Shown one piece after another: positions 1-64,000 of a stretch of 64,000 nucleotides of DNA. The notes beneath the pieces were generated by a model. That model had not been told where the DNA came from, searched no databases, and saw nothing but the letters and a program-made list of their open reading frames with translations. The DNA lies in NCBI RefSeq assembly GCF_025998535.1, contig NZ_AP024233.1:1992001-2056000 (forward strand), given 5' to 3'. The stretch comes from Desulfolithobacter dissulfuricans (GTDB lineage: Bacteria > Desulfobacterota > Desulfobulbia > Desulfobulbales > Desulfobulbaceae). Each line of letters opens with the position of its first letter. The stretch's first letter is position 1. Both the position numbers and the translations under genes were made by a program.

Positions 1-447
1 CAGGTCCATCCGGTTACCCCAGATGGTTTCCTTGATATCCTGCAGGACTTCCCTGGTCTCCATGGTCTGGGTCATCAAAGAATGAAATCCGATCAAATGC
101 GCCTGCATGCTCACATTGAAGAGATGGGAAGCCGCTCTTTTCACTTCATCAGCAATGACACGCAGGAACTCGGCCCTGGGGGGTATCCGGATGCCGGCTA
201 TTTTTTCCACCGCCATGATATAGGTGAACGGATGATTGTTGGAACAGAGCGAGCATGTACGTTCCGTGATAATCATGTTCTGGAGAAAGTTTCGGCGGAG
301 AACCAGTGCCTCCATGCCCCGGTGGACAAAACCGCTCAGGATATCCACATCCTCGACGGTTTCCCCGTGCAGATGGACCTTGAAATAGACCGGCTCCTCC
401 AGGGCGATATGGACAGGGCCGACCGGCAGCTTGTACACCTCACTCAT
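1..447 (-). CDS. cooH: Energy-converting [NiFe] hydrogenase large subunit, CooH-like (3' end outside window)
   Basis: Only the first 149 codons lie in the window; the gene continues past the left edge. The start is the ATG at 445-447, which overlaps the end of the preceding NuoC-like gene by 8 bases, as expected for coupled translation. The protein opens with a NuoD/HycE-type sequence and carries the motif ERTCSLCS at about residues 64-71. This is the N-terminal CxxC that binds the NiFe centre in hydrogenases and is lost in true complex I NuoD. In this family the subunit holds the NiFe active site and faces the cytoplasm on the membrane arm. The gene order upstream (M-K-L-X-U) matches the Rhodospirillum rubrum coo hydrogenase, so CooH (group 4c) is the best assignment. 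An Ech-type enzyme is the alternative. The C-terminal CxxC motif and any CO dehydrogenase genes cannot be seen. Confidence 0.85.
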   Translation of the reverse strand, partial: MSEVYKLPVGPVHIALEEPVYFKVHLHGETVEDVDILSGFVHRGMEALVLRRNFLQNMIITERTCSLCSNNHPFTYIMAVEKIAGIRIPPRAEFLRVIADEVKRAASHLFNVSMQAHLIGFHSLMTQTMETREVLQDIKETIWGNRMDL

Positions 448-967
448 TTCCGGCTCCTTTGGCTTCATTGATTCGTTCCCAGAGGGTGTTGGTCGCGGCG
501 CCGGCCATGGCATCGGAAAGGGTCATGTACTCCTTGAATATTCCCTGGGCAATGCTTTCATCAAGAATTAACCGTTCCGGATTGGGGTGGTCGACAAGCG
601 TGATATCAAACAGGTCCTGCATCTCCCGCTCTGTCCAGTCCGCGCTTTTCAGATACGGAGTAATGGACGCGACTGTCCCGTCTTCTGTCACCAGCGTGGC
701 GGTCAGCAGCACGCCATCCACGTCAAAATGGTATGCTATCTCGTAGCCTGAATCGATCACATAGGGGCTGACAGTCACAACCCGGCCGCCATGTTTCCTG
801 ACCAGGGTTGCCACTGCGGCGATGTCGGACTTGTCGTGCAGCTTGACATACAGATCCTGGTTTCCCGTGGAATCGGCACAGACGGCTTTCTGTTCAAATC
901 CAGAATTGACATACACCTTCAGCTCGGAAAGAAGGGTGGATGCCAGCTCCTTTTTGTTTGTCATCAT
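440..967 (-). CDS. cooU: Energy-converting hydrogenase NuoC-like subunit, CooU-like
   Basis: A 175-residue protein of the NuoC / 30 kDa family. The typical C-terminal signature is present as the run SADWTEREMQDLFDI followed by DHPNPERLILDE, where complex I has its ERE.yDlfGi and HPdLrRIlL segments. It is a cytoplasmic structural subunit that docks the large subunit onto the small subunit. Length fits CooU (about 170 aa). The start ATG at 965-967 overlaps the stop of the upstream ferredoxin gene in an ATGA junction, and its own end overlaps the start of the large subunit gene, so the three genes are translationally coupled. No cofactor motif is visible or expected. Confidence 0.85.
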   Translation of the reverse strand: MMTNKKELASTLLSELKVYVNSGFEQKAVCADSTGNQDLYVKLHDKSDIAAVATLVRKHGGRVVTVSPYVIDSGYEIAYHFDVDGVLLTATLVTEDGTVASITPYLKSADWTEREMQDLFDITLVDHPNPERLILDESIAQGIFKEYMTLSDAMAGAATNTLWERINEAKGAGNE

Positions 968-1473
968 AGGTACAACCTCTTGAAATTCTCAATTCTTCTG
1001 CACTCGGGACAGAGCGATACCAGCTGGCGGAGTTCATCGGTAACCTCTGTATAGGCACGCTGCAAAAGCGGTTCTACCGGAGGCTTTATATTCTGGCCGC
1101 ACTGCCGGCATGGTGTAAAAAGAACCTCACCTTCCGCTGTGGGCCGATATTTTTCACTCTGGGGCTGTGCCGTATGAAAATCATTTGTATGGGCCACAGC
1201 AGATGTGGGGCAGTAATATTCACAGTTACCGCAATGGGTACATGTGCCCAGCCAGAAAGAGAACGATATCCCCTGACCATCCTCTTTTTCCCTGACCCTG
1301 ATAGCCCCGCCGGGACAGACATATTCGCAGGTGCCGCAGCCGATGCAGAGTTTCTGATCATAGGCGATGATCCCCCGGTACTTTTCCGGAGTAAACGTCT
1401 CTCCAAAGGGATAGGGATCGGTTGTCGGTCCGTTAAAAAAGTTCCTGATCGCTATTTTAAAAAATCCGGCCAT
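964..1473 (-). CDS. cooX: Energy-converting hydrogenase ferredoxin subunit, CooX/NuoI-like
   Basis: A 169-residue polyferredoxin. Two [4Fe-4S] motifs are visible: CIGCGTCEYVCP near residue 43 and CTHCGNCEYYCP near residue 78. The C-terminal part adds CRQCG near 122 and CPECRR near 155, which could form a further metal site. In the family this subunit passes electrons from soluble ferredoxin to the small subunit. It sits between the small subunit gene (3-base gap) and the NuoC-like gene (ATGA overlap). Its place before the NuoC-like gene is the coo order rather than the ech order, where the ferredoxin subunit comes last. Confidence 0.87.
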   Translation of the reverse strand: MAGFFKIAIRNFFNGPTTDPYPFGETFTPEKYRGIIAYDQKLCIGCGTCEYVCPGGAIRVREKEDGQGISFSFWLGTCTHCGNCEYYCPTSAVAHTNDFHTAQPQSEKYRPTAEGEVLFTPCRQCGQNIKPPVEPLLQRAYTEVTDELRQLVSLCPECRRIENFKRLYL

Positions 1474-1476
1474 GGA

Positions 1477-1917
1477 TCACGCCTCTTGCCAGTGGGCAAT
1501 TTTTTCTTTCCAGATGGAGATCGCCTGCGCCACACCGTCAATAATCGACTGGGGACGAACAGGACACCCGCAGACATTCACGTCAACCTCAACGTACTTA
1601 TCAAGAGGTCCCCTGATGGAATAACTGTCCCTGAACACCCCGCCACTGATGGGACAGATACCCACCGCGACCACCACCCGGGGTTCGGGAATCTCGTCAA
1701 GCAAACGTATCAGATACGCTTCTGATCTTGCGGTGACAGGACCAGTGACAAGGACAATATCGGCATGCTTGGGTGATCCGGTGTACTTGCAGCCCAGCCG
1801 TTCGACATCATAACGCGGGATCAGCGCCGTGGTAGCCAGTTCCACGTCACATCCATTGCACGACCCGGTGTTAATCCTGAAAAGCCAGGGTGATTTGATT
1901 GCATATTTTGACAGCAT
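1477..1917 (-). CDS. cooL: Energy-converting hydrogenase small subunit, CooL/NuoB-like
   Basis: A 146-residue NuoB-like protein, close to the 142 residues of R. rubrum CooL. The proximal [4Fe-4S] ligands are visible as NTGSCNGCDVE near residues 17-27, a further Cys in GICPISGG near 88, and CGCPVRP near 116. In the family this subunit holds the cluster next to the NiFe site and is short, lacking the Tat signal and extra clusters of periplasmic uptake hydrogenases. No signal peptide is present, which agrees with a cytoplasmic location. It is the third gene of the operon. Confidence 0.87.
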   Translation of the reverse strand: MLSKYAIKSPWLFRINTGSCNGCDVELATTALIPRYDVERLGCKYTGSPKHADIVLVTGPVTARSEAYLIRLLDEIPEPRVVVAVGICPISGGVFRDSYSIRGPLDKYVEVDVNVCGCPVRPQSIIDGVAQAISIWKEKIAHWQEA

Positions 1918-1926
1918 TGCGATCTC

Positions 1927-2880
1927 CTATGAAAACAGGACCAGCCCAAGGCTCAAGAGGGAAAGAGCCGTGGGCACGATCAAGAGAAATTTAAAGGCCT
2001 GATCCACCCTGAAACTGGGCAGGGAGGCATGGATCAGCGCAATGACAGCAACAATGCCGGCGGATTTACCCATGTACCAGAGCAGATTCACGACAATACT
2101 CTCACCTGCCATTGCCGGCATGAACAAGACCTGGAGTACCGTAATCAGCACCAGCAGTTTCAATGCATGCGTTATTTCAAAAAGCGCCAGCGCCATTCCG
2201 CTGTATTCCATGAGATATCCTTTCATGACATCGGCGTCATTTTCCGCGATGTGAAACGGTGGAACCTCGAGCGTGGCAAGCATGAAAATACCAAAGGCGA
2301 TAAAGGCGGGGATCATTTTGAAATCAGTGACAAATGACCCGTGCAGCACCTGATAGTCAACGATACCCTTGAGGGAAAACAGGGCCCCCTCCCCTGCTCC
2401 GGCCTGCAGAGCAACAGTAAAGAGCACAAGAATGAATGTGATCTCATAGGCGAACATCAGAACCACCTCACGGGATACGGAGATCGCCGCATAGGTGGAG
2501 CCAGAGGAACTTCCGCCCATGACATGGGATACCGCCGGCAGGGCCATCAGATAAAGCAGTACGATAAGATCGCTGTTTACCCCTGCTCCGTCATGCACTC
2601 CGCTGATTGGCAGGATAAAGATGGCAGCCAGCATCCCTGCAAATCCAAATACAGGGGCGATACCGAAAAATATTTTATTGGTGGCATCTGCGGGAACAAG
2701 CACTTCTTTGGTCTGGAGCTTGATGATATCAAGCAGGTTCTGATACACGGGCGGCCCCACTCTCCCCTGAAACCGTGCAACAGCTATCCGTTCCAGGCCA
2801 AGCAACAGCAATCCGAAAAATACAGCAAAAAGACCGCCGGGAAAAACCAGGAAAGCCAGCACATTACTAACGCTCAACAT
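1927..2880 (-). CDS. cooK: Energy-converting hydrogenase membrane subunit, CooK/NuoH-like
   Basis: About 317 residues with eight or so hydrophobic segments and NuoH signatures: LERIAVARFQGRVGP near residue 30, and EVPPFHIAENDADVMKGYLMEYSG near 205, which corresponds to the acidic loop of NuoH/HycD. The subunit anchors the hydrophilic arm and links electron flow to ion movement. I chose the ATG at 2878-2880, preceded by AAAGGGTG; a GTG two codons upstream is possible. The gene overlaps the end of the antiporter-like gene by 14 bases. Confidence 0.86.
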   Translation of the reverse strand: MLSVSNVLAFLVFPGGLFAVFFGLLLLGLERIAVARFQGRVGPPVYQNLLDIIKLQTKEVLVPADATNKIFFGIAPVFGFAGMLAAIFILPISGVHDGAGVNSDLIVLLYLMALPAVSHVMGGSSSGSTYAAISVSREVVLMFAYEITFILVLFTVALQAGAGEGALFSLKGIVDYQVLHGSFVTDFKMIPAFIAFGIFMLATLEVPPFHIAENDADVMKGYLMEYSGMALALFEITHALKLLVLITVLQVLFMPAMAGESIVVNLLWYMGKSAGIVAVIALIHASLPSFRVDQAFKFLLIVPTALSLLSLGLVLFS

Positions 2881-5248
2881 AGTCACCCTTTATTCCGATT
2901 ATTGTTTTTGTCAGCCTGACCATGCCCTTGATAACCGCTTTGGAATCCTCGTAGAAATTCACAGAGGCAACATGGGAATCCCCGGGGGTGAGGTCCCGGG
3001 CGCCGCAGGCATACACATGCGTTGATCTTGTCTTTATCTTTGTCAGCAAATAAACGAGAGCCACGAGCGCAACGCCGCACAGCAGCATTATCGTGACATA
3101 CAGCATGTTGATTCCCCCCGCGCCGTGCTGGATCAGGGCCGGGCCAATATCAAGGGGCTGCAGATGGAACTGGGCGAGCATGCTGTTGACAGGTGCCAGC
3201 GCGATCCCTGGAAAAATGCCGAGCAGAACACTCAAACCGGCCAGAACCGACATGGGCACCAGCATGTACCAGGACGCCTCTTTGGCATCTTTCACACTGT
3301 CCTGGATCTGTCCGAGATAGGCCGAATGCATGAACTTGATAAAAGAGGCAAGGGTCAGGACGCTGCCAAACAGGGAGAGAACAGCGATTCCGATATAGCC
3401 CGAATCCATGACAGCATGATAGATCATCCACTTGGAGACAAAACCGCTGAACATCGGCACACCGGAGATTGCGAGCACCCCGATCATGAAGCAGAGAAAG
3501 GTGAGAGGCATCTTCCTGGCCAGTCCGCCGAGCTTATCCATTTTGTCCGTGCCGGTGGCGACAAACACCGCACCGGCACATAAAAAGAGAAGATTCTTAA
3601 AAAACATGTGATTAACAAAATGCAGCAAGCCTCCGGCGAGCCCCAGGGAGGTCATCAGGGAACATCCCACCACCACATAGCCAAGCTGACTGACGGTATG
3701 AAAGATCAAGAGTCGTTTCATGCTGTTGGTCAACATGGCAAAGGAGGCAGCCATGACAATTGTCAGCGCCCCGATCCAGCCACTGACATGTTTGATAAGA
3801 TCAAGTGGCAGCAGGCTGGTTGCAGTGACTCCCGCAGCACCAATGAAGAAAATTTTAACCATCATGAATGGCCCGCTTTTCAGGACGGTGGACGAGATAT
3901 AGCCGCTTATCGGCGTAGGAGCGGGTTTTGGGTGCATCTGATAATCAATGCGAAAGGGCAGCTGCGCAGCCTTCATCAGGAAGCCGAGTGTCAGCAGGAC
4001 AATGGCGATTGCCGTGGTTTCCGTGTAGCGGAAATCTGCCGCCATGGCAGCAAAATCCCACTGACCACTCTCCTTGTACATAATGGCTACGGCAACGGTA
4101 AGAAAAGCAGCACCAAGATAGTTGAACGTAAAATATTTGCTTGCCTCCTGAACAGAAAAGGCGTCGTCCTCATGGGCCAGCGCAAGGTACATGATCCAGC
4201 CACTCATGATTTCCCAGAAAAAGAACATACTGAACAAGTCTCTGCTCAGACTGACACCGAGCAGCCCGGCCACCATCAGGAGGAAAAAGGTGTAGAACCG
4301 GTACTGCTTGTGAGAATGCTCCATATAGCTGACCGAATAGGTGAACTGCAGTGCCCCCATAAACAGGATGAGAAGAGCAAAACCGGTCCCGTACGCGCCG
4401 ACATGATCGAAGAAGAGGATGGCCATGGCCAGCAGACACACACCTGCTGACAGCAGCCCGGCAACCTTATTGGACCTTTGCCCAAAAAAATAAACAGCCA
4501 TGGCGCCAAGCATGAGAACAAGGACCGGAAAAGGCCAGCTGACCTGCTGGACAGGGAGTCCGGTGGCCGGAGAGCCCAGGTATCCGGCCAGCGCGGCAAA
4601 GGGTGTGACCGCAATCCGGGGCAAAAAACCCCCGATAACAGCAGCTGCAAGGAGGAGATAGGGGGCGATCAATTTGCCTCCTGCTGCTTCCTGCAAGGAC
4701 CGCCCCTTGTATTTTTCAAGAAAAACGATCCTTACTACCCGGATAAACACCAGAAAGTAGAGAAGCTCACCGGCTGCGAGCAAAACGGAACTGACAATCT
4801 TTCCGGAGTCGACAAAGGCATACACCATGAGAACCTTGCTGAAAAAAGCAGAAAACGGCGGGAGACCCATCATGGCGAAAAGTCCGGCCCCAAGGGGTAT
4901 TGCTGTCCGCGGCAGGGCCCGTCCGATACCGCGCATGTCTGCCAGCCTGTCGCTACCGGCCTTTGCGCGCAGGAGCGCTGATGCAAGGAGCATCATTGTG
5001 GTGATCAGCATAAAATTAAAGACATGAAAGAAAAAAGAGGTCAGGGCCAGGGATGAGTTGAGGGTGAGCAATGAGCGGATATCGACAACCAGACCCACAA
5101 GAGAATAGAGCAAAACTTTTTTCAACTCCCTGTGAAACAGGGCCTTCACGCCACAGAATATAAATATTATCGTACAGATAACATGTAGTGCCTCTGCAGA
5201 ATGGCCATGAATCAATGCTGTAGTTTCCCCCAAAGCCGCAGCATCCAT
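2867..5248 (-). CDS. cooM: Energy-converting hydrogenase antiporter-like subunit, CooM/NuoL-like, short form
   Basis: 793 residues, almost entirely membrane helices. Residues 1 to about 215 resemble the second half of a NuoM/NuoN-type antiporter module (KALFHRELKKVLLYS, then MMGLPPFSAFFSK). From about 250 to 680 there is a complete second module, with FFFWEIMSGWIMYLA, KAAQLPFRIDYQMHPKPAPTPISGYI, KRLLIFHTVSQLGY and HFVNHMFFKNLLFL carrying the usual Lys/Glu/His of the ion channel. R. rubrum CooM is about 1270 residues, so the N-terminal half-module is missing here. The start has a strong ribosome site (AAGGAGGAGAT before ATG), so this looks like the true start. It is the first gene of the operon. 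It should pump H+ or Na+ when ferredoxin electrons reduce protons. Confidence 0.83.
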   Translation of the reverse strand: MDAAALGETTALIHGHSAEALHVICTIIFIFCGVKALFHRELKKVLLYSLVGLVVDIRSLLTLNSSLALTSFFFHVFNFMLITTMMLLASALLRAKAGSDRLADMRGIGRALPRTAIPLGAGLFAMMGLPPFSAFFSKVLMVYAFVDSGKIVSSVLLAAGELLYFLVFIRVVRIVFLEKYKGRSLQEAAGGKLIAPYLLLAAAVIGGFLPRIAVTPFAALAGYLGSPATGLPVQQVSWPFPVLVLMLGAMAVYFFGQRSNKVAGLLSAGVCLLAMAILFFDHVGAYGTGFALLILFMGALQFTYSVSYMEHSHKQYRFYTFFLLMVAGLLGVSLSRDLFSMFFFWEIMSGWIMYLALAHEDDAFSVQEASKYFTFNYLGAAFLTVAVAIMYKESGQWDFAAMAADFRYTETTAIAIVLLTLGFLMKAAQLPFRIDYQMHPKPAPTPISGYISSTVLKSGPFMMVKIFFIGAAGVTATSLLPLDLIKHVSGWIGALTIVMAASFAMLTNSMKRLLIFHTVSQLGYVVVGCSLMTSLGLAGGLLHFVNHMFFKNLLFLCAGAVFVATGTDKMDKLGGLARKMPLTFLCFMIGVLAISGVPMFSGFVSKWMIYHAVMDSGYIGIAVLSLFGSVLTLASFIKFMHSAYLGQIQDSVKDAKEASWYMLVPMSVLAGLSVLLGIFPGIALAPVNSMLAQFHLQPLDIGPALIQHGAGGINMLYVTIMLLCGVALVALVYLLTKIKTRSTHVYACGARDLTPGDSHVASVNFYEDSKAVIKGMVRLTKTIIGIKGDYVER

Positions 5249-5399
5249 ATCTCCTCCTTCCGTCGATGTTTAGATTATCGCATGATGATCACCGGCGGCA
5301 GCCGGCCTGCCCGGTACCCGGCACAATTGACACACCCTTCTTCCAACGTAGCCTGACAGGCCAGTACGCAGGAAAACAGCCACAGCTCACACACAACCA

Positions 5400-5435
5400 A
5401 TGTGCATATTGTGCGTTAACGCACACTAGGCATGA
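5400..5435. promoter_or_regulatory. Operator-like hexamer array upstream of the coo-like operon
   Basis: Half-sites read ATGTGC (5400-5405), TTGTGC (5409-5414), GCACAC (5421-5426) and a degenerate GCATGA (5430-5435). The inner pair forms the perfect 16-bp palindrome TGTGCGTTAACGCACA at 5410-5425. The site lies about 150 bp upstream of the cooM start. The same layout occurs upstream of hynB and between the hdr/mvh and psiE/hyp genes. The 6-bp centre resembles CRP/FNR spacing and the 18-bp span resembles a Rex site, but the bases fit neither consensus well. The binding protein is unknown. Confidence 0.6.
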
Positions 5436-5564
5436 TACAACTGACGTCCGCCCTTCCCTTGTCGCCAGTCACACAACCTGCAAAGCCGCTGGCAGGGAAG
5501 GAAAAAATAAAAGTTCCAGTTGACTTGACACAATGCTTGATGTATTATTTAAAGATACGCAGAC

Positions 5565-5590
5565 GCACAGTTTGCACATACATAGCACAA
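5565..5590. promoter_or_regulatory. Second hexamer cluster upstream of the coo-like operon
   Basis: Three direct half-sites in one orientation: GCACAG (5565-5570), GCACAT (5574-5579) and GCACAA (5585-5590). The first two keep the 9-bp period of the other hydrogenase operators; the third is 11 bp on. There is no matching inverted arm. It may be an auxiliary site for the same regulator. Confidence 0.4.
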
Positions 5591-5620
5591 AAAACCACCG
5601 GTGTCACGGTCAATTTAACA

Positions 5621-5637
5621 GTAACCTGACAGGTTAC
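5621..5637. promoter_or_regulatory. 17-bp palindrome GTAACCTGACAGGTTAC
   Basis: A dyad GTAACCTG-A-CAGGTTAC with perfect 8-bp arms. The core CCTGACAGG also appears at 5351-5359. It may be a second transcription-factor site in the long region upstream of the coo-like operon. No regulator can be named. Confidence 0.35.
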
Positions 5638-5686
5638 GTACCAGATGTGATGGTCAGCAGGACACCTTGACCACACCAGACCGGCT

Positions 5687-5797
5687 CTACTGCTGAGAAA
5701 GAGAAGGAATAAGTGGGCTGCCGGAAGCTTTACTGCGACATGATAGAATCATAACCGTCTCCCTCCTCCTAAGGGGTGATTTCTTGACTTCACTCAT
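5687..5797 (-). CDS. Possible 36-residue small ORF with strong ribosome site
   Basis: ATG at 5795-5797 is preceded by GGAGGAGAGGC, a near-ideal Shine-Dalgarno sequence, and the frame runs 36 codons to TAG. The peptide is basic (starts MSEVKKSPLRRRETV) and shows no known domain. The frame passes through one arm of the 5715-5877 inverted repeat, so it may be a leader peptide or a chance frame within a repeat. I do not recognise it. Confidence 0.25.
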   Translation of the reverse strand: MSEVKKSPLRRRETVMILSCRSKASGSPLIPSLSQQ

Positions 5798-5877
5798 GCC
5801 TCTCCTCCGAAACGGTTAAATACGCCACTGCTCATCGGGCATTTATCATGTTCTTGCATCAGAGCTTCCGGCAGCCC
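5715..5877. repeat. 163-bp nested inverted repeat
   Basis: Perfect 15-bp arms at 5715-5729 (GGGCTGCCGGAAGCT) and 5863-5877. Two further matching pairs lie inside: ACATGATA with TATCATGT, and TAACCGT with ACGGTTA. All three pairs nest in order, so the single strand could fold into one long interrupted hairpin. It could be a MITE-like element, a structured RNA or a cruciform. There is no protein evidence for it. Confidence 0.5.
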
Positions 5878-5920
5878 GCTTATTCAGCTGGATCCACAAA
5901 AAATGATGGAGGTAGTGCGG

Positions 5921-6082
5921 GGAAATCTGTGCCGGGAACTCAAAACCAACAATGAAATACCAGCGCGAGTATCATGGCAAGCCTCGCGACACTTGCCATG
6001 CGCTCGTGAACGAGTCTTCATTTGTTGCTTACGCATTGAAGGGTGGGTCAATGCGGCCCATGAGTTCCCGGCACAGATTTCC
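5921..6082. repeat. 162-bp inverted repeat with 22-bp arms
   Basis: The 22-bp arm at 5921-5942 is matched perfectly by its reverse complement at 6061-6082. Inside are smaller hairpins: ATGGCAAG with CTTGCCAT, and GCATTGA with TCAATGC. It lies 43 bp from the preceding inverted repeat and has similar size. The overlapping open frame at 5903-6178 shows no domain and is probably chance. A non-autonomous mobile element is one reading. Confidence 0.5.
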
Positions 6083-6345
6083 AGCAAGACCCTCTGTCCC
6101 CGAAAAATAGATACGTTCTCCTCCTGTACTGCCGTCACTCTCACCCCCCTTGCATTTCATCCTTCCCAAAGAAGCTGAACCGGTACTTATTCCAATGGAA
6201 TCACTCCCCGCTTTTCCTTCCTTTTTATTGAAAATCCTGAATAGTCCTGATATCGTTGGTCCTTTACGAGAGGTTCTCTTGCCGAGAACCAGTCCGAGAT
6301 TCCATGCTTAAGAGGCGAAGAACCGATTATCCCATAGAAAGAAGA

Positions 6346-6560
6346 ATGCGGTCTTTTACTGCATCATGCCTTGCCGTCTTTCTGTTTCTCGGCAGCGTCC
6401 AGGCATTTGCCGTTGGGGGTAGCATATCCCAATAAAGACAGAAGTCTTGATGAACGAAGCCATCCCCACGCCGGGTATCTTTTTTTCAACTGTATGTACC
6501 ACCATCATGAAGGATGATAACGGTAATGCCATCGTCGCCTTTGTCGAGGCCTGGGCCTGA
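6346..6560 (+). pseudogene. Small secreted protein gene, frameshifted
   Basis: From ATG 6346 the frame encodes a clear signal peptide (MRSFTASCLAVFLFLGSVQAFA) and stops after 29 residues. If one C is added to the CCC run at 6428-6430, the frame continues as SPIKTEVLMNEAIPTPGIFF and onward to TGA at 6558-6560, giving about 71 residues with GC-rich third positions. The product would be a small exported protein of unknown function with one Cys. It lies alone between the repeat region and the kinase gene. The frame could instead be a real remnant. I do not recognise the family. Confidence 0.4.
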
Positions 6561-6770
6561 GCCAACCTCTTTCGCTCTGCCTGGATCAGGAACAAAAATC
6601 CTTGCGTAACCAGCAGTGGGCAATGGCCGCAAGGAATAAAGCCTAACGGTTTTTGCCATCTTGGCAGATTTGACGTACGCCTTCTGATCGTTTCACCTGC
6701 AAAACGCCTGGAATTCCACGGATGCGGACGGAAACGGGCAGTACTTTCTCAAGTCTCCCAGGAGAACAAG

Positions 6771-8836
6771 GTGCGCCTCGGGCACGCAGTGAGTAACGCA
6801 ACCATGAATATTTCACAGCAGAAGGGTCTCAACGAACAAACATCGTTGTTTCTCTACACCATCAACAAGGTCGCGGAAAAACTGCTCGCCGGAGGAGAAG
6901 AGATTCCCTGGCAACAGGTAACCGACCTTGTCGGGCCGGCCTCCAGTTCCAGCCGCTGTTACATCTTTCTCAACCAGGTGGACGGCGACGGCCGGATCCT
7001 CTCCAGCCAGGTGGCCGAATGGTGCGCCGAAGGCATCCCATCCGAGCTCGACAACCCGTTACTGCAGAGCATGGATCTGGCCCGGATGGCTCCCCGGCAC
7101 TTCCAGATACTGTCCTCCGGCGCCATCGTCTGCGAGCATGTCACCGATATCCAGGGCCCGGAACGGGAAATACTTGAGGCGCAGCAGATCTGTTCCGTTC
7201 TCCTCATTCCCATCACCACCACCAAGGAATTTGCCGGATTCATCGGTTTTGATGCCTGTGTCAGCCCACGGCAGTGGACGGACAACGAGATCCAGTACCT
7301 GAAAACCGCCGCCAAGCTGCTGGCCCACGCCCTGGAGCGCCACCATGCCGACAGGATGCGGCGCGAGGAGATGAAACGGTTCAACGCGGTCATGGACGCC
7401 CTGGATGCGGTGGTCTTTGCTGCCGACATGGAGACCGATGAGCTTGTTTTTCTCAACCGGTATGGGCGCAAGATCATGAAAGAGGGGCAAGGGGGCTCCC
7501 ACTGGCGCTCCCTGCATGACCACCAGAAAAGCCCCTGCCCCCCTGCACCAACGAGCAGCTGCTCGACAACAATGGTGATCCGGCTGGAACCCATATATGG
7601 GAATATCACGATACCGGGAACAACCGCTGGTACCAGTGCCACGACCAGGCCATCAGGTGGCCCGACGGCCGCACCGTCCGGCTGGAGATAGCCACCGACA
7701 TCACTCCTCTCAAGGAGGCGGAACTGCGGCTGCAGGAGAGCGAAAAGCGTTACCGGCAGTTTTATTCCATGTTCCGGCTCATGGCCGATAACATGCCCGA
7801 CCTGCTCTGGGCCAAGGACATGGACCGCAGGTTCACCTTTGTCAACAAGGCAATCTGCGAAAAACTGCTCATGGCCAACGATATCGAGGAGCCCATCGGC
7901 AAGACCGACATGTTCTTTGCCCTCCGGGAGCGCGATTCCCATAGCGATCAGCCGGACTGGCACACCTTCGGCGAGATCTGCCGGGATTCCGACGGGGTGG
8001 TCATGGCCAGCGGCCAGCCCGAACGTTTCGACGAGTTTGGCAACGTGCGCGGGAAGTTCATGTTTCTTGATGTGTACAAGGCCCCGATATGGGACGAGGA
8101 CGGGACCATGATCGGCACCGTGGGCTGCGGCCGGATCGTCACCCGGGAAAAGGAACTGGAGAAGCAGCAGAAAAAAACCATGCGCCAGCTGCAGGCCTCG
8201 CTCGAAGAAAAGGAAACCCTGCTCCGCGAGATACATCACCGGGTAAAAAACAACCTTCAGGCTCTAATCCACCTGATTTCCATGCAGGAATCCATGCTCG
8301 AATCCAGCCAGGACGCCCGCCACGCCTTCCAGGAGATCAAGGACCGGATCATGGCCATGGCCCTGATCCACACCCAACTCTATCAGTCGAACAACTTCAA
8401 CCAGATCGATATCAAAGCCTACACCGAAGAGTTGGCCACCCACCTGCTGCAGCTGTCGCGCAAAGACCCCCCGATCCAGAAGAAAATCCTGATCAAGGAG
8501 GTCTTTTTACGGGTGGACACCGCCATTCCCTGCGGCATGATCATCAGCGAGCTGATCTCAAACGTGCTGAAATACGCTTTTCCCGATGGTTATGTCCAGG
8601 GCGCGGACGGCCATCTGCCCACGGTCACCATCACCTTCACGGAATCGGAAACCGACTACACCCTGTGCGTCAGCGACAACGGCGTCGGCCTGCCCCAGGG
8701 GTTTGACTACGCGAAAAACCAGAGCCTGGGGATGAAATTGATTCATGTCTTGGCCACACACCAGCTTGGCGGTAAAATACGTATAGAGTCCAGAAACGGA
8801 ACCAGTGCCACGGTAACCTTTCCCAAAAAGCGATAA
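6771..8836 (+). pseudogene. GAF-PAS-PAS sensor histidine kinase (HisKA_2 type), frameshifted
   Basis: The 5' frame (6771-7691) encodes a GAF-like domain (residues about 20-200) and the start of a PAS domain. The 3' frame (through 8836) encodes the rest of that PAS, a second PAS (MADNMPDLLWAKDMDRRFTF), then REIHHRVKNNLQALIHLISMQ, the phospho-acceptor His box of the HisKA_2 family, and an ATPase domain with DNGVGLP. One extra C in the C6 run at 7538-7543 joins the frames and restores GPCxxCTN-like text (SPCPPCTNEQLLD) that aligns with the PAS of the hybrid kinase at 50711. The start is GTG 6771 with AGGAGA just upstream. The next gene is its likely response regulator, 16 bp downstream. The enzyme would be cytoplasmic, as no membrane helix is seen. 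Confidence 0.75.
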
Positions 8837-8852
8837 AGAGGGGCACCTGCCC

Positions 8853-9500
8853 ATGTCCAGAGAAAGAATACTCATTGTCGAGGATGACGGCATCATCGCC
8901 CTGCTGCTGCAGGAGATAACGACCCGCTATGGCTACGAGGTCATGGCGATGGTGGCGACCGGCAAGGAAGCGGTGGAGCAGGCGATCACCAGGAAACCGG
9001 ACCTGATCCTGATGGACATCCACCTGGCCGATGACGTGGACGGCATAGAGGCTGCGGCCAGGATACGGGCCAGCCAGGACATCCCCATCGTCTACCTCAC
9101 CGCCTATGCCGACGACACCACCCTGGAGCGGGCCAAGATCACCGAGCCCTATGCCTATGTGCTCAAACCGGTGACCGAGAAGGAACTGCACATCGCCATC
9201 TGCCTGGCCCTGCACAAGCACCGCTCCGGCTTACAGCAGAGAAAACAGCTGGCCGAGCTCCAGAAATCCATCCCGCCGCTCCAGGTCCGGGAACCTATCC
9301 TCCCCATCTGTGCCCGCTGCAAAAAGATCAAGACCGACCAGGACGGCTGGGAAGACGTGGCCACCTTTATCGAAAAGCACTCCCGGACCCGGATCAGCCA
9401 TGCCATCTGTCCGGACTGCGCCCGCACACTCTACGGGGATGAGCAGTGGTATGATCCGAGACAGGACGACCAGAACCCTGAAAATACAGACGACCGGTAA
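8853..9500 (+). CDS. Response regulator with C-terminal Cys-rich module
   Basis: 215 residues. Residues 1-125 form a receiver domain with the acidic pair VEDD, the phospho-acceptor Asp in LILMDIHL, Thr in YLTAYAD and Lys in VLKPV. After a short helical linker, residues about 150-200 contain LPICARCKKIKTDQDGWEDV and SHAICPDCARTLYG. This CxxC...CxxC block is often found at the ends of regulators and PAS kinases in this group and is likely a small metal-binding or signalling module. There is no DNA-binding domain. It follows the HisKA_2 kinase directly and is its probable partner. Confidence 0.85.
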   Translation: MSRERILIVEDDGIIALLLQEITTRYGYEVMAMVATGKEAVEQAITRKPDLILMDIHLADDVDGIEAAARIRASQDIPIVYLTAYADDTTLERAKITEPYAYVLKPVTEKELHIAICLALHKHRSGLQQRKQLAELQKSIPPLQVREPILPICARCKKIKTDQDGWEDVATFIEKHSRTRISHAICPDCARTLYGDEQWYDPRQDDQNPENTDDR

Positions 9501-9628
9501 CCACCGGACACGCCTGCCGGCGGGCCGGCCCTGACAAAAAAAGGGACCAAGCGCGGCAGGGGAGAGAGGCCACGTTCGATCCCTTTACACCTCCTGCGCT
9601 TAAGCAGGTGGCAAACAAGAGGGAATTT

Positions 9629-10075
9629 TTATTCAAATATCCATTTATCGGTATTTCTCTCCCAACCGGGAATATCATCACCGAACCAGAGCCCGATCTC
9701 GGCGGCAGCGCTTTCCTCACCATCGGAACCGTGGACGATATTACGGCCGATTTCCAGGGAAAAATCAGCCCGGATGGTCCCGGGGGCCGCCTGGGCGGGG
9801 TTGGTCGCACCCATGGTGGTCCGGGCTGTGGCAATAGCCCCGGTTCCTTCCAGAACCATGGCCACCACCGGTCCGGAGGTAATGTAGTCGATCAGGTCCC
9901 GGTAAAATGGTTTTTCCTTATGGGCCGCATAGTGTTTGGCCGCCAGCTCCTCGGATACGTGCATGAACTTCATGGCCACGATCTTCAGGCCGCGGCGTTC
10001 GAAACGGTGGATGATTTCGCCAATCAGACCCCGCTGCACCGCGTCGGGTTTAATCATTACAAAGGTACGTTCCAT
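9629..10075 (-). CDS. ndk: Nucleoside diphosphate kinase
   Basis: 148 residues, the normal length. It starts [16 protein letters not shown], the family opening, and contains the active-site His in [12 protein letters not shown] near residue 118. The enzyme moves the gamma phosphate of ATP to other NDPs through a phospho-histidine. The start has AGGAGAGAGC upstream. It is transcribed alone, convergent with the response regulator. The upstream 10076-10160 stretch is AT-rich and probably holds its promoter. Confidence 0.96.
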
Positions 10076-10275
10076 GGTCAGCTCTCTCCTTTACAAATAA
10101 AGAACATGATAACATAACAAAAAATATCGATATATTTTCTAGCCCGCATATTTCACAAACCTCGTCCGATACGCCCTCGCGGGCGGCCCCACCCTACCAT
10201 ATATCCCCTGGCCTGCGCAATCCTCCGAAGGGGATCTGAAGACAAAAAAACAGGGACCCCAAAAAAAAGGATTTC

Positions 10276-10336
10276 TGATTACCATCAATCTTCAGCATTG
10301 AAACCGGTGTCGGTGGCTGAATTTCAGTGGTAATCA
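10276..10336. repeat. Short copy of an inverted-repeat element
   Basis: 61 bp bounded by TGATTACCA and TGGTAATCA. It matches the two ends of the 170-bp element at 54780-54949, as if the middle had been deleted: the left arm runs through ATTGAAACCGGTGTCG and then jumps directly to GGTGGCTGAATTTCAG. It lies just downstream of recR. This pair defines a small repeat family. Confidence 0.6.
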
Positions 10337-10345
10337 CAAAAGGAT

Positions 10346-10951
10346 TTACTCACCCATCCGCTGCCGGGTCTCGATGGCCCTGGCCAGGGTGTGCTCATCG
10401 GCATACTTGATGTCCATGCCCATGGGAATACCGCAGGCCAGCCGCGTCACGCGGACCGGGGCCTGGTGCAGGATCTCCATGAGATAGGAAGCCGTGGCCT
10501 CACCGGGCACCGTGGAGCTGGTGGCGAGCAGGACCTCGTCGATACCGCCCTGGCGGATGCGTTCCAGGAGTTCCCTGATCTTCAGCTCGTCGGGCCCTAT
10601 ACCATCCATGGGCGACAGGACACCATGGAGAATATGGTACAGTCCCCGGAAGGCACCGGTCTTTTCGATGACCATCAGGTCGCCGGGTTCCTCGACCACG
10701 CAGACGAGCCTTTCGTTACGGCGCGGGTCACCGCAGATGGCACAGGGATCGGTTTCGGAAAAGGTGAAGCATCTGGAACAGAGCTGGATGGAACCGTGGA
10801 GTGCGGCCAGGGACTCGGCCAGGGTACGGGCCTCGGCGGCAGGTCGTCGCAGCAGATAGAGGGCCAGGCGGGTGGCGGTCTTCTGGCCGATGCCGGGCAG
10901 CTTCTGAAAATCGGTTATCAGCCTTTCAAGGGCCGGCGGTACAGCCTGCAT
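10346..10951 (-). CDS. recR: Recombination mediator RecR
   Basis: 201 residues, the usual length. The N-terminal helix-hairpin-helix (FQKLPGIGQKTATRLALYLL), a C4 zinc finger (CSRCFTFSETDPCAIC) and a Toprim domain (VVEEPGDLMVIEK) occur in the expected order. RecR works with RecF/RecO to load RecA at gaps. It follows ybaB by 6 bases and forms the conserved dnaX-ybaB-recR operon. Confidence 0.96.
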   Translation of the reverse strand: MQAVPPALERLITDFQKLPGIGQKTATRLALYLLRRPAAEARTLAESLAALHGSIQLCSRCFTFSETDPCAICGDPRRNERLVCVVEEPGDLMVIEKTGAFRGLYHILHGVLSPMDGIGPDELKIRELLERIRQGGIDEVLLATSSTVPGEATASYLMEILHQAPVRVTRLACGIPMGMDIKYADEHTLARAIETRQRMGE

Positions 10952-10957
10952 GACAGC

Positions 10958-11266
10958 TCAGAACAGGCCGGGAATGCGCATGCCCCCGGTCAGCTTGCTC
11001 ATCTCATCCTGGCCCAGCTCCTTGGCCTTGCGCAGACCATCGTTGACAGCAGCGGTGATGAGATCCTGCAGCATTTGCGGGTCGTCGGGGTTGATGACCT
11101 CCGGCTCGATGGACATTCCAAGCACCTCCCCCTTGCCGTTGACCGTGACCGTCACCATGCCGCCGCCGGCAGTACCGGTCACCGTCCTGGTGGCCAGCTC
11201 TTCCTGGATCTGGGCCATTTTTTCCTGAAAATGCCGTGCCTGCTGCATCAGTTCACTGATATCCAT
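10958..11266 (-). CDS. ybaB: Nucleoid-associated protein YbaB/EbfC
   Basis: About 102 residues starting MDISELMQQARHFQEKMAQ, the family start. The ATG at 11266 has GGAGG upstream; longer in-frame starts lack one. The protein ends GGMRIPGLF, as typical YbaB proteins do. It binds DNA as a dimer. It lies between dnaX and recR, the standard arrangement. Confidence 0.94.
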   Translation of the reverse strand: MDISELMQQARHFQEKMAQIQEELATRTVTGTAGGGMVTVTVNGKGEVLGMSIEPEVINPDDPQMLQDLITAAVNDGLRKAKELGQDEMSKLTGGMRIPGLF

Positions 11267-11328
11267 TTCCACATCCTCCAAGATATTTTTCCCTGCTACC
11301 GTTCTGCCGGCACCCCCATACCCGGAGC

Positions 11329-13188
11329 TCACACCGAAGCATCCCCTCCGTCCCTGGCGTCGGAATCCAGCGGTTTGCGGAACCGGGGACCGACCCGGAT
11401 ATCGCCTACCTGGCCATTGAAGATCTCCACTGCCGCCAGGACCAGGGGATCGTTGGCCAGGGCCTGACGTTCCTGCTGGGGGCTGATCCCGTTTTCTCCG
11501 TCCACTTCACAGTCCCCTTCCGGAACGTGGAAGACCACCCGGAAGGTATCCTGGAAAAAGTCCATGGCAAACTCGGTGAGCAGGGTGATATTTTCCCTGT
11601 TTTTCAGCATGGTGCAGTCCACCGAATCGGTGTACTGAATGATCAGCCGATCTTCTTCGAATCGTGCGCCGTCGGCCCGCTGCAGCACCGCAGCCATCCA
11701 CTGTTTGCGTTCCCGGACATAGCCGATAAAGCTCTCCCAGTGCCGGCGCACATCCTTGCGCCGCCCCCGGTAGCCACTTTCCGGCACAACCCCGGTGTCG
11801 TCGGGGACAGGATCCTCTGCAGAAACGGGCCGGGACTGTGCCATTTTGTCTGGCTGGCCCTGGACCGGGACCTTCTTCCCGTGGGCCGGCGGTGGAGAGG
11901 TTGGTTCCTGCCGGACAGCCGGAGCAGATGGCGGCGCTGAAGGCGTGGTTTCCGTGTCCGTCCCGGACTGCGTCGACACCTGGCTCACAGGAGGAGTGGC
12001 AGCCGGTCTCTCCGGCCGGGGTTCCCTGGCCACCGGTTCCAGCTCCACCCCCTGCAGGGCCTGGTCAAGTCTCTCGAGCAGGGTGGCGACGGAAACCACC
12101 TCGGCTGCCTGCACCGCCCTGATAAACGCCATCTCCAGGGCCAGTCGCGGCCGGGCGGCAAAGGTCACCTTTTCAAGGCTCTCAAGGAGCAGATCAAACA
12201 TGGAAGATACGGTTTCCGCGCTGTGCCGGGCCGCACATTGGCGAAGCTCCTCAAGATCCTCGGCCGGCAGATCGAGCTGGCGCTCGGGCTCCCTGCTGAC
12301 CCGGCAAATGAGCAGGGCCCGGAACCAGTCGAGCAGATCGTTGATGAATCGCTTGACGTCCATACCATAGGTGTACACCTGGTCGAGACGCTCCAGGGCC
12401 GTGGCCAGGTCACCGGCCAGCAGAGCCTGACCCAGCTCACCAATGACCTCATGGCTGACCAGACCGAGTATTTCGACCACATCGTTGGCCAGGACCTCGT
12501 CGCCGCAGTACGAAAAAACCTGGTCCAGCAGACTAAGCCCGTCCCGCACCGATCCGCCGGATTCCCGGACGATGAGCCGCATGGCCTGAGGTTCAATCCG
12601 TACCCCTTCCTGGTCGGCAAGACGATTGAAATGGGTGGCCAGTTCCCCGTGGCTGACCCGCTGCAGCTCGTAGCGCTGACATCGGGACAAAATGGTCACC
12701 GGCACCTTGTGCAGTTCGGTGGTGGCGAACATGAAGTAGACATGCTCCGGCGGTTCCTCCAGGGTCTTCAACAGTGCGTTGAAGGCCTCGGTGGTGAGCA
12801 TGTGCACCTCATCGATAATGATAATCTTGAAGCGGGAACTCGTCGGCATGAAGCGGATGTTTTCCTTGAGTTCCCGAATTTCCTGAATACCACGGTTGGA
12901 TGCCCCGTCCACCTCGTGCAGATCCACCGAAGATCCGGACATGATCTCCCGGCAGGAACGGCAGGTGTTGCAGGGTTCGGGCGCTGGGCCCTGTTCGCAG
13001 TTGAGAGCTTTGGCCATGATCCTGGCCAGGGTGGTCTTACCGGTTCCGCGTACACCACTGAAGATGAGCGCATGGGCGACCCGGTTCTGGGCCAGCGCGT
13101 TCTGCAGGGTCCGGACAACGGAGCGCTGCCCTACAACCTCGGCAAAACGTTGTGGTCTGGATTTTCTGGCAAGGACAAGATAGGACAC
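11329..13188 (-). CDS. dnaX: DNA polymerase III subunit gamma/tau
   Basis: 619 residues. Walker A (GVRGTGKTTLARI), the Zn site CEQG...CNTCRSC, Walker B IIIIDEVHML and sensor/arginine-finger motif ILSRCQRYELQ give the clamp-loader ATPase in residues 1-240. Residues about 375-480 form a Pro-rich linker and the end is a tau-like domain. It loads the beta clamp and tethers polymerase. It is the first gene of dnaX-ybaB-recR, preceded by the SRP RNA and tRNA-Ser, a common bacterial order. No clear programmed frameshift site for the gamma form was noted. Confidence 0.95.
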   Translation of the reverse strand: MSYLVLARKSRPQRFAEVVGQRSVVRTLQNALAQNRVAHALIFSGVRGTGKTTLARIMAKALNCEQGPAPEPCNTCRSCREIMSGSSVDLHEVDGASNRGIQEIRELKENIRFMPTSSRFKIIIIDEVHMLTTEAFNALLKTLEEPPEHVYFMFATTELHKVPVTILSRCQRYELQRVSHGELATHFNRLADQEGVRIEPQAMRLIVRESGGSVRDGLSLLDQVFSYCGDEVLANDVVEILGLVSHEVIGELGQALLAGDLATALERLDQVYTYGMDVKRFINDLLDWFRALLICRVSREPERQLDLPAEDLEELRQCAARHSAETVSSMFDLLLESLEKVTFAARPRLALEMAFIRAVQAAEVVSVATLLERLDQALQGVELEPVAREPRPERPAATPPVSQVSTQSGTDTETTPSAPPSAPAVRQEPTSPPPAHGKKVPVQGQPDKMAQSRPVSAEDPVPDDTGVVPESGYRGRRKDVRRHWESFIGYVRERKQWMAAVLQRADGARFEEDRLIIQYTDSVDCTMLKNRENITLLTEFAMDFFQDTFRVVFHVPEGDCEVDGENGISPQQERQALANDPLVLAAVEIFNGQVGDIRVGPRFRKPLDSDARDGGDASV

Positions 13189-13300
13189 TGGCAGCTTTCA
13201 GAAATCGGATTCAGGTGGAGGAGGTGGGCAACATCCTGTTTTTCTGCAGGCCATACGATACCCCATACAGGGATAAACAGAAACCGGAAAGCTGAAAAAA

Positions 13301-13403
13301 GGATAGCCGGGCAACCCTGCAACACACAAAGAGATTCACTACCGCTGCTTCCTCCCGGACCTGACGGAGTTCGTGAGTCTTTGTTGCGCAGGACCCGGCT
13401 ATC
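13301..13403 (-). ncRNA. ffs: Bacterial small SRP RNA (4.5S)
   Basis: Read on the minus strand, the region contains GTCAGGTCCGGGAGGAAGCA then GCGGTA, the conserved domain IV apical hairpin that binds Ffh. The outer ends pair: ATAGCCGGG at the 5' end with CCCGGCTAT at the 3' end, and TTGCGCAAC-like inner helices continue. Total length near 100 nt matches the small bacterial form. It sits between tRNA-Ser and dnaX on the same strand, as in many bacteria. Confidence 0.92.
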
Positions 13404-13498
13404 ACACCTAGGTCTGATATGAAATACAGGCCGACTACCTGTATGAAGTACTATAATTCCCCGGCAGCCAAAAGGCAACCGGAGATGCACAGTATCAA

Positions 13499-13584
13499 TG
13501 GCGGAGAGGGTGAGATTCGAACTCACGGTACTTTCGTACACACGCGTTCCAGGCGTGCACCTTAAGCCACTCGGTCACCTCTCC
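13499..13584 (-). tRNA. tRNA-Ser (GGA anticodon)
   Basis: On the minus strand the acceptor arm GGAGAGG pairs with CCTCTCC. The D arm, anticodon loop CTGGAAC (anticodon GGA), a long variable arm (GTACGAAAGTAC) and TTCGAAT T-loop are all visible. Discriminator G and an encoded CCA end the gene. The long variable arm confirms a class II tRNA. It reads UCC/UCU serine codons. Confidence 0.95.
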
Positions 13585-13698
13585 GCTCAAGAGGTGCTGA
13601 AACAGAATGAAAAAGAAAGGTGTCTCTCTTTTTCCTCCATGCATTCCTGGGACCCTCTTTTATCCGGTGTTCCATTTTTTGACAACAGAAAAATACCG

Positions 13699-14187
13699 TT
13701 ATCGTCGAGAACGGAAAAAATTTTTCAGGAGCTGGCCGCACTCTTTGCCAAGAACTCCACCGGTGATGACAAAACAGTGGTTGAGCAGGCCGTCACTGCC
13801 GATCCTGTATTTCGAGACCAGGGCGCCGGCCTTGGGATCATGGGCGCCAAAGACCACCCGCTCCACCCGGGCATGGACCAGGGCCGCCGCACACATGGCG
13901 CAAGGCTCCAGGGTGACCACCATTGTGGTCCCGGGCAACCGGTAATTACCAATTTTCTCCGCGGCCTGGCGCAGGGCCCGCATTTCCGCGTGTCCGGACG
14001 GATCATGGGCCTGGATACAGTTGTTACCCGCGGCAGCCAGAATGTCTCCCTCCCTGCCAACAAGGACCGCCCCCACCGGGACCTCGCCCATGGCCGCCGC
14101 TTCCCCGGCCCGGACGATGGCAAGTCGCATCAGGGCGATATCTTCGCTGCACACCGCTGAATTGTTTTCTGGAAAGCTGGATGCCAT
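13699..14187 (-). CDS. tadA: tRNA-specific adenosine deaminase TadA
   Basis: About 162 residues from the ATG at 14187; an upstream in-frame ATG at 14271 would add 28 residues not typical of the family. The zinc deaminase motifs are HAEMRAL (residues about 67-73, catalytic Glu) and LEPCAMCAAA. The family motif GEVPVGAVLV precedes them. The enzyme makes inosine at the wobble base of tRNA-Arg(ACG). It is on the same strand as, and just upstream of, the tRNA-Ser gene. Confidence 0.93.
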   Translation of the reverse strand: MASSFPENNSAVCSEDIALMRLAIVRAGEAAAMGEVPVGAVLVGREGDILAAAGNNCIQAHDPSGHAEMRALRQAAEKIGNYRLPGTTMVVTLEPCAMCAAALVHARVERVVFGAHDPKAGALVSKYRIGSDGLLNHCFVITGGVLGKECGQLLKNFFRSRR

Positions 14188-14422
14188 CAGACACCATCCG
14201 ATTTCCCGGTCAGAAACAATCTCTCCGGCCGCCAGATGGCTGGCCAGCAGACCGATATCGGTCCGGAACAAACGGGAAAGCCTCTCAAAATCCCTCTAAA
14301 CCCGGCATCTTCCATAAAAAACCTCTTTCCAGCCTTTGCTTTTGTCGTCAAAAGGCATATAATTACAAAAAAGATACAGAGATGACATTTTCGAAAGCCA
14401 CCAGGAGCGCTCCACCATTCCC

Positions 14423-15805
<1,383 letters not shown>

Positions 15806-15987
15806 CTATCCGCCCCCGGAAAGACCTGCACCGGCAACAGGCCCACATGGTATAATGTGCCGGACTATCCCAATCCATGCACGTGGACAATTGGAGCTTC
15901 GCTGCAAAACTCGGCTGTGCCACGGCTCATGGCACGGCGAGAGCGCGGCATCAATCTTTGTTCCGGCAGCCCTGCCACGGAGAGCCC

Positions 15988-16036
15988 GGTGCTTTTCGTC
16001 CATGTGCACATGGACGAGTACCGGCACCTTTTTTTT
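15988..16036 (+). terminator. Rho-independent terminator with a 20-bp palindromic stem
   Basis: GGTGC at 15988-15992 pairs with GCACC at 16024-16028, and between them lies a perfect 20-bp palindrome at 15997-16016. Eight T residues follow on the plus strand. It lies downstream of the sigma-54 activator. The 15806-15987 stretch before it holds other short dyads (GTGCCA...TGGCAC) but no gene. Confidence 0.6.
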
Positions 16037-16127
16037 GTCGTTCACCTCTGATCCTGCCCCGAGAATTGATTTTCTGACAGGAAATATACCGGGCGCCAGA
16101 ATCGCGACACTTTCCTCCTGTCAGTCG

Positions 16128-16838
16128 TTATCGCCGGGCGGCGACCAGGCCCTCCAGGTGGGCGATCCACTCTGCCATCCCCTGGCCGGTCGGCGCCGCC
16201 AGCTCAAAGATCCGCAAATCCGGCTTGAGACGCAGGGCCTCCTGGCGGGCCTCCTCCACGGAGAAATCAAAATAGGGAAGGAGATCTGTCTTGGTGATCA
16301 CAAAGGTATGGGCCCCTGTGAAGGTGGTCGGGTACTTGGCCGGTTTATCCGATCCTTCGGGAACCGAGACCAGGATGATGCGCTCATGCTCACCCAGGTC
16401 AAAGGTCGCCGGACAAACCAGGTTACCCACGTTTTCAATGAAGATCAGATCAAATCCGCCGGAGTCTGCCTGCTTCTCCAGCGCATGCAGCCCCTTGTGA
16501 ACCAGCGGCGCGTCCAGGTGGCAGGCCCCCCCGGTGGTAAGCTGCACCACCGGCACACCTTTTTTTCGAATCCGGTCCGCATCCCGTTCGGTCTCGATGT
16601 CTCCCTCGATCACCCCGATACGGAGCCGGTCCCCCAGTATCATGATGGTATGCTCAAGCAGGGTGGTCTTGCCGGAGCCTGGACTTGAGATCATGTTGAT
16701 GGCCACAGCGCCCATGGCCTCGATATGGTTTCTGTTCCGGGCAGCCTGCTCCCGGTTTGCCGCCAGCAGGCTCTGATGAACATCGACCACTGTTCCCGTT
16801 GCCCCATCGCTGCCATGGCATCCGCATGAATCACACAT
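16128..16838 (-). CDS. hypB: Hydrogenase nickel incorporation GTPase HypB
   Basis: About 236 residues from the ATG at 16838 (AGGAA upstream). The N-terminus has the nickel-binding start MCDSCGCHG. GTPase motifs follow: SSPGSGKTTL near residue 60, GDIETERDADRI, ENVGNLVCP with the metal-binding Cys, and ITKTD. HypB hydrolyses GTP to hand nickel from HypA to the hydrogenase large subunit. It is the last gene of the hyn operon. No histidine-rich nickel store is seen. Confidence 0.95.
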   Translation of the reverse strand: MCDSCGCHGSDGATGTVVDVHQSLLAANREQAARNRNHIEAMGAVAINMISSPGSGKTTLLEHTIMILGDRLRIGVIEGDIETERDADRIRKKGVPVVQLTTGGACHLDAPLVHKGLHALEKQADSGGFDLIFIENVGNLVCPATFDLGEHERIILVSVPEGSDKPAKYPTTFTGAHTFVITKTDLLPYFDFSVEEARQEALRLKPDLRIFELAAPTGQGMAEWIAHLEGLVAARR

Positions 16839-16888
16839 TTTTTTTCTTTCCTGTACTTGGCTGTTTAACAATCATAACGACCGGTTTG

Positions 16889-17134
16889 TCACTCCATCTC
16901 CACCTGGGTGAGGACCAGATCCGTTCCCTCGCTCCTGGTTATCTCCAGGATGGCATCCCGGGCCGGTTCCCAGTCAGCCTTGAGGGCATCGAAACCAAAA
17001 ACAAAGGAATCGACAACGATGCCGGCGGAGGAACCGATGGAGACCCGGACCGTGTGGATCCGTTTCGCCCCGTGGGCGGCTGCCAGCTCACCAAGCTGGC
17101 TCATCAGCCCCTGGGCCAGGGAAAACTCATGCAC
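16889..17134 (-). CDS. hypA: Hydrogenase maturation factor HypA, variant lacking the zinc ribbon
   Basis: 81 residues from a GTG start at 17132-17134, whose reading overlaps the end of hynD; the next residues HEFSLAQGL are the HypA N-terminus where the His binds nickel. The N-terminal domain continues normally to AILEIT. The usual zinc ribbon with two CxxC pairs is missing: the sequence jumps to a short tail ending LVLTQVEME, which resembles the family's last strand. Normal HypA is about 113 residues. No frameshift is visible that would recover the cysteines. It should still bind nickel through the N-terminus. A true family variant and a decayed gene are both possible. Confidence 0.8.
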   Translation of the reverse strand: MHEFSLAQGLMSQLGELAAAHGAKRIHTVRVSIGSSAGIVVDSFVFGFDALKADWEPARDAILEITRSEGTDLVLTQVEME

Positions 17135-17632
17135 GGGCGGCCTGCTCCTTTTCTTCCAGCACCACCCCATGGGAGGCGAGGCACTTGATGAGAATATCCA
17201 GAACCTCGTCTATCCTGGGCGCAAGCCTTGGGGACAGGCCAATACCCGTGGACAGATCCTCTGGAACCACAGTGATCATCTCCACCTTTTCCGGCGACCT
17301 GCCCCGCAGCTCGCAGAGGGAGAGAATCTCCAGCAGGCCCACCTGGTGGGGTGACATCCTGGTCTGGATATTGCCGGAGCGGACATCCTGATCGGTAAAA
17401 CGGTGAATGGAGCCCGGCGCACTATCGAGACTGACCGTGTCAATGACATAGAGGACATCCACATCCTCGATAAAGGGGCCAGCATGATGCCGGCCGTGCC
17501 ACCGTCCAGGACCTGGACGTTCTCCGGGATCTGGTAGAGGTGGTTGAACTTTTCGATGAAGTGCACACCAAAGCCTTCGTCCCGGAGAAGCAGGTTGCCT
17601 ATGCCCAGGATACCTATTTTCTGAGTCTGCAT
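17127..17632 (-). pseudogene. hynD: Hydrogenase maturation protease HynD/HyaD, frameshifted
   Basis: The 5' frame from 17632 gives MQTQKIGILGIGNLLLRDEGFG with the nickel-sensing Glu, then DGGTAGIMLAP. The 3' frame gives FIEDVDVLYVIDTVSLDSAPG, where the second metal-binding Asp and, later, SPHQVGLLEIL with the His are found. Adding one base to the GGGG run at 17475-17478 (CCCC on the coding strand) joins the two into a full-length protease ending at 17127. The enzyme clips the C-terminus of the HynA large subunit after nickel insertion. Since hynA still has its cleavable tail, an intact protease is expected, so the break may be a sequence error. Confidence 0.82.
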
Positions 17633-17683
17633 AAAAAAAGAAGAGGTCCGGAGGCCGCGCTAAGGCTGCCCCCGGACGGGAAA

Positions 17684-18325
17684 TCATGATTTGGATTGCC
17701 TGAACTTGTAGCCATTGAATATGGAGGAGATCAGTCCGTCCCTGGCCATCACGTCGTTCCAGACACATAGATAGATATGGATCAGGGCAAAGACCATGAA
17801 GTACCAGGTGAGCAGATAATGGATGAACCGGGCCGTCTGCTGCGGACCGAAAAACAGCCCGATCTGCTGCCAGGTGGCGGATTCGGGATAGAGCATGTAG
17901 AAACCGGTCAGGACCTGGACAGCGGCGGCCAGAAAAGTCAGGCCATAGGCGCTGCCGGCCAGGGCGTTATGCCCGAGCCGCTCTTCATGGCTGTCGCGCA
18001 GATAGCTGTAGATCCCCAGGGTGGCAACAAAATTCTTGATATTGCGGGGGGTAATGGGAAGAAAATCCCAGAGCCGCTCCTGCCGGTTGCCAAAGATCAG
18101 CAGATAGAGCCGGGCCAGCACCGCCCCGGTGAAGACAAAGGCGGCGATGAAATGAATGTAGCGCATGGTGGCCACCGGAAAGGTGGAGCCACCTTCGAGC
18201 ATGGTATTGGTCCATGGAAAATGGATATAAAACCCGGTCACGCTGAGAGCCAAAACAGACAGGGCAAGAGCCCAGTGGTAAAGCCTCAGCAGGATGGACC
18301 AGGTATACTTTCTTTCGTACTGCAT
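17684..18325 (-). CDS. hynC: Ni/Fe-hydrogenase b-type cytochrome subunit
   Basis: 213 residues with four or more hydrophobic helices, starting MQYERKYTWSILLRLYHWALALSV. His in YHWALA, RYIHFIAAF and FIHYLLTWYFMVFALIHIYL are the likely heme b ligands of the HyaC family. It anchors the periplasmic hydrogenase and passes electrons to quinone. It follows hynA after 48 bases and precedes the protease gene. Confidence 0.92.
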   Translation of the reverse strand: MQYERKYTWSILLRLYHWALALSVLALSVTGFYIHFPWTNTMLEGGSTFPVATMRYIHFIAAFVFTGAVLARLYLLIFGNRQERLWDFLPITPRNIKNFVATLGIYSYLRDSHEERLGHNALAGSAYGLTFLAAAVQVLTGFYMLYPESATWQQIGLFFGPQQTARFIHYLLTWYFMVFALIHIYLCVWNDVMARDGLISSIFNGYKFRQSKS

Positions 18326-18373
18326 AACTCCCTCCTGTAAATCAGAGATTGCAGATATTCCCTCCGGCCGGCA

Positions 18374-20074
18374 TCACAGGGCCTTGACCTTGCAGAACTC
18401 CCTGCCTTCCGGATCCAGCATGTGTACCGCGCAGGCAATACAGGGATCAAAGGAGTGTACGGTACGAAGGACCTCCAGGGGCATTTCCGGATCAGCCATG
18501 GGATTGCCCACCAGCGACGCCTCGTAGGGGCCCGGTTTGCCCTTGTCGTCCCGGGGACCGGCGTTCCAGGTGGAAGGCACCACGCACTGGTAGTTCTTGA
18601 TCTTGCCGTCCCTGATGACGATCCAGTGCGACAGGGCGCCGCGCGGGGCCTCGTGGAACCCGAAGCCCTGCTGTTCTCCCTTGGGAAAGGTGGGTTTGTT
18701 GAAGATTTCCAGGTCCCCACGGCCGATGTTATCCACCAGCAGCTGCCAGTGCTTGAGCGCCAGGTCGGCCAGCATGGCCGCCCGCACCGCCCGGGCAAGA
18801 TGGCGCCCCGGTGTAGAGTGAAGCACAGAGGCATCCACTTTGGCTCCAGCAAGAGAGCTGACCCTGGACAGGGCATCATCAACATATTTTGTTGTCAGCT
18901 CATGCCCCTGGGCATAGCCGACCAGGACCTGGGCCAGTGGCCCGACCTGCATTGGTTCTCCCTGGAAGCGCGGGGCCTTGAGCCAGGTGTACTTTCCATT
19001 ATCCTGGAACTCTGTGTATTTAGGGACAGTTTCCTCCTCATAGGGATGCTTGGTCCAGTCGCCATCATACCAGGAACGGGCAATACACTCGACCACGTTG
19101 TCGCGGAAATAGGGATCGTTGAAACTGGTAAACGATTTGACACTCTTCAGGTCGCCACCCATGATCGTCCCACCAGGGAGATCAAACTTCGTTCCCTTGG
19201 TATCTAGTACCATGTCAGGCACAGCCAGATAATTGGTCACCCCGGCACCATACTGGAGCCAATCCTTGTAGAGGGCTCCGACGGCGATAACATCGGGGAG
19301 GTAAACATTCTGTATAAAACCACGGACCTCCTCGACCAGCTGTTTCACCCAGTAGAGACGCTCCATGTTGAGGGTGGCCTCATTATCCGGATTGATGGCT
19401 GCGGTAACACCGCCGACCGACAGGTTCTGGATGTGCGGATTCTTGCCGGAAATGATGGCCAGGGCCTGATCAGCCTTGCGCTGATAATCAAGGGCTTCGA
19501 GGTAATGGGAAACTGCCATCAGGTTTGCTTCCGGCGGCAGGGTCATGGCAGAATGGCCCCAGTAAGCATTGGCAAAGGGGCCAAGCTGACCGGAATCGAC
19601 TATGGCTTGAACCTTTTCCTTGACCGCCTTGAACCGGTTATAGCTGTTACCGGGCCAGTTGGACAGACTTTCCGCCAGCTGCACGGTTTTCCTGACATCG
19701 GCACTGAGCGCCGAAACCACATCGACCCAGTCAAGAGCGGAAAGGACGTAAAAATGGACAATATGATCATGCAGAGCATGTATGGACTGGACCAGGTTCC
19801 GGATATACTGGGCATTGATCGGAATTTCCATACCCAGGGCGTTTTCAACCGACCGTACCGAGGCCAGAGCATGTACGGTGGTACAGACACCACATATACG
19901 CTGGGTAAAAAGCCAGGCATCCCGGGGATCGCGTCCCTGTAGAATAACCTCAATTCCGCGCCACATCTGGCCGGAAGACCAAGCTTTCTTGATTACGCCG
20001 CCATCCACCTCAGCATCAATCCTCAGGTGGCCCTCAATCCTGGTGACAGGATCGACCACAATTCTCTGTGCCAT
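18374..20074 (-). CDS. hynA: Periplasmic [NiFe] hydrogenase large subunit (group 1)
   Basis: 566 residues, the usual size. It starts MAQRIVVDPVTRIEGHLRI. The N-terminal NiFe ligands are RICGVCTTVH near residue 61 and the C-terminal ones DPCIACAVH near 547, with normal Cys at every ligand position. After the last His there are about 15 residues (the cleavable tail). AGGAGG precedes the start. The protein is exported in complex with the Tat-bearing small subunit and oxidises H2 in the periplasm. Confidence 0.96.
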   Translation of the reverse strand: MAQRIVVDPVTRIEGHLRIDAEVDGGVIKKAWSSGQMWRGIEVILQGRDPRDAWLFTQRICGVCTTVHALASVRSVENALGMEIPINAQYIRNLVQSIHALHDHIVHFYVLSALDWVDVVSALSADVRKTVQLAESLSNWPGNSYNRFKAVKEKVQAIVDSGQLGPFANAYWGHSAMTLPPEANLMAVSHYLEALDYQRKADQALAIISGKNPHIQNLSVGGVTAAINPDNEATLNMERLYWVKQLVEEVRGFIQNVYLPDVIAVGALYKDWLQYGAGVTNYLAVPDMVLDTKGTKFDLPGGTIMGGDLKSVKSFTSFNDPYFRDNVVECIARSWYDGDWTKHPYEEETVPKYTEFQDNGKYTWLKAPRFQGEPMQVGPLAQVLVGYAQGHELTTKYVDDALSRVSSLAGAKVDASVLHSTPGRHLARAVRAAMLADLALKHWQLLVDNIGRGDLEIFNKPTFPKGEQQGFGFHEAPRGALSHWIVIRDGKIKNYQCVVPSTWNAGPRDDKGKPGPYEASLVGNPMADPEMPLEVLRTVHSFDPCIACAVHMLDPEGREFCKVKAL

Positions 20075-20101
20075 GACTACTCCTCCTTATATGGGCCGCA
20101 G

Positions 20102-21190
20102 TTAGTTCTGCTCGTCGTTCTTTTTTCCCTGAACCAGCTTCCTGCCAACGCCGACAGCGGCATGGATACCCACGGCCGCGGCGGTCACACCAAGGATCTT
20201 CTTGCCGGCAGAACCAGCATCTGCCACAATCCCGCCGCCAGCACCGGGAACGGTCACATTGGGCAGCCGCCCGTAGAACGGTCCCATGGTATCCCAGAAC
20301 CCTGGCTCGGTGCAGCCGACACAGCCGTGCCCCACACTGACGGGCCAGACGCCCACGTCATTGAAGCGGATCGCCGGACAGTTGGAGAAGGTTCCAGGCC
20401 CCTTGCAGCCCACTTTGTAGAGGCAGTATCCCTGGCGATGGCCCTCGTCACCGAACTGCTCGGCAAAACGTCCCTCATCGAAATGGGGCCGACGCTCACA
20501 GTGATCGTGGATCTTGCGACCATAGGCAAACAGCGGTCGACCGAGCTGGTCGGTACGGGGCAGTTTTTTAAAGGTAAAATAATGCAGGACAGTGCCCAGA
20601 AAGGAAACAGGGTTTGGCGGGCAGCCGGGAACATTGATTATCGGGGTACCCTTGAGCAGGTCCTGGACTCCCACCGCGCCGGTGGGGTTGGGATCGGCCG
20701 CCTGGATGCCGCCGTAGGAGGCACAGGTACCGATGGCAATCACCGCCGCAGCCCTGGGACCGACATCGGCCAGAATTTCCATGGCCGTCCTGTCGGCGAT
20801 TTTGCAGTAGATCCCGCCGTCTTTTGTCGGAATGGCGCCTTCCACCACACAGATAAACTTGCCGTCGTGCTTGGTGATGGTATCATGGAGTGATTTTTCC
20901 GCCTGGTGCCCGGCGGCCGCCATGACGGTTTCATGGTAATCCAGAGAGATGATATCGAGAATCAGACGGCCGATATCCGGATGCGATGCCCGAAGCAGAC
21001 TTTCTGTACAACCGGTGCACTCCTGGAAATGGAGCCATACCACCGGCGGACGCGTCGGGGAGGCCGCTGCCTCCACCAGCTTCGGCACCATGGACTCGGA
21101 AAGCCCAAGTGCTGTCGCAGCCAGTGTACAGCCCTTGAGAAATCCCCTTCGGCTCACCTTGAAGTTCCGCTCACAGTACTGCTTCGACAT
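20102..21190 (-). CDS. hynB: Periplasmic [NiFe] hydrogenase small subunit
   Basis: 362 residues. The N-terminus has the Tat signal SRRGFLKGCTLAATALGL. Iron-sulfur ligands are visible as LHFQECTGCTESLLR near residue 55, GTCASYGG, GCPPNP, then HDHCERR, GYCLYKVGCKGP, NCP and HGCVGCTEPGFWD, so three clusters are expected. A hydrophobic C-terminal stretch (GVTAAAVGIHAAVGVG) may anchor it to the cytochrome b. First gene of hynBA-cyt b-hynD-hypA-hypB. Confidence 0.96.
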   Translation of the reverse strand: MSKQYCERNFKVSRRGFLKGCTLAATALGLSESMVPKLVEAAASPTRPPVVWLHFQECTGCTESLLRASHPDIGRLILDIISLDYHETVMAAAGHQAEKSLHDTITKHDGKFICVVEGAIPTKDGGIYCKIADRTAMEILADVGPRAAAVIAIGTCASYGGIQAADPNPTGAVGVQDLLKGTPIINVPGCPPNPVSFLGTVLHYFTFKKLPRTDQLGRPLFAYGRKIHDHCERRPHFDEGRFAEQFGDEGHRQGYCLYKVGCKGPGTFSNCPAIRFNDVGVWPVSVGHGCVGCTEPGFWDTMGPFYGRLPNVTVPGAGGGIVADAGSAGKKILGVTAAAVGIHAAVGVGRKLVQGKKNDEQN

Positions 21191-21224
21191 GGCACCCTCC
21201 TTCCTGATGATGGGTTATCAATAC

Positions 21225-21261
21225 ACCTGTGCAAGTTGTGCACTGCACAAGTCGCACAGGT
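21225..21261. promoter_or_regulatory. 37-bp dyad operator upstream of hynB with four hexamer half-sites
   Basis: The half-sites are CTGTGC (21227-21232), TTGTGC (21236-21241), GCACAA (21245-21250) and GCACAG (21254-21259), each separated by 3 bp. The core TTGTGCA-C-TGCACAA is a perfect inverted repeat and the outer ACCTGTGC/GCACAGGT arms also match. It ends 35 bp before the hynB start codon and lies downstream of the predicted promoter, a position that would suit a repressor. Confidence 0.7.
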
Positions 21262-21292
21262 ATGCAAAAAAATTTGTATGGGATTACAATAA

Positions 21293-21320
21293 ATTATATA
21301 CCATATTTTACAGTAATCAA
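21293..21320 (-). promoter_or_regulatory. Sigma-70-type promoter for the hyn operon
   Basis: On the minus strand TTGATT (21315-21320) is followed after 16 bp by a perfect TATAAT (21293-21298). Transcription would start near 21286, giving a leader of roughly 95 nt that contains the 37-bp dyad operator. Confidence 0.6.
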
Positions 21321-21400
21321 TAACAAGCTCAAAAAAAACCGTACTTCTTATAAGTTTTTCTGATGCAGAAAAATAGCGCCCCCTGCAAGGCACCACATTG

Positions 21401-23635
21401 TTACCTATCAACAAGTACCTTCTTTAATGGACAAGTATCTTCTTCCGATACATCATGCGCCAGGTGCCAGATGATCTCGATGGCACTGGCCAGGGTGGGG
21501 AATATATGATCCTCGCCGATTTTCATCAGCAGCCCGGTACGACGCATAGTGTCGATGATATGCTCTTTCAACCCACTGAAATAAACATCATATCCAGCAG
21601 ATCGCAACCGATCTACGAGAAGCGCCAGGGCTGATTCACCGGATGCATCTATGTCATTTATCCCATTACATTTAAAATGGATAATTTTCAGTTCAGGCAT
21701 GCTGGCGACAATTTTCAGCACCTCATCTTCAAGATAACTGATATTTGCAAAAAACAGCGGACCGTCAAAACGGATCACCGCGATATGTTTGCACTGCTTG
21801 AGACGAAAACGTTGAGCATTCCTGAAATGCCCGTCTTCCCACAGGGACAGTTCGGCAATAACCGGTTTCATCTTGCGATAAAAGAATACTCCGATGGTAA
21901 GGGCAACACCGAGCAGGATGCCTTTATCCAGATGAGGAGCAAAAAACAGCGTGGCGACAAAGGTGATGACACTGATAATGCCATCGGATTTCTTTACCAT
22001 GTAGGCATGCTTGATGTCATGGACATTGAGAAGGCCCACCACCGCCATGATGATAATGGCGGCCAGAACCGACTGGGGCAGATGGTACAGCAGCGGAGTA
22101 CAGAAAAGCAGCGCAACAACCACGGCCAGACTGGTAAACACCGAGGACATGCCGGTCTGGGCCCCGGCCTGAAAATTCACTGCAGAGCGAGAGAAGGAGC
22201 CAGAGACCGGATAGCTCCTGCCAAAGGAACCAACCATGTTTGCCAGTCCCTGCCCTATCAACTCCTGATTGGGATCGAGCCTCCCCCCGGTCCGGGCGGC
22301 AATGGCCTTGGCAATGGAGATAGCCTCCATGAACCCGAGGATGGAGATGATAATGGCCGGAACAATCAGCTTCGCAACAACGGCGAGGTCAAATGTCGGC
22401 ATGGCCAGTTCGGGCAATCCCCTGGGTACCATACCGACGACCTCTCCACCACCTACAAGAAGGATATGTTCGGGATCCAACGGTCTATTACCAACCCTGA
22501 TCCGCCAGATATTTTTTTCAGCCCACTTTTCCGGGGGAACCGATTCTTTTAATGCATAATGCAGTGACCCGTCCGACACCTGAACGGAAACCAGCTGCAT
22601 GGAACGCAGCTTCTTTCTGAGAGCCACACCGCGCTCCTTTTCCTCGGCCAGATATTGATCCAGAACACCAGCCATGAGGTGCAGTTCCAGAACCTTTTCC
22701 AGCGGAATATGTTCCGCCGACTTCACCCTGGTCCCTTTCTTCAGCTCCTCCAGATTGACATCCCGGCTCGGATGACAGCTGCTGCAGAGTTTTTTTTCCA
22801 CATCCGGCTCTGCCCTGTCAGCCGCATTCTGCGTGATCATTGTCCGCACCGAGGTGGTCTGGAGAATATTATCCAGGTTGGAATTCATATCCTGGATCAG
22901 GGCAGGGAAGCCGGGCACCTTGATATCATCTATCGTAACATGCCTGTTCTTTTCAAATCCGGTAAGCCAGGAAAGCGTCGTGGTGATAACAACAGCAACG
23001 AGTACATAGGGCAGGCGGGGGTTCCACTTCTTGAGCCCGACCATCACCACGAGCGCCAGCAAACCCATGAAAAAGGTCGGCCAGTGGATAAAGGCAAAGG
23101 CTGCTTCCATTACCCGCCATATGGTCTCAAAATAATGTTCCGCCTTATCAACATGCACGCCGAAAAGCTTGGGAAGCTGGCTGGAAGCGATAATAAGGGC
23201 CGCAGCGTTTGTAAATCCCGAAACAACGGGATGGGAAAGCAGGTTGACAACAATACCGAGCCGGAGGACTCCAAGCAGAAACTGAAACAGTCCCACGATA
23301 AAGGCGAGAAGAACAGCATAGGCGATATAGGCTTCGCTTCCCGCAATGGCCAGGGGCTCCAGACTGGCGGCTGTCATCATGGAAACCACGGCTACAGGAC
23401 CGGTTGCCAGCCGGTGGCTGGAGCCAAAAAGTGCGGCTACAAGGGGAGGGAGAAAGGACGCGTACAGGCCGTAGTAGGCAGGCAATCCTGCAAGTTGAGC
23501 ATAGGCCATGGACTGGGGGATCAGGACTAGAGCGACGGTGACGCCGGCGACAAAATCCATCTTCAGGATGGAGACGCCATAGTCTTTAAACCAGGAAAGA
23601 AAGGGAAAAAAGGTGGTTATGGCTGGTTTGGGCAT
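21401..23635 (-). CDS. SulP-family anion transporter with STAS domain and CXXCH-bearing insert
   Basis: 744 residues. The N-terminal part has the SulP signature (DFVAGVTVALVLIPQSMAYAQLAGLPAYYGLYASF) and multiple membrane helices. The C-terminal 150 residues are a STAS domain (IAVIRFDGPLFFANISYLE, then IHFKCNGINDIDASG). Between helix 7 and the GMVPRGLPELAMP loop there is an insert of roughly 150 residues (about 235-400) that contains CSSCH at 284-288, a heme-c binding motif. This loop should face the periplasm, where heme c can be attached. The substrate could be sulfate, bicarbonate or another anion. GAGGT lies before the start. Confidence 0.88.
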   Translation of the reverse strand: MPKPAITTFFPFLSWFKDYGVSILKMDFVAGVTVALVLIPQSMAYAQLAGLPAYYGLYASFLPPLVAALFGSSHRLATGPVAVVSMMTAASLEPLAIAGSEAYIAYAVLLAFIVGLFQFLLGVLRLGIVVNLLSHPVVSGFTNAAALIIASSQLPKLFGVHVDKAEHYFETIWRVMEAAFAFIHWPTFFMGLLALVVMVGLKKWNPRLPYVLVAVVITTTLSWLTGFEKNRHVTIDDIKVPGFPALIQDMNSNLDNILQTTSVRTMITQNAADRAEPDVEKKLCSSCHPSRDVNLEELKKGTRVKSAEHIPLEKVLELHLMAGVLDQYLAEEKERGVALRKKLRSMQLVSVQVSDGSLHYALKESVPPEKWAEKNIWRIRVGNRPLDPEHILLVGGGEVVGMVPRGLPELAMPTFDLAVVAKLIVPAIIISILGFMEAISIAKAIAARTGGRLDPNQELIGQGLANMVGSFGRSYPVSGSFSRSAVNFQAGAQTGMSSVFTSLAVVVALLFCTPLLYHLPQSVLAAIIIMAVVGLLNVHDIKHAYMVKKSDGIISVITFVATLFFAPHLDKGILLGVALTIGVFFYRKMKPVIAELSLWEDGHFRNAQRFRLKQCKHIAVIRFDGPLFFANISYLEDEVLKIVASMPELKIIHFKCNGINDIDASGESALALLVDRLRSAGYDVYFSGLKEHIIDTMRRTGLLMKIGEDHIFPTLASAIEIIWHLAHDVSEEDTCPLKKVLVDR

Positions 23636-23674
23636 GAATTTTGACCTCGGGTGCTGGATTACGGGATCAAAACA

Positions 23675-23777
23675 TTCCGCAGGAGACCAACCGTGCTTGA
23701 TGAACAGGCGACTGGGACGAACTGATTCTCGCTGAGTCAGAATCGGCCATCCTTGTCCTTTGAGGTCTCCTGCGGAA
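23675..23777. repeat. 103-bp inverted repeat upstream of the SulP gene
   Basis: Perfect 14-bp arms TTCCGCAGGAGACC (23675-23688) and GGTCTCCTGCGGAA (23764-23777), with a smaller hairpin GATTCT...AGAATC in the loop. A further partial match, ACATTCCGC, lies near 23863. The whole 23636-24084 gap holds no gene that I can support; an open frame at 23667-23978 has no domain. Confidence 0.5.
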
Positions 23778-24084
23778 CACTGATGTTTGCTGCCGCAATG
23801 GGCCGGACGCGTTGCCGCAGCGCCTGTCTGCCAGAACCGGCCCAGTAATCAATAACTGAAAAACATTCCGCGGACAGCTTTTTGGCGCAGAGGAAATGGT
23901 AGGAGAAGTATCTGAGGGGAGTGTGACCAGCACCTCGTTATCCGTTAATACAGATCGCTGCCCGCGGAACCTCGACATATCGTTTTTCGTTTTTTGTATT
24001 TTTATTATTTCGCAGCACTTTCCCGGGGATCTTTCAGACCCCGGTACTGGAAGGCCGGGGTCGGGTCATCCCCAGCGGACAGCC

Positions 24085-24339
24085 TCATTCCTCCCTGGCC
24101 TCAGCCTCATCTCTGATGGTATCAAACCGCTCAGATTGGATGACCTTTTGTCTTTCCAATTCGGCTATTTCATCCATGGAAAGATGTACCAGTCCACAGA
24201 GCGGGCAGGTACCGTCCACCTCGTCACCAACGGCCCTGGCCTTGAGCTCGTCAGCCGTAAGATGACCGACATACCCGCAGGCACCACTGGGATTTTCCGC
24301 CCTGACCTGACGTCTTTTCTTTTTTTCGTTCTCACTCAT
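24085..24339 (-). CDS. Small Cys-containing protein of unknown function
   Basis: About 84 residues from the ATG at 24339 (AGAGGTGG upstream). It is highly charged with a basic start (MSENEKKKRRQVRAE). ACGYVGH and CPLCGLVHLS suggest a small zinc- or iron-binding site, and the end is acidic and helical. I do not recognise the family. Before the IS insertion it lay about 45 bases downstream of mvhA on the same strand, so it was probably the last gene of the hdr/mvh operon. A 16-bp direct repeat (GTCTGTTTTCACACAC) lies just upstream. Confidence 0.65.
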   Translation of the reverse strand: MSENEKKKRRQVRAENPSGACGYVGHLTADELKARAVGDEVDGTCPLCGLVHLSMDEIAELERQKVIQSERFDTIRDEAEAREE

Positions 24340-24406
24340 GACAACCACCTCTGCTTGTCGTCTGTTTTCACACACCGTCTGTTTTCACACACTGGTGAGT
24401 GTATTT

Positions 24407-25902
24407 AGTCGATCTTGAAAAATCCCATTTTCAGACCGTCAAAAGCCTTGTCACCAAGGGCTGACTCCATGAATGGAGTCGACCCAACCTCTTCAACAGA
24501 GACACAAACAAAAAATAAGACAGTTCTTCCCTCAGTTTCCTGAGGAGGATACGGATATTCTGTCCAGCTCCGCAAAGCAGTGCGTTGATTTTATCTCCGA
24601 GTATTCCTTTCAGGTAGTTTCGATCCAGCTTGCCATCAGCCTTCATATGGCCAATGACCGGCTCGATAGCACTTCGTCGCTTGAGCTCCTTTTTCATCTG
24701 GGGAGTCATCCCGCGCTTTCTGCCGGAGATAAACACCTGGGTGGTGTTCACTCCGTGACCGCGGTAGCCACGATCAACATAACATCGCCTGACCACCTTG
24801 CCGGTAAGTTCCTGGACCTGCTCCAGAGCCTTGGCCAAGGTGTGGCCATCGTAGGGGTTGCCATGCTCGGCAAGCATGCCTACAACAAAGTTGTCACGGT
24901 TCGTGACCGCCACGCTGACCTTGACCCCGAATTCATACTTTCTATGGGCCTTGCCTTTGGCAATGCATTCAACCTCCGGGGCATGGAGACTGTAGAGCTT
25001 GTCCTTGTCTTTTCGTTCCTGAGAGAGCAACCGCTCTGCCATGGCCAGTTCCTCTTTGAAAACAGAACGAAGTTCTTCCCGTTGTTCCAGCTTTCTATTG
25101 ATGTCACGGTAAACTCGGCCAAGGTAGGTTTTAAGTCGCTTGATCTCACGCCTGGCTCGTTTGATTTGCCGGGCATGCAGGTAGCGTCCAACCTTGAGCA
25201 GGGCTTTGGGGCCTAATCGGGCATAACTTTGGCGAAGGGGCAGGTCAAATTTCCTGGCAAGCTTGACCAGCCTTTCACGGCTACGATTGTACAATTTGGC
25301 ATCTGTGGGATAGGTGACGGCTTTGCGCTGCACCGTCGTATCCACGGATACTCGTTCCAGGCTGGAATCCTTGATGCAGTTGCTTGCAAGACCTGCCTCT
25401 ATTGTCGCCTTCAAAATGAGCCGAGCACCTTTTTCGCCTATCCGCTTGCGCCAGCGGCTCATGGACGAAGGATCTATGGGCAGATGGTGCTGGAAATAAC
25501 TTTCGCCACAAAAAAACTGCCAGTAGGGATTTTCCACCCAGCGTCTGACCACCTCTTCATCGGAAAGACCAAAGGCATGACCCAGGTAGGTCAAACCTGC
25601 CAGCAATCGAATGGGGATGCCAGGCCTTCCTTTTTTCTCGGAATACAGTGTGCCAAACTCCTTCTCGAAAATTTCCCAGGGGAGCAGTTCCGCCAGCCGG
25701 TACAGCTCATGAGTTCGGTCGAGAATATTTTCCAGCCTGCTGCGAAAAAGATCTCCCTGGGGGGTTGAATTGCTCAGTCTTGGACGCATGGAAATCACCA
25801 GAAATTGAAGGGTAAAAGTGCAATAACCTGCAATTTATGGTGATATAATTTAGCAAAATTAATTCAAAATTTCAATAAGTTAAGGTTTTTTCAAGGCCGA
25901 CT
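24407..25902 (-). mobile_element. IS5-like insertion sequence inserted in the 3' end of mvhA
   Basis: 1496 bp. Terminal inverted repeats match at the two ends: AGTCGATCTTGAAAAATCC on the left and AGTCGGCCTTGAAAAAACC on the reversed right end. A 4-bp direct repeat ATTT flanks both sides (24403-24406 and 25903-25906). One transposase gene fills it. The right inverted repeat supplies the last codons and the stop of mvhA. Confidence 0.8.
24431..25798 (-). CDS. IS5-family transposase
   Basis: 455 residues. The N-terminal helical region (IPIRLLAGLTYLGHAFGLSDE) is followed by the first catalytic Asp in RVSVDTTVQRKAVTYPTDAKL, the second in CYVDRGYRGHGV and the Glu in RRSAIEPVIGHMK, the DDE triad of IS5/IS1182-like enzymes. 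The gene appears intact, so the element may be active. The exact IS subgroup cannot be decided without a database. Confidence 0.88.
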   Translation of the reverse strand: MISMRPRLSNSTPQGDLFRSRLENILDRTHELYRLAELLPWEIFEKEFGTLYSEKKGRPGIPIRLLAGLTYLGHAFGLSDEEVVRRWVENPYWQFFCGESYFQHHLPIDPSSMSRWRKRIGEKGARLILKATIEAGLASNCIKDSSLERVSVDTTVQRKAVTYPTDAKLYNRSRERLVKLARKFDLPLRQSYARLGPKALLKVGRYLHARQIKRARREIKRLKTYLGRVYRDINRKLEQREELRSVFKEELAMAERLLSQERKDKDKLYSLHAPEVECIAKGKAHRKYEFGVKVSVAVTNRDNFVVGMLAEHGNPYDGHTLAKALEQVQELTGKVVRRCYVDRGYRGHGVNTTQVFISGRKRGMTPQMKKELKRRSAIEPVIGHMKADGKLDRNYLKGILGDKINALLCGAGQNIRILLRKLREELSYFLFVSLLKRLGRLHSWSQPLVTRLLTV

Positions 25903-27333
25903 ATTTAAGGTATTGCCGGAGCTGTCGACCAGAGTTACGGTCAGAGGCATACCGCCATCCAGGCGGTGCGTGGCGCACGACATTCACGGGTCATATGCGC
26001 GAACCGCCATTTCGACCTTGTTAAGCAACCCCTCGTCATAAACACCGCCCCTGATAAGACTGGTGGCAGCCTCTTTGACACTCATATTCATGGGGGCGAT
26101 GTTATGGGTGGTACCGACGATCATATTGGCCTTGACAATGCAACCATCTTCATCGGTGGTATAATCGTGGATAAGAGTCCCGCGGGGAGCTTCCACAGCC
26201 CCAACACCCCGGCCGGCCTTTGGTTCTGCCTTGGCCCTGACATTTTTATCCGTAATATCATCCTGCTCAAGCAGTTCAATGGTGCGCTCACAGGCATACA
26301 CAAGCTCGATCAAACGGGCCCAGTGATAAAGCAGGGTACCCTGGGCAGGCCGACCAAATTTTTCGCGAAACTCCTCCAGCTCCTCCTGGGCACGCGGAGT
26401 GGACAACCGCTCCGCCACATTAATACGGGCAAGAGTGTTGGCACGATAGACGCCTTTTGGCGCAGCCAGATCCATGGAAAATCCCTCATCCCAGCATTTG
26501 GCATAGGGCATTTTTCCGTATGTCCAGGACTCCACGTGTTCCGCCAGATACTGATCGTACTGATCAACGGGAAAGTCGGTAATGGTGCCATCGGCCTTCA
26601 TAAGCCGCAGATGCCCGTCATATAACCGTAATGCCCCGGAATCATCGACCGTACCCAGAAAGCCGGTGGTGATGGTACCAAGACTGGCAATGACATCTTC
26701 GTATTTGGGGAAGACACTGTTTTTGGCAAAATCCATGGCAAACAAGGCGAAATCAAGCAGTGTCCTGGTGTCTTCCAGGAGACCCTGACGTTCTTCCTCG
26801 GTCATGGGTTTGGCAAAACCACCGACCACGCCGGCGATGGGATGAATTGCCTTGCCGGCAAACCGTTCCAGCATCATCTGGCCCAGCTGCCGCATCTTGA
26901 CGACCTGGGTCGCCAGCTCAGGCGCTTCCTTCACAATCCCGACGACGTTCCGAACCGAGTAATCACTGTCCGGCCCGAGAACAAAATCGGGCGCAGCCAG
27001 GAAAAAGAAATGAAGTATCTTGTCATTGATGTGGGCCATAATCTGGCACAGTTCGCGCAGTTTATGACCGGTGGGCGTCGGGGTAACCCCAAAGCACCCA
27101 TCAACCGCTTTGTTGGAGGCGAGGTGGTGCATCCAGGGACAGATACCGCAGATCCGGTTCACAATGCGTGGAACCTCCTCTGCCGGACGCCCTTCAATGA
27201 ACTTTTCAAAGCCCCGCAGGGACATAATGTGGAGAAAGGCGTCGCTCACATTACCGTCATCGTCAAGATGAATGGCAATCCGGGCATGCCCTTCAATCCT
27301 GGTTACCGGTTGTATATTTATCACGTTACCCAT
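25891..27333 (-). CDS. mvhA: [NiFeSe] F420-nonreducing hydrogenase large subunit MvhA/VhuA-like, selenoprotein
   Basis: 480 codons if the in-frame TGA at 25984-25986 is read as selenocysteine (residue 450). It starts MGNVINIQPVTRIEGHARI, with the N-terminal NiFe ligands RICGICPWMHH near residue 60. The C-terminal ligand motif becomes D-P-Sec-MSC-ATH, where the first Cys of DPCxxCxxH is replaced. Stopping at the TGA would remove both C-terminal ligands, so readthrough is required for function. After the His come 24 residues, the tail normally removed by a protease. The last three residues and stop come from the inserted IS element. MvhA is the H2-oxidising subunit of the Mvh-Hdr complex in the cytoplasm. 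Confidence 0.92.
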
Positions 27334-27347
27334 TGATCACCCCTCCG

Positions 27348-28277
27348 TCATTTTCCGGATTTTTTATTTATCGGCCTGAGCAGACCATGTGCCCCGGAAA
27401 AGCGTAATAAAGAGCGCCGGTCAACCACGGACTTAAAATCAATACCATTGCTGGCCAGTGCGTTCATCATATCAAGCATCTGATTTCCATCCCGCCGTAC
27501 CGGTCCGAAACAGCCCCTGCATGGGACCCGGGCACTGATACAGGATGGGGCACCGCGTCTGGCACAACCAGCAGCGGTAACCGGACCCATGCACATGAAC
27601 CCCTGCTCGAGCAGACAGCGCATTTCATCAATTGGTTTTTCCGGGTCATAATCAGCATTCTGAACAAAGCGCCTGACCTTGCTCACGTCGCCCTTGCCTT
27701 CCCGTCTGGTGGGACAGGTATCACAAACGGACTTACCGGGAATGACGGGATCGCGTCCTTCAATAAGCGCTGTCACAACCTCGGCTATCAGTTGCGGGTT
27801 TGGAGGACACCCGGGCAGGATGAGGTCAACTTTTACCTTTTCATCTACCGCATAAACCCGGTCAAGAGGCTTGGGGACAACGTCTGTCGGCACCTGGCAC
27901 TTGTCTGTTGTCGGGGTTGCATAAGAGTTCTTGATTCCCTCTTCCATGCCCCAGGAATTTATAAGAGCGGGAAGCCCGCCATGGGTGGCACAGGTGCCAA
28001 GAGCAATCAGGATCTTGCACTGCTTACGCATGGCTTCAAGCACTTCCAGGTGCTCTTCATTGGCCACACCACCCGAGACAATGCCCACATCAGCTTCCGG
28101 AATCTCCAGCTCTTCCCCCTCCCCCATCTGACCATAGTATTTATGGTCCATCAAAACGGGTATATGGACAAAATCGATTTGTCCAAGCAACTCAACCAGG
28201 GGTTCACCTATATTGAGTATGGCAATTTCACAACCGGAACAGGAATGCAACCATTCCTCTGCTACGCGTACGCCCAT
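27348..28277 (-). CDS. mvhG: F420-nonreducing hydrogenase small subunit MvhG
   Basis: 309 residues from the ATG at 28277, which has AAGGAGG nine bases upstream; a longer frame from 28331 overlaps mvhD and is less likely. Cluster ligands include HSCSGCEIAI near residue 12, GTCATHGG near 89, and GCPPNP, followed by Cys-rich runs CDTCPTRR and CMGPVTAAGCARRGAPSC and PCRGCFGP for two more clusters. It passes electrons from MvhA to MvhD. The final Cys positions are normal. It sits between mvhD (10-base gap) and mvhA (14-base gap). Confidence 0.93.
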   Translation of the reverse strand: MGVRVAEEWLHSCSGCEIAILNIGEPLVELLGQIDFVHIPVLMDHKYYGQMGEGEELEIPEADVGIVSGGVANEEHLEVLEAMRKQCKILIALGTCATHGGLPALINSWGMEEGIKNSYATPTTDKCQVPTDVVPKPLDRVYAVDEKVKVDLILPGCPPNPQLIAEVVTALIEGRDPVIPGKSVCDTCPTRREGKGDVSKVRRFVQNADYDPEKPIDEMRCLLEQGFMCMGPVTAAGCARRGAPSCISARVPCRGCFGPVRRDGNQMLDMMNALASNGIDFKSVVDRRSLLRFSGAHGLLRPINKKSGK

Positions 28278-28287
28278 AGTTTCCTCC

Positions 28288-28713
28288 TTATGCCGCCTGC
28301 GAGGCTTCAGAATTTGCGGCAACAGGGCCAAGTTTCTTTATCCGGGCCGTCATCTTGGTAACAGCCTCAACAAACTTGTCCGGCTCGGCAGAGGAACACC
28401 AGGCCAACATCAGGCGATCCTTTTCATAGCCGAAATCTTCCATCAGCTCGTGTACCATGTCCACCCGGGACAATGCCTTGACATTACCATCCAGGTAATG
28501 ACATTCTCCAAGGTGTCAGCCAAGGACCATGACCCCGTCGGCCCCCTTGACAAAGGAGTTCAGGATCAACTCAGGATGCACCATACCTGAACACATGACT
28601 CGGATTATCCGGACATTGGGCGGATACTGCATTCTGGCGGTGCCAGCCAGATCTGCGGCGGCATACGAGCACCAGTTACAGCAAAAGGCAATTATCTTCG
28701 GTTCAAAGCTCAT
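28288..28713 (-). CDS. mvhD: F420-nonreducing hydrogenase iron-sulfur subunit MvhD, selenoprotein
   Basis: 141 codons with an in-frame TGA at 28516-28518 (residue 66). The text before it is [15 protein letters not shown] and [12 protein letters not shown]; at the TGA the reading is VLG[14 protein letters not shown], where MvhD proteins usually have GCHxGDCHY. The second half ends in [10 protein letters not shown]. All parts of the MvhD family are present and continuous, so TGA is read as selenocysteine. MvhD bridges the hydrogenase and HdrA and carries a [2Fe-2S] cluster. It lies between hdrA and mvhG. Confidence 0.92.
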
Positions 28714-28756
28714 CGTAACATCTCCATGTAGTTAACAGGTTGCCGGCACATCCGGA

Positions 28757-31700
28757 TCACACCGCAAGAGCCGCCTCAAGCTGACTTTCGAGCTGCTTGA
28801 GGGAGAATCCGGCCACAGACACGCCACGTTTGGGACAGGTCCCCTGACACAGGCCGCATCCCTTGCAATGGGCCTTGTTGATGGCAACACGTTTATGGAT
28901 CTGCCCCTCGTCATCCGTCTCTTCCACAAGGGTAATGGCGTGATAAGGACAGACATCAACGCACAGGGCGCAGCCGTCACAGTTATCCGGATCAACTTCA
29001 GCCTTGATACCATCAAGGGTTATTTCATTCCGTGACAGTAAGGTGGCCGCCCTTGCAGAAGCAGCCAGGGCCTGGGCGATGGATTCTTCAACGGGTTTGG
29101 GATAATGGGCCATACCGGCGACAAAGAGCCCGTCCGTTGCAAAATCGACAGGCCGCAGTTTGGCATGCGATTCCTGGAAGAAGCCATGGTTATCCAGCGG
29201 CACCTTGTACAGCTGGGCCAGTTTTTTCGCCCCTGCGGAAGGAATAATAGCTGCTGCCAGGATGACCATATCCGCATTGATCAGCAGCGGTCTGTGAAGT
29301 ACATGGTCCCACACTTCCACTACAAGACCATTTTTCCCCCTGGTAACCTTTGGCTTGCCATGCAGTTCGTAATTGATAAAAACAACGCCCAGCTCCCTGG
29401 CCTTCTTGTACAGTGTCTCACGCTGACCATACGTCCGCATGTCACGGTACAGAATATAAACCTGGCGGGAGGAATTTTCTTTTTTCAGCTCTATGGCTGC
29501 CTGCACCGAGTGGGTACAACAGACCTTTGAGCAGTAGTTACGATCCGACTCGCGCGACCCAACACACTGGATAAAGACAAAGGAATTACTGTTCCTGACA
29601 TGAATGTCGTTGATCTCACACAGCTTGTCAAACTCAAGAGCAGAGACCACCTCCTTGTGCTCACGGTACCCGTACTCGTCAGGCATCAACCTGCTCGCAC
29701 CGGTGGTGATGATGGCAACGCCATGGGAAATGGTTTCTTTTAAGCCTATTTTGTTTTTTATGGTGGACCGGAAATTACCGACATACCCTTCGGCCGCAAC
29801 CACTTCCGTTTCCATGCGCACCGTGATCAGCTCATGGGAAGTAACCTTGTCCACCAGCCTGTGTAACCTGAGCGGAATATGCTCGCCCGACCAGGTATTA
29901 TGCAGATGCCGTCCATTGCCACCAAGCACTGCGCTCCTTTCAATGAGGTCAACAGGAAAACCCTGATTGGCAAGATTGAGCGCCGCAGCCATACCGGCAA
30001 TGCCACCGCCGATAACCAGAGCCCGCTGGGTGATGGGAACCGCCACATTCTCAAGTGGCCCCTGCCAGGTAACCTTGGCCACAGCCATTCTGGTCAGGTC
30101 TTTGGCCTTTTGTGTTGCCGCAGTCTTGTCCCCGGTGTGGACCCAGGAATTCTGGTTGCGGATATTTGCCATCTCAAAGAGATACTCATTGAGACCGGCA
30201 GCCCTGATGGTTTCATGAAACAGCGGTTCGTGGGTCCGGGGCGTACAGGCCGCCACCACGATTCTGTTGAGCTTGTTCTCCTGAATAACCTTGACCATCA
30301 GGTCCTGGGTGTCCTGGGAGCAGGTGAAGAGGTTGCGTTCCACGTGGACAACTCCCGGCAGAGTGGCAGCATACTCGGCCAGATCTTCCACATCCACGTA
30401 TCCGGCAATATTGGATCCACAGTGACAGACAAAAACACCGATGCGCAGTTCTTCACCAAGAATGTCACGTTCAGGCGGAAAAGTTTTTTCCCGGGCCAGC
30501 TCAAACCTGGCCGGTGCCAGAGTATCGGCTGCTGCAGCGGCGGCTGCAGAACCCTCCATGACGGACTGGGGAATATCCTTGGGACCGGCAAAGGCGCCGC
30601 AGGTGAAGATACCGGCCTTGGACGTGGAAACCGGGGCAAAGTCGGAAACAGCGGCAAAATTATGATGCGTTAGTCTGACACCGGTCTTATCCGCCAGCTC
30701 CAGGACATGTTTCGGTGTTTCCAGGCCAACGGAAAGAACCACCAGGTCAAAGTACTCTTCGATCTGCTGTCCCTGTTCATTGACATAATGGAGACGTAGA
30801 TCGCCTTCCCTGCCCTGGGGCTCCACGCCATTGACCCGACACCGGACGAAACGGACCCCGGCCTCGTTTTTTGCCCGCTGATAGTATTCGTCAAACTCCT
30901 TGCCGTGGGTCCGCATATCCATATAAAAGATGGATGTCTGCAGCCCCGGCACATGGTCCTTGGCGATAACAGCCTCTTTGATGGCGTACATGCAGCAGAC
31001 AGAGGAACAGTAGCCATTACCGCAGAGATTTTCATCCCTGCTGCCAACGCACTGCAGAAAGGCCATCTTGCGCACCGGCTTGCCGTCCGACGGGCGAACC
31101 AGGTGCCCCTCGGTGGGACCGGAGGCGGAAAGATACCGCTCCAGCTGCATGGAGGTGATCACGTTGGGATACTGCCCGTATCCAAACACCTCGGTTCCCG
31201 ATGGATCGAAACACTCAAAGCCAGGTGCCAGGATAACGGAACCCACATCAATCTCGTGGATTTTTTCCGTATCATCGAAATTAATGGCACCGGCAGGGCA
31301 TACTTTGGCGCAAGCCCCACACCTTCCCGGCTTGTTGAGCCATATACAGGCTTCCGGATCAATCTGATATTTCAGGGGTACCGCCTGCGCATATTTTACA
31401 TAAATCGCCTTGCGTTTTCCGGTGCCCGCATTGTACTCGTCATCAACTTTTTTCGGACATTTGCTCGCGCACTCCCCGCAGGCAATACACTTGTCCATGT
31501 CCACATAGCGGGGATGCTCCTTGAGCGTTACCTTGAAATTTCCTGCCCTGCCGGTAATCTCCGTTACCTCGCAGAGCGTCATCAACTCTATATTTAAGTG
31601 CCGACCGCACTCAACCAACTTAGGCGCGATAATTCACATCGAGCAGTCGTTGGTGGGGAAAGTCTTGTCCAGCTGAGCCATGGCTCCGCCAATGGCGCCT

Positions 31701-31816
31701 GAACGCTCGACCAGGTAGACAAAATACCCTGCATCCGCAAGGTCAAGGGCAGACTGCATTCCTGTAACGCCGCCACCAACCACCATTACCGAACCAATTG
31801 TCTTGTTTTTCAGCAT
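28757..31816 (-). CDS. hdrA: Heterodisulfide reductase subunit A (long form), selenoprotein
   Basis: 1019 codons from the ATG at 31816, which has GAGGAGG upstream. An N-terminal FAD fold ([18 protein letters not shown]) is followed by FPTNDCSM-Sec, with the TGA at 31634-31636 (residue 61) where the family has Cys in its cluster motif. Two ferredoxin motifs ([12 protein letters not shown] and CGACAKVCP) lie near residues 105-160, the HdrA core [11 protein letters not shown] near 400, a second FAD fold ([17 protein letters not shown]) near 540, and two more ferredoxin motifs near the C-terminus ([24 protein letters not shown]). HdrA holds the bifurcating flavin. The double-FAD form is long for HdrA. 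Confidence 0.93.
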
Positions 31817-31829
31817 TTCAGCTGCCTCC

Positions 31830-33308
31830 TCATTCGTTTTCATCCATAGTCTGCGTTGCAGGCTCCGGCAGGACAAGAGAATCTGCTACCAGCTCCCACA
31901 GATACTTGACCTCGATCCCGAGCTCGTACTCCCTGTTCAGCGATTTCATCAGCTGATCACGACAGTTGTGGCAAGGAGCAATAACCAGTTCGGCTCCGGT
32001 CTCCTGAATCTGCCGGGCCTTGATCCGGCCATAATAGACGCGCTCCGCGGCAAAGGGCATTGCCCAGGCACCACCGCCTGCGCCGCAACAGTAGTTCCCG
32101 TTCCCCTTAGGTGCCATATCGACAAAATCAGGACAGCAGGCGCGGGTTATGATCCGTCCTTCTTCGAAATAACCGTGACCAAAGGTTTTGAGCGATTTGC
32201 GACCGTAATTGCACGGATCGTGGTAGGTTGTAAGCTTTGAATGTATTGCAGGATCAAGGGTGATACGTCCGCTGTTGATATATTCAAGCAACAGATCAAA
32301 AACAGAGTAGATCTGAAACTCCTCAAGAGCTTCAGGGTACCATTTCTGCAACCCGGACCGGGTCGCGAAGTAGGCATGGCCTCACTCGGGAAGGAGTAGC
32401 GCGGAACATTTAAGTCGTCGCATGTTATCGACAATGCGACCGACAATGGTTTTCATCGCTTCATCGTCCCCGGAGAACAGGCCCCAGTTGACGCCTTCCC
32501 AGTTATCGGAGGCAATGGTCCAGGATTCGCCGGCGGCATAGAAAATTTTCCACCACCACTTCATGTCGTCCGGCTCGGCAAAAGGCTCCTTTGAGTTGAC
32601 CGTAACCAGGAGCCTCGCGCCATACTCGTCCACTGGTGTCTTGAAGCCGGGACACGCTTCCTCAGCCAGTTCCTCACCCAGATCTTCGAGAAGGAAGAGA
32701 AAGTCCTCCTTGGGAATACCCAGATTATTACCGCGCTCAAGACAGGTGACCACGCCCTTGTGGATCGGCCCGGGGACCTTGTCCCGCTCGCGCCGGGAAC
32801 GAATGCGCCGCATAAGCTGCACGATCTGCACATCCATGGGACAGGCTTCCTCGCACTTGGCACACATGGTACATTTCCAGGGCCAGTCAGAGGAGACCAA
32901 TTCATCTTCCAGGCCAAGAAACGCCATGCGGACAATCTTACGCGGATCCAGCCCATCCACACCGGAAATAGGGCAGGCCGAGGCACATGTACCGCAGGTC
33001 AGACAGACGTCAGCCCAGGAAGGATCTTCATAGAGTGTTTTCTGGTTATTATCTAAAGCGAGAGGAGGAGGCGTCGCCTTGGCCGTCATTTTCTGCAAAA
33101 CCGCCGGATCATAATCCTGGTTAGGGTTAAAGCGCGGCTTGCGGCCGAATTTTTCACAGAGCGCCTGGTAGTCCTCCCACTTCATTATATACCGGCGCCC
33201 CGGACCGAGTTCTGCCTTAAGCGATCCGTTTGTTATCCAGTTACGTATGGTATTTCGGTGAACACCGAACTCCTCAGCCAGTTCACTCACCTTGAATTCA
33301 TAGGTCAT
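31830..33308 (-). CDS. hdrBC: HTH-HdrC-HdrB fusion protein, selenoprotein
   Basis: 492 codons with an in-frame TGA at 32382-32384 (residue 309). Residues 1-60 are a MerR/excisionase-type helix-turn-helix ([19 protein letters not shown]). Residues about 90-170 are HdrC-like with [12 protein letters not shown] and [12 protein letters not shown]. At the TGA the text is LLLPE[11 protein letters not shown], matching the ECGHA box of the HdrD/DsrK CCG family. The second CCG block follows ([25 protein letters not shown]). The HdrB part reduces disulfides. The ATG overlaps the protease stop as ATGA. The DNA-binding-like start fused to an electron-transfer protein is uncommon and may be for docking rather than DNA binding. 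Confidence 0.9.
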
Positions 33309-33826
33309 GGTAGAGTCACCTCACATTTTTCCGGGCAGCTTTCTGCAATTATCTGTCTCACTTTTTCACTCGCCTCCCTGACAGCCTCTCTCATGGACGA
33401 GGAAAGTCCAGGTGCAATTTCTTTTGGAATATGTTCAACCTGAGCAGCAATAATATGAACAACGGTACCCGTGTGTTCAGAAAGTTCTTGCAGCAGATTA
33501 ACGGTAGGAAACTGGTGAAGAGAAAAATCGTGGATTTTTTGAGCAGGAACAGTATCAGGAGTTATAGTGAACACCTCTCCTGGCTTGCGCCCATGAAAGT
33601 CAACAGCGTCCAGGATAATCAGCTGGTACGGCGCAAGCTCGGGCGCAAGGATAAAGTCAAAGAGATATTCCCTGATCCCCGTTCCGACATCCTCGAGAAA
33701 AACATGTTTTGGCAGATCATTTCGGGACTGCAATTCAGCTATGACGGCAGGACCGAATCCGTCATCGCCAAGAAGCATGTTGCCACAGCCAAAAACCGCA
33801 ACTCTCGAACGATCGTTATTGTGCAT
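33305..33826 (-). CDS. Coenzyme F420/Mvh hydrogenase maturation protease (FrhD/HycI-like)
   Basis: 173 residues. The opening VAVFGCGNMLLGDDGFGPAVI is the hydrogenase protease signature with the nickel-sensing acid, and LIILDAVDFHGRKPG gives the second acidic ligand. It should clip the C-terminal tail of the Mvh large subunit in this operon, which has a tail of 24 residues after its last ligand. It is the first gene of the operon and starts 92 bp from the hexamer operator at 33918-33947. Confidence 0.9.
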   Translation of the reverse strand: MHNNDRSRVAVFGCGNMLLGDDGFGPAVIAELQSRNDLPKHVFLEDVGTGIREYLFDFILAPELAPYQLIILDAVDFHGRKPGEVFTITPDTVPAQKIHDFSLHQFPTVNLLQELSEHTGTVVHIIAAQVEHIPKEIAPGLSSSMREAVREASEKVRQIIAESCPEKCEVTLP

Positions 33827-33917
33827 TTTGTGCCTTCCATGTGCTTTTTAAATTGTACAGCTACCGTTATCTTGTTATTATGAAAATGTCAACGCAAAAC
33901 AGGCTAAAAAATTAATT

Positions 33918-33947
33918 TTGTGCTGCGCGTGCGCACAAGTTGCACAA
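33918..33947. promoter_or_regulatory. Operator between the hdr/mvh operon and the psiE/hyp genes
   Basis: Half-sites read TTGTGC (33918-33923), GCGTGC (33927-33932), GCACAA (33933-33938) and GCACAA (33942-33947). Spacing is 3, 0 and 3 bp. The site lies in the divergent gap 33827-33974, 92 bp before the maturation protease gene and 28 bp before psiE, so it could control both directions. Confidence 0.65.
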
Positions 33948-33974
33948 TCAAGATTAACCTAGCAAGGTGTTTTT

Positions 33975-34484
33975 ATGGAAATGGAAAAGCAATCTCCACC
34001 TGGAAAAAAGGCAACCCTTGATATCTGGCTTCAGTCCGCCTACCTCTCTGTACAGCGTGCTCTTTACGGCCTGGTCACCGTCGCCCTCATTATCGCCGCC
34101 GCGCTTGTGCTCTTTGATGCCCTGAGAAGTTTCACCGAACTGCTGCACGTACCTGACACGACGATCGCCCATGTATCACTGGTGGCGGTGGACCGGTTGC
34201 TCCTTGCGTTAATGTTTCTGGAAATCATGCACACCATACAGATTATATTTGGAGAAGAGTTTCATCTCGCCTGTGTGGAACCTTTTTTGCTGGTAGGCAT
34301 CATTGCCTTTATCCGGAGAATGCTGATCATCTCTCTGGAGCTCTCCCATGGAGAAAACGGTGGGCATGAATATTTCCAGGACTTCATGATCGAAACGGTT
34401 GTGCTTGGGCTGATGGTTTTCCTGTTCATTTTCGCGGTGGTTCTGCTGCGATGGGACAGAAAAAGAAAAAAAACAGCATCCTGA
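33975..34484 (+). CDS. PsiE-family membrane protein
   Basis: 169 residues with four hydrophobic helices (about residues 30-60, 68-90, 97-118, 135-160). Text such as LFLEIMHTIQIIFGEEFH and PFLLVGIIAFIRRMLIIS matches the PsiE family, named for phosphate-starvation induction in E. coli. The function is not known. AAGGTG precedes the start. It follows the operator at 33918-33947 and is the first gene of a plus-strand run leading to hemG-like and hypFCDE, so it may be co-regulated with hydrogenase genes. Confidence 0.8.
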   Translation: MEMEKQSPPGKKATLDIWLQSAYLSVQRALYGLVTVALIIAAALVLFDALRSFTELLHVPDTTIAHVSLVAVDRLLLALMFLEIMHTIQIIFGEEFHLACVEPFLLVGIIAFIRRMLIISLELSHGENGGHEYFQDFMIETVVLGLMVFLFIFAVVLLRWDRKRKKTAS

Positions 34485-34522
34485 TCACAAAAAAATTCAC
34501 CCTACATTGATCCTACCAGAAC

Positions 34523-35920
34523 ATGAAAAGAACGTATAATACTATTATAGTAGGAGCCGGCCTCAGTGGTCTCAGCCTTGCCTGGTTTCTCCTGCAGCAG
34601 AAACCCGATCACCGGATACTGATCGTCGAAAAGCAGAAACAGGTTGGAGGAGCCATACGAACATATCGCAGTAATGGATTTCTTGTTGAGGGAGGACCAC
34701 ATGGCTTGCTCGACAACTGCCAGGCAAGCAGGGACCTGCTCAAGGGGATACGCCTGGAGCCATTAATCCAGAGCGCGCCACTTGATGTATTTTCCAGGTA
34801 TATATGTCAGCATGGCACGCTGCAACGTATCCCGCAGACCGCAATCACCATTCTCAAGTCGAATATCCTGCCCCTGTCCGCAAAGCTCCGAGTACTGGCA
34901 GACCTGTGGAAAAAACCGCTCCCTGGAGAACCGTCGGTGCGTGATTGGGCCGAGTATCGTTTTGGCCGTCACCTTTATCCCTTTGTCGATGCCGCTCTTA
35001 CAGGTACGTTCTCCGGTGATCCGGACCGAATTAAAATCGACGCCATAATGCCTGGAATCAGAAAACTGGAACGGCAGCATGGTTCGGTTATTCTGGGACT
35101 CCTTAAAAAACACTCGGCACGCAATGGACGGGGCGGCAACAAGCTGCCTGCCATGATTAATTTTCCCGAAGGCATGGGGCAGCTCATTGCAGCGCTGATC
35201 GCCAACCTTCTCATTCGCTGCGACTTGATTTTTGAACATGAAATCAACTCGTTCCGGCGACACGGAAATCTGTGGGAGATAAATGGCCCCGACGACAACC
35301 TATACTGCAACAATCTTGTCCTGGCTCTCCCGACAAATACGTCACTGCAGATCGCTTCCAGAAACAGAGGAATCTCGCCCCCTCCACTCCCCTCCCTGCC
35401 CGAGGCAAGGATTGTCAATGTTGCGCTCGGCTATCCAGACGAGGGTCAACTGCCACCAGGTTTTGGCTACCTGGCCCCGGAACAGGAAAAACGATTTGCT
35501 CTCGGCGCCCTGTTTTCAAGTAATATGTTTCCTGGAAGGACACCTCCGGGTCATATCCTGCTGGAAGTGCTGATCGGTGGTCGTCGCCATCCCGAACGGC
35601 TCGCCCTGGATGACGAAACCCTTGTCAATATGGTACTTCAGGATATCACTCAGCTGCTGCCGCTCTCCCGGGAACCGGTGTTTTGCAAAGTGTTCCGTTC
35701 CAGTTCCGGTATCCCCCAGCTTGAAGACGGATACATTCAGCTATTGGAATGGCAGAAACAAGTCATGGTCGACAATCCAGGACTGCACATCTGCGGTTTT
35801 GGCTGGGGTGGCATTGGGATAAACGATATGATAACCGAAGCCCGCCATACGGCAGAGACGATTCTTGCAGGCAGTGCTGTTTCGACCTTAAACCATAAAC
35901 CTGAATCCGTGTATTTCTGA
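34523..35920 (+). CDS. hemG: Protoporphyrinogen oxidase-like flavoprotein (HemG/HemY type)
   Basis: 465 residues. The N-terminus has a FAD-binding fold (NTIIVGAGLSGLSLAWFLL, then EKQKQVGGAIRT) and the C-terminus the second FAD motif (HICGFGWGGIGINDMI). The arrangement, including NFPEGMGQLI, matches COG1232 oxidases that turn protoporphyrinogen or coproporphyrinogen into porphyrin. The family usually uses O2, so its electron acceptor in an anaerobe is unclear. It lies between psiE-like and hypF, an unusual neighbour for the hyp genes. Confidence 0.8.
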   Translation: MKRTYNTIIVGAGLSGLSLAWFLLQQKPDHRILIVEKQKQVGGAIRTYRSNGFLVEGGPHGLLDNCQASRDLLKGIRLEPLIQSAPLDVFSRYICQHGTLQRIPQTAITILKSNILPLSAKLRVLADLWKKPLPGEPSVRDWAEYRFGRHLYPFVDAALTGTFSGDPDRIKIDAIMPGIRKLERQHGSVILGLLKKHSARNGRGGNKLPAMINFPEGMGQLIAALIANLLIRCDLIFEHEINSFRRHGNLWEINGPDDNLYCNNLVLALPTNTSLQIASRNRGISPPPLPSLPEARIVNVALGYPDEGQLPPGFGYLAPEQEKRFALGALFSSNMFPGRTPPGHILLEVLIGGRRHPERLALDDETLVNMVLQDITQLLPLSREPVFCKVFRSSSGIPQLEDGYIQLLEWQKQVMVDNPGLHICGFGWGGIGINDMITEARHTAETILAGSAVSTLNHKPESVYF

Positions 35921-35947
35921 TGCACGAGACCACTTCGAACCGACCCC

Positions 35948-38275
35948 ATGGCGACACCTGAAACCAGACACTTGAAAATCAGCGTGCAGGGTATTGTTCA
36001 GGGGGTCGGTTTCAGACCGTTTGTCTATAACCTTGCAAAAAAACTTGCGTTAACCGGATCTGTGGCAAACACCGGTCAAGGAGTGGAGATCTTCATATCC
36101 GGACCTTGCCGAAAAACGGACAGGTTTCTGGATCTGCTCAAGACAGAGCCTCCGCCCCTGGCCCGTATTTCCGATATACAGGTCTCTGATGCAACGCAAT
36201 CTCCGCAGGCCGACGACTTTACCATTGTGCCCAGTGCCGACGGATCGACAAAAACCACGCTTATCTCGCCGGATATCGCCACCTGTACCGACTGCATTAA
36301 CGATATCTTCTCCTCCGGCAACCGCCGCTATCACTACCCCTTCACCAACTGCACCAACTGCGGTCCCAGGATGACCATCATCCGCCACATTCCCTATGAC
36401 CGGACGAACACCTCCATGGCCTGTTTTCCCATGTGCCCTTCCTGCGATGGGGAATACCATGATCCGACCGACCGCCGCTTTCATGCCCAGCCAAACGCAT
36501 GTCCCCGATGCGGGCCGGTGCTCAGCTGGCATGACCGCCAGGGCAACAGGCTCTGCCAGGATAATAAAGAAAGCCTGATCCACTGCGCCAGTGCCCTTGC
36601 AGAGGGCCATATCGTCGTCATCAAGGGGCTGGGTGGCTTTCACCTGGCCGTGGACGCGGCCTCGGACGAAAGCGTGCGTAAACTGCGGGAGAAAAAAAAC
36701 CGCTATGGCAAGCCGCTGGCGGTCATGGCCGCAGACCTGGAAAAGGCCGGACAGGTTGTTTTTCTCGGAGAGGAGGAGCGGGAACTGCTCTCTTCCCAGG
36801 AACGGCCCATTGTCCTGGCAGTAAAAAAAGAGAACACCCTGTCACCGGAACTGGCCCCAGGGATCCGTGAACTGGGCGTCATGCTCCCCTACACCCCGCT
36901 GCATCACCTGCTCTTTACCACTCCAGGCTGCCCGCAGGTCCTGGTCATGACCTCTGCTAACCTCAGCGACGAACCCATCTGCACCGGCAACCGTGAAGCC
37001 CTTGCCAGACTGTCCGGAATCGCCGACTTTTTCCTGTTCCACAACCGGGATATCGTCACCAGGGTGGATGACTCGGTAGCCCGCGTGGTTCTGGGCCGGA
37101 AACGGATGATCCGCCGCTCCCGCGGCTACGTGCCGGTACCGCTTGCCATTGAGGGAGCCGAACGGGCCATCCTGGGCTGCGGCGCCGAACAGAAGAACAC
37201 CTTCTGTCTTTCCAGGAATGGCCAGGCCTTTGTCAGCCAGCACATCGGCGACCTCAAAGGACCGGAGAACATGGTCTTTTTCGAGGAATCCATTGAGTAT
37301 TTCCGCCAGGTCCTGGAGATCTGCCCCACCGAGGTGGCCTGCGACCTCCATGGCGACTACCTTAGCAGCCGCTACGCCGCCACCCTGGGTCTGCCACTTC
37401 AACGGATCCAGCATCACCACGCCCACGCCGCGGCCATCATGGCCGAGCATGACCTGGACCGGGGACTGGCGGTCATCTATGATGGTGCCGGCCTGGGCGA
37501 TGACGCAACGGTATGGGGCGGAGAGATTCTCCACGTGCAGGGCTGCCGATACGAACGACTTGCCCATCTGGCTCACCTGGCCCTGCCCGGCGGGGACCGG
37601 GCCACCCGGGAGATATGGCGTATGGGTCTTTCGCTGCTGGCCGGAGCAGGCCTGGACATCACCCGGGACTCCACCCTGCCCGGTTCCCTGGCCGCAATCC
37701 CGACCGGGATCCGGCGGACCGTTGCGACGATGATGCAAAAAAAAATCAACACTCCGGCCACTTCCAGTGTCGGCCGGCTGTTCGACGCAGTGGCCTCCCT
37801 GCTCGGTATCCGCCAGGATGTCGCCTTTGAAGGCCAGGCCGCCATGGAGTTGGAGACCCTGGCCTGGAGTGGTTGGGAGACCACGGGCCCGGAGACGGCC
37901 AGTGGCCGCTACAGCGCCACCATCACAAAAAAGAACAACAGGCTAATGCTTGATTACCGCCCCCTGGTGCACTGGATACTGGAGGATCTTGGCCGGGAGG
38001 TTCCAGGGCCAGCCATTGCCCTGTCTTTTCATCTCTGGCTTGTGCGATCCACCCTTGCCCTGCTGGATCACCTTTCCTCCCGCTGCTCCACCTCCACCAT
38101 TCTCCTTGGCGGCGGCTGCTTTCAGAACGTTCTGTTGCTGGAGATGATGACCACCGGGCTTGAAGAAAACGGATTTCGGGTCTTCAGCGGCGAACAGATA
38201 CCGGTTAATGATGGCGGAATCGCCCTGGGCCAGGTATTCATAACAGCCATCACCCCTTCAACCATAACTCTTTGA
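35948..38275 (+). CDS. hypF: Carbamoyltransferase HypF
   Basis: 775 residues, family length. An acylphosphatase domain comes first (GIVQGVGFRPFVYNLA), followed by two zinc fingers (CTDCINDI with CTNCGPR, and CPSCDGEY with CPRCGP), a YrdC-like domain (VVIKGLGGFHLAVDA) and a Kae1-like domain with HHHAHAAAIMAEH. HypF moves the carbamoyl group from carbamoyl phosphate to HypE to make the cyanide ligands of the NiFe site. First of hypF-C-D-E, 27 bases after the hemG-like gene. Confidence 0.95.
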   Translation: MATPETRHLKISVQGIVQGVGFRPFVYNLAKKLALTGSVANTGQGVEIFISGPCRKTDRFLDLLKTEPPPLARISDIQVSDATQSPQADDFTIVPSADGSTKTTLISPDIATCTDCINDIFSSGNRRYHYPFTNCTNCGPRMTIIRHIPYDRTNTSMACFPMCPSCDGEYHDPTDRRFHAQPNACPRCGPVLSWHDRQGNRLCQDNKESLIHCASALAEGHIVVIKGLGGFHLAVDAASDESVRKLREKKNRYGKPLAVMAADLEKAGQVVFLGEEERELLSSQERPIVLAVKKENTLSPELAPGIRELGVMLPYTPLHHLLFTTPGCPQVLVMTSANLSDEPICTGNREALARLSGIADFFLFHNRDIVTRVDDSVARVVLGRKRMIRRSRGYVPVPLAIEGAERAILGCGAEQKNTFCLSRNGQAFVSQHIGDLKGPENMVFFEESIEYFRQVLEICPTEVACDLHGDYLSSRYAATLGLPLQRIQHHHAHAAAIMAEHDLDRGLAVIYDGAGLGDDATVWGGEILHVQGCRYERLAHLAHLALPGGDRATREIWRMGLSLLAGAGLDITRDSTLPGSLAAIPTGIRRTVATMMQKKINTPATSSVGRLFDAVASLLGIRQDVAFEGQAAMELETLAWSGWETTGPETASGRYSATITKKNNRLMLDYRPLVHWILEDLGREVPGPAIALSFHLWLVRSTLALLDHLSSRCSTSTILLGGGCFQNVLLLEMMTTGLEENGFRVFSGEQIPVNDGGIALGQVFITAITPSTITL

Positions 38276-38292
38276 CTCAAGGAAAAGTAAAA

Positions 38293-38565
38293 ATGTGTCT
38301 TGCCATACCCATGCGGGTTGTTGAAATCAAGGGCGGCACCGACAGCCTGCTGGATCCGCAGATTGCCATTGTCGATGCCGACGGGATCAGAAAAGAGGTC
38401 CGACTGGACCTGGTGGACAGGATGCCGGAGACCGGCGACTACCTGATCATCCATGCCGGATTCGCCATCCACTGCCTGGACGCCGAAGAGGCCCGGACCA
38501 ACCTGGAACTGATGCGGGAGATGGCCGAGGGTCTTGACCAGCTTCCAGACAAGGACAAGCCATGA
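38293..38565 (+). CDS. hypC: Hydrogenase assembly chaperone HypC
   Basis: 90 residues from the ATG at 38293; the start MCLAIPMRVVEI is the family signature and its Cys2 binds the Fe(CN)2CO unit. Earlier in-frame starts would mask that Cys. It works with HypD. Its stop overlaps the hypD start (ATGA). A second copy such as HybG is not seen in this window. Confidence 0.94.
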   Translation: MCLAIPMRVVEIKGGTDSLLDPQIAIVDADGIRKEVRLDLVDRMPETGDYLIIHAGFAIHCLDAEEARTNLELMREMAEGLDQLPDKDKP

Positions 38566-39650
38566 AATACATAGACGAATACCGCAGCCAGGAACTGGTT
38601 CGCTCGCTGACAGAGAGACTCCATGCCAAGATCAGCCGGCCGGTGCGGATCATGGAGGTCTGCGGCACCCACACCATTGCCATATTCCGGCATGGACTGC
38701 GCCGGATGCTGCCGGAGCAGATCGAACTCATCTCTGGACCCGGCTGCCCGGTCTGCGTCACCCCGTCGGGAGTGATCGACGCCTTTATCGACCTGGCCGG
38801 CAGAAAAGACATCCTCATCACCACCTTTGGCGACATGATCCGGGTCCCGGGAACAACCGGTTCCCTGGCCCAGGCCCGGGCCGCTGGCGCCGATGTCCAT
38901 ATTGTCTACTCACCCATGGACGCCCTGGAGCTGGCCCGGCACAACCCGCACAAGCTGGTCGTCTTTCTGGCCGTGGGATTTGAAACCACCACCCCCACCA
39001 TTGGTGCCACTGTCCTTGAAGCGGCCCGCAGGAACATGGACAACTTCTGCATCTTCCCAGCCGCCAAGGTCATCCCCCCACCGCTCCGGGCCCTGATGGA
39101 GGACCCCAAGCTCCAGGTGGACGGCCTGCTCTGCCCGGGTCACGTCTCGGTTATCCTCGGCTCCAGGGCCTATGGTTTCCTGGTAGAGGAATTCGGTCTG
39201 GCCTGCGCGGTGGCCGGCTTCGAGCCCACCGACATCCTCCTGGCCATCACCTCGCTTGTCAACCAGGTGCAAAGCGGCCACCCCACAGTGGACAACTGCT
39301 ATGGCCGGGCCGTGGCCCCGGAGGGCAACCGGAAGGCGCGGGAGATTGTCGACCAGGTCTTCAAGCCGGTGGACAGCGACTGGCGCGGACTCGGCCCCAT
39401 CCCGGCAAGCGGCCTTGGCTTGCGTGAAGAGTACGGGGCATTTGACATCACCCGCAGACTGGAGATCCCCATCGTCAACAGTGGTGAACCTCCGGGCTGC
39501 CGGTGTGGCGAAATCCTCAAGGGTATCTGCCAGCCGCCGGACTGCCCGCTCTTTGGCCGCGCCTGCTCGCCCGCTTCGCCCATCGGGCCCTGCATGGTGT
39601 CCACCGAGGGTACCTGCGCTGCCTGGCACCGCTACGGCACCCTGGACTGA
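38562..39650 (+). CDS. hypD: Hydrogenase formation protein HypD
   Basis: 362 residues. All family motifs are visible: MEVCGTHTIAIFRHG near residue 30, GPGCPVCVTP near 62, GFETTTPT near 145, GPGHVSVI-like CPGHVSVILG near 190, and the C-terminal cluster run CRCGEILKG...CPLFGRAC. HypD assembles Fe(CN)2CO with HypC using a [4Fe-4S] cluster and a redox Cys pair. Confidence 0.96.
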   Translation: MKYIDEYRSQELVRSLTERLHAKISRPVRIMEVCGTHTIAIFRHGLRRMLPEQIELISGPGCPVCVTPSGVIDAFIDLAGRKDILITTFGDMIRVPGTTGSLAQARAAGADVHIVYSPMDALELARHNPHKLVVFLAVGFETTTPTIGATVLEAARRNMDNFCIFPAAKVIPPPLRALMEDPKLQVDGLLCPGHVSVILGSRAYGFLVEEFGLACAVAGFEPTDILLAITSLVNQVQSGHPTVDNCYGRAVAPEGNRKAREIVDQVFKPVDSDWRGLGPIPASGLGLREEYGAFDITRRLEIPIVNSGEPPGCRCGEILKGICQPPDCPLFGRACSPASPIGPCMVSTEGTCAAWHRYGTLD

Positions 39651-39715
39651 GCAGCCCGACCCGCCTCAGCGGTCTGACCGGGGCAACCAGACAACCATTC
39701 TATGGACAGACAAAC

Positions 39716-40726
39716 ATGAATACACAGATCGTACTTGACCACGGAAGCGGCGGGCTTGCCAGCCAGGAGCTCATCGGCAGCCTGTTTCTCAGATACCTGA
39801 CGAATCCCCATCTTCACCAGCTTGAGGATGCCGCGGTCCTGGATGGCCAGGCCGGCCGGCTGGCCTTCTCCACCGACAGCTACGTGGTGGATCCCATCTT
39901 CTTTCCGGGCGGCAATATCGGCGAACTTGCCGTCAACGGCACCATCAACGACCTGGCCATGCGCGGGGCAAAGCCCCTGTGCCTCAGTCTGGGCCTGATC
40001 ATTGAAGAAGGGCTGGCCATGGACACCCTGGAGGAGATCGTCAGGAGTATCGCCAGGGCCTGCGATTATGCCGGTGTGCCGGTGGTGACAGGCGACACCA
40101 AGGTGGTACCCCGGGGCAAGGCGGACAAAATCTTCATCAACACCTCCGGGATCGGCGTTATCAGGGACGGCGTCGAGGTATCAGCCACCCAGGCGGTCAA
40201 GGACGATGTCATCATTCTCTCCGGTACCCTGGCCGACCACGGCATCACCATCCTCACCAGCCGCGAGGGATTACAGGTGGACGGCAATCTGCAAAGCGAT
40301 ACCCGGCCCCTGCATTTTCTGGTTCAAAATATCCTGGACCAGGCAGCCCACGCCGTACACACCATGCGGGACCCCACCCGGGGCGGCCTGGGGACAACGC
40401 TCAGTGAAATTGCCAAGACAACCGGTCTGTGTATGGAAATAGAGGAAAAGGCCATCCCCGTGCAGGGGGAGGTACGGGCGGCCTGCGAGCTCATGGGGCT
40501 TGACCCGCTCTATCTGGCCAATGAAGGGAAGTGCGTGGTATTTGCCGCCCCGGAAAAGGCGGAACTGATCCTTGAAACCATGCGCGCCACGCCCGAGGGG
40601 AGGGAGAGCGCCATCATCGGCCGGGTGACCGATGTCCATCCCGGCCGGGTGGTTCTGACCACCATTTCCGGCGGGGCCCGGCTGGTGGAACCGCTCACCG
40701 GCGAACCACTGCCGAGAATCTGCTGA
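39716..40726 (+). CDS. hypE: Hydrogenase expression/formation protein HypE
   Basis: 336 residues from the ATG at 39716, reading MNTQIVLDHGSGGLASQELI; a longer in-frame extension overlaps hypD and is not needed. FSTDSYVVDPIFFPGGNIGELAVNGTINDLAM and DTKVVPRG are typical of the AIR-synthase-like fold. The end is GEPLPRIC, whose last Cys takes the carbamoyl group from HypF and is dehydrated to cyanide. It closes the hypFCDE operon. Confidence 0.95.
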   Translation: MNTQIVLDHGSGGLASQELIGSLFLRYLTNPHLHQLEDAAVLDGQAGRLAFSTDSYVVDPIFFPGGNIGELAVNGTINDLAMRGAKPLCLSLGLIIEEGLAMDTLEEIVRSIARACDYAGVPVVTGDTKVVPRGKADKIFINTSGIGVIRDGVEVSATQAVKDDVIILSGTLADHGITILTSREGLQVDGNLQSDTRPLHFLVQNILDQAAHAVHTMRDPTRGGLGTTLSEIAKTTGLCMEIEEKAIPVQGEVRAACELMGLDPLYLANEGKCVVFAAPEKAELILETMRATPEGRESAIIGRVTDVHPGRVVLTTISGGARLVEPLTGEPLPRIC

Positions 40727-40793
40727 AACCGACCCGCCGCCCCTGCGACCACGAAATCGTGGCCGCAGAAGCCAGGGGCCCCACTGGTTTCAG
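40723..40793. terminator. Nested hairpin at the end of hypE
   Basis: CTGAAACC (40723-40730) pairs with GGTTTCAG (40786-40793); inside, CCCTG pairs with CAGGG, and CTGCG-A-CCACGA with TCGTGG-C-CGCAG around a 2-base loop. The hypE stop codon is in the first arm. There is no T run, so termination by this structure is not certain. It may be a repeat of the REP type between the convergent hypE and slyD-like genes. Confidence 0.4.
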
Positions 40794-40847
40794 GCAATCC
40801 AAGCCCTGAGCAACAGTGAGGCGGCGGAAACCACCGCCGGGATGTGT

Positions 40848-41276
40848 TCAGCCGATGGCAACCAGCTCGATATCAAAGGTCAGATCCTTGCCGGCCAGGG
40901 GCGGATTGGCATCGAGAATGATGTGCTCCTCGGTCACCTCGACCACCTCGACCACCACAACCTGTCCGTCAGGACCGCCCATCTGCAGCTGCTGACCAAC
41001 CTCCGGGTTGATGTCCTCGGGTACCTGTTCCCGGGGCACGGTGATCACCATCTCCTCGTTACGCTGGCCATAGGCCTTGTCCGCCGGGATGGTCACCTTT
41101 TTTGATTCTCCCTGGTCCATGCCGAGCACGGCTTCTTCAAAGCCCGGGATCACCTGACCGCTGCCAAGGGTGAACTCCAGCGGATCATGTCCCTGGGAGG
41201 AATCGAATACGGTCCCGTCTTCCAGGGTACCGGTGTAGTGAACCTTGACGTTGTCTCCTGTTTTCGCTTCAGCCAT
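40848..41276 (-). CDS. FKBP-type peptidyl-prolyl isomerase, SlyD-like
   Basis: 142 residues from the ATG at 41276 (MAEAKTGDNVKVHYTGTL). FKBP motifs are GTVFDSSQGHDPLEFTLGSGQVIPGFEEAVLGM, and an insert-in-flap region (about residues 70-120) is present as in SlyD. SlyD helps protein folding and, in E. coli, nickel delivery to hydrogenase. Here the His-rich nickel tail is missing, so a nickel role is uncertain even though the hyp genes are next door. Confidence 0.88.
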   Translation of the reverse strand: MAEAKTGDNVKVHYTGTLEDGTVFDSSQGHDPLEFTLGSGQVIPGFEEAVLGMDQGESKKVTIPADKAYGQRNEEMVITVPREQVPEDINPEVGQQLQMGGPDGQVVVVEVVEVTEEHIILDANPPLAGKDLTFDIELVAIG

Positions 41277-41427
41277 TACTGTCTCCAAAAAATAAAGGTG
41301 TTTACGATCGTCCCGGACAGGCGGCCACCCGCCCCGGAACATGGTCCGGCCGCCGTCCCTGATGTATATGAGATCAGCAGGGAGGTGACCAGATTCTGTA
41401 TCTGAAAGACAGCAAGACTTCTTCGAA

Positions 41428-42843
41428 TTACAGGTCTTTCAGCTTTTTAAGACGTTTGAGGATATCCTCTGCCTCCCGGCGCATGGAGACCGGGAGCTTT
41501 TCATCACGGGCCGCGTTTTTCAGATACTGCCTGGCCAGCTTCATCCGCCCCCCGTAGAGATAGTACTTGGCCAGGTAAAAACGGCTCTCCGCTTCCCTGC
41601 CGGCCTCGGACTCAATCCGTCCCAGCTCGAAATACACCCTGGGATATTCCGGCATCTCCCGGGCCACGGTCAGGTAAAGTTTTCTGGCCTCGTTTTTCTC
41701 CCCCTTGCCGGCCAGTGCCCGGGCCAGGACAAAGGCGGCGTACATGTCGGTGGGATCGCGCTTGACCGCCTGATGGAGCAGCTCCAGGGCCCGGTCCACC
41801 TGGCCACCCTCCAGGTACATGTCCCCCAGGTCCACCTTGAGAATGGTGCGGTCCGGATAGCGGCGCCGCACCTGTTCGAGCTCGTCGAGTCCCTTTTGTA
41901 TGTTGAGTTCACGGGCCTCGAGCAGGGCCAGGCCATAGCGGGCCATAATCTTCTCCTGATCACTGCCGGGACCGGTCAGCACCGACTGCAGCATGATCCG
42001 CAGCTGGCGTGGGTCCTCGGTCTGGACCAGAATTCGGTACTTGAAGCGCAGAAAGTCGAAATTATCGATTTTCCTGTAGTACTGATGTTTTTTCTGGTTT
42101 TCATCCGTTTCGATGAGCGACTGTACATAGCTAAGCCTGGCCTCGGGATCCGGATGGGTCAGAAGGTAGGCCGGTACCTGCCCGGAGCGGTAGCGGGTTA
42201 TCCGTCGCATGGTTCGCAGCATCTGCTCCATGGCCCGGGGATCGCGGCGGAGCTTGTCCATCCAGGTGAATGCCAGCCGGTCGGCCTCCTCCTCATCCTG
42301 GCGGCTGAAATGCAGGCTTAAAGCCTGTCCCGCAGCCAGGGAACCGGTCATCAGCCCCTGGGAGAGCCCGGGGATGCCAAGGGCCATACTGGCGATGGCC
42401 AGGGCCGTGGTCGCCGCGCCCACCTTGGCGTCCTTTTCCAGCCGACGGGCGATATGGCGGCTGACCACATGGCCGATTTCATGGGCCATGACACTGACCA
42501 GCTCGTTTTCATCATCCATGGTCCTGATGAGGCCGGTGAAAAAAAAGATCAGTCCGGACGGAGCGGCAAAGGCGTTGAACTCGTCACTGGCCACCACGAA
42601 AAAATGGTACTTGAAGTACTGCAGACCGGCCACGGTGAGCACATCACGGCCCAACCCATTGATATACTGTGATATATCCGGGTCATCCAGCAGCTTGAAC
42701 TGGGAGCGCACCGTGTAGAGCAACTTCTCGCCGATCTCCCGCTCCTCGCCAATGGTCATCCCCCGTACAACAGGGGACTGCAGCAGCTGGGCAGAGAGAA
42801 AAAGGAAAAGAAACAGACAGGTACAGAAAAAGCGCACAGGCAT
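41428..42843 (-). CDS. M48-family metalloprotease with TPR-like repeats (BepA-like)
   Basis: 471 residues. A signal peptide (residues about 1-29) is followed by a zinc protease domain with HEIGHVVSRH near residue 121 and a distal acid in EEEADRLAF. The C-terminal half has repeated helical pairs (QKGLDELEQVRRRYPDRTILKVDLGDMYLEGG and onward) typical of TPR repeats. BepA-type proteins work in the periplasm on outer-membrane protein assembly and repair. Transcribed alone. Confidence 0.9.
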   Translation of the reverse strand: MPVRFFCTCLFLFLFLSAQLLQSPVVRGMTIGEEREIGEKLLYTVRSQFKLLDDPDISQYINGLGRDVLTVAGLQYFKYHFFVVASDEFNAFAAPSGLIFFFTGLIRTMDDENELVSVMAHEIGHVVSRHIARRLEKDAKVGAATTALAIASMALGIPGLSQGLMTGSLAAGQALSLHFSRQDEEEADRLAFTWMDKLRRDPRAMEQMLRTMRRITRYRSGQVPAYLLTHPDPEARLSYVQSLIETDENQKKHQYYRKIDNFDFLRFKYRILVQTEDPRQLRIMLQSVLTGPGSDQEKIMARYGLALLEARELNIQKGLDELEQVRRRYPDRTILKVDLGDMYLEGGQVDRALELLHQAVKRDPTDMYAAFVLARALAGKGEKNEARKLYLTVAREMPEYPRVYFELGRIESEAGREAESRFYLAKYYLYGGRMKLARQYLKNAARDEKLPVSMRREAEDILKRLKKLKDL

Positions 42844-42878
42844 CGAAAGCTAAGGGTCTACGTTCCGGGAACTCTTAT

Positions 42879-43053
42879 TTTTCCCACCTTACCCGTCATC
42901 GGCCCGTCAGGCAATGCAAATCCTTGCCCCGGATTCGGTCTTGAGGTAAAAGATAGGACCAATCATTTTCCCCACCTTACCTGTCATCGGCCCGCCAGGC
43001 AATGCAAACCCTTGCCCTGGGTCCGGTCTTGAGGCAAAGATAGGGCCAATCAT
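42879..43053. repeat. Imperfect tandem duplication of about 87 bp
   Basis: Copy 1 runs from about 42879 to 42966 and copy 2 from 42967 to 43053. Both read TTTyCCCACCTTACC, then GTCATCGGCCCG, and end CCAATCAT. In copy 2 the last ATC-ATG holds the start codon of the ABC gene; in copy 1 the same place is followed by TTTTC. The repeat duplicates the leader region of this gene. Confidence 0.7.
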
Positions 43054-44680
43054 GAACAACTTACTGACCATCGACAAGCTCTCCCTTTCCTTTCAGGGCA
43101 CCCAGCCAGAGGGTGGCGAGACCGAGGTCCTCCACGAAATCTGCCTGCAGATAAGACAGGGCGAAACCCATGCCCTGGTTGGTGAATCCGGCTCCGGCAA
43201 ATCGGTGACGGCCCTGAGCATCCTCCGGCTCCTGGAGGATATCTCCAGGGTCCGCACCTCGGGCAGGATCCTGTTCCATGACCAGGATATCCTCACCATG
43301 GATCGGGACACCCTGCGTGAACTGCGCGGCAATCGGATCGCCATGATCTTCCAGGAGCCGATGACCTCGCTCAACCCGGTGTACACCATCGGCAACCAGC
43401 TCATCGAACCGCTGATGCTCCACCAGCACATGCAGCGCAACGAGGCAAGGGAGCGGGCCATCGCCCTCCTGAAGCGGACCGGCATTCAGCAGCCCGAGTA
43501 CAGGATCGACTCCTACCCGCACCAGTTATCCGGCGGCCAGCGCCAGCGGGTCATGATTGCCATGGCCCTGGCCTGCCGCCCCGACCTGCTCATCGCCGAC
43601 GAACCGACCACCGCCCTGGACGTCACCATCCAGGACCAGATCCTGGAACTGATCAAAGACCTGCAGGAGGAATTCCACATGGCGGTGCTGCTCATCACCC
43701 ATGACCTGCCCATGGTGCGCAAGATCGCCGACTCGGTCTCGATCATGCACCAGGGACGGATCGTTGAGCAGGGCACCCTGGACAAGATCTTTTCCGCCCC
43801 CGAGGATCCCTACACCATCCACCTGCTTGACTCGATGCCCAAGTCCATCCGCGAGCCCCGCGCCGGCGGCAGCCCGCTGGTCACCATGCGCGACGTCCGC
43901 TGTGAATTTGTTCTCAGTTCCGGCTGGGATGGGTTCTTTAAACGGAAGAAGACCGTAATCCGGGCCGTGGACGGAGTGGACCTGGAAGTTCGCCAGGGCA
44001 CGACGCTTGGCATAGTCGGCGAATCCGGTTCGGGCAAGTCGACGCTCGGCATGTGCCTGCTGCGGCTCACCCCCTGTGGCGGGCAGATCTGGTACCATGG
44101 GACCGACGAGGACAACATTCTTCTCTCCGGGCTTTCCTCCGGCCAGATGCGCCCCCTGCGCCGGGAACTGCAGGTGGTGTTCCAGGATCCGTTTTCCTCC
44201 CTTTCGCCGCGGATGTCGGTGGAGCAGATCATCGCTGAAGGACTCAGCGTCCACAACATCGGCAGGAACCGGGCCGAGAGAAGGAAGATCGTCGAACAGG
44301 CTCTCATGGAGGTGGAGCTCGATCCGGACATGGCAGACCGCTTTCCGCACGAGTTTTCCGGCGGCCAGCGCCAGCGGATCGCCATTGCCCGGGCCATTGT
44401 CCTCAAACCCAGGCTGCTCATCCTCGACGAGCCCACCAGTGCGCTCGACATGACCATCCAGGCCCAGATCATCGGCCTGCTGGGACGACTTCAGGACCGT
44501 TACGGCATGACCTATATCTTCATCACCCATGACCTGCGGGTAGTCCGGGCCCTGGCCGATAATCTGGCGGTCATGCACCGGGGAAAAATCGTCGAGCAGG
44601 GTCCGGCCGCCGAGATCTTCCGCAACCCCAAAAAAGAGTACACCAGGACCCTGTTCCGGGCCGCCTTCCATGAAATGTAG
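43052..44680 (+). CDS. Fused ABC transporter ATPase (YejF/DppDF-like)
   Basis: 542 residues with two full ATPase domains. The first has Walker [17 protein letters not shown] and [12 protein letters not shown]; the second has [16 protein letters not shown] and [12 protein letters not shown]. Such fused ATPases power import of peptides, nickel or microcin-like compounds. No permease or binding-protein genes lie next to it, so the substrate cannot be told. It is followed by uvrC after 37 bases. Confidence 0.92.
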
Positions 44681-44717
44681 CCTGCTGCTGTCCGTATGAT
44701 AAACATCGTCTAGACCC

Positions 44718-46537
44718 GTGTCCGACTCGCCCCTCAGCACCGAATTTCTCAAAACCGTCAGCCACGGCCCCGGAGTCTACCAGATGCTTGGCCGCACCGA
44801 GGTCCTCTACGTGGGCAAGGCCCGCGACCTTCGCAAACGGCTGGCCCAGTACGCCCATTTTTCCGGCCCGCCCCACTCCAAGACCGCGGTCATGCTCTCC
44901 CATGTCCGCAGGGTGGAGACCATCCTCACCACCACGGAAAAAGAGGCCCTGATCCTCGAAGCCTCGCTGATCAAGAAACACCGGCCACGCTACAACGTCA
45001 TCCTCCGGGATGACAAAAATTATCCCCTGATCAAGGTGACGGTCAAGGAGGAATGGCCCCGGATCGTGGTCACCAGGAAACGGGTCCGGGACGGATCGAA
45101 ATATTTCGGCCCCTTTTCCTCACCCTCGGCCATGCGTCAGACCCTGAAGCTTCTCTACACCCTCTTTCCCCTGCGCCGCTGCCGAACGGTCCGGTCGCGC
45201 AGCCGTCCCTGTCTCAACTTCCAGATGGGACGCTGCCTGGCCCCCTGCACAGACCAGGTGGACCAGGACAGCTACCGCGACATGGTCCGCCAGGTCCTGC
45301 TCATACTGGAAGGAAAGAACCAGGAGGTGCTGATCCGGCTGGAGGAGAAAATGCGGGAGGCCGCCGCGGATCTTGCCTTTGAAAAGGCCGCCGTCCTGCG
45401 GGACCAGATCCGGGCCCTGAAAAAGACCGTGGAGCGGCAGATGGTGGTGGCAAACCATTTCCTGGACCAGGATGTTTTTGGCCTGGCCCGGCGCGACGCC
45501 TCGGTGACCATCGCCATTCTCTTTATCCGGGGCGGAGTGCTTGGCGGCAGCCAGACGTTTTTCCTGGCCGACCCCATGGGCGATGACCAAGCCATCCTGG
45601 CCCAGACCATCACCCAGTACTACTCTGCCCGTCGCCAGCCTCCCCGGGAGATCCTCCTGCCGCTTGCCCTGGAAGATGCCCCGATCATCAACGAGTACCT
45701 GGCCGAGCTGCGCCAGGGCCCGGTATCCCTGGCCGTTCCCAGGCGGGGCAGACGGATGCAGCTCATGGAGATGGCCCACGCCAATGCCAGGCAGGTCTTT
45801 GCCGACAAGAGCAAGAAAAAAAAGGCCTGGGAGACCCTGGCCGCCTCCCTGCAGAAACTGCTCCACCTCAACCGCCGGCCGGAAACCATCTGGTGCGTGG
45901 ACATATCCAACCTGGGGGGTAAACAGGCGGTGGGTTCGCTGGTCTGTTTTGTCCGGGGTGAAAAACATCCCCCCGGATACCGCCATTTCAAAATCCGCTG
46001 CAAGGACGAACCCGACGACTACACCATGATGCACGAGGTCCTTGAACGACGACTTGGCCGGGGCGGGAAGAAGGCGATCTGCCCGACCTCCTGCTGCTCG
46101 ACGGCGGCAAGGGTCAGCTCAACATAGGTCGCAGGGTTGTCCAGGACCTGGGACTGACGAACCACTTCGACCTGGTGGCCATTGCCAAGGAAAAGGAGGA
46201 GGAAGGGGAAAAACTGTTTCTGCCGGGCCGCAAGAACCCGGTCATCCTGCCCCCCCACTCGCCGGCACTGCTCTATCTCATGCGAATCCGGGACGAATCC
46301 CATCGCTTCGGCATCACCTTTCATCGCCGGCTGCGCAATGCCCATACCCTCCACTCGGTCCTGGACGAGATACCCGGCATCGGCCCGGCCCGGAAAAAAC
46401 TGCTCCTGGAAACTTTTGGCAGTTACCGGCGTCTCTGCCAGGCCACGCCGGACGAGTTGGCTGCCCTTCCCGGTATCGGCCCGGTCCTGGCCGCAATCCT
46501 GCATTCCCGCCTGCAGGACAACAGGAATACTGAATAA
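44718..46537 (+). pseudogene. uvrC: Excinuclease UvrC, frameshifted
   Basis: Starts at GTG 44718. The first frame has the GIY-YIG nuclease (GPGVYQMLGRTEVLYVGKARDL), a Cys-rich stretch, the UVR motif (DLAFEKAAVLRDQIRALKK) and the first part of the RNase-H-like domain. At the GGG run 46065-46067 one base appears to be missing. With it, the frame goes on through LLLLDGGKGQLNIG, AIAKEKEEEGEKLFLPG and two helix-hairpin-helix motifs (LDEIPGIGPARKKLLLETFGS, ALPGIGPVLAAIL) to a stop at 46537. UvrC makes both cuts in nucleotide excision repair. Loss would be harmful, so sequence error is likely. Confidence 0.88.
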
Positions 46538-46753
46538 AAACGGCCGTTCTCCTTCCAATACATCCCATATTATGCTAACATATCAGATTTTTTCATGCCA
46601 ACTATCAGCCTTTTTTTGAAAAACAGACCCGCAATCCAGCTCCTGTATATTCTCTTCGAGCCTGGCCCAGCCGACAGACAAGGAAGCGGTTGATTTCCGG
46701 CCGCTGCGGATAACGTTGGCATTCATTTTTAATTAATTTAAGGACGTTATGAC

Positions 46754-48442
46754 TTGAAGTTTCTCTGCACTGCTCTGATATTCATCGGGGTCATCCTGCT
46801 GGCCCTGTCGCTTTTCTGCATCAAGAAGATTTGCGATAAAAACGACCGGATCTGTACGGGGTGGAAATTTCTCGCCTTCCTGGTCCTCCTCTTCATCGGC
46901 GGTTACATGACCTATGGGTTCATGATGAACGAATCGGCCATGTCGATGGATAATATCATCACCTCGCTTATCCTGTTTGGCGGCGCCATCTTTGTCATCA
47001 CCGTGGTCCGGCTGTCCAACATCACCATTGATCATATGGACCTGCTGGCCAGGAAGGAACGCCACCGGGCCACCCATGACGAGCTCACAGAGCTGCCCAA
47101 CCGGACGCTTTTCCAGGAACGGCTCGATTCCACCCTGGCCATGTGCCGGCGCAACCGGGAGCCTCTGGCCATTCTGATGATGGATCTGGTCCGGTTCAAG
47201 GAGATCAACGACTCCCTGGGCCATTTCTACGGTGACTATCTTCTCCAGGAAGTGGCCCACCGGCTGAGCAGGGTCTTTCGCCGGGAATCGGATACCCTGG
47301 CCCGTCTGGGCGGTGACGAGTTCGGCGTCCTGCTCCGCAGCGGCGAGGAAGAGGCCATCCGGATGTGTCAGCATATCGCCGAGGTCATCGACCAGCCGTT
47401 CATGATTGAAGGCCATAACCTGAATGTGGGCATCAGTATCGGCATCGCCATATTCCCGGAACATGGCCAGGACAGTGAAACCCTGATCCAGCATGCCGAC
47501 ATCGCCATGTATGAGGCCAAACGGAACGAGGTGGTCTACTCGGTCTTTGATGCCGAACAGGACCGCTCCACCTGGAACCGGTTGATCATGGTGGGCCAGC
47601 TGCGCGATGCGGTCAAGCGCAAGCAGTTTGTCCTCCACTACCAGCCCAAAGTCGCCCTCCAGCAGAAGGAGCCCTGCAGTCTGGAGGCCCTGATCCGCTG
47701 GCACCATCCCCAGGGAAAATACATCTACCCCAACGACTTCATTCCGCTGGTGGAACAGGCCGGACTTTCCAAGACACTCACCCTCTGGGTCCTTGGCGAG
47801 GCCATGGGGCAGATCAAAAAATGGTCCCGGGAGTCCGTATCGCTCACCGTATCGGTCAACCTCTCCATCAAGAACCTCCACGACCTGGACTTTCCTGCCG
47901 CGGTCCGCAAGCTGCTGGACAAATTCGAACTCGACCCCTCCCAGCTCTGCCTGGAACTCACCGAGAGCTCCATGGTCATGGACCAGGAGCGGGTCTTCAA
48001 GGTGGTGCACATGCTGCGGGATCTCGGCATCAGGCTGTCCATGGATGATTTCGGTACCGGCTACTCCTCCATAGCCTACCTGCGCAAGTTCCCGGTTCAG
48101 GAAATCAAGATAGACAAATCCCTTATCCGGGATATCCTTGACAACGAGGACTCCAAGGCCATTGTCCAGTCAACCATCGATCTGGCCCATTCCATCGACT
48201 GCTGCGTGGTGGCCGAAGGGGTGGAAAACGAACAGATTCTCAGACAACTTACCCAGATGGGTTGCGACATGATACAGGGCTTCTATGTCTGCCGCCCCTG
48301 CCAGCCGACGAACTGGTCACCTGGCTGCGCCAGACGTCCTGGTGCAAACCGCAATCCTGATGTTTTGCACCCCGCGCCGCCGGTTGTCCGCCCCAGGCCA
48401 AGCCGTTTCTTTTTTATTGCAATCCCTCCCGCCACCTCCTAG
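46754..48442 (+). CDS. GGDEF-EAL c-di-GMP signalling protein with shifted C-terminus
   Basis: Starts at TTG 46754 with AGGA upstream; the nearby ATG is out of frame. Three hydrophobic helices in the first 95 residues are followed by a GGDEF domain with intact LGGDEF near residue 190 and an EAL domain with intact SLEALIRW near residue 312 and DDFGTGYSS. Both catalytic motifs look intact. After FYVCRP the frame is shifted at the CCCC run 48295-48298; one more C gives PLPADELVTWLRQT and a natural stop at 48360, the expected EAL end. The visible stop is at 48442. It would make or break c-di-GMP at the inner membrane. Confidence 0.88.
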   Translation: MKFLCTALIFIGVILLALSLFCIKKICDKNDRICTGWKFLAFLVLLFIGGYMTYGFMMNESAMSMDNIITSLILFGGAIFVITVVRLSNITIDHMDLLARKERHRATHDELTELPNRTLFQERLDSTLAMCRRNREPLAILMMDLVRFKEINDSLGHFYGDYLLQEVAHRLSRVFRRESDTLARLGGDEFGVLLRSGEEEAIRMCQHIAEVIDQPFMIEGHNLNVGISIGIAIFPEHGQDSETLIQHADIAMYEAKRNEVVYSVFDAEQDRSTWNRLIMVGQLRDAVKRKQFVLHYQPKVALQQKEPCSLEALIRWHHPQGKYIYPNDFIPLVEQAGLSKTLTLWVLGEAMGQIKKWSRESVSLTVSVNLSIKNLHDLDFPAAVRKLLDKFELDPSQLCLELTESSMVMDQERVFKVVHMLRDLGIRLSMDDFGTGYSSIAYLRKFPVQEIKIDKSLIRDILDNEDSKAIVQSTIDLAHSIDCCVVAEGVENEQILRQLTQMGCDMIQGFYVCRPCQPTNWSPGCARRPGANRNPDVLHPAPPVVRPRPSRFFFIAIPPATS

Positions 48443-48549
48443 AATTGACACAACTTGCTATACTTAATCATGGCCATATTCCATGTTCCACTAGCAAAAC
48501 AACAAAATAGCGAGAGACTAATCGCTACCACAGAGGAGTACTTTCCCGC

Positions 48550-50603
48550 ATGCTCAACAATCTTCGTTTTGTGTACAAACTGCTGGCCTCGTTTTCCGTT
48601 GTCATCCTGATCCTGATCGGTGTGGGTTTTATCGGCCATAACGGGATCGGCAAGATCAGTGCCTCCATCGGCGAGATAAACAGAACAACTCCACTCATGA
48701 CCGCCGCCACCGAGATGCAGCTCTCGGTCAGCCAGGACATGACCATGATCATGGAAATGCTCGCGGCCGAACGGCCTGAGCAGCTGCAGAAGGCCTGGCA
48801 GCAGCACCAGGAGCTGGTGTCCCGGTTCGACACCTTTGCCAGGGCCATTTTAAATGGGGCCCAGACTCCTGAAGGGATTATCTACCCGACCAGGGATAAA
48901 GAGCTGCAAACCATTGTCAGGCAGGCCCAGGAAATGCACGACACCGCCTTTCAGCCGCTGATCGACCAGATACACCAGATGGTCACCATGCGGCTTTCAG
49001 GGCGGGAAATGGACAATGCAAAACTCAGCAGAATCGATGACCGGGCAGATGGTGTCGGCACCCGGATGCTCGAGCTGCTGGGCGGCATTGAAGAGAAAGT
49101 GCACGAAAACATCAACAGGGCCCAGGCAAGCGCCCTCAAGGCGGCATCCGTCTCGGATCGGCTTATACTCATCGCCATCCTCCTCGGCGTGGCGGTGGCT
49201 TTTGTCTTCAGCCTGATCATGGCCCGCTCCATCACCGGCATGGTGCTGAAAACAGTGGACTTCGCAAAGACCCTGGCCAGCGGTGATTTCAGCGGCCGGC
49301 TGGACATTGATCAGAAGGACGAAATCGGCCAGCTGGCCATGGCCCTCAACGAGATGGCCTCCCAGCTGCAGAAGATGTTTGCCGACATCCAGCGGGGGCA
49401 GATACCCTGCTCATCGCCTCGGAGGAGCTCAACCGGGTCTCGCAGCAGATGACCGAAGGATCGGACCACACCTCGGAGAAATCAAGCCTGGTCGCCACGG
49501 CCGCCGAAGAGATGAGCGCCAACATGAATTCCGTGGCCGCGGCCATTGAGCAGGCCTCAACCAACATCAACATGATCGCCGCCGCCATCGGGGAGATGAC
49601 CTCCACGGTGGACGAGATCGCCCAGAACGCCGAACGGGCCCAGTCCATCACCGGCAAGGCCGTTTCCCGGGCCGGCAGCACCACCGACAATGTCAACCGA
49701 CTCGGTGAGGCGGCCCAGCAGATCAACAAGGTCACCGAGGTCATCACCGAGATCTCCGAACAGACCAATCTCCTGGCTCTCAACGCCACCATCGAGGCGG
49801 CCCGGGCCGGCGAGGCCGGCAAGGGGTTTGCCGTGGTCGCCAACGAAATCAAGGAACTGGCCAAGCAGACCGCCGAGGCGACCCAGGAGATACGCGGCCG
49901 GATCGAAGGCATCCAGCAGACCACCGGCACCACTGTGACGGAGATTGTCGAGATATCCGAGGTCATCAACGAGATCAACGATACGGTTTCCGAGATCGCC
50001 CTCTCGGTGGAGGAACAGGCCAGAACAACGAGGGAGATATCCGACAACATTTCCCAGGCCTCGCAGGGCATCCAGGAAGTCAATGAAAACGTCGCCCAGG
50101 GCTCCATGGTCGTCGGCGAAATAGCCAGAGACATCCACGAGGTGAAGGTCAACGCCGTCCGCTCGGCCGAGGACAGTGAAGAGGTCAAGAGCAACGTGGA
50201 CGAACTGGCAAGCCTGGCCGGCGAGATGAAGGAGATGGTGGCCAACTTCAACATCGGTCCGGAGAGATTCGACATCGGCCGGGTCAAGCGGGATCACCTG
50301 GCCTGGAAGAGCCGCCTGAATGACATCGTCAAGGGACGGATCCATATGCAGCCCCAGGAGGTCACCACCGAGCACCAGTGCAACTTCGGCAAGTGGCTGG
50401 CCAGCCCCGAAAGCCAGCACCTCAAGGACCACCCCGTCTATCCCCGGGTAATAACTGAGCACGAAAAGGTCCACGCCCTGGCCCGCAAGGTCGTCGCCGC
50501 GGTCAACCAGGGGCAGCTGGAGGAAACCCGGACGCTTCTCCGGGAGTTCAACACCACCCGGCTCAATCTTTTCCAGGCCCTGGATGAGCTCTACCAGGGA
50601 TAA
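48550..50603 (+). pseudogene. Methyl-accepting chemotaxis protein with C-terminal CZB domain, frameshifted
   Basis: First frame: membrane helix at residues about 10-30, a periplasmic four-helix sensor, a second helix near 198-220 and a HAMP domain. The frame breaks in the GGGGG run 49394-49398; one more G continues as [18 protein letters not shown] into the second frame. That holds the signalling hairpin ([39 protein letters not shown]) and ends with a zinc-binding CZB domain ([10 protein letters not shown], then [10 protein letters not shown], and HEKVHALA). CZB domains sense zinc or hypochlorite in studied receptors. Confidence 0.87.
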
Positions 50604-50710
50604 GTTTCCACAGGCGCTGCCACCTCCCGTGTTTTCCCCGGGTGGTGGCAGCACCCGGTTCACCACCGGGATACCGTTGGAATCCGGTTACCCATTTCCC
50701 ATAACACTTC

Positions 50711-53392
50711 ATGAAGACAGTACCCGACGAAACAAAATCCATCAGAAGGCGGATACTCATCCCGGTCGGGGTCGTTTTAATTTCTCTCCTGGTGCTCCTG
50801 ATGGTCAGCCTTGCCTGGCTCCAGCAGAAACACATCAACACCTCGGTGGACAGGCAGGTTCATGCCGCCCGCAAGCTGTTCAGTTCCTCCATGGCCCATA
50901 ACGCCCTGCTCATGGACAACCTGCTGCGGATCTACGGCGAGAATCCCGGGATCATCCAGGCCTTCCGCGACCGGGACCGGAACCGGCTGGCCCAGGTGTA
51001 CAACCACATCTACCGTCAGCTGCGAAACGATGCAGCCATAACCAGCTTTGCCTTCCTGGAAGCGGACGGCAAGGTTTTCTATCGCTCCCATCAACCGGAG
51101 AAACATGGCGATTATCTCTATCATTTCAGACTGAAGCCCGAAGCTGCACGGCCCGGAAAGATTTTTTCCAAGGTGGTCGTCGGAGTGCGCGGCAACCTGA
51201 AACTCAGGGTTTTCTACCCACTCTACCATGAGGGCAAACTGCTGGGCTACCTGGCCCATGCCAAGGGGATCGACGCCATTACCGGCAACATCAAGCAGGT
51301 CCTCGGGGTAGACCTCATCTTCCTGGCCAGGAAAACCATCCTCCAGAACAACCAGATCAGGGAGCGGCTCGGGACGGCCAGAGGTGCGGGATCAGCATAC
51401 ACCTTTTCCGATTACATCTTCCTGGCCTCCACCCTGGACCGGCTGTCCCCCACCATGGTGAAAGCCCTGAACAGGGCCATGGCGAAACGGCCGAACCAGA
51501 TCTTCACCTTCAAGGCGGACAACCAGGTCTATGCCGGCAAGACCATCCCGCTGATCAATCCAGACGACTCCTATATCTCCGACATTGTCCTGCTCAACGA
51601 CATCACCGACGAAACCGCCCGCCTTTATCGCCTCACCGGTGTCCTGGCGGCCTTCTCCGTCCTTATGGGTGGCCTGCTGTTTCTCTTTTTCTATCGCCAT
51701 GCCAGCCGGATACAGGATCGTCTGGTCACGGCCCGGGCAAAGCTCCAGGATGAAATCGAAGAGCGAAAAAAGGTCGAACGCTCCCTCCACGAAGTCAACA
51801 CTACCCTGGCCCAGCGGATCGATGAACGCACCCGGGCCCTGCAGCAGGCCAACAGGGAACTGCAGGCCTCGACCGCCCGCTTCCAGACAGTGATGGACAG
51901 TCTCGACGCCCTGGTTTACGTGGCGGATATGGAGACCTATGAAATCCTCTTCATCAACCGCTACGGAGCCGAAATCTGGGGCGACATTACCGGCAAGATC
52001 TGCTGGCAGACCCTGCAGTCGGGCCAGGACGGACCATGTGAATTCTGCACCAACAAGTATCTTCTGAACGAGGACGGGACCCCGGGCCCCACCCATGTAT
52101 GGGAGCATCAGAACCTGGTCACCGGGGACTGGTTCGAATGCCGTGACCAGGCCATCCACTGGACAGACGGCCGCATCGTGCGGATGGAGATCGCCACCGA
52201 CATCAACCGTCGCAAACAGGACGAGGAAGAGAAAAAAAGTTTACAGAGCCAGCTCTTCCAGGCCCAGAAGATGGAATCCATCGGTCGGTTCACCGGCGGC
52301 ATAGCCCATGATTTCAACAATTTCCTCACCCCCGTGGTCGGCTACAGCGAGCTGCTCCTCATGCGGCGCGACCTTGATCCGGCGGTGAAAAAAAGTATCG
52401 AGTCTATCCAGTCGGCCGGGCGCAAGGCAAGCCACCTGGTCGAGCAGCTCCTGGCTCTCAGCCGCCGGCAGATTCTCCACATGGAGACCGTCAACCTCAA
52501 TACGATCCTCCACGACATGACCCGAATCCTCAGCCGGATCATCGGCGAAGACATCTCCATCGAGCTGTGTATCCAGGATGATCTCGGCCCGATCAAGGGT
52601 GACACGGGTCAGCTCGAGCAGGTCATCATGAACCTGGCGGTCAATGCCAGGGACGCCCTGCCAGAAGGAGGTAAGTTGATTTTCGAGACCGGGACAGTGG
52701 TCCTGGATGAGAATTATACCAGCCGGCATCCGGAAATATCCCCCGGCACCTATACCATGTTCTGTGTCACAGATACCGGCAAAGGCATCCCCCGGGAGGT
52801 TCTGGAACGGATCTTCGATCCCTTCTTCACCACCAAGCAACAGGGCAAGGGGACCGGCCTGGGCCTGGCGACGGTCTACGGTATCGTCAAGCAGCACAAG
52901 GGTCATATTTTTGTCTACAGCGAACCGGAAATAGGGACCACCTTCAAGATCTATTTCCCCCTGGCCAGTGAGGAAACTGATTCGCCCGGTGTCTCTGTCC
53001 AGGAGAAAAAATCCATGCCCGGCGGCCGGGAGACCATCCTGGTGGTCGATGACGAGGAATCGGTCCGTCAACTGCTCGCCGACACCCTCACGCCCATCGG
53101 CTATACCATCTTCGAGGCCGCCACCGGTGAAGAGGCCGTGGAGCTGGTGCAGACCAAGGCTCCGGATGTGGATCTTCTGCTCACCGATGTCATCATGCCC
53201 GGCATGAACGGCAAGGAACTGGCCTCCAGGCTGCAGGCCGTCTATCCCCACCTCAAGGTGCTGTTCATCTCCGGCTATACCGACAACCTGATCGTCAAGC
53301 AGGGGATCCTGGAGCCGGGCATCCAGCTGCTGAGCAAACCGGTCATTCCCTCGGTCCTGACCGCCAGAATCCGGGAAATCATGGACCGGTGA
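50711..53392 (+). CDS. Hybrid histidine kinase: periplasmic sensor, PAS, kinase, receiver
   Basis: 893 residues. Two helices (about 12-35 and 305-325) flank a periplasmic dCache-like sensor. A coiled linker, a PAS domain (about 385-500) with the unusual GPCEFCTN motif, HisKA with [21 protein letters not shown], an ATPase with [14 protein letters not shown] and DTGKGIP, and a C-terminal receiver with [20 protein letters not shown] and Lys in LLSKPV follow. Its PAS is closely related to that of the broken kinase at 6771. The partner regulator is not clear. Confidence 0.9.
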
Positions 53393-53426
53393 CAGGTCCG
53401 GCCTCCCAACTCAAATCCCTGCGCCC

Positions 53427-53639
53427 ATGGATCTCGACCAGGACATGATGGCCCGCCTCAAGCCCGGCTGTATCTGCCAGGGTATCCGGCTCCACCGGCT
53501 CATCGAGGCCGTGGATACCGGCGCCGACAGTTTCGAGGCCGTGGCCCGGCTCACTGGGATAGGAAACGGTTCCTGCGGCGGACGCCGGTGCCGGAAGAAA
53601 GTGGAAGAGCTCCTGGCCAGGCGGAGAGGCGAAAGGTAA
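53427..53639 (+). CDS. BFD-like [2Fe-2S]-binding small protein
   Basis: 70 residues with KPGCICQGIRLHRLIEAV and a second Cys pair in GNGSCGGRRC. The spacing and the all-helical surround fit the BFD-like [2Fe-2S] domain found in bacterioferritin-associated ferredoxin and NirB, although the second pair is CxxxxC instead of the usual CxxC. Possible role: electron carrier or iron-store partner. It lies just after the hybrid kinase, convergent with the glycosyltransferase. Confidence 0.65.
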   Translation: MDLDQDMMARLKPGCICQGIRLHRLIEAVDTGADSFEAVARLTGIGNGSCGGRRCRKKVEELLARRRGER

Positions 53640-53650
53640 ACAAAGTCGTA

Positions 53651-54763
53651 TCAGTCCGGCCGGCAGAGCTGCTCCAGGCGGCGGAGCATGAGCTGATAGT
53701 TTTTCCGCAGATCATGGCGGACCTTCACATGCTCCCGGGCCGCCCGGCCCATGGTCCGTCGCCTTTCACGATCATCCAGCAGGGTCTGGATATGGGCCCT
53801 GAACCGTTGCGGTTCCCGGGCCGCCGAGAGCAGGCCAGTCACACCGTGGCGGACCACGGTGGCAGCACCCCAGTCACCACAGGCCACCACCGGCAGGCCG
53901 CAGGCCTGGGCCTCGAGATAGACCATGCCCAGGGACTCCTCGATTCCAGGAAATACAAAGAGATCGGCCGCGGAATAGTACTGGTACAGTGTTGCCCGCT
54001 CTACCTTACCGACAAAACAGTACTCCTTCCCAAGCTGGTCCCGGGCCGCCCGTTCCAGCATCTGCCGTTCCTGGCCATCGCCGACAATCAGCAGATGAAA
54101 CCGCTGTCCCTGTTCCCTCAACAAAGCACAGGCCTCGATCACCTGTAGAATGCCCCTGGTCTTGACCCCAGGCCGGAACATGGCTGCGGTGAGGATCACC
54201 GGTGATTGCAGTTGAAGGCGGGAGCAAAGAGACTTCCGGGCCTGGGGATCAAAGGAAAACTCTTCGGGATACAGCCCGGGAGCGATATAGACCACCTTTT
54301 CCCTGGGCAGCAGCCTGAGAAGATTTTTCTCATCCACCAACTTGTTAGTAAGGACCAGGGAGGCCGCCTGCAGCACCTTCCGGTTGATAAGAAAACCAGG
54401 CAGGGTTTTCAGACTGCGCCTTCTCTTGGTGGAATAGATCCCCTGGAACACTACATACGCAATCCCCAACCGGCGGGCGCACGACATGCCCAGCAGGTCC
54501 GGAGCCTTGTAGTAGGAATGATAGGTACACCAGATATCAGGCGGGTTGTGACGGTAGCGGCGCACCACCCTCCTGTATTCGAGCAGCAGGCGCAGCCAGG
54601 CCGACGGCTTCCAGTAAAACCAGCGGCAGCGCAGCCTGCTGGCCACCTCCACCTCCTGGCCACTGTCTCTCAAAAAGGAGAGAATTTCCCGGCCGATCAC
54701 CTGGTCCCCGGAGGGATTGGGGGCGTCGGGCGACTTGAAAGGCATGTAATAGGCAAGGCGCAT
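53651..54763 (-). CDS. Group 1 glycosyltransferase (GT-B fold)
   Basis: About 370 residues from the ATG at 54763 (MRLAYYMPFKSPD). The C-terminal donor-site text includes FVGKVERATLYQYYSAADLFVFPGIEESLGMVYLEAQACGLPVVACG, the GT4 signature with its E-x7-E-like pair. The N-terminal part is the acceptor fold. The sugar and acceptor cannot be named; lipid- or LPS-linked glycan synthesis is likely. It is divergent from the next glycosyltransferase across the 170-bp repeat. Confidence 0.85.
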   Translation of the reverse strand: MRLAYYMPFKSPDAPNPSGDQVIGREILSFLRDSGQEVEVASRLRCRWFYWKPSAWLRLLLEYRRVVRRYRHNPPDIWCTYHSYYKAPDLLGMSCARRLGIAYVVFQGIYSTKRRRSLKTLPGFLINRKVLQAASLVLTNKLVDEKNLLRLLPREKVVYIAPGLYPEEFSFDPQARKSLCSRLQLQSPVILTAAMFRPGVKTRGILQVIEACALLREQGQRFHLLIVGDGQERQMLERAARDQLGKEYCFVGKVERATLYQYYSAADLFVFPGIEESLGMVYLEAQACGLPVVACGDWGAATVVRHGVTGLLSAAREPQRFRAHIQTLLDDRERRRTMGRAAREHVKVRHDLRKNYQLMLRRLEQLCRPD

Positions 54764-54779
54764 CAATAATATCTCTTTG

Positions 54780-54949
54780 TGATTACCACCAATCTTCAGC
54801 ATTGAAACCGGTGTCGACCTCACTTGTTTCACGGGACGCCATAAACCCGTCCCTGGGGGCTTGACTGTGGCCATCCAGGCCACAGACACCCGTGAAACAA
54901 GGGAGGCCGACACCTTCAGGCATCGGTGGCTGAATTTCAGTGGTAATCA
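54780..54949. repeat. 170-bp inverted-repeat element (MITE-like), long copy
   Basis: Bounded by TGATTACCA and TGGTAATCA. The two arms match for about 60 bases with some gaps, including CTTGTTTCACGGG on the left and its reverse complement on the right. The middle holds another dyad (CTGTGGCC...GGCCACAG). The 61-bp sequence at 10276-10336 is a deletion form. It lies between divergent glycosyltransferase genes and could affect both promoters. Confidence 0.65.
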
Positions 54950-55025
54950 AATATCTCTTTGTTCCGGCCAGGCGAAGATTTTGTCCCTTGGCGGTCATCC
55001 GCGAGTGTACTACAATACATCGACC

Positions 55026-56234
55026 ATGACGGAGATGCCACGACTCGATATCCTTCTCTATGCCCACGATGGCCGTGGACTGGGCCATGCCAGCCGGACC
55101 ATCGCCATCGGCATGGCCATCAGGCGCCTCTATCCCAGCCTGCGAGTGGCCCTGGTAACCGGCTGCAGCTTTTCCCGGGAACTTATCGGCAACGTCCCCC
55201 TGGACTGGATCAAACTGCCCTCCTACGAGACCAGGGTCATTAATGGCCGATCCCGCGGCATTACCGGCAAAAGCGGCTACAGCGACCAGGAGCTTGGCCG
55301 ACTGCGGACCAGGATGCTCGAAGATCTCGTCCGCCTCTACCGGCCCAGGATGGTGCTGGTGGATCACCAGCCCCAGGGCAAGCACCGGGAACTGCTCCGG
55401 GCCATTGAAACAAGCCAGAAAGACCGAACCAGGTGGGTACTCGGCGTCCGCGGAGTGACCGGGGCCGTACCGCAGACCCGCTCCGACCTGGCGGCGGAGC
55501 TCTTTCGCTCCAGCTACCATGGTATACTCTGGTACGGGGACAGCCGCGTACTCGGCACCGACCACCTGGAGCAGCTCCGGCAGCGGTTCGGCACTGAGCC
55601 CGTGGAGTGCGGCTATGTGAGCCGCCTGGCCCAGCTTCTCCATTTCCAGGCCGAATCGCCACCAGGGACAGTCCCGACCATGGCCGGGACCATGGCCATC
55701 CCATGGCAGGGTGAACAGACCCTCGAACTCCTGGGCCTGCTCCCGGACGTACTACACCGGTTCGGACCCGGTCCGGGCCTGTGGACCATCTTTGTCCCGG
55801 ACCTGCCCGATCCGCTCTGGCAGCGCCATCTGGACAGTTTGAGAGCCATTGACCACGTCCGGGTAGAACCGGTATCGGCCAGCTACGTCCAGGCCCTTGT
55901 CAACTCGCGGACCGCTGTTATCTACGGAGGATACAACAGTGTGGTCGATATCCTCCATACCGGAATACCGGCGGTCGTCCTCCTGAGAGAGATGCGGGAT
56001 GGTGAGCAACAGCTCCACCTGCGTCTGCTGCGCCACCACGTCGGCGACCAGCTCCGGTTGCTGCCCGAGAAGGACGTCCATCCGGATCAACTTCACACCC
56101 TCCTGGAGGCCCAGCTCAGGCGAAAGAGAGCCCCTTCTTCCGACCATATCTGCCTGACCGGCGCCGAAAACAGCGCCCGCTACCTGCACCGGCTCCTTCA
56201 GGATGATAAAATCACATTCCGGGCTACCATGTAA
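55026..56234 (+). CDS. Family 28-like glycosyltransferase (MurG-like fold)
   Basis: About 402 residues from the ATG at 55026 (MTEMPRLDILLYAHDGRGLGHASRTIAIG). The GxGH start (GRGLGHASR) is typical of MurG/MGDG-synthase type enzymes and the C-terminal text VIYGGYNSVVDILHTGIPAVVLLRE fits the donor-binding part. Longer in-frame starts lie inside the repeat and are unlikely. Its substrate is not known. It is transcribed away from the neighbouring glycosyltransferase. Confidence 0.75.
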   Translation: MTEMPRLDILLYAHDGRGLGHASRTIAIGMAIRRLYPSLRVALVTGCSFSRELIGNVPLDWIKLPSYETRVINGRSRGITGKSGYSDQELGRLRTRMLEDLVRLYRPRMVLVDHQPQGKHRELLRAIETSQKDRTRWVLGVRGVTGAVPQTRSDLAAELFRSSYHGILWYGDSRVLGTDHLEQLRQRFGTEPVECGYVSRLAQLLHFQAESPPGTVPTMAGTMAIPWQGEQTLELLGLLPDVLHRFGPGPGLWTIFVPDLPDPLWQRHLDSLRAIDHVRVEPVSASYVQALVNSRTAVIYGGYNSVVDILHTGIPAVVLLREMRDGEQQLHLRLLRHHVGDQLRLLPEKDVHPDQLHTLLEAQLRRKRAPSSDHICLTGAENSARYLHRLLQDDKITFRATM

Positions 56235-56494
56235 CTCCTGACGCCCCCGGCCGGTCCGCTGGCAAGGGCCAGGCCCCCAGGGACAGAAAAAAAAGCCGGA
56301 TCAGGGCTCCCAAAAAATATGACAATTCCAGCACTTTTCCCTAGGGGGCAGAGTTTTCCCAGCACAATCACCGAAAAAACAGGTGCAATTCGGAGCTGGT
56401 GGAAAACATATTCCTTTGACTTAGCCCAGGCACGGAACATACAATACTCACAGAGACTCAACCGTACAACCAGTTCCATACCAAGGGGATATTC

Positions 56495-58528
56495 ATGGAA
56501 AAAAGCGCGACCGGCCTGATCGCCAGGATTCTCCATCTCGATAGTTTGAGCGTCAGAAAAAAAATCCGGGTACTGACCCGGCTCTTCCTCTTCGTCATCA
56601 CCGCCATGGTGGCCTACACCTCGTTTACCCTCTACCAGCAGAAAAATGACGGCCTGATTATCAATATTGCCGGCCGCCAGAGGATGCTGACCCAGAAATT
56701 CACCAAGGAATTTTTCCTGGCCCTGACCCTGGCCAACGACAATCCGGCCAGGTTCGACACCGGTATGATGGACAAAACCCGGAGGCTGTTCGACCTTTCC
56801 CTGACCGCCCTCGCCTCCGGAGGTGAAACCTACAAAGACCTGGGCATGAAGCAGCCGGTCATGCTGCCGGGAACCGGCAACAGCGCCATCCAGAAGCAAC
56901 TTGCCGAGGTCAGGGATCTGTGGCAGCAGCTCCTGCAGGCCATTGACCAGGTCCAGCCGGGCTCCTACAAGCCCCAGCAGCTTCTGGAGATAAATACCCT
57001 GAGCATCCGGGTGCTGGCCAGCATGAACAAGGCAGTCGGCATGCTGGCCGACAGGGCGGATACCAAAGTCCGCTTTCTCTTCATCTCTCTCATTGTCCTC
57101 TGGATTATCTCCACCCTGGCCGCGAACAGAATCTCCCGCCTCATAGCCGGGCGCATCATAGACCCACTCAAGCTGATGGTAACGGCCACCAAGCGCATCA
57201 CCGACGGGGACCTGAAACAGTATCCGGCTCCTCCCTCGCCAAGCGACGAGCTGGGCTTTGTTGCCAGGCAGATCGATGCCATGCGGCGTGCCCTGAGTGA
57301 CATCATCCACACGGTCCAGCAAAACAGCCGGCAGATGACCCACTCCTCCTATCAGATAGCCAAAATCTCCGGTGAGATTTCAGAGACCAGTGCCAGGGAG
57401 CAGCAGAGCTCCGAGCAGGTACTCCATGCCATCGACTCGCTGCTGGAGATTTCCGACACCGTGAGTACCCATGTGGAACAGGCCCGGGAAACGGTCAGCC
57501 AGACCCGGGCACAGACCGAGGAGGGAATCACCGCGGTCCACCAGAATATCGAAGAACTCTCCGGCACCGTGGAAAGTGTCAACGCCACGGCCGAGCAAAT
57601 GAGTGCCCTGGAAAAGGCCACCGGCCAGATCCACAACATTATAGAATCCATACAGAATATCGCCGACCAGACCAACCTTCTCGCCCTCAACGCCACCATC
57701 GAGGCCGCCCGGGCCGGAGAGGCGGGCAAGGGGTTTGCCGTGGTTGCCAACGAGATCAAGGAACTGGCCCAACAGACCGCGGAGTCCACCACCGAGATCA
57801 CCAACCTGATCAACCATCTGACCGGCAGGGTGGCGGATTCGGTCAAATCCATGCAGCAGGTGGTGGAAAAGGTCCATGTCTCCCAGGAAAAATCCCAGGA
57901 GACGGTCACCGCCTTTGAGGCCATGACCGAGGGAATAAACATGACCATGGGCAGCACAGAGGAAATTGCCCAATTCAACACCCAGCAGATTGACCAGTTG
58001 AACCAGCTCTATGAACGGCTCAATGATCTGTTCGCGGTTCTCTCCGAGAGCACCAAGAAAGCCGATGCCACCGCCCTGGTCGCCGATGACCTGCATTTCA
58101 TCGCCGAAGAACTCAACAAAATGCTGCATCAGTTTGATACCGACCCGATCCATGAAGCGATAAAAAAGGCGCCGGGTGAGAAAAGAAAACATCCGCGGAT
58201 CCTGAACAACATCCGGTTGCAGATCAACCAGAACGGCAACGTGGTCGAAGGAATCACCCGCGACCTGAGTATGGAGGGATTCCGGCTCAAGTGCAGGGAA
58301 CAGCTGGACATGAACCAGAAACAGATCTCGGTAATCGTCTACCTGCCAAGCAGGGAAGCAACCGGGAAAGACAGGACCGTCACGGTCAATGGCCGGTTAC
58401 TGCACATGGAGCGGGAAAACAATTTCTACCTCTACGGGGTGGAATTCGATGCCAGCGACCCGGAGGTACGAAAGAGCATCAGGGAAGTGTTTACCTTTTT
58501 CAACAAACCGTACAGATACGAGGCCTGA
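56495..58528 (+). CDS. Chemoreceptor with NarX/PilJ-type sensor and C-terminal PilZ domain
   Basis: 677 residues. A membrane helix at about 30-45 is followed by a PilJ-type sensor ([22 protein letters not shown]), a second helix near 192-210, HAMP, and the signalling domain with the highly conserved [37 protein letters not shown]. Residues about 565-677 are a PilZ domain with RKHPRILNN (the RxxxR arm) and TRDLSMEGF (DxSxxG), so both c-di-GMP-binding motifs are intact. It would link chemotaxis output to c-di-GMP. The gap before it (56235-56494) holds no gene. Confidence 0.9.
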
Positions 58529-58565
58529 GCTGGTTATTCTCCAAGAGATGCCAGGAATGGCCCGT

Positions 58566-59498
58566 CTACGGTAGCGTTCGCTCCAGGTAGCAGCCGTTTT
58601 CCTCTTCTATGCCGGCCTGGCGGATAACCGGTTCATAACGGGCCATGAAGCCTTCATGGTGGTCGATGGACATGGGATGGCACCGGGGCGTAACGACACG
58701 GACCTTCACATACTGTTCAGCCACAGCCATTCCACAAACCTTGTCCAGGACATAAGCCCTGGGGTCCATACCCAGTTTCGCAGCCAGCCGGGCATAGTCC
58801 CGGCTTCTCTTTTTCTGTCCGGTCAGGACCCGCTGCCCCTGCACCGTGAGGACATAGAGGATCTTCTCCGAGGTATCCAGAAAGAAACAGGCCTTGGCGA
58901 TAAAGGTGGTATCTGTCCCGTGGGGCTGTGCCTCATCGGAACGGACCAGGTAGCAGCAAATCCCCAGGTAATCCTCCACCGAGCCCTCTTCCATCCGCAG
59001 GCAGATACCGTGATCCAGCGCCACCGGTCCGCCATGAACGGCCATGAAACGGGCCCGATCGGCCAGGGTTTCATGGATGATCCGGCCGTTGGCCAGCAGC
59101 CGGTCAACCACCTCGTCCAGGGTGGTACAGGCGATACCGTGGAGAAGAAAATGGGGGTAGGGATAACAGGGCAAGGCATCATCCGCCAGCGGTTCGGCAA
59201 AACTCTGCATGGCCTCGACAATGGCTCCGGCAAACTCCTCCCTGGTAGTGTTATCCTCCAGGGTCGCAAAGGCATGGGCCAGGAGGAGCATGACCATGTC
59301 GATATGTTCACTGAAGCAGAGCCCCTGAAGCACATTCCGCTCAAGAGGCCTGCCTCCGGGGCCGGGTACAGCGTCGGGCACCACCTGGCGGCAGATGGAG
59401 TAGAGCGAAGCGTCAAACCGCTCCTGCTCAAACGAATCCGGACTGAGCAGATACTCTTCAATACAGTTGGCAAAGGCCTCTTTTCTGATTTTTGTCAT
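58566..59498 (-). CDS. Conserved protein of unknown function
   Basis: 310 residues from the ATG at 59498. No signal peptide or membrane helix is seen. Visible text includes a helical N-terminal half and a C-terminal part ending CHPMSIDHHEGFMARYEPVIRQAGIEEENGC, rich in His and Asp. Cys residues are scattered. I do not recognise the family and do not give it a function. It is divergent from pckA. Confidence 0.7.
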   Translation of the reverse strand: MTKIRKEAFANCIEEYLLSPDSFEQERFDASLYSICRQVVPDAVPGPGGRPLERNVLQGLCFSEHIDMVMLLLAHAFATLEDNTTREEFAGAIVEAMQSFAEPLADDALPCYPYPHFLLHGIACTTLDEVVDRLLANGRIIHETLADRARFMAVHGGPVALDHGICLRMEEGSVEDYLGICCYLVRSDEAQPHGTDTTFIAKACFFLDTSEKILYVLTVQGQRVLTGQKKRSRDYARLAAKLGMDPRAYVLDKVCGMAVAEQYVKVRVVTPRCHPMSIDHHEGFMARYEPVIRQAGIEEENGCYLERTLP

Positions 59499-59624
59499 AA
59501 CCAATCCACACCATTTTCTCAGGGTTTTTAATAATCTTTACTCTCCATAAAAGACGCGATCGGGTACAGTCAGAAGTCGACCATAACAAGAGAGGCCAAG
59601 CCAACCATTTCCAGGAGTGAAACC

Positions 59625-61238
59625 ATGAAAGATACAACGCAAAGAGAACACAGCCGGTATGGCCTGGAGCACCATGGTCTGACCAACCTGAACGAGATTT
59701 TCTGGACCCTTCCCACCGCCATTCTGTATGAAAAGATCATCACCCGCCACGAAGGCCGCCTCTCCCATCTCGGCCCCATCGTCGTCCGCACCGGCCATCA
59801 CACCGGCCGCTCGGCCAACGACAAGTTCGTGGTCCAGGAACCGTCCACCCGGGACGAGATCTGGTGGGGTGAAAACAATCATCCCATCTCCGAAGAACAG
59901 TTCGATGCCCTGCACCTGCGCATGACCCGACACCTCCAAACCCAGGACATCTTTGTCCAGGACTGCTTTGCCGGGGCCGATCCCAACCACCGGCTGCCGG
60001 TCCGGATCATTACCCAATACGGCTGGCACAGCCTCTTTGCCCGCAACATGTTCATCCAGGCAACCCCTGAGGAGCTACAGTACCATGTGCCGGAATTCAC
60101 GGTCATTGACGCGCCGCGTTTTCATGCCTCGCCAAGTCTTGACGGGACCAATTCCGAGACCTTCATCATCCTCAACTTCAAGAAAAAGCTGATCCTGATC
60201 GGTGGTACCAGCTATGCCGGGGAGATCAAGAAATCGATCTTCACGGTCATGAACTACCTGATGCCCAAAAAAGACGTTCTCCCCATGCACTGCTCGGCCA
60301 ATATCGGCCCGAATGGCCGGACCGCGCTCTTCTTCGGGCTGAGCGGCACCGGCAAAACCACCCTGTCCGCCGACGCATCCCGGACCCTGATCGGCGATGA
60401 CGAACACGGCTGGGGCGACCGGGGGGTGTTCAACTTCGAAGGCGGCTGTTACGCCAAGCTGATCCGGCTCTCTCCCGAAGCCGAGCCGGAGATCTACTCC
60501 ACCACCCGGCGATTCGGCACCATCCTGGAAAACGTCGCCCTGGACGCCCGCAGCCGGAGAGTGGATCTGGACGATGACACGCTGACCGAAAACACCCGCG
60601 GTTCCTACCACATATCGGCCATCCCCAATGCCAGCCGCACCGGTATGGGAGGACATCCTGCAACGATCATCTTCCTCTCGGCCGATGCCTTCGGAGTCCT
60701 GCCCCCCATTGCCCGGCTGACCAGGGAACAGGCCATGTATCATTTCATCTCCGGTTACACGGCCCGGGTGGCCGGTACCGAGCAGGGGGTCACCCAGCCG
60801 GCACCGGTCTTCAGCGCCTGTTACGGGGCGCCGTTCATGCCCATGCACCCCATGCGCTACGCCGAACTGCTGGGCAGAAAACTTGATGAGCACAAGACGC
60901 AGGTCTGGCTGATCAACACCGGCTGGAGCGGCGGACCATACGGCGTGGGCCAGCGCATTTCCATCAGTCACACCCGGGCCATGGTCAATGCGGCCCTGGA
61001 TGGTAAACTCGATGAGGTTCCCACGGAAACCGAACCCTTTTTCGGCCTCCATGTTCCTGTCCACTGCCCCGGGGTACCCAACGAGGTGCTCAGGCCCCGC
61101 TCCACCTGGCCCAACCCGGCCGATTACGACACTCAGGCCCGTAAACTGGCCGCCATGTTTGCCGAAAACTTCCAGCAGTTCGCAGGACAGACCTCACCGG
61201 AGGTCCGCAAGGCCGGCCCCTGCGTGGAAGAGTGCTGA
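59625..61238 (+). CDS. pckA: ATP-dependent phosphoenolpyruvate carboxykinase
   Basis: 537 residues. The P-loop FFGLSGTGKTTLSAD near residue 238, MHCSANIGPNG, the kinase-2 text LIGDDEHGWGDRGVFNFEGGCYAK and the region INTGWSGGPYGVGQRISI all match ATP-type PckA. The enzyme makes PEP from oxaloacetate, the first step of gluconeogenesis, and may work in reverse. AGGAG precedes the start. It is a single gene followed by a stem-loop. Confidence 0.96.
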   Translation: MKDTTQREHSRYGLEHHGLTNLNEIFWTLPTAILYEKIITRHEGRLSHLGPIVVRTGHHTGRSANDKFVVQEPSTRDEIWWGENNHPISEEQFDALHLRMTRHLQTQDIFVQDCFAGADPNHRLPVRIITQYGWHSLFARNMFIQATPEELQYHVPEFTVIDAPRFHASPSLDGTNSETFIILNFKKKLILIGGTSYAGEIKKSIFTVMNYLMPKKDVLPMHCSANIGPNGRTALFFGLSGTGKTTLSADASRTLIGDDEHGWGDRGVFNFEGGCYAKLIRLSPEAEPEIYSTTRRFGTILENVALDARSRRVDLDDDTLTENTRGSYHISAIPNASRTGMGGHPATIIFLSADAFGVLPPIARLTREQAMYHFISGYTARVAGTEQGVTQPAPVFSACYGAPFMPMHPMRYAELLGRKLDEHKTQVWLINTGWSGGPYGVGQRISISHTRAMVNAALDGKLDEVPTETEPFFGLHVPVHCPGVPNEVLRPRSTWPNPADYDTQARKLAAMFAENFQQFAGQTSPEVRKAGPCVEEC

Positions 61239-61265
61239 CAACGCCACCGGACATCGGTAAAAAAA

Positions 61266-61295
61266 CAGCCGGGAAGCAATTTCGCTTCCCGGCTG
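61266..61295 (-). terminator. Strong stem-loop terminator, T run on the minus strand
   Basis: CAGCCGGGAAGC pairs perfectly with GCTTCCCGGCTG around a 6-base loop. Seven A residues lie before it on the plus strand, so the T run is on the minus strand. It fits a terminator for leftward transcripts, and its stem may also block rightward ones from pckA. Confidence 0.6.
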
Positions 61296-61412
61296 ATCAT
61301 GTACCCCTCCCGGACGACTCAGTTTCCTGGCTGCTTCAGACAGGAGTTTATAGGGATTCACCATTTTTAACAAAAAAACTTCAAGAATTCAGCTAGTTGC
61401 TTTCACAAAACA

Positions 61413-63224
61413 TGTAAGACCCTACACGCCTCCCAAGATTTCATCCCAAAAAAATATAGAAAAACAAGATAATGGGCGTTTTTCGCTTGCACATGTAAGA
61501 CCCTACTGATATCTTGTGGATATGGCACACCTGCATAAAAAGATGAAAAAGGGAAGGCCCTACTATTATGTCCGGGAGATCGCGCGGGTCGACGGCAAAC
61601 CCAAGGTCATCAATCAGATATACCTGGGGTCACCTGAACGTATTCTCGAGATGGCACAGGGCGGCAACAGCATGCCCAAAAAAATCCAGGCGCAAGCCTT
61701 TGGTGCACTCTGGCTCGCGAATCTCGTTGAAAAGGAAATAGACCTTGCCGGTCTGATTGACGGGATCGTGGCTGAAGAAAAAGATAATGCGCCATCTGTG
61801 GGCGAATATTTTCTCTATGCCGTCTATAACCGGATGATCCAGGCCTGTTCGAAACGGGCAATGCCGGGATGGTATAAGGCCACTGCCATCCAGCATATTC
61901 GCCCTGTTCAGATTGACGAGCTCAACTCACAGATGTTCTGGTTCAAATGGAATCAGGTTGGAGAGCGGCAACTGCAGCAGATCGCGAAGGATTTTCTTCG
62001 GCGCATCTCCAGGATAGAGTCCTCGTCTTCAGACTGCTTCATGTTTGACACAACCAATTACTACACCTTTATGGCCACAGATACCGAGTCGGTACTGGCC
62101 CAGAGGGGGAAAAGCAAGGAAGGGCGCAACTGGTTACGCCAGATAGGCGTTGCTCTTCTTGTCAGTCGGGATAAACGAATCCCGCTCTATTACAGGGAAT
62201 ACGAAGGCAATCGGCACGACTCAAAAATGTTTCTTCAGACCATGGAGGATATGTTCAGGGTCATGCGCGACTCTGCTGGGGAAGATGGTGCCTTGACCGT
62301 TGTCTTTGACAAGGGAATGAACAGTGAGGATAATATCGCCGCCATCGATGCCAGGGAAGGTGTCAACTTTATCACCACATATTCAACCCATTATGCTGAC
62401 CATCTTGTCCATGTCGATCTGGACAGATTCAAGCCTGTTGATACTCGGAAAAACCGGAAACTTGCTCAAAAGGGCAGAGAAGATGACCGGTTGCTGGCCT
62501 GGCGGACTCAAGGTGAATACTGGGGGCGGAAGCGCACAGTGGTGGTTACATACAATCCACTGACGGCCGCAAAACAGCGTTACGCCTTTGAAAAAAAGAT
62601 GCTTCGCCTTCAGGATACCCTGTTTGAATTTCAATCCAGGGTCAACAGGCAGGCCCCGTACTGGCGTAAGCAATCAGTTGTTCTCAAGCGGTACATGGAC
62701 ATCTGCTCGGAGTTGCACATCCCGTCAGACCTGTACAAGGTTGAATTTTATGTTACAGACAAGCGGCTCAGAATGAATTTTCGAAAGAACCATTACCGGA
62801 TTGGGCGCTATATTGACCGGTTTGGCAAGAATATCATCATTACCAATATAACCGACTGGTCAACCGATGAAATCGTCCAGGCAAGCCTGGACCGCTGGAC
62901 TGTTGAGGATGCTTTCCGGCTGACAAAAGATGAGTCACAGGTGGCGCTCAGGCCGGTACGTCATTGGACTGACAGCAAGATCAGGTGCCACATCTTCACC
63001 TGCATAGCAGCCCTGGCACTCCTGCGCATCATCGAATTAAGGCTCAGGAAGGCAGGTGTTAACATGACAGCCAAGGCAGCTATGCGCCATATGGGCAATT
63101 TGCACTCCTGCCTTCTGTGGTTACCCGGAAAAAGGAAAGCCGTACGTATGCTGGAAGAACCGGACGAGGCTCAGGCTGATATTATGCGGGCATTTGGATG
63201 GAAAATAGCCGGTGGGGTCTTACA
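61413..63224 (+). mobile_element. IS1634-like insertion sequence
   Basis: About 1.8 kb. The left end TGTAAGACCCTAC is matched by TGTAAGACCCCAC on the reversed right end (63212-63224). A second copy of the left sequence with flanking bases, ACATGTAAGACCCTAC, lies inside at 61491-61506, 81 bp from the first at 61410-61425. No target duplication is clear. The transposase stop codon lies 10 bp past the right repeat, so the true edge is uncertain. Confidence 0.65.
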
Positions 63225-63234
63225 GGAAATATAG
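61516..63234 (+). CDS. IS1634-family transposase
   Basis: 572 residues. Text such as FMFDTTNYYTFMA with the first Asp, VVFDKGMNSEDN with the second and the late RWTVEDAFRLTKDE with the Glu fit the DDE enzymes of the IS4/IS1634 group. The N-terminal part (YYYVREIARVDGKPKVINQIYLG) is also typical. The gene looks intact. It sits between pckA and pepN. Confidence 0.88.
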   Translation: MDMAHLHKKMKKGRPYYYVREIARVDGKPKVINQIYLGSPERILEMAQGGNSMPKKIQAQAFGALWLANLVEKEIDLAGLIDGIVAEEKDNAPSVGEYFLYAVYNRMIQACSKRAMPGWYKATAIQHIRPVQIDELNSQMFWFKWNQVGERQLQQIAKDFLRRISRIESSSSDCFMFDTTNYYTFMATDTESVLAQRGKSKEGRNWLRQIGVALLVSRDKRIPLYYREYEGNRHDSKMFLQTMEDMFRVMRDSAGEDGALTVVFDKGMNSEDNIAAIDAREGVNFITTYSTHYADHLVHVDLDRFKPVDTRKNRKLAQKGREDDRLLAWRTQGEYWGRKRTVVVTYNPLTAAKQRYAFEKKMLRLQDTLFEFQSRVNRQAPYWRKQSVVLKRYMDICSELHIPSDLYKVEFYVTDKRLRMNFRKNHYRIGRYIDRFGKNIIITNITDWSTDEIVQASLDRWTVEDAFRLTKDESQVALRPVRHWTDSKIRCHIFTCIAALALLRIIELRLRKAGVNMTAKAAMRHMGNLHSCLLWLPGKRKAVRMLEEPDEAQADIMRAFGWKIAGGVLQEI

Positions 63235-63255
63235 ATTTATCACTCTGGAATACCG

Positions 63256-64000
63256 TCATTTTAATGAAAAAGTATGGAGGATTCTATAAACTCCTGTCAG
63301 ACTCTTTTCCACCATTTCCCGCACATCACGGGACAGCTTAGCCCTTTCAAGCCGTTTGAGCTCACCCTCCATGAGCTGCTGGCGCTCCTGGTCATAACGG
63401 CGCCACATGGTCAGCGGGGTCACGAGTCGGGCGGCGATCTGGGGGTTCAGCCGGTCGAGCCGCAGGATCCAGTCGGCGAGGAAGCGATATCCTCTGCCGT
63501 CCCGGGCGTGAAACTGGGCCTGGTTTCCCTGGCAGAAAGCCCCGATCAGGGCCCGGACCTTGTTGGGATTTTTCTCGCTGAATGCCGGATGCCGGGTCAA
63601 CTCCATTACCCGATCCAGGGTCCCGGGCAGGCTGCAGGTGGCCTGGAGCATGAGCCACTTGTCCACCACCAGGGGATCCCCGTGCCACTGACCATAAAAA
63701 TCATCCAGCAGGGCGTCACCACTGGCCCGATCAGCGTTGACCACCGCCCGCAGCGCCGCCATCACCTCGGTCATGTTATTGGAATTACGAAACTGCTGCA
63801 CACCCAGGGCCAGCAGTTCACGATCAACACGTCCATGGGAATCCACCACCAGCAGATATTCCAGGCAGCAGTTTCTCAGACTGCGGCGGCCGGCCTCCCG
63901 GGCGTTGTACCTGTAGGGCTCGCGGCTCTCCAGATTGAGCCAGGTGGTAAGCAGCTCGTCCTGCAGGGCCCGACTTATAGCGTGGCGGAACCGGAGGCGC
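63256..64000 (-). CDS. pepN: Aminopeptidase N, C-terminal part (5' end outside window)
   Basis: The last 248 codons of the gene are in the window; the frame is open through the right edge (REAGRRSLRNCCLEYLL, then FRNSNNMTEVMAALRAVVN, DKWLMLQATCSLPGTLDRV, HPAFSEKNPNKVRALIGAFCQGN and LDRLNPQIAARLVTPLTMWRRYD). This is the C-terminal helical domain of gamma-proteobacterial-type PepN (M1 family). The zinc site is upstream, outside the window. The gene ends 31 bp from the right IS repeat. Confidence 0.93.
   Translation of the reverse strand, partial: RLRFRHAISRALQDELLTTWLNLESREPYRYNAREAGRRSLRNCCLEYLLVVDSHGRVDRELLALGVQQFRNSNNMTEVMAALRAVVNADRASGDALLDDFYGQWHGDPLVVDKWLMLQATCSLPGTLDRVMELTRHPAFSEKNPNKVRALIGAFCQGNQAQFHARDGRGYRFLADWILRLDRLNPQIAARLVTPLTMWRRYDQERQQLMEGELKRLERAKLSRDVREMVEKSLTGVYRILHTFSLK

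Follow-up and report, generated by a model that had tools for sequence, protein, structure and literature searches.

The window considered here, a stretch of 64,000 nucleotides from Desulfolithobacter dissulfuricans (positions 1,992,001 to 2,056,000 of NZ_AP024233.1), encodes on its minus strand a 744-residue SulP/SLC26-type anion transporter with a predicted periplasmic domain that bears the heme c attachment motif CXXCH (21401..23635, -; assigned from the ORF and from Pfam and NCBIfam profiles). SulP proteins with this motif form one clade, and their genes are usually found among those of NiFe hydrogenases. Judged from the sequences, heme c is very probably attached covalently to the motif. 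The explanation that we tentatively prefer is that the protein is an H+/sulfate symporter carrying one covalent periplasmic heme c, whose H2-derived redox state would gate uptake.

The protein is a member of the SulP/SLC26 family, since the Sulfate_transp domain, the STAS domain and the 14-TM fold are all present. In fact, Sulfate_transp (PF00916) is matched with 353 bits (cut-off 23.2, E 1.8e-105) in two stretches with the insert between them, and STAS (PF01740) with 61.1 bits (cut-off 22.6, E 9.7e-17) in a C-terminal domain, residues 612-718 (21482..21802, -), that is cytoplasmic by homology. The full-length AlphaFold2 model has the 7+7 arrangement of the SLC26 fold (pTM 0.73), matches the SLC26 structures 7lhv, 5da0 and 6ki1 in Foldseek with E-values down to 1e-28, and resembles SLC26Dg and BicA (5iof, 6ki1) in its TM domains with TM-scores by target of 0.82-0.86. 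Two cysteines outside the insert hardly vary among SulP proteins, whether CXXCH is present or not: Cys615 in the STAS domain and Cys735 in the CPL tail at the C-terminus.

From a functional perspective, two residues of the transporter core are of particular relevance. Glu437 in TM8 (22325..22327, -) aligns with Glu347 of the plant transporter AtSULTR4;1, which is required for H+ coupling of sulfate transport, and Arg483 in TM10 (22187..22189, -) aligns with Arg393, which stabilises the bound sulfate (PMC8298490). Glu437 is invariant and Arg483 nearly so in an alignment of 47 SulP sequences, and because both are kept, the window SulP is probably a working H+/sulfate symporter. The substrate of the CXXCH proteins is thus likely to be sulfate, and the profile TIGR00815 scores 445.9 on the window protein, above its cut-off of 380.45. 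The same heme-bearing transporter might instead carry another anion, either bicarbonate, in support of H2-dependent autotrophy, or thiosulfate or sulfite, a reading that differs from the preferred one in the substrate only. The SulP family does include BicA and DauA, the substrate cannot be read from the sequence with certainty, and Ca. Desulfobulbus rimicarensis, which carries a CXXCH SulP gene (L038), has been reported to be autotrophic and to disproportionate sulfur (PMC7117923). This alternative is nevertheless somewhat unlikely, given that the BicA model NF050096 reaches only 145 bits against a cut-off of 880, that the DauA model likewise scores far under its cut-off, and that the window protein resembles the clade C and Ci proteins assigned to sulfate (PMC5840216).

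The feature that sets this protein apart lies between TM7 and TM8, where about 170 extra residues separate the two transporter halves (TM7 ends at residue 225 and TM8 starts at residue 417 in the model). The insert proper, residues 226-398 (22442..22960, -), consists, according to the alignment and the models, of a strand, a long helix, the CXXCH tip, a second long helix and strands; a phmmer comparison with the solved SLC26 proteins leaves residues 204-398 without counterpart in AtSULTR4;1. The initial annotation had described some 150 extra residues between helices 7 and 8 with CSSCH at residues 284-288, and the ORF, the profiles and the model bear it out. It had also placed this loop in the periplasm. 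In SLC26 structures, the TM helices are arranged as 7+7 and the STAS domain is cytosolic (PMC8298490), so that seven TM helices before the insert would put it outside; by this homology, the loop with its CXXCH is predicted to be periplasmic, in agreement with the earlier assignment. An additional TM helix inside the insert finds no support, since the insert is hydrophilic along its whole length and has no hydrophobic stretch (best 19-residue KD mean 0.77).

A model of the insert by itself, for which the shortest member was used, shows a confident domain in which a strand and a 35-residue helix lead to a flexible, CXXCH-bearing tip and are followed by a second helix and strands, the second helix being kinked at the sequence LHxxAG with the conserved histidine near its start. 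The CXXCH-bearing tip has low confidence (35-58) in both the full-length and the insert-only models, and the alignment and model delimit within it a sub-insert, residues 271-310 (22706..22825, -), that is largely absent from SulP proteins without CXXCH. Searches of the insert against solved structures returned no match (Foldseek best E 1.2; PDB sequence search best E 0.49), and those against Pfam gave weak NapC/NirT cytochrome matches in 8 of 22 members (best E 0.0018) and nothing else. No cytochrome c fold or family known from Pfam or the PDB was thus found for the insert.

The motif itself, CSSCH in the window protein (residues 284-288; 22772..22786, -), was recognised by alignment as a site of putative heme attachment. 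CXXCH is present in 25 distinct SulP proteins (22 aligned and three more) from four families of the phylum, f1, f12, f91 and f78, which were found by a survey of relatives together with wider searches. C284, C287 and H288 do not vary in the 22 distinct aligned homologues, while the residues between them do (CSSCH, CSTCH, CGSCH, CTGCH, CGRCH, CSRCH, CLRCH and CIDCH). Pairwise identity averages 100% in the motif, 40% at the two X residues, 21% in the flanks of the tip and 70% in the TM core; an origin of the motif by chance is ruled out, the two cysteines and the histidine being invariant between flanks of such low identity. The three members outside the alignment (L169-L171) have CLRCH and LHxxAG too, and the conservation in orthologues for which the initial annotation had called is thus found throughout. 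The corresponding columns of 43 SulP proteins without the motif contain the CXXCH residues in no case.

The only other invariant histidine of the insert is His319 of LHxxAG (22679..22681, -). It is present in 22/22 CXXCH SulP proteins and in none of the 43 without the motif, most of which have E, Q or K in that column. His319 is therefore a candidate distal ligand, which with His288 would give a bis-His heme c. In about 15 of the 43 proteins without CXXCH, the position directly following the His319 column is occupied by a histidine, and a histidine near this position may predate the heme.

As for distribution, a CXXCH orthologue was found in five others among 57 relatives, and SulP proteins with a shorter insert in about 20. 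The CXXCH loci with named records all belong to Thermodesulfobacteriota, namely Desulfobulbus, Desulfobulbaceae, Desulfocapsa and one 'Deltaproteobacteria bacterium'; the named records of f1 and f12 are of the first three kinds, and f91 and f78 fall in the same phylum. The insert without CXXCH is widespread, being present in 43 sister SulP proteins that include a second SulP of the same 3.6 Mb genome, with an insert of about 120 residues. It follows that the entire 150-residue loop is not a heme domain: of the extra loop singled out by the initial annotation, the CXXCH tip and His319 are indeed special, while most of the remainder is not specific to heme. In a maximum-likelihood tree of the transporter only, with the insert columns removed, the CXXCH SulP proteins occupy one side of a branch with a support of 100/100 and are thus one clade; repeated gain or scattered occurrence of the motif is ruled out, the tree having one change. 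No loss of the motif in descendants was seen in a set that, gathered by similarity to CXXCH proteins, may under-sample losses.

The genomic neighbourhood brings a second line of evidence. On the minus strand of the window the order is HdrA, MvhG, MvhA, a transposase, a 96-residue protein, SulP, the hydrogenase small and large subunits, a b-type cytochrome, HycI, HypA and HypB. Upstream of the SulP gene, neighbourhood profiles identify an MvhG-like hydrogenase small subunit (27348..28331, -) and an MvhA/VhuA-like cytoplasmic hydrogenase large subunit (25984..27333, -), preceded by an HdrA-like subunit (28757..31618, -) whose frame runs on upstream past an in-frame stop codon. On the other side are a NiFe hydrogenase small subunit with a Tat-type N-terminus (TIGR00391; 20102..21190, -), a NiFe hydrogenase large subunit (PF00374; 18374..20074, -) whose best NCBIfam match, the hydrogenase 2 large subunit, is below its cut-off, a hydrogenase b-type cytochrome subunit (TIGR02125; 17684..18325, -), the maturation protease HycI (neighbourhood profiles; 17127..17768, -) and the nickel incorporation protein HypB (TIGR00073; 16128..16871, -). 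The stretch separating SulP from hynS contains a match resembling a terminator and another resembling a promoter, and it is therefore not certain that the two genes are co-transcribed in the window.

Some further features of this region were recorded. The HdrA frame (30719-32383, -) extends upstream of 31618 through its in-frame stop, as it might at a selenocysteine codon. The transposase gene (24431-25798, -) separates MvhA from the 96-residue protein and SulP, and relatives have no transposase there. The 96-residue protein (24085-24375, -) has no match in Pfam or NCBIfam, and a similar small ORF is found by MvhA and SulP in L085 and L038. A near-perfect palindrome at 21225-21261, which precedes the gene of the hydrogenase small subunit by 35 bp, has 18-nt arms that are 89% complementary and 1 nt apart; its core, TTGTGCAGTGCACAA, occurs once in the whole genome, and it is possibly the site of a regulator.

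The initial annotation had proposed a link with hydrogenases from the neighbouring genes, and the comparison of neighbourhoods supports this more strongly than the window alone could. NiFe-hydrogenase or hyp genes are found near 16 of 22 CXXCH SulP genes and near none of the 41 without CXXCH (Fisher p 2e-10, a value that ignores shared ancestry); counted by genus, the CXXCH form occurs in eight genera, and the link holds in six of them. The six CXXCH genes with no hydrogenase nearby lie in some cases on short contigs. Family f91 has the order hynS-hynL-cytb-SulP-hypFCDE-hycI-hypAB, with only some tens of bp between SulP and hypF, and in other Desulfobulbaceae HdrA-MvhGA is followed by SulP and then by hypAB. 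In f91, the hydrogenase small subunit is also immediately preceded by a conserved, exported-looking protein of about 347 residues with no family match (L079:3904-4944; L080:3431-4474). The usual position of the CXXCH SulP gene among hydrogenase genes suggests a coupling of anion uptake to electrons from hydrogen.

A heme c with a structural task only, which would staple the tip of the hairpin and stabilise the dimer or a lid but take no part in redox processes, would agree with the similar domain of the sister SulP proteins, whose lack of CXXCH implies that the main role of the domain may be structural. Such a task is unlikely, however, as those sister proteins manage without heme and the heme form is precisely the one associated with hydrogenases. 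Another reading makes the heme an electron relay or docking site, with SulP as a membrane anchor that exchanges electrons with hydrogenase or periplasmic cytochromes on one side and with a further partner on the other, and with transport uncontrolled. The f91 gene, embedded between the hydrogenase cytochrome b and the hyp genes, speaks for such a relay, and so do the CXXCH genes without hydrogenase neighbours that adjoin, in some cases, a cytochrome P460 (L087, L040) or a pentaheme cytochrome (L170, L171). We regard it as decidedly unlikely, since a single heme sits on a transporter in which the substrate and proton residues are conserved, and since multiheme cytochrome genes are not enriched near CXXCH SulP genes (2/24 vs 2/41 near those without CXXCH). 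The P460 genes are divergent from SulP (L087:3933-4553, -; L040:4150-4848, -).

Periplasmic CXXCH motifs are the substrate of the Ccm system. The genome of D. dissulfuricans has five matches to PF01578 and encodes proteins of the CcmF and CcmC types, next to which lie CcmE- and CcmAB-like ORFs; a CcmE-like protein (L074:2388-2870, -) ends in CPSKYE, and its heme-binding residue is seemingly a cysteine (CxxxY) and not a histidine. The suggestion that CXXCH and His319 form a thiol/disulfide switch, or a Cys/His site for Zn, Fe or, in hydrogenase maturation, Ni, can appeal to the adjoining nickel genes hypA and hypB and to an insert that matches no known cytochrome fold or family, but is very unlikely in view of a motif histidine as invariant as its cysteines, of the ccm genes in the genome and of the weak NapC/NirT matches in eight members.

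Under the preferred explanation of a heme-gated H+/sulfate symporter, the TM7-TM8 domain would hold one heme c at the end of its hairpin of two helices, with bis-His ligation by His288 and His319 probable. The H2-uptake hydrogenase encoded alongside would feed electrons into a periplasmic pool with which the heme would equilibrate, and the redox state of the heme would be relayed along the hairpin to the junction of TM7 (gate) and TM8 (core), where transport would be raised or lowered. Sulfate would then enter the cell when H2 is at hand to meet the cost of reducing it, and its entry would cease, or sulfate would be let out, while the cell disproportionates sulfur. Redox control of transport by the heme is a hypothesis that we advance with caution, and it is with similar reserve that we suggest that SLC26/SulP transporters of this kind make up a class whose anion transport is switched on or off through a covalent heme c in the periplasm, the redox state of which is set by hydrogenase. 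Such gating would suit cells that import sulfate in the presence of H2 and produce it when disproportionating sulfur. In this respect, dsrA is present in the D. dissulfuricans genome and in all 14 other genomes checked, and Ca. Desulfobulbus rimicarensis is reported to have group 1 and Mvh hydrogenases and possibly also to reduce sulfate with H2 (PMC7117923). If the proposal is correct, the supply of electron donor would be physically and directly coupled to the entry of sulfate, with which sulfate reduction begins, and the family that includes prestin and pendrin would have a natural redox-gated member, in the form of a transporter that doubles as a cytochrome. The paralogue without CXXCH in the same genome offers a built-in control.

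Among the papers searched, none was found that reports a covalent heme on an SLC26/SulP transporter. The group Ci SulP proteins of sulfate reducers, of the same family, average about 710 residues through an insertion relative to model SulP proteins, and in most of them the PxYGLY motif starts with A, as it does in the window SulP (AYYGLY) (Marietou et al., 2018; PMC5840216). The sister SulP proteins having the insert without CXXCH probably correspond to this group. The group Ci insert was described as adding a TM helix, whereas that of the window protein is hydrophilic, and the same paper makes no mention of heme or cytochrome (PMC5840216); neither the CXXCH tip nor His319 occurs in those relatives compared here that lack the motif. 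AtSULTR4;1, a plant H+/sulfate symporter (7lhv; PMC8298490), shares with the window SulP the SLC26 fold, the STAS domain and the equivalents of Glu347 and Arg393 and, unlike it, has neither the TM7-TM8 domain nor a heme motif. SLC26Dg and BicA have the 14-TM fold in common with it, but lack the insert and have other substrates. A periplasmic CXXCH on a membrane protein, as predicted for the window SulP, is also found in the membrane-anchored c-type cytochromes of the NapC/NirT type, which are not homologous to it overall. These cytochromes have one anchor helix each and serve solely to carry electrons.
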